Source: Bacteroidales bacterium (GTDB lineage Bacteria; Bacteroidota; Bacteroidia; Bacteroidales; Tenuifilaceae). From it: a stretch of DNA of 11,631 nucleotides. The position numbers and the translations under genes were made by a program. The notes under the pieces were generated by a model that searched no databases, was not told the origin of the DNA, and was given only the letters and a program-made list of their open reading frames with translations. Numbering within the stretch: the first letter of the stretch is position 1; each line of letters starts with the position of its first letter. Shown one piece after another: positions 1-11,631 of this stretch. The DNA lies in contig WBUV01000057.1 in the NCBI GenBank assembly GCA_008933525.1, positions 1 to 11,631 on the forward strand. Reading direction: 5' to 3'.

Positions 1-453
1 AAGTTTTACAATTATTTTATTCCCTTCAACCTTAACTACCTCAATGGTCGACTGCTGGTCAATCATCTCGCCAAGCGCTGTTACCTCAACAATATTATCG
101 TTGATTACAGCTTTACCCATAGGTGCCAAACGACTAACGGTAATGCCAACATCCCCAGCCTTGATAATATGCTCGTAATCCTCAGTAGCCCTGGAATCGA
201 TATTAGTGCTCAAAGTCGCCCATCGCCATGTTTTAGCCCTGAGCGACAGAGCAATTGTTGCCACAGAAGCAACCGCAGTAGATAACAAAATTATATGCCC
301 AGTAGTAGCACCATACTGGCTATAGCCTAAATATACTCCAAAAACAATAAGCACAAACCCGGCAATACCAGCAACAGTAATACCCGGAATAATCAGAAAC
401 TCTGCAACAAGAAAGATGAGTCCAATTACAATAAGAACAATGATTAGGGTCAT
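1..453 (-). CDS. NfeD family membrane protein, C-terminal end cut by window edge
   Basis: An open frame runs from the ATG at 453 to the left edge with no stop, giving 151 residues. Three hydrophobic segments (about residues 2-17, 24-44 and 52-68) are followed from about residue 88 by a soluble part with the NfeD OB-fold pattern: GDVGITVSRLAP, then GKAVIND, then an alternating beta pattern ending IEVVKVEGNKIIVKL. Short NfeD proteins of this kind are about 150-160 residues, so only a few residues should be missing. NfeD proteins are membrane partners of SPFH/flotillin-type proteins (FloA), and a floA-like gene often follows; it would lie beyond the left edge. The start is 9 bp after the clpS stop, so the two are probably co-transcribed. 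No clear ribosome-binding site is seen. Family assignment is firm; the partner gene is inference. Confidence 0.88.
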   Translation of the reverse strand, partial: MTLIIVLIVIGLIFLVAEFLIIPGITVAGIAGFVLIVFGVYLGYSQYGATTGHIILLSTAVASVATIALSLRAKTWRWATLSTNIDSRATEDYEHIIKAGDVGITVSRLAPMGKAVINDNIVEVTALGEMIDQQSTIEVVKVEGNKIIVKL

Positions 454-462
454 TTCTGAGGA

Positions 463-744
463 TTAATTTAGATTGATTGTAGCACTTAACCCTCTTCGGT
501 TTAACTCAACCATCATGCTCTCCAGCTCATCGCGCTCACCTCGGCGAACATCACACTTTCCCTTAAAGTGAGTAATAATTGCGCATTGCTCGGCTTGATT
601 TGGTTCATGTCTGCACACATCAACAAGGGTTTCAATAACGAATTCAAATGTGTTCACCTCGTCATTATGCAGAAACAACGTGTAGTTTTCGTTTGTCTCC
701 ATATTCACCTCCTCTAAACTGAAAGTTTGTTCACGATGACTCAT
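463..744 (-). CDS. clpS: ClpS adaptor of the ClpAP/ClpCP protease (N-end rule)
   Basis: ClpS binds proteins with N-degron residues and hands them to the Clp AAA+ ATPase for degradation in the cytosol. The family core is plain: the LFLHNDEVNTFEFVIETL segment with the HND/NTF substrate-pocket motif, then VDVCRHEPNQAEQC, then HFKGKCDVRRG and the final RRGLSATI. This is the Bacteroidota subtype, with the HxKGKC segment. The start is uncertain. The ATG at 744 gives about 20 residues ahead of the first strand, which fits the usual N-terminal extension, but has no ribosome-binding site. The internal ATG at 702 follows a strong AGGAGG five bases upstream and would give a 79-residue protein with almost no extension; that AGGAGG also encodes Glu-Glu-Val and may be chance. 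A TTG at 753 is less likely. It lies 30 bp after the long SPOR gene and 9 bp before nfeD. Confidence 0.93.
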   Translation of the reverse strand: MSHREQTFSLEEVNMETNENYTLFLHNDEVNTFEFVIETLVDVCRHEPNQAEQCAIITHFKGKCDVRRGERDELESMMVELNRRGLSATINLN

Positions 745-774
745 AGGTAACAATTTATTAAGATGCTAATATAG

Positions 775-3579
775 CTATTTTTTATCAAGTTCAATAGTTA
801 TAACCACAGCGTTTACAATTCCACTTGCTACTAAGTTATCTTTCACTCGTTGAGCCTCATCCAAAGTGGAGTAATTCCCAACAGAGAATTCCTTTTGTCC
901 AAGGCCATTATCGGTTCTAGAAATTTCCTTCCCGGATGCTATGGTTCTTATGGTTTTGGCTACATCGTCGGGTAAATCATTGTCGTAAACACCCACTTGT
1001 ATTTTGTAGATTTTCCCATTATCAACCTCTGCGGGTTTTGCAGCCTGAACAGCAGTACCCTCCAACGATTGCGCTCTTTGTGGCGTAATCTTTTTACCGT
1101 TATACCACGCAATGATAAATGCATCCTTAAAGCCTTTCGACTTAACAACACCCAATGCTTTTTCGGCGCTAGAGTATGTAGTTAAATTACCAATAAAATA
1201 CTTGGTTAATGTTCCTGCTTTCTCGCCAAAAACAGGCACCATTCCTTTGAAGAACTGAGGTTCGCGAAGCGTGCCGAATGCTCCAATTTGAATTCGATAT
1301 ACTACGCCATCGGGCAATGGAGAGTCTATTGGTATTGGATTCTCGGCATTATAAACAGGCTTATCTACTATCCCAAAATCCGAAGGAATTTCCTGTTTTA
1401 TTGCAATGGTTTGAACAGGCTTAACATCATCCTGCTTTTCAATTTTTGGTCCCTCGGGAACAAATTGAACTTCTTCCAATTTTTTTACAACTTCCTTAAC
1501 GGGCTCTGTCTGCTGCGATACTCCAAAAATGTTTGTTTCCAACTTGATTATTCGGCTGGTTAACTGCTGCTCGAATAATTTTAAGCCCCATATCTTAGAG
1601 AAAGCCAAGTCCAACTTCAACAATGCCAACTCGCGCATTAGCGATGCCTCAAAGGTGCTTTCCACCTTTCCTTCATCGCCCAAATTATTCATAATTGCTG
1701 AAGCAGTTCTTACATGAGCCTTTGAAGCATTGATATCGTTCCGAATAGTTTCGTCCTTTGTTCCGCTTTTTACAAGTGCAACGTGAAGACAATCGTTGTA
1801 AATAGTATATTTTTTCTCAAAATACTTCTCCATTAAACTGCTATAACTGCTCATAGCAGAAAGCATTATTTTGCTCTCTTTATCGCAATTGGCAGGAACT
1901 GTATCCGAAGAATTATTTGAGCAAGTTCTATACTTATCCTTAGCAGCAAAGGCATTTTCTCTAGTTTTTACAAGTTGAGGGTATATTTGCTCAACCAGAG
2001 CAAGCCTATTAATCTCATCGTCCTGAAAAACAGTGGTGGCAAACTGCGCCTGATAAATATATTCAGGATTATCGACTGCAAAAGTTGCATCGGCCTTACC
2101 TTGGGGTTTACGCTTACCTGTGAGGTACTCCTGCTCAATTTGGCTGGCGCGAACAAACATCATATCGGCCTCCTTTTGCGCAGCAAGCATATCGTCCTCC
2201 ACTTTTGTCACTTTTTTCTCAAGTTTTATCCGCTCCTCCGCTGTATCGATATAATCGAAACCTTGACGCAACTTCTCAAGTCGAATTATCAAGGAATCGG
2301 TTAGCATTTGTGCAGCAAAACCTTTGGCAATTACTCGGGCATACTCAGGGTCATTCTCAACCGAGCTGAATGTTGCAGGCTTTTTTTTCTTCAAATCATC
2401 AACTTTCTTTTCCTCAACATTTTTCTTCACCTCAACCCTCTTCTGCTCTACAACAAGACTTGCCCCTTCCATATTTAACCTCGCCAACGAAACTAACTCC
2501 TTGTTCGATTTTGCAGAACGACGAATTGGGTTCTCCTCATTCTTCATCAACACCAGCTGAACTGTATCGGGCATAAAGTTGCGGTTGGTGGCAAAGCAAA
2601 CCAAACTATCAGCATCGCCTACCACGTAAAGAAAATCGTCGAAGGGTGAATTGTATGGGAATCCCAAATTTTCGGCAGTGCTCCACAATCGGGTTTTAGG
2701 ATTATAAACGGATTTGTAAATATCGTACCCGCCCATCCCGTAATGACCTTTTGACGAGAAGTAAAGCGTAACCCCATCGGGAGCCATGTATGGAAAATCG
2801 TCATCGAAAAAAGAGTTCACCACATCGCCAATAACCTCGGGCTTGCTCCAATAACCATCGTCCTGAAACTTGATTCGGAAAATATCCTTTCCGAACGAGG
2901 TGGAGTTGCCATAGCTGGAATAGTAAACATAATCGCCAACCTGGGGGTTCTTAGGATAAAACATCACCGATTGGTGATTCATTTTTTTATCGGTAGGTGT
3001 TAAAAGATTCTCAGGAATACTGGTAAAACTGCCGCTGCTTGGAGCAACAGAATAGTAGTTGTAAAAATCTTTCGAGGACAAACTTTTTGTATCGAGCACA
3101 GTTGGAGTGAAAATATATCGAGTTAAAAAACTCCCATTCTCGCAAAGCGTTACTAAAGGCTCAACATCTTTTAACTTAATATCGCGCGAACCACCGCTAA
3201 TTGTAAATCGGCGGTAATAATCAATTGCCTCGTTAAACTGATAGTTCTGCCTCAACGCCTCGGCTAAGAAAAAGTAAACCATATTGGGAACATTGGCGGT
3301 TGATGCCTTTGTGAGATACTCAATGGCCTTATCAAGATTGCGAGTTCCCATTAAATAACAAATTCCTAGTGGATACTGAATATTGGGGTCGCGAGGATAC
3401 TCTTTAATCAACTCATCATAAATACTGAGTGCCTGCGTAAAATGAAGTTTATTCAACAGAGAATCTGCCTTAACACGTTGCAGATTCGATTGCGAGGCAA
3501 CTGCATCAACCTCCTGCGAGTTAGCCAACGCCGCAATCCCAAGTAATACTATTAGAAGAAATATTTTTTTATGATTCAT
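775..3579 (-). CDS. Secreted TPR / PD40 beta-propeller / tandem SPOR protein
   Basis: A 934-residue exported protein. Residues 1-22 are a signal peptide with probable cleavage near ALANSQ. Residues about 33-130 are TPR-like helices (KADSLLNKLHFTQALSIYDE, then NLDKAIEYLTKAS, then NEAIDYYRRF). Residues about 205-345 hold PD40/WD40-like propeller blades, the clearest being YMAPDGVTLYFSSKGHYGMGGYDIY at 264-288. Residues about 380-680 are charged and helical, probably coiled coil. Residues 757-826 (YRIQIGAF start) and 856-928 (YKIQVGVY start) are two SPOR-type domains, a fold known to bind denuded peptidoglycan glycan. The TPR+PD40 order resembles PorE-type proteins linked to gliding and type IX secretion, but those end in an OmpA-like peptidoglycan-binding domain; here SPOR repeats take that place. 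A periplasmic, cell-wall-anchored role is inferred. It heads a probable operon with clpS and nfeD. The exact function is not known to me. Confidence 0.9.
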   Translation of the reverse strand: MNHKKIFLLIVLLGIAALANSQEVDAVASQSNLQRVKADSLLNKLHFTQALSIYDELIKEYPRDPNIQYPLGICYLMGTRNLDKAIEYLTKASTANVPNMVYFFLAEALRQNYQFNEAIDYYRRFTISGGSRDIKLKDVEPLVTLCENGSFLTRYIFTPTVLDTKSLSSKDFYNYYSVAPSSGSFTSIPENLLTPTDKKMNHQSVMFYPKNPQVGDYVYYSSYGNSTSFGKDIFRIKFQDDGYWSKPEVIGDVVNSFFDDDFPYMAPDGVTLYFSSKGHYGMGGYDIYKSVYNPKTRLWSTAENLGFPYNSPFDDFLYVVGDADSLVCFATNRNFMPDTVQLVLMKNEENPIRRSAKSNKELVSLARLNMEGASLVVEQKRVEVKKNVEEKKVDDLKKKKPATFSSVENDPEYARVIAKGFAAQMLTDSLIIRLEKLRQGFDYIDTAEERIKLEKKVTKVEDDMLAAQKEADMMFVRASQIEQEYLTGKRKPQGKADATFAVDNPEYIYQAQFATTVFQDDEINRLALVEQIYPQLVKTRENAFAAKDKYRTCSNNSSDTVPANCDKESKIMLSAMSSYSSLMEKYFEKKYTIYNDCLHVALVKSGTKDETIRNDINASKAHVRTASAIMNNLGDEGKVESTFEASLMRELALLKLDLAFSKIWGLKLFEQQLTSRIIKLETNIFGVSQQTEPVKEVVKKLEEVQFVPEGPKIEKQDDVKPVQTIAIKQEIPSDFGIVDKPVYNAENPIPIDSPLPDGVVYRIQIGAFGTLREPQFFKGMVPVFGEKAGTLTKYFIGNLTTYSSAEKALGVVKSKGFKDAFIIAWYNGKKITPQRAQSLEGTAVQAAKPAEVDNGKIYKIQVGVYDNDLPDDVAKTIRTIASGKEISRTDNGLGQKEFSVGNYSTLDEAQRVKDNLVASGIVNAVVITIELDKK

Positions 3580-3611
3580 AGCAAAATCGGTGCTTGTTAT
3601 GCAAAATCATT

Positions 3612-3643
3612 CAAAAATAGTTAGAAATAATGGAGAATACAAA
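3612..3643 (-). promoter_or_regulatory. Bacteroidota-type promoter candidate for the SPOR gene
   Basis: Read on the minus strand, TTTG at 3643-3640 is followed after 20 bases by TATTTTTG at 3619-3612. This matches the known Bacteroidota promoter form of a -33 TTTG box and a -7 TAnnTTTG box, at about the right spacing. Transcription would begin around 3605, giving a leader of about 25 bases before the ATG at 3579. The match is by eye only. Confidence 0.5.
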
Positions 3644-3666
3644 ACGTTAACAGCAATTGACTTAAA

Positions 3667-3692
3667 ACAAATAAATTATGCCCAACCCTACT
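3667..3692 (-). promoter_or_regulatory. Shared upstream element, copy C (facing the SPOR gene)
   Basis: On the minus strand AGTAGGGT (3692-3685) is followed after exactly 14 bases by TTGT (3670-3667). The same pair with the same spacing occurs at 3759-3784 and 6296-6321, and scattered positions between the two boxes also agree. The element ends 87 bp upstream of the SPOR gene start, beyond its promoter candidate, so it could be a regulator site or an alternative promoter. Its function is unknown. Confidence 0.45.
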
Positions 3693-3758
3693 AAACCATT
3701 TATTCTAAATAATTCCTAAAACAAATATAGTTTCCAATATCAAGATATTTAAAACTCA

Positions 3759-3784
3759 AGTAGGGTGTTTTAGAATTAAATTGT
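3759..3784 (+). promoter_or_regulatory. Shared upstream element, copy A (facing the T9SS-sorted gene)
   Basis: AGTAGGGT (3759-3766) is followed after 14 bases by TTGT (3781-3784), then ATT. This copy is very close to the copy before the pqqD-like gene: over about 40 bases most positions agree, including the TTTTA stretch after the first box and TTGTATT followed by ATAA. It lies 195 bp upstream of the start at 3979, so a long leader or a distal regulator site is implied. Confidence 0.5.
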
Positions 3785-3906
3785 ATTCATAACAAACACT
3801 AGCAAAAGAACTAAAAATCAGAAGTATGGCACAAGTCATCAATTCACAAATACGCTTAACCGTTAATTTTCAATAAAATAGATTCAGGAGAAAGGTTATT
3901 TGTAAA

Positions 3907-3950
3907 AGTGGAGGAGTCCCACTAAAAAAAACAGGGTAAGACTCAACCCT
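3907..3950 (+). other. Two small hairpins with complementary loops in the probable leader of the 3979 gene
   Basis: The first hairpin has stem AGTGG (3907-3911) with CCACT (3919-3923) and a 7-base loop; the second has stem AGGGT (3933-3937) with ACCCT (3946-3950) and an 8-base loop. The first loop contains GAGTC (3914-3918) and the second contains its complement GACTC (3940-3944), so a loop-loop contact is possible. Each stem is only 5 bp, so chance is a serious alternative. The pair sits 28-72 bases before the start codon. Confidence 0.22.
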
Positions 3951-3978
3951 ATAAGAGCCATAACATAACACTTGCACA

Positions 3979-4491
3979 ATGAAAAAAACACTTTTTTTAG
4001 ACAGAAAAAAGATGCTGATGGTGCTGTTATTGCCTCTTTTTCTTGCACCATTTGGCATTATGGCACAGTCCATTAAGCGACAGTGCATCTCAAGCTATAA
4101 TGTATCAAACGCCTCCAGCAATTTTATCGTATTGCAAACCGTTGGGCAACCTTATAGCACTACACTATCTGACAGAAATGTTCTTCAGGGGTTTCAGCAA
4201 CCAATCTCATTTAAAGCCTCAAAGAAAAATGATGCTTTAGTTAATTGTTTAGAAATAAAGGCATTCCCTAACCCTGCAAAACAATGGGTAACTATTCAAA
4301 GTTCCACATCAGCTGAAATCTCTAAAATTCAGGTAATGGACATAACCGGAAGAAGCATTTTTCTTGACAACAACATTACTCTGGAAGACTACAAACTTGA
4401 TTGCTCTAAATGGTCGAACGGGATTTACATTATCACCGTAACCGATTTTCAAAAACAAAAAAGTTCATTGAAATTAATAATCAGTAAATAG
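3979..4491 (+). CDS. Short exported protein with type IX secretion C-terminal sorting domain
   Basis: A 170-residue protein. Residues 1-30 are a signal peptide (hydrophobic core MLMVLLLPLFLAPF, cleavage near IMAQ). Residues about 35-78 have the pattern common in small Bacteroidota surface proteins: SSYNVSNASSNF, then a TVGQPYSTTL segment and VLQGFQQP. Residues about 90-170 are a type A T9SS sorting domain: EIKAFPNPAKQWVTI, then IQVMDITGRSIF, then WSNGIYIITV, ending SSLKLIISK. Such domains direct proteins across the outer membrane through the Por system, usually for attachment to A-LPS. Almost nothing lies between signal and sorting domain, so the mature protein would be only about 60 residues of unknown role. 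An internal ATG at residue 12 is a possible alternative start. The next gene begins 7 bp downstream, indicating an operon. Confidence 0.88.
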   Translation: MKKTLFLDRKKMLMVLLLPLFLAPFGIMAQSIKRQCISSYNVSNASSNFIVLQTVGQPYSTTLSDRNVLQGFQQPISFKASKKNDALVNCLEIKAFPNPAKQWVTIQSSTSAEISKIQVMDITGRSIFLDNNITLEDYKLDCSKWSNGIYIITVTDFQKQKSSLKLIISK

Positions 4492-4498
4492 ACCAACT

Positions 4499-5128
4499 AT
4501 GAAAAGAATAGGAATATTTTGTTTGCTGCTCAGCCTAATGCTCTATGCAAACACAGGAAATGCTCAGTCTAGTTTATCCATAGAAGCATCTCAACTTTAC
4601 TCCACATTCAGTTTCACCGACAGCCAAGGCACATCACTTAACAGCGATTATTCTGGCATTTTTGTTGGCTCATATGGTTTAGCTTATAGATACAACCTCA
4701 ACAATGGCATAACATTAAGAACTGGCATTGGAATGCGAAAGGCTGGAGCAACTATGGTTTACGACAATATGAATTACTCATGGGATTTACAGTATGCCGA
4801 GGTAAAATTGGGAGGTGGTTATATTCTAAAAAATGAAAGAATCAGTCCTTACATTACTTTTTCGGGATACTATGCTTACATGCTCAGAGGCTACCAAACA
4901 ATTAATAACGAAGATATTAACCTAATGGATGCTGGTACAATAAACGAAACTGACTTCGGCATAACAATTACACCGGGGTTCCAATTCACATTCTCCGATA
5001 AAATATCATCGTTTTTAGAATTCAACTACAGAATGGGACTTCAGAACTTGGAAAAGGACGAAGGCCAAGAATCGAAGAATACCGCATACGGATTAACTTT
5101 AGGTCTAACTATCTCATTCAGAAAGTAA
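4499..5128 (+). CDS. Small outer-membrane beta-barrel protein
   Basis: A 209-residue protein with a signal peptide (residues 1-22, ending TGNA before QSS). The rest is a run of alternating aromatic and polar strands typical of an 8-stranded barrel: GSYGLAYRYNLNNGITLRTGIGMR, LQYAEVKLGGGYIL, ISPYITFSGYYAY, FGITITPGFQFTF, SSFLEFNYRMGL and the last strand AYGLTLGLTISFRK. The length and strand pattern fit the outer membrane protein beta-barrel families common in Bacteroidota. No ligand or enzymatic function can be read. It starts 7 bp after the T9SS-sorted gene and ends 26 bp before the next, so the three products are probably made together and may act together at the cell surface. Confidence 0.8.
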   Translation: MKRIGIFCLLLSLMLYANTGNAQSSLSIEASQLYSTFSFTDSQGTSLNSDYSGIFVGSYGLAYRYNLNNGITLRTGIGMRKAGATMVYDNMNYSWDLQYAEVKLGGGYILKNERISPYITFSGYYAYMLRGYQTINNEDINLMDAGTINETDFGITITPGFQFTFSDKISSFLEFNYRMGLQNLEKDEGQESKNTAYGLTLGLTISFRK

Positions 5129-5154
5129 TGTTAAACTATTAAAGGAATTGTAAA

Positions 5155-6144
5155 ATGAAAAAGATATACTTAATTGGGATTATTATTCTAGCTTGCTTAA
5201 TTACCCCACAGCTGTATTCTCAAAACATTGGCGATTTAAAAGGAATATACTATCAAGCAGTTGCAATTGATGAGTATGGTCAAGAAATTGTAGGCACAGA
5301 TATCGAGGGAAAGCCTCTGTACGAGAAAACCATTTCTGTTCGATTTAGCATTACAAAGGGACTTAATGGCCCAATACAATTTGAAGAAACACATGAAACC
5401 ACTACGGATAAGTACGGTTTATTCTCACTAACCATTGGCCAAGGTACACAAACAGGAAATGGAACATATACCAAATTACTTGATATTCCTTGGATAGATG
5501 CAGATCAGTTTCTAAAAGTTGAAATATCATCAAAAAACGATGGGAACTATAGATTGGTAAGCAATCATCAATTCATGACTGTTCCCTACTCATTTTATAC
5601 CGATGATATTGCAGACAACGCCATAACATCAGCAAAAATACTAAACAGCACAATTGTGAATGAGGACATTGCCGATAATACTATTAATTTAAAAACAAAG
5701 GTAACCGACTCGCTTAGCGTAACAAATGGAGGGACTGGCAAAAATTTCTTACAGGATGGAAGTATACTGGTTGGTAGTGGGAGCGAACCTGTAAAACCAA
5801 AAAAACTAGCATCAACAGATGCTACCGTAATAATTACCCAAACAGCCGACACCATTAACCTACAAGCTGTATCAGCCCCTGTTCTTGTTACTAGCGATCC
5901 AGCAGGAACCTTTAATATACCTAATATTGCCAATGGTGCAACTTATGTTTCGAACGCCATAAACTATGCAGGGGTAGATTTTGGAGATATCATTATTGCA
6001 TCTATCGATCAAAACTTACAAGGGTGTATGCTAACTGCATATGTATCTCAACAAAACGTTATCAGAGTGGCAATCTTCAATGGCACTGGAGGAACGGTTA
6101 ACTTTGGTTTAGATGTCAGCCTAAGAGTATTTGTTATAAAATAA
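5155..6144 (+). CDS. Exported surface protein with tail-fibre-like middle region
   Basis: A 329-residue protein with a signal peptide (residues 1-22, ending LYS before QN). Residues about 28-150 form a beta-rich domain seen in many Bacteroidota surface proteins: GIYYQAVAIDEYGQEI, ISVRFSITKG, FEETHETTTDKYGLFSLTIGQG, FLKVEIS and then MTVPYSFYTDDIADNAI. Residues about 150-215 are DDIADNAITSAKI and EDIADNTINLKTK followed by NGGTGKNFLQDGSILVG, a style of repeat well known from phage tail-fibre and trimeric fibre proteins. Residues about 235-329 are a beta-rich C-terminal domain with no T9SS sorting signature that I can see. A fibrous surface adhesin or receptor-binding role is inferred. It is the last gene of the run and is followed by a terminator. 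Confidence 0.72.
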   Translation: MKKIYLIGIIILACLITPQLYSQNIGDLKGIYYQAVAIDEYGQEIVGTDIEGKPLYEKTISVRFSITKGLNGPIQFEETHETTTDKYGLFSLTIGQGTQTGNGTYTKLLDIPWIDADQFLKVEISSKNDGNYRLVSNHQFMTVPYSFYTDDIADNAITSAKILNSTIVNEDIADNTINLKTKVTDSLSVTNGGTGKNFLQDGSILVGSGSEPVKPKKLASTDATVIITQTADTINLQAVSAPVLVTSDPAGTFNIPNIANGATYVSNAINYAGVDFGDIIIASIDQNLQGCMLTAYVSQQNVIRVAIFNGTGGTVNFGLDVSLRVFVIK

Positions 6145-6162
6145 CCAATGATTCTACAATCA

Positions 6163-6200
6163 AAACATAAGGGTTAATTTAAAACTTAACCCTTATGTTT
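6163..6200 (+). terminator. 15-bp-stem hairpin ending the 3979-6144 operon
   Basis: AAACATAAGGGTTAA (6163-6177) is the perfect reverse complement of 6186-6200, with an 8-base loop at 6178-6185. It begins 18 bp after the stop of the tail-fibre-like gene. The stem carries its own A-run on the left and T-run on the right, so it could stop transcription in both directions. The next gene is over 180 bp away. Confidence 0.8.
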
Positions 6201-6295
6201 CAAATCTAATATTTAATATCTCCTTCTTTTATCTCCAAGTTAAAATACACCAAAACAACTGACTATCAAGAAATAAAAGAATTAAAAGCATACAA

Positions 6296-6321
6296 AGTAG
6301 GGTATTTTAAAGTTGACTTGT
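6296..6321 (+). promoter_or_regulatory. Shared upstream element, copy B (facing the pqqD-like gene)
   Basis: AGTAGGGT (6296-6303), 14 bases, then TTGT (6318-6321) and ATT. It ends 63 bp upstream of the pqqD-like start and overlaps the left box of the promoter candidate at 6313-6341, a position where a bound regulator could affect transcription of the whole ligase/decarboxylase run. Confidence 0.5.
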
Positions 6322-6341
6322 ATTAATAATAAAAGTATATT
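6313..6341 (+). promoter_or_regulatory. Promoter candidate of the pqqD-like operon
   Basis: TTGACT (6313-6318) and TATATT (6336-6341) are separated by 17 bases, a close match to a general sigma-70 promoter. Against the Bacteroidota form (TTTG / TAnnTTTG) the second box, TATATTGT, is a weaker match. Transcription would start near 6348, leaving a leader of about 37 bases. This is the only promoter-like sequence I see between the terminator and the gene. Confidence 0.4.
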
Positions 6342-6384
6342 GTATATCGGCCTAACATAAATACTAAACCAAAATAATATAGCA

Positions 6385-6627
6385 ATGAAAATCAAAGAAA
6401 ATATAGCAATCAGTGAAACGGGGTTTGTGTTCAACCCAACCACTGGCGACTCCTTTACACTAAACGAGACTGGACGTAAAGTTATTGCGCTTATTAATGA
6501 AGGCAAAACTATTGAACAAACCGCAAAAGTTCTAAAGGAAACCTTCGATGTGGACGACACCACCTTGGAGCGCTACCTGTTCGATTTTGTTTACGATCTG
6601 CGGATAAACAAACTTTTGGAGGAGTAA
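6385..6627 (+). CDS. Stand-alone PqqD-family protein (peptide-binding chaperone/RRE fold)
   Basis: An 80-residue protein that matches the PqqD family along its full length: an N-terminal beta hairpin (GFVFNPTTGDSFTLNETGRKVIALI, residues about 13-37), then a winged-helix part (GKTIEQTAKVLKETFDVDDTTLERYLFDFVYDLRINKLL). PqqD domains bind the leader of a precursor peptide and present it to a modifying enzyme; in PQQ biosynthesis the partner is a radical SAM enzyme. Here the next genes are an ATP-grasp ligase and a PLP decarboxylase, and no radical SAM gene or obvious precursor peptide is in the window. It is the first gene of the run. Its final codons and stop lie inside a 34-bp tandem duplication shared with the next gene. 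What it binds is not known. Confidence 0.85.
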   Translation: MKIKENIAISETGFVFNPTTGDSFTLNETGRKVIALINEGKTIEQTAKVLKETFDVDDTTLERYLFDFVYDLRINKLLEE

Positions 6628-6686
6628 CCAATGTCACGAACAAAAATAACAGGAGGAGTAACCAATGTCACGAACAAAAATAACAG
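6618..6686 (+). repeat. 34-bp tandem duplication of the ligase start region
   Basis: The 34 bases at 6618-6651 are repeated exactly at 6652-6685, and base 6686 also matches. Each unit holds a GGAGG ribosome-binding site, the sequence of the pqqD-like gene end with its TAA, an ATG eight bases after GGAGG, and the first seven codons of the ligase. Since 34 is not a multiple of three, the first ATG (6631) is out of frame with the ligase and the second (6665) opens the true gene. Removing either unit would leave a normal pqqD-stop to ligase-start junction, so this looks like a recent, protein-neutral duplication. Confidence 0.93.
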
Positions 6687-6717
6687 TTGCTGTTACTGGA
6701 CTCAACAACATCGATAG
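6631..6717 (+). other. Decoy 28-codon frame opened by the duplicated start codon
   Basis: The first of the duplicated start codons, with its own GGAGG at 6618-6622, opens a 28-codon frame that begins MSRTKITGG, ends in TAG at 6715-6717 and overlaps the first 53 bases of the ligase gene in another frame. It has a Gly-Gly and a Cys-Cys, which superficially recalls a cleaved leader peptide, but the simplest reading is a by-product of the duplication. Ribosomes starting here would not make the ligase, so it may lower ligase output. Confidence 0.3.
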
Positions 6718-7711
6718 TCCTGGGCCAGGAATTCCTGTAATTAGGGGAATAAAAGAATCCGAGGAGTTCAATGCGCGGATTATTGGCTTAGCATACGAGC
6801 ACTTGGAGCCGGGAATATATATGAGCGAACTGGTTGATAAAACCTATATGATTCCTTACCCCTCGAAAGGGAAAGAGGCTCTTTACGACCGATTGATGGA
6901 AATCCACAAAAAAGAGAACATCGATGTTATTATACCAAACTTCGACGCAGAACTTTTCTCGTTCATCAAACTGGAAAATCAACTTAATAAAGTTGGAATT
7001 AAAACATTCCTTCCAACCCTGGAGCAATTCGAGGAACGTCACAAATCAAACCTACCTGCATACGGAAAAAAATACGGCGTGGATATTCCACAGGGAACAG
7101 AGGTATTCAGCATTGCCGACTTGAACAATGCGCTAAAATCGATGGAGTACCCAGTAATGGTAAAGGGCAAATACTATGATGCCTACAAGGCATACTCAGA
7201 GGAACAAGCCATTGCATACTTCCATAAAATGTCCGCAAAATGGGGTTTACCTGTAATCCTTCAGGAATTTATTGATGGTACCGAGGTTAACGTAATTGCA
7301 CTGGGCGATGGAAAAGGGAATCTTACCGCCGCTGTTCCAATGCGCAAGCAGTATATCACCGACAAAGGTAAAGCTTGGGGAGGTATTACTATTGAAGACC
7401 AGAGTCTGCTCGATCTGGCGCACAAAATTGTATCGCAAAGCAAATGGCGCGGAGGAATGGAGCTAGAGCTAATCCGCTCGGCCAACGGTAAACTCTACAT
7501 CTTAGAAATCAACCCTAGAATTCCCGCATGGGTTTACCTTGCAGTTGGCGCAGGACAAAACATCCCGGAGGCATTAATAAAATTGGCACTTGGGAATGAT
7601 GTAAAACCTTACACCCGTTACGATGTGGGTAAAATGTTTATCCGCTACTCGTACGATATGATTGTGGATATAGATAGATTTTCAACTCTAGCAACATCAG
7701 GGGAACTGTAG
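6665..7711 (+). CDS. ATP-grasp carboxylate-amine ligase (CarB/PylC-like)
   Basis: A 348-residue ATP-grasp enzyme. These enzymes activate a carboxylate as an acyl phosphate and join it to an amine or similar nucleophile. The N-terminal part (residues 5-120) is a CarB/PylC-like pre-ATP-grasp domain: VAVTGLNNIDSPGPG and then IDVIIPNFDAEL. The ATP-grasp core follows: YPVMVKGKYYDA (162-173, ATP-binding Lys167), ILQEFIDGTEVNV (198-210), GGMELELI (263-270) and LEINPRIPAW (280-289), with the metal-binding Glu and Asn of the E-x-N motif present (Glu281, Asn283). The active site looks intact. The substrate cannot be read. The upstream PqqD-like protein suggests that a peptide or carrier-bound amino acid is involved. 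The chosen start is the second of two duplicated ATGs, the only one in frame; both have a good GGAGG. Confidence 0.88.
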   Translation: MSRTKITVAVTGLNNIDSPGPGIPVIRGIKESEEFNARIIGLAYEHLEPGIYMSELVDKTYMIPYPSKGKEALYDRLMEIHKKENIDVIIPNFDAELFSFIKLENQLNKVGIKTFLPTLEQFEERHKSNLPAYGKKYGVDIPQGTEVFSIADLNNALKSMEYPVMVKGKYYDAYKAYSEEQAIAYFHKMSAKWGLPVILQEFIDGTEVNVIALGDGKGNLTAAVPMRKQYITDKGKAWGGITIEDQSLLDLAHKIVSQSKWRGGMELELIRSANGKLYILEINPRIPAWVYLAVGAGQNIPEALIKLALGNDVKPYTRYDVGKMFIRYSYDMIVDIDRFSTLATSGEL

Positions 7712-7767
7712 AGTGGTTCTAGTTATATCAAAGTAAAGAAATTCAAACAACTCAAAATTGAACTACA

Positions 7768-9114
7768 ATGGAAAAGCAAATATTTGAACGCCCAACAATA
7801 ACCAAACTAAATCCTGGAGTACCATCGAAACACGGAGTAGGAACAGTTATTGCGCCTATGCCAATGGTTGATGGCGTTAAGGTTGACGAACTGCTCGATA
7901 AATTTGGCTCGCCACTATACATAATCTCCGAATCGACAATCCGCAGGAATATGGACGAGATTAAACGAGCATTCACGGTACGTTACCCTAAGGTACAAAT
8001 GGCCTGGAGCTACAAAACCAACTACCTCGATGCAGTTTGCCGAATATTCCTCCAGGAAGGTTCGTGGGCCGAGGTTGTTTCGGGTTTTGAGTATGATAAA
8101 GCCATTAGAAACAATGTAAAAGGCGAACACATCCTATTTAACGGCCCTGGCAAATCGGCTGCGGAACTCGAAAAAGCCGCAAGGGATGGTGCGTATATCC
8201 ATATCGATCATTTTGATGAGCTTTTCCTTCTTGCGGGCATCTGTCAGAACAAAAACATCGAGGCAAGAGTGGCTATAAGGGTTAATATGGATGTGGGCAT
8301 TTACCCAAAGTGGGATAGGTTTGGCTTTAACTATGAGAATGGCGAAGCATGGGATGCTATTAACCGAATTATGGCAAATCCAAAACTGAAACTAATGGGA
8401 TTGCACACCCATATTGGCACATACATTATGACTGCTGAGGCTTACCGTATTGCAGCAACAAAACTTGCGGAGTTAGCCTATAATATTGGCAATAAATTCA
8501 ACCATCACATTTCGTATATCGATATGGGCGGAGGTTTTGCATCGCGCAACACGCTTCGCGGAGCTTACCTTTCGGCCGACGACACAACACCTTCGTTCGA
8601 GGAGTATGCCGAAGTTATAACATCGGCAATTATTAACTCGCAGATTAAGCCTGACAAACTCCCAACCATAATTCTAGAAACTGGACGTGCACTAATTGAC
8701 GATGCTGGCTACATTGCAGGAACAGTAATCGCCAACAAGCGTCTATCCGATGGACGCAGGGCAACAATTATTGATGTTGGGGTTAACTTCCTATTCACAG
8801 CATTCTGGTACGACCACAAAATTCACCCAACCATTCAGCACTCTGGTGCTGTGGAGGAAACAACCATTTACGGCCCACTCTGTATGAATATAGATGTAAT
8901 TAGACCATCGCTTATGTTCCCACCTATGAAACAAGGCGACAGGCTCCTAATTACCCGAACAGGAGCATACAACAACACCCAGTGGATGCAGTTTATTGCG
9001 ACCCGTCCAAATATAGTTCTGATAGACAAAGACCGAAATGCTCATATAATCCGAAAAGCCGAAAGCGTTGAAGATGTTGCTAATAATGAAGTCATCCCAA
9101 AACATCTGGAATAG
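7768..9114 (+). CDS. Fold-III PLP amino-acid decarboxylase (LysA/Orn-Dap-Arg family 2)
   Basis: A 448-residue enzyme of the alanine-racemase-fold decarboxylase family. The PLP lysine is Lys83 in AWSYKTNYL. Other family motifs are GLHTHIGT (211-218), the phosphate-binding DMGGGF (252-257), ETGR (304-307, replacing EPGR) and GAYNNTQWMQF near the end. In DAP decarboxylase the motif CESxD, and in ornithine decarboxylase CDxxD, supplies the catalytic Cys and an acidic residue that reads the distal end of the substrate. Here it is CMNID (372-376): Cys372 and Asp376 are kept but the second residue is Met. A substrate other than DAP, lysine or ornithine is therefore likely (inference). It is thus probably not the housekeeping lysA. 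It sits 56 bp after the ligase. BtrK, which decarboxylates a carrier-bound glutamate after BtrJ ligates it, is a precedent for this gene pair. Confidence 0.86.
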   Translation: MEKQIFERPTITKLNPGVPSKHGVGTVIAPMPMVDGVKVDELLDKFGSPLYIISESTIRRNMDEIKRAFTVRYPKVQMAWSYKTNYLDAVCRIFLQEGSWAEVVSGFEYDKAIRNNVKGEHILFNGPGKSAAELEKAARDGAYIHIDHFDELFLLAGICQNKNIEARVAIRVNMDVGIYPKWDRFGFNYENGEAWDAINRIMANPKLKLMGLHTHIGTYIMTAEAYRIAATKLAELAYNIGNKFNHHISYIDMGGGFASRNTLRGAYLSADDTTPSFEEYAEVITSAIINSQIKPDKLPTIILETGRALIDDAGYIAGTVIANKRLSDGRRATIIDVGVNFLFTAFWYDHKIHPTIQHSGAVEETTIYGPLCMNIDVIRPSLMFPPMKQGDRLLITRTGAYNNTQWMQFIATRPNIVLIDKDRNAHIIRKAESVEDVANNEVIPKHLE

Positions 9115-9125
9115 ACAAATAACTT

Positions 9126-9153
9126 ATTGACTCATTGACTCATTGACTCATTG
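9126..9153 (+). repeat. Octamer tandem repeat (ATTGACTC, 3.5 copies)
   Basis: ATTGACTC is repeated three times exactly and followed by ATTG, all within the 70-bp gap before the transporter/peptidase gene; a related ATTGACTA lies just after (9166-9173). Copy number of such repeats can change by replication slippage. It ends 31 bp before the start codon, so a change would alter leader length rather than reading frame. Confidence 0.9.
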
Positions 9154-9184
9154 TCACATTATCTAATTGACTAATTAACCTGCA

Positions 9185-11359
9185 ATGAACAAAAACGCAC
9201 TATCGGAATTTTCAAAAGGTTTGGCACGAAGCTATTCCCAAGTTTTCTTTTCCGAGAACTACTGGTTTGCGATACCCTTGATTGTAGTTTCGTTTATCGA
9301 TTTTTCGGCTGGTTTTTCAGGATTGCTTGCAGCACTTTCGGCAAATATTGCCGCAAAACTGCTCCACTTCGACGAATCGACCACACAAAGAGGGCTTTAC
9401 GGTTTCAACGCATTGCTTGTTGGCTTGGGATTAGGTTACTTCTACCAGCTAACATTGGCCATTATGCTTATTTCAATATTTGCAGGATTCTTCACTTTTC
9501 TTTTGACCATTGTGTTTCAGGGAGTGTTAGGCAAATACTACCTTCCATACTTATCGATACCATTTGTTTTGAGCGTTTGGCTTGTTTTAAGCGCTGGCTG
9601 GCAAGTTTCAGATGCCGAATCGAATCCAGCAGGACTTTATATTATCAACAAGATATTTGGAATTGGCGGGTTAAAGTTGGTTAGCATTCATGAGTGGTGG
9701 ATTAACAACGTTAAATGGAACTACCTAAACAGCTATTTCACATCGTTAGGGGCGCTATTCTTCCAACTCAACATAGTATCGGGAGTGCTTGTTGCTGTTG
9801 CATTGCTATTCTACTCACGCATAGCGTTTATGCTATCTATAGTTGGTTATAGCGTTGCTTACTTTGCCTATGGGGCCATTGGAATGGATTTAAACTTACT
9901 GGGCTACAGCTACATTGGATTCAACTTTATACTTGGCGCAATTGCCATTGGAGGGTACTACTACATTCCTTCGAAACAATCGTTCTTTTGGGCTGTAGCA
10001 TTCACACCAGTTATTGCCTTGGTAACAGCAGGGTTATTCGGAATATTTAAACAATCCGGATTACCAATTCTTTCGTTGCCATTCAATATTGTGCTGCTGA
10101 TGCTTATCTACTCGTTCCGATTCAGAGTAAAGCAATCCGACTTTAAGGAGGTACTTGTTCAGGAGGGAACACCCGAAAAGAATCTTTACTCGTTCCAATC
10201 GTTCACGAACCGATTCCCCAACTATGGCTGGACTGAGATAAAATTACCATTCTTCGGCGAATGGTTTGTTAGCCAAGGACACAATGGAGATTACACGCAT
10301 CAGGGAGAATGGTCGGCAGCTTGGGATTTTATCATTACCGACAAAAATCAAAATCAACATAAAAACAACGGAGATATTGTCACGGATTACTACTGCTACG
10401 GACAAAATGTTATTGCCCCTGCCGATGGAGTGGTTACCACTGTTGAGGATGGAGTTGACGACAACATTATTGGCGAAGTTAATACAGCTAAAAACTGGGG
10501 AAACACAGTTATAATAAAGCATACCGAGGGGTTATACACAAAACTATCGCATTTGAAAAGTGGCTCAATCACCGTTAAGGAGGGCGATAATGTTCGCTAC
10601 GGAAACGTGATTGGTAAAGTTGGCAATTCGGGTCGTTCCCCCTACCCTCACCTTCACTTTCAGATACAAACAACACCATACATCGGTTCAAAAACACTGA
10701 AATACCCTTTGTTTGCCTACATAGAGAATGGGAAACACATAAAAACTTTTGATTACCCTGAAAAGGATAGTGTAGTAGGTTCAATATCGGCTGAACCGCT
10801 TCTTAAATCGAAGTTGAACTTTAAACCAGGAACTAAGTTAAAATGGTCTATCACCCAAAACAAAACAAAAAGAACTGAGGAATGGGAAATCCACAACACG
10901 CCATACAACAAACTTTACATCCACTGTAAAGCCACAAAATCAACCGCATACTTTATAAACGATGGCGTTAACTTCTACTTCACACATTTCGAGGGTGACA
11001 AAAACTCGCTGCTCTACAACTTCTACCTTGCAGCATTCCGTTTACCGCTTGTAATTATTGAAGGAAACACAACCACCGACTACTTACCTGCCAACAAAAC
11101 ATTCAATGGGTGGAGACTATTCCTACACGATTTTGTTGCGCCATTCTACATCTACCTAAAAACAAAAATTGAGGTCAAAGCAACGCGTATTGGCTCTGAG
11201 TTTGACACTAAAGGCTTTGAATACAACTCAATTATAACCGGATACTCATTCCAAAACCTTGTTTTCATTAAAAACTTCAAACTAACCATAAACGCTAATA
11301 GCACTATAAGTTTAGTTGATACAATCTCAGAAACGGAGGCAATATGCGAACCATACTAG
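9185..11359 (+). CDS. Urea-transporter-type channel fused to M23 metallopeptidase
   Basis: A 724-residue two-part protein. Residues about 15-310 are a UT-family (urea transporter) membrane domain with many hydrophobic segments and the two GFN repeats of the family: RGLYGFNALLVGLGLGYF (69-86) and YIGFNFILGAIAIGGYY (243-259). Residues about 350-515 are an M23 (lysostaphin/LytM-type) zinc endopeptidase: THQGEWSAAWDF (371-382), NVIAPADGVVTTVE, WGNTVIIKH (438-446), LSHL (454-457), IGKVGNSGRS and PHLHFQI (488-494). Likely metal and catalytic residues are His372, Asp381, His456, His489 and His491. Residues 516-724 are an extra region, partly beta-rich, that I do not recognise. M23 enzymes usually cut peptidoglycan cross-bridges; whether the target here is the wall or a product of the cluster is open. 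No urease gene is visible. The last 16 bases overlap the next gene, so translation is probably coupled. Confidence 0.87.
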   Translation: MNKNALSEFSKGLARSYSQVFFSENYWFAIPLIVVSFIDFSAGFSGLLAALSANIAAKLLHFDESTTQRGLYGFNALLVGLGLGYFYQLTLAIMLISIFAGFFTFLLTIVFQGVLGKYYLPYLSIPFVLSVWLVLSAGWQVSDAESNPAGLYIINKIFGIGGLKLVSIHEWWINNVKWNYLNSYFTSLGALFFQLNIVSGVLVAVALLFYSRIAFMLSIVGYSVAYFAYGAIGMDLNLLGYSYIGFNFILGAIAIGGYYYIPSKQSFFWAVAFTPVIALVTAGLFGIFKQSGLPILSLPFNIVLLMLIYSFRFRVKQSDFKEVLVQEGTPEKNLYSFQSFTNRFPNYGWTEIKLPFFGEWFVSQGHNGDYTHQGEWSAAWDFIITDKNQNQHKNNGDIVTDYYCYGQNVIAPADGVVTTVEDGVDDNIIGEVNTAKNWGNTVIIKHTEGLYTKLSHLKSGSITVKEGDNVRYGNVIGKVGNSGRSPYPHLHFQIQTTPYIGSKTLKYPLFAYIENGKHIKTFDYPEKDSVVGSISAEPLLKSKLNFKPGTKLKWSITQNKTKRTEEWEIHNTPYNKLYIHCKATKSTAYFINDGVNFYFTHFEGDKNSLLYNFYLAAFRLPLVIIEGNTTTDYLPANKTFNGWRLFLHDFVAPFYIYLKTKIEVKATRIGSEFDTKGFEYNSIITGYSFQNLVFIKNFKLTINANSTISLVDTISETEAICEPY

Positions 11360-11631
11360 TTTTAATATTTATATCGATATCGATTTTAGGCTATAGTCAA
11401 ACCGATTTTATTAGCCTCGATAAGCAAAACTTCGACTACTATCTAAAAGGCGATTACAAAAACCTAAAGCAAACTGCCAAAAAACAGTTTGAACTAGGAA
11501 TGGACTATTACTACCTTAGAATGCGACTGGGAATATTGGCATATAACAATCAACGATATGCCAGCGCTTACAAGCATTTTCAAAAGGCCATTACTTTTTT
11601 CAACTCCGACACTATTAGCAGAGAGTACATC
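11344..11631 (+). CDS. Exported TPR-repeat protein, N-terminal part only
   Basis: An open frame of 96 codons runs off the right edge. It starts at an ATG with GGAGG four bases upstream, inside the end of the transporter/peptidase gene (16-bp overlap in another frame). Residues 1-18 look like a signal peptide (MRTILVLIFISISILGYS before Q). Residues about 57-87 form a TPR-like helix pair: MDYYYLRMRLGILAYNN then QRYASAYKHFQKAI. The overlap and ribosome-binding site indicate it belongs to the same operon. The C-terminal part is not in the window, so whether it carries an outer-membrane domain cannot be told. Confidence 0.75.
   Translation, partial: MRTILVLIFISISILGYSQTDFISLDKQNFDYYLKGDYKNLKQTAKKQFELGMDYYYLRMRLGILAYNNQRYASAYKHFQKAITFFNSDTISREYI

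Follow-up and report, generated by a model that had tools for sequence, protein, structure and literature searches.

A gene cassette at the 3' end of an 11,631-nucleotide stretch of Bacteroidales DNA (the whole of which is referred to here as the window) is, on balance, probably an RRE-guided enzyme system that operates without a separate precursor peptide. A PqqD-like protein would capture the N-terminal tail of a PLP-dependent decarboxylase (DEC), an ATP-grasp ligase (LIG) would modify it, and the product would pass to an envelope channel. The DEC tail is a new point, missed in the earlier note on this DNA.

Five co-directional genes had been described in the window, and their positions and shared forward strand were borne out. 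They encode a PqqD-like protein of 80 aa, probably a discrete RRE-type peptide binder (6385..6627; Pfam PF05402, 38.9 bits); LIG, a CPSase-like/PylC-like ligase of 348 aa (6665..7711); DEC, a fold III decarboxylase of 448 aa (7768..9114; Pfam Orn_Arg_deC_N, 103.7 bits); a UT/M23 fusion of 724 aa in which Pfam places a urea-transporter-type (UT) channel at residues 13-309 and an M23 hydrolase at residues 405-496 (9185..11359); and the first part of a TPR protein with sub-cut-off TPR matches (TPR1; 11344..11631), truncated at the window end. The count of five was too low: the cassette extends beyond the window end to six genes, the order past UT/M23 being TPR1, with its probable barrel, and then a sixth (TPR) gene. 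The promoter candidate reported ahead of the genes is present (TTGACT-17-TATATT, 6313-6341) but is a weak signal, because the window has 36 promoter-type matches and shuffled sequences average 31.1 (sd 5.9). The reported terminator is probably a 15-bp hairpin at 6163..6200 on the forward strand (RNAfold, -18.0 kcal/mol), which sits before the cassette as a terminator-like end of the upstream gene and is absent from the 13 terminator-like sites predicted in the window. No Rfam match to a structured RNA was obtained in the window. A defence system was dropped as an identity for the cassette, none of the four complete proteins tested having a PADLOC match.

Conservation of the neighbourhood, which the earlier note had proposed to score, was high. 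Of the 83 loci that were fully testable, 81 have the PqqD-like, LIG, DEC and UT/M23 genes together, on one strand and in the same order, and the grouping is therefore not attributable to chance. The locus set was collected with six patterns, one of which was the DEC tail itself. For the linkage count, L001 (the window copy) and L149 (no DEC) were excluded, L002 was never included, and TPR1 hits of less than 900 bases and hits more than 9 kb from DEC were discarded; for profile building, 3 of 78 LIG, 3 of 72 UT/M23 and 2 of 61 TPR1 sequences were dropped by length or X. Independently of these patterns, near relatives of LIG, DEC and UT/M23 were found in the identical 34 of 391 sampled Bacteroidota genomes, the window's own aside, a cassette frequency of about 9% of the sampled species. 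Carriers include the culturable laboratory strains Prolixibacter bellariivorans (L069) and Rhodonellum psychrophilum (L020). Conserved order and co-occurrence in the same 34 genomes strongly support the claim that the cassette genes work in a single pathway. The PqqD-like gene was found in 105 of 106 testable loci.

Cassette genes were unlinked in L059, L065, L076 and L079. In the four genomes with cassette genes missing around DEC, UT/M23 was located on another contig in every case and LIG was present in every case, split into two frames in L059; in L065, DEC, LIG and UT/M23 are spread over three different contigs, PqqD overlaps LIG, and the solitary DEC retains its tail. Of 86 testable loci, 80 have the sixth gene (TPR, approximately 207 aa) 3' of TPR1. 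Apart from the six cassette genes, no recurring family of ORFs of at least 50 aa rose above 23 of 82 clustered loci, and the most frequent of these was an AraC-type regulator in the example scanned. That one example also carries a sub-cut-off HMA match. Distant LIG relatives in four plasmid records, with identities no higher than 28.1%, were set aside as a source of context; the one inspected has unrelated neighbours. The distant LIG of genome G354 (26% identical; locus L149) had no other cassette gene within the 13.9 kb covered.

The PqqD-like protein had been read as a carrier, which it probably is not; an RRE adaptor whose likely ligand is the DEC N-terminal tail fits better. Its Pfam PqqD score clears the cut-off of 23.4 bits, which places it among RRE domains, and the lasso RRE TbiB1 matches residues 14-79 (E 5e-5). 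The top-ranked match in the search that gave TbiB1 was a chain named CAP REPEAT, aligned repeatedly over no more than approximately 28 residues. A LysW-like amino-acid carrier was disfavoured because the PqqD-like protein of the window lacks cysteine and the C-terminus is variable. According to the portions consulted of PMC12710340, PMC5067487 and PMC10368454, YxxP/YxxPxL is the ligand motif of RREs of the PqqD, FusE, McjB and StsC type and binds as a strand on beta3.

A motif of this kind appears to be carried by the decarboxylase itself. Block A of the DEC tail (residues 3-13, K-x-x-[FY]-E-R-P-x-I-x-K; 7774..7806, forward strand) is leader-like and, as judged from sequence, matches the YxxPxL leader motif bound by PqqD-type RREs; its [FY] and P stand at fixed spacing in all 115 loci counted, a set that excludes the window and its copy L001. 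Block B (residues 17-23, G-x-x-x-K-[FYH]-G; 7816..7836, forward strand) keeps its first G in 111, its last G in 114 and its Lys in all of the same 115 rows, and this residue, Lys21 (codon 7828-7830), lies 15 residues past the motif aromatic. Among the matches listed, the tail appears to be absent from non-cassette DEC relatives, in which the alignment begins at residue 28 or later.

Structure prediction of the PqqD-like protein with the enzymes, also proposed earlier, agreed with one part of the arrangement. AlphaFold2 was applied to relative L022 and one control, using a read-through chain that covalently joins PqqD, LIG and the tail. The tail ordered only with PqqD: block 451-460 of L022 reached a mean pLDDT of 88 with PqqD in the chain and 34/30 without it, from alignments with an identical set of 27 tail rows. 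The position modelled for PqqD on LIG is unreliable, because pTM was lower with PqqD (0.71) than without it (0.78). Since the output consisted of pLDDT and secondary structure, without contacts or PAE, the docking partner of the tail was assigned by difference, and block A is on this basis predicted to dock on PqqD in L022. The block B stretch had a pLDDT below 50 in both L022 models. When the modelled chain was used for a structure search, no RRE chain was present in the best 50 matches listed, which were filled by LIG.

The active-site motifs of the ligase and the decarboxylase, described before as intact where checkable in the ligase and for the most part in the decarboxylase, proved intact, and K83 and C372 of DEC are kept in more than 95% of 117 rows. 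LIG is a candidate modifying enzyme for an RRE-bound peptide. The nearest PDB sequence relative of DEC is the N-citrylornithine decarboxylase 7kh2 (193 bits), and BtrK (7ru7/2j66) also matches, with 98 bits for 7ru7. The butirosin pair BtrJ/BtrK, offered by the earlier note as a precedent, is thus a fair analogy for the chemistry but not the nearest one, and its acyl-carrier protein is missing among the recurrent cassette genes. DEC falls below the NCBIfam cut-offs for both FslC (NF041039; 225.4 bits, cut-off 500) and LysA (TIGR01048; 223.6 bits, cut-off 297.9). A housekeeping LysA was ruled out on this score and on the presence of a second, tail-less DEC relative in at least 11 of the 34 cassette genomes. 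In the window's draft genome (85% complete), the sole match besides DEC is 26% identical and lies in a 647-aa frame.

The UT domain belongs to the UT fold family (Pfam UT, 180.2 bits, cut-off 25) and scores below the cut-off of the NCBIfam equivalog urea_trans_yut (108.5 bits, cut-off 274.6). The M23 domain falls within peptidase family M23 (Pfam, 69.3 bits, cut-off 28.7), and the H, D and H positions of its motifs TH...AwDF and PHlH, which we take to be zinc ligands, are kept in more than 95% of 105 rows. This domain probably faces the cytoplasm, which makes the earlier suggestion of a final export or cleavage step, if taken to act on the wall, doubtful. TPR1 measures 410-479 aa (median 444) in 59 relatives, with a full copy at L003:11567-12832; its Pfam matches are to TPR only, all sub-cut-off, and a probable outer-membrane barrel after the TPR segment was judged by eye. 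Only TPR1 was missing by model in 19 of 83 loci. In L125, L143 and L144, three of these loci that belong to distant clades, a protein of 283-286 aa lies nearby; one of the three has a sub-cut-off porin match (E 5e-4) and two have no Pfam match.

In the mechanism that we propose, the discrete RRE would bind the DEC tail as an added beta-strand and thereby hold DEC beside LIG, which would form an amide bond on or near the tail. The invariant Lys21 may be the target and would be the likeliest acceptor. By homology, DEC would then strip the alpha-carboxylate from a side-chain-acylated or tethered amino acid, and the product would pass to the UT/M23 inner-membrane protein, with its hydrolase probably on the cytoplasmic face, and from there to the TPR and outer-membrane partner. 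A more specific version, put forward tentatively as a possibility, makes DEC both enzyme and substrate carrier: PqqD would show the tail to LIG, an amino acid would be loaded through its side-chain carboxylate onto Lys21, DEC would act on the tethered substrate, using either its own active site or that of its partner, and the cytoplasmic M23 domain would cut the isopeptide so that the product feeds the channel.

The same parts could belong to an ordinary RiPP cluster, in which a short precursor encoded nearby or elsewhere is the true PqqD ligand and the DEC tail is a decoy or structural. In the part of PMC7470986 consulted, discrete RREs are described as binding the leaders of precursors and drawing in modifying enzymes, and a precursor of less than 50 aa that lacks the motif would fit the data. 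The conserved short ORF that had been suggested as a thing to look for was, however, not evident: among ATG-started ORFs of at least 20 aa in 116 oriented loci (1.52 Mb), no free-standing precursor with the strict motif recurred, and the motif was found outside DEC in three scattered ORFs, same-strand matches no more than 200 bases from where DEC starts being counted as DEC. With the family search of ORFs of at least 50 aa described above, the precursor of an RRE-dependent RiPP cluster was thus not found, and the DEC tail sequence is present in one copy in the window's draft genome. We regard this reading as very improbable.

A metabolon, in which PqqD links DEC and LIG via an unmodified tail and a free intermediate is channelled, is rather unlikely, though it accommodates tail docking and gene linkage. 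The nearest decarboxylases by sequence include both FslC, whose substrate we take to be an acylated amino acid in free form, and BtrK, whose substrate is presumably tethered. The metabolon gives no account of the identity of Lys21 in every one of the 115 rows, within a stretch of low pLDDT in both models. It is also conceivable, but improbable, that the tail similarity and the AlphaFold docking are artefactual, PqqD being for example regulatory and the enzymes making a small molecule such as a metallophore in the manner of FslC. A siderophore enzyme is indeed the nearest PDB sequence relative of DEC, and 20 of the 89 testable loci have an AraC regulator upstream; against this, the other 69 lack the regulator, the motif is fixed throughout, and ordering of the tail depends on PqqD.

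The evidence thus points to an RRE partnered with the tail of a metabolic enzyme and not with a precursor, whereas the use of RREs to find RiPP clusters assumes that the peptide they bind is a precursor. If the favoured reading is true, an RRE gene that lacks a precursor is not necessarily an orphan, the recognition of leader peptides has a second function, and binding and mass-spectrometry experiments can test a widespread pathway linked to the envelope; if DEC also carries its substrate, RiPP recognition logic would drive a catalytic swinging arm and not peptide making. Searches of open-licence PMC papers with the combinations ATP-grasp/PqqD/urea transporter, UT/M23/Bacteroidetes and ATP-grasp/decarboxylase/urea transporter found no description of the cassette, and it is not covered in the portions consulted of PMC10352776 and PMC4431377.

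Several known systems resemble parts of the cassette. The UT domain aligns along the urea transporter dvUT (98 bits), with an alanine in the window's UT aligned to E187, which we take to be the pore glutamate, and the M23 part is 39-45% identical to the three haloarchaeal and Thermus membrane M23 proteins that were compared; the cassette differs from both in fusing the two domains. FslC, the N-citrylornithine decarboxylase of rhizoferrin, is the best DEC match in both PDB and NCBIfam and has the GPxCM and GAYN motifs in common with it, and the 7kh2 alignment begins at DEC residue 37, leaving the tail outside the aligned region. BtrJ and BtrK are an ATP-grasp ligase and a decarboxylase working on carrier-bound glutamate. 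The cassette likewise pairs a ligase with a fold III decarboxylase but differs in its RRE, in a tailed decarboxylase that is nearer to FslC, and in the lack of any carrier-protein family in its recurrent gene set. Lasso peptide B1 proteins (PadeB1, TbiB1, FusE) and PqqD belong to the same small protein family as the cassette PqqD and have a ligand motif of the same kind, [YF]xxPx[LI]; the lasso B1 ligand is a precursor peptide, whereas the ligand predicted here is a decarboxylase N-terminus, and the leader peptidase B2 and Asn-synthetase-like cyclase C of lasso clusters are absent among the recurrent cassette families. In borosins, according to the part of PMC7878506 consulted, enzyme and recognised peptide share one polypeptide, as they would in DEC; the fused borosin methyltransferase modifies its own C-terminal peptide, whereas in the cassette a separate RRE would bind a tail at the N-terminus, and the candidate modifying enzyme is a ligase, likewise separate.

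All five genes described in the earlier note were recovered by gene calling and Pfam searches, co-directional and in the families named there: a PqqD-like protein read as a discrete RRE (RiPP leader-peptide binder), an ATP-grasp ligase (LIG), a fold III PLP-dependent decarboxylase (DEC), a urea-transporter-type channel fused to an M23 hydrolase domain (UT/M23) and a TPR protein (TPR1). The window corresponds to bases 1-11631 of contig C187 of a 3.39 Mb draft genome (543 contigs), and its right edge truncates the TPR gene. The full-length gene encodes 421 aa in L003, a close relative whose DEC is 97% identical, and is followed by one for a 203-aa TPR-repeat protein (TPR2; Pfam TPR_2, 1.2e-17). 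A 34-base tandem duplication at 6618-6686 doubles the ribosome-binding site of LIG together with its start, the first ATG being out of the LIG frame; the PqqD-LIG gap in L003 is just 3 bases. The DEC-UT/M23 gap carries an 8-base unit, ATTGACTC, three times head-to-tail (9126-9149), and a small protein bearing a C-terminal type IX secretion domain (Por_Secre_tail) is encoded upstream of the cassette at 3979-4491.

Genome contigs were searched with DEC, and the best 80 of 382 relatives were retained, from Bacteroidales, Cyclobacteriaceae, Flavobacteriales, Rhodothermaceae, Balneolales, Chlorobiota and Ignavibacteria; 35 further loci came from 34 genomes in which a separate search had located a near LIG, giving 115 loci, of which only those of sufficient length were counted for each gene. 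The linkage of the cassette genes is beyond doubt. The neighbourhood and the co-occurrence of PqqD and LIG, on which the earlier note had staked its single-pathway reading, held around DEC and on its strand (PqqD in 105/106 loci, LIG in 111/112), as did UT/M23 (98/102), TPR1 (71/98) and TPR2 (80/86). Median gaps between the six genes, in order, were -4, 21, 16, -13 and -13 bases (largest values 1908, 1659, 1937, 105 and 103). All six genes were present in 59 of the 83 loci long enough for the whole cassette; TPR1 alone was missing by model in 19, three had just the first four genes, and one each held PqqD-LIG-DEC and DEC by itself. Gene-family clustering was performed on 82 loci.

The sampled set comprised 392 Bacteroidota genomes, one of them being that of the window. 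Near LIG relatives (E <= 1.4e-91; next match 7.9e-25) were found in 34 of the others, and the identical 34 contained near DEC relatives (E <= 2.2e-135; next match 2.1e-45) and UT/M23 relatives (E <= 1.1e-89; two adjacent genes in one genome). One additional genome matched the M23 part alone. Cassette genes were missed around DEC in four genomes (L059, L065, L076 and L079); all four encode UT/M23 on a different contig from DEC, and all four encode LIG, on a different contig only in L065, where DEC lies on C249, UT/M23 on C151 and LIG on C79, with PqqD and LIG overlapping. At L059:2255-4480, LIG is split into two frames and separated from DEC by other genes.

An AraC-type regulator (L015:3807-4403 and relatives) lies upstream of PqqD in 20/89 testable loci, with an HMA match below cut-off in the one example scanned; a family of ~212 aa in 10 loci is likewise mostly upstream. 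L125, L143 and L144, where TPR1 was not found, encode a probable outer-membrane protein of 283-286 aa near UT/M23.

The UT part of UT/M23 is alignable along dvUT, its N-terminus is basic, a basic stretch directly follows the last hydrophobic segment, and acidic residues outnumber basic ones in the linker to M23. Known urea transporters have both ends inside; the charge pattern fits this topology, which would place the M23 domain probably in the cytoplasm. Close M23 relatives among plasmid records come from Haloarchaea and Thermus; three such proteins are 39-45% identical to the M23 part and, by eye, show hydrophobic segments, a basic juxtamembrane stretch and a 'PE' motif, then LPFxGxW and M23. 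Because Archaea lack murein, proteins of this M23 subfamily do not necessarily act on cell wall. At L118:7793-10047, UT and M23 are encoded by two separate, overlapping genes, showing that they can occur unfused, and the haloarchaeal membrane M23 relative at L151 lies ~1 kb ahead of nitrile hydratase genes.

The LysA-like fold of DEC is preceded by a tail of ~33 residues. Numbered from F6 of the window protein as position 0, and counted over 115 rows, the tail has an aromatic residue at 0 (F 60, Y 55), P at +3 and I/V/L at +5 in every row, E at +1 in 114, R/K at +2 in 112, and K at -3 and K/R at +7 in 109 each. This is followed by another block, with G at +11 (111/115), K at +15 (Lys21; 115/115), F/Y/H at +16 (110/115) and G at +17 (114/115), which is separated from the fold by ten positions of lower conservation. 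Among the DEC matches listed, alignments begin at residue 1-5 in 35/35 near matches, whereas every cassette-less relative aligns from residue 28 or later, which indicates that the tail accompanies the cassette.

In locus L022, the PqqD, LIG and DEC genes by chance share one frame, so that translating the contiguous DNA with serine at TAA yields a single chain of PqqD, LIG and DEC tail. Modelled with AlphaFold2 (59-row alignment), this chain reached a mean pLDDT of 85.7 and pTM of 0.71, with pLDDT < 50 at the linker 439-450 and at 466-477 and strands at 453-454 and 460-463. The control chain without PqqD (36 rows; tail in 27 rows of both alignments) had an overall mean of 80.1, pTM of 0.78 and pLDDT < 50 along 351-391. 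Mean pLDDT of the tail block (451-460) was 88 with PqqD versus 34 and 30, with no strand, for the two blocks containing its residues without it. Judged by pLDDT and secondary structure in a covalent chain, from one locus and one control, PqqD is predicted to be needed for tail ordering.

We consider it very probable that PqqD binds the DEC tail; that LIG loads Lys21 is a tentative proposal, somewhat doubtful. Among ATG-started ORFs of at least 20 aa in 116 oriented loci (1.52 Mb), the strict motif near the start gave just 3 scattered matches outside DEC, and the window's draft genome holds one copy of the tail sequence. The individual cassette parts are known families; neither their combination nor an RRE with an enzyme's tail as ligand turned up in searches of open-licence papers. 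Excerpts of PMC12710340 give YxxP as the lasso peptide leader motif and W/Y/LxxP/L/I for a group set including FusE, McjB, PqqD and StsC, with the leader peptide binding as a strand on beta3 of such RREs; YxxPxL is named as a conserved motif in an excerpt of PMC10368454, and one of PMC5067487 places the peptide, which binds PadeB1 with nanomolar affinity, along alpha3 and beta3 of that protein. By sequence, the [FY]xxPx[ILV] of the DEC tail is similar to the motif that PqqD-type RREs recognise in leaders.
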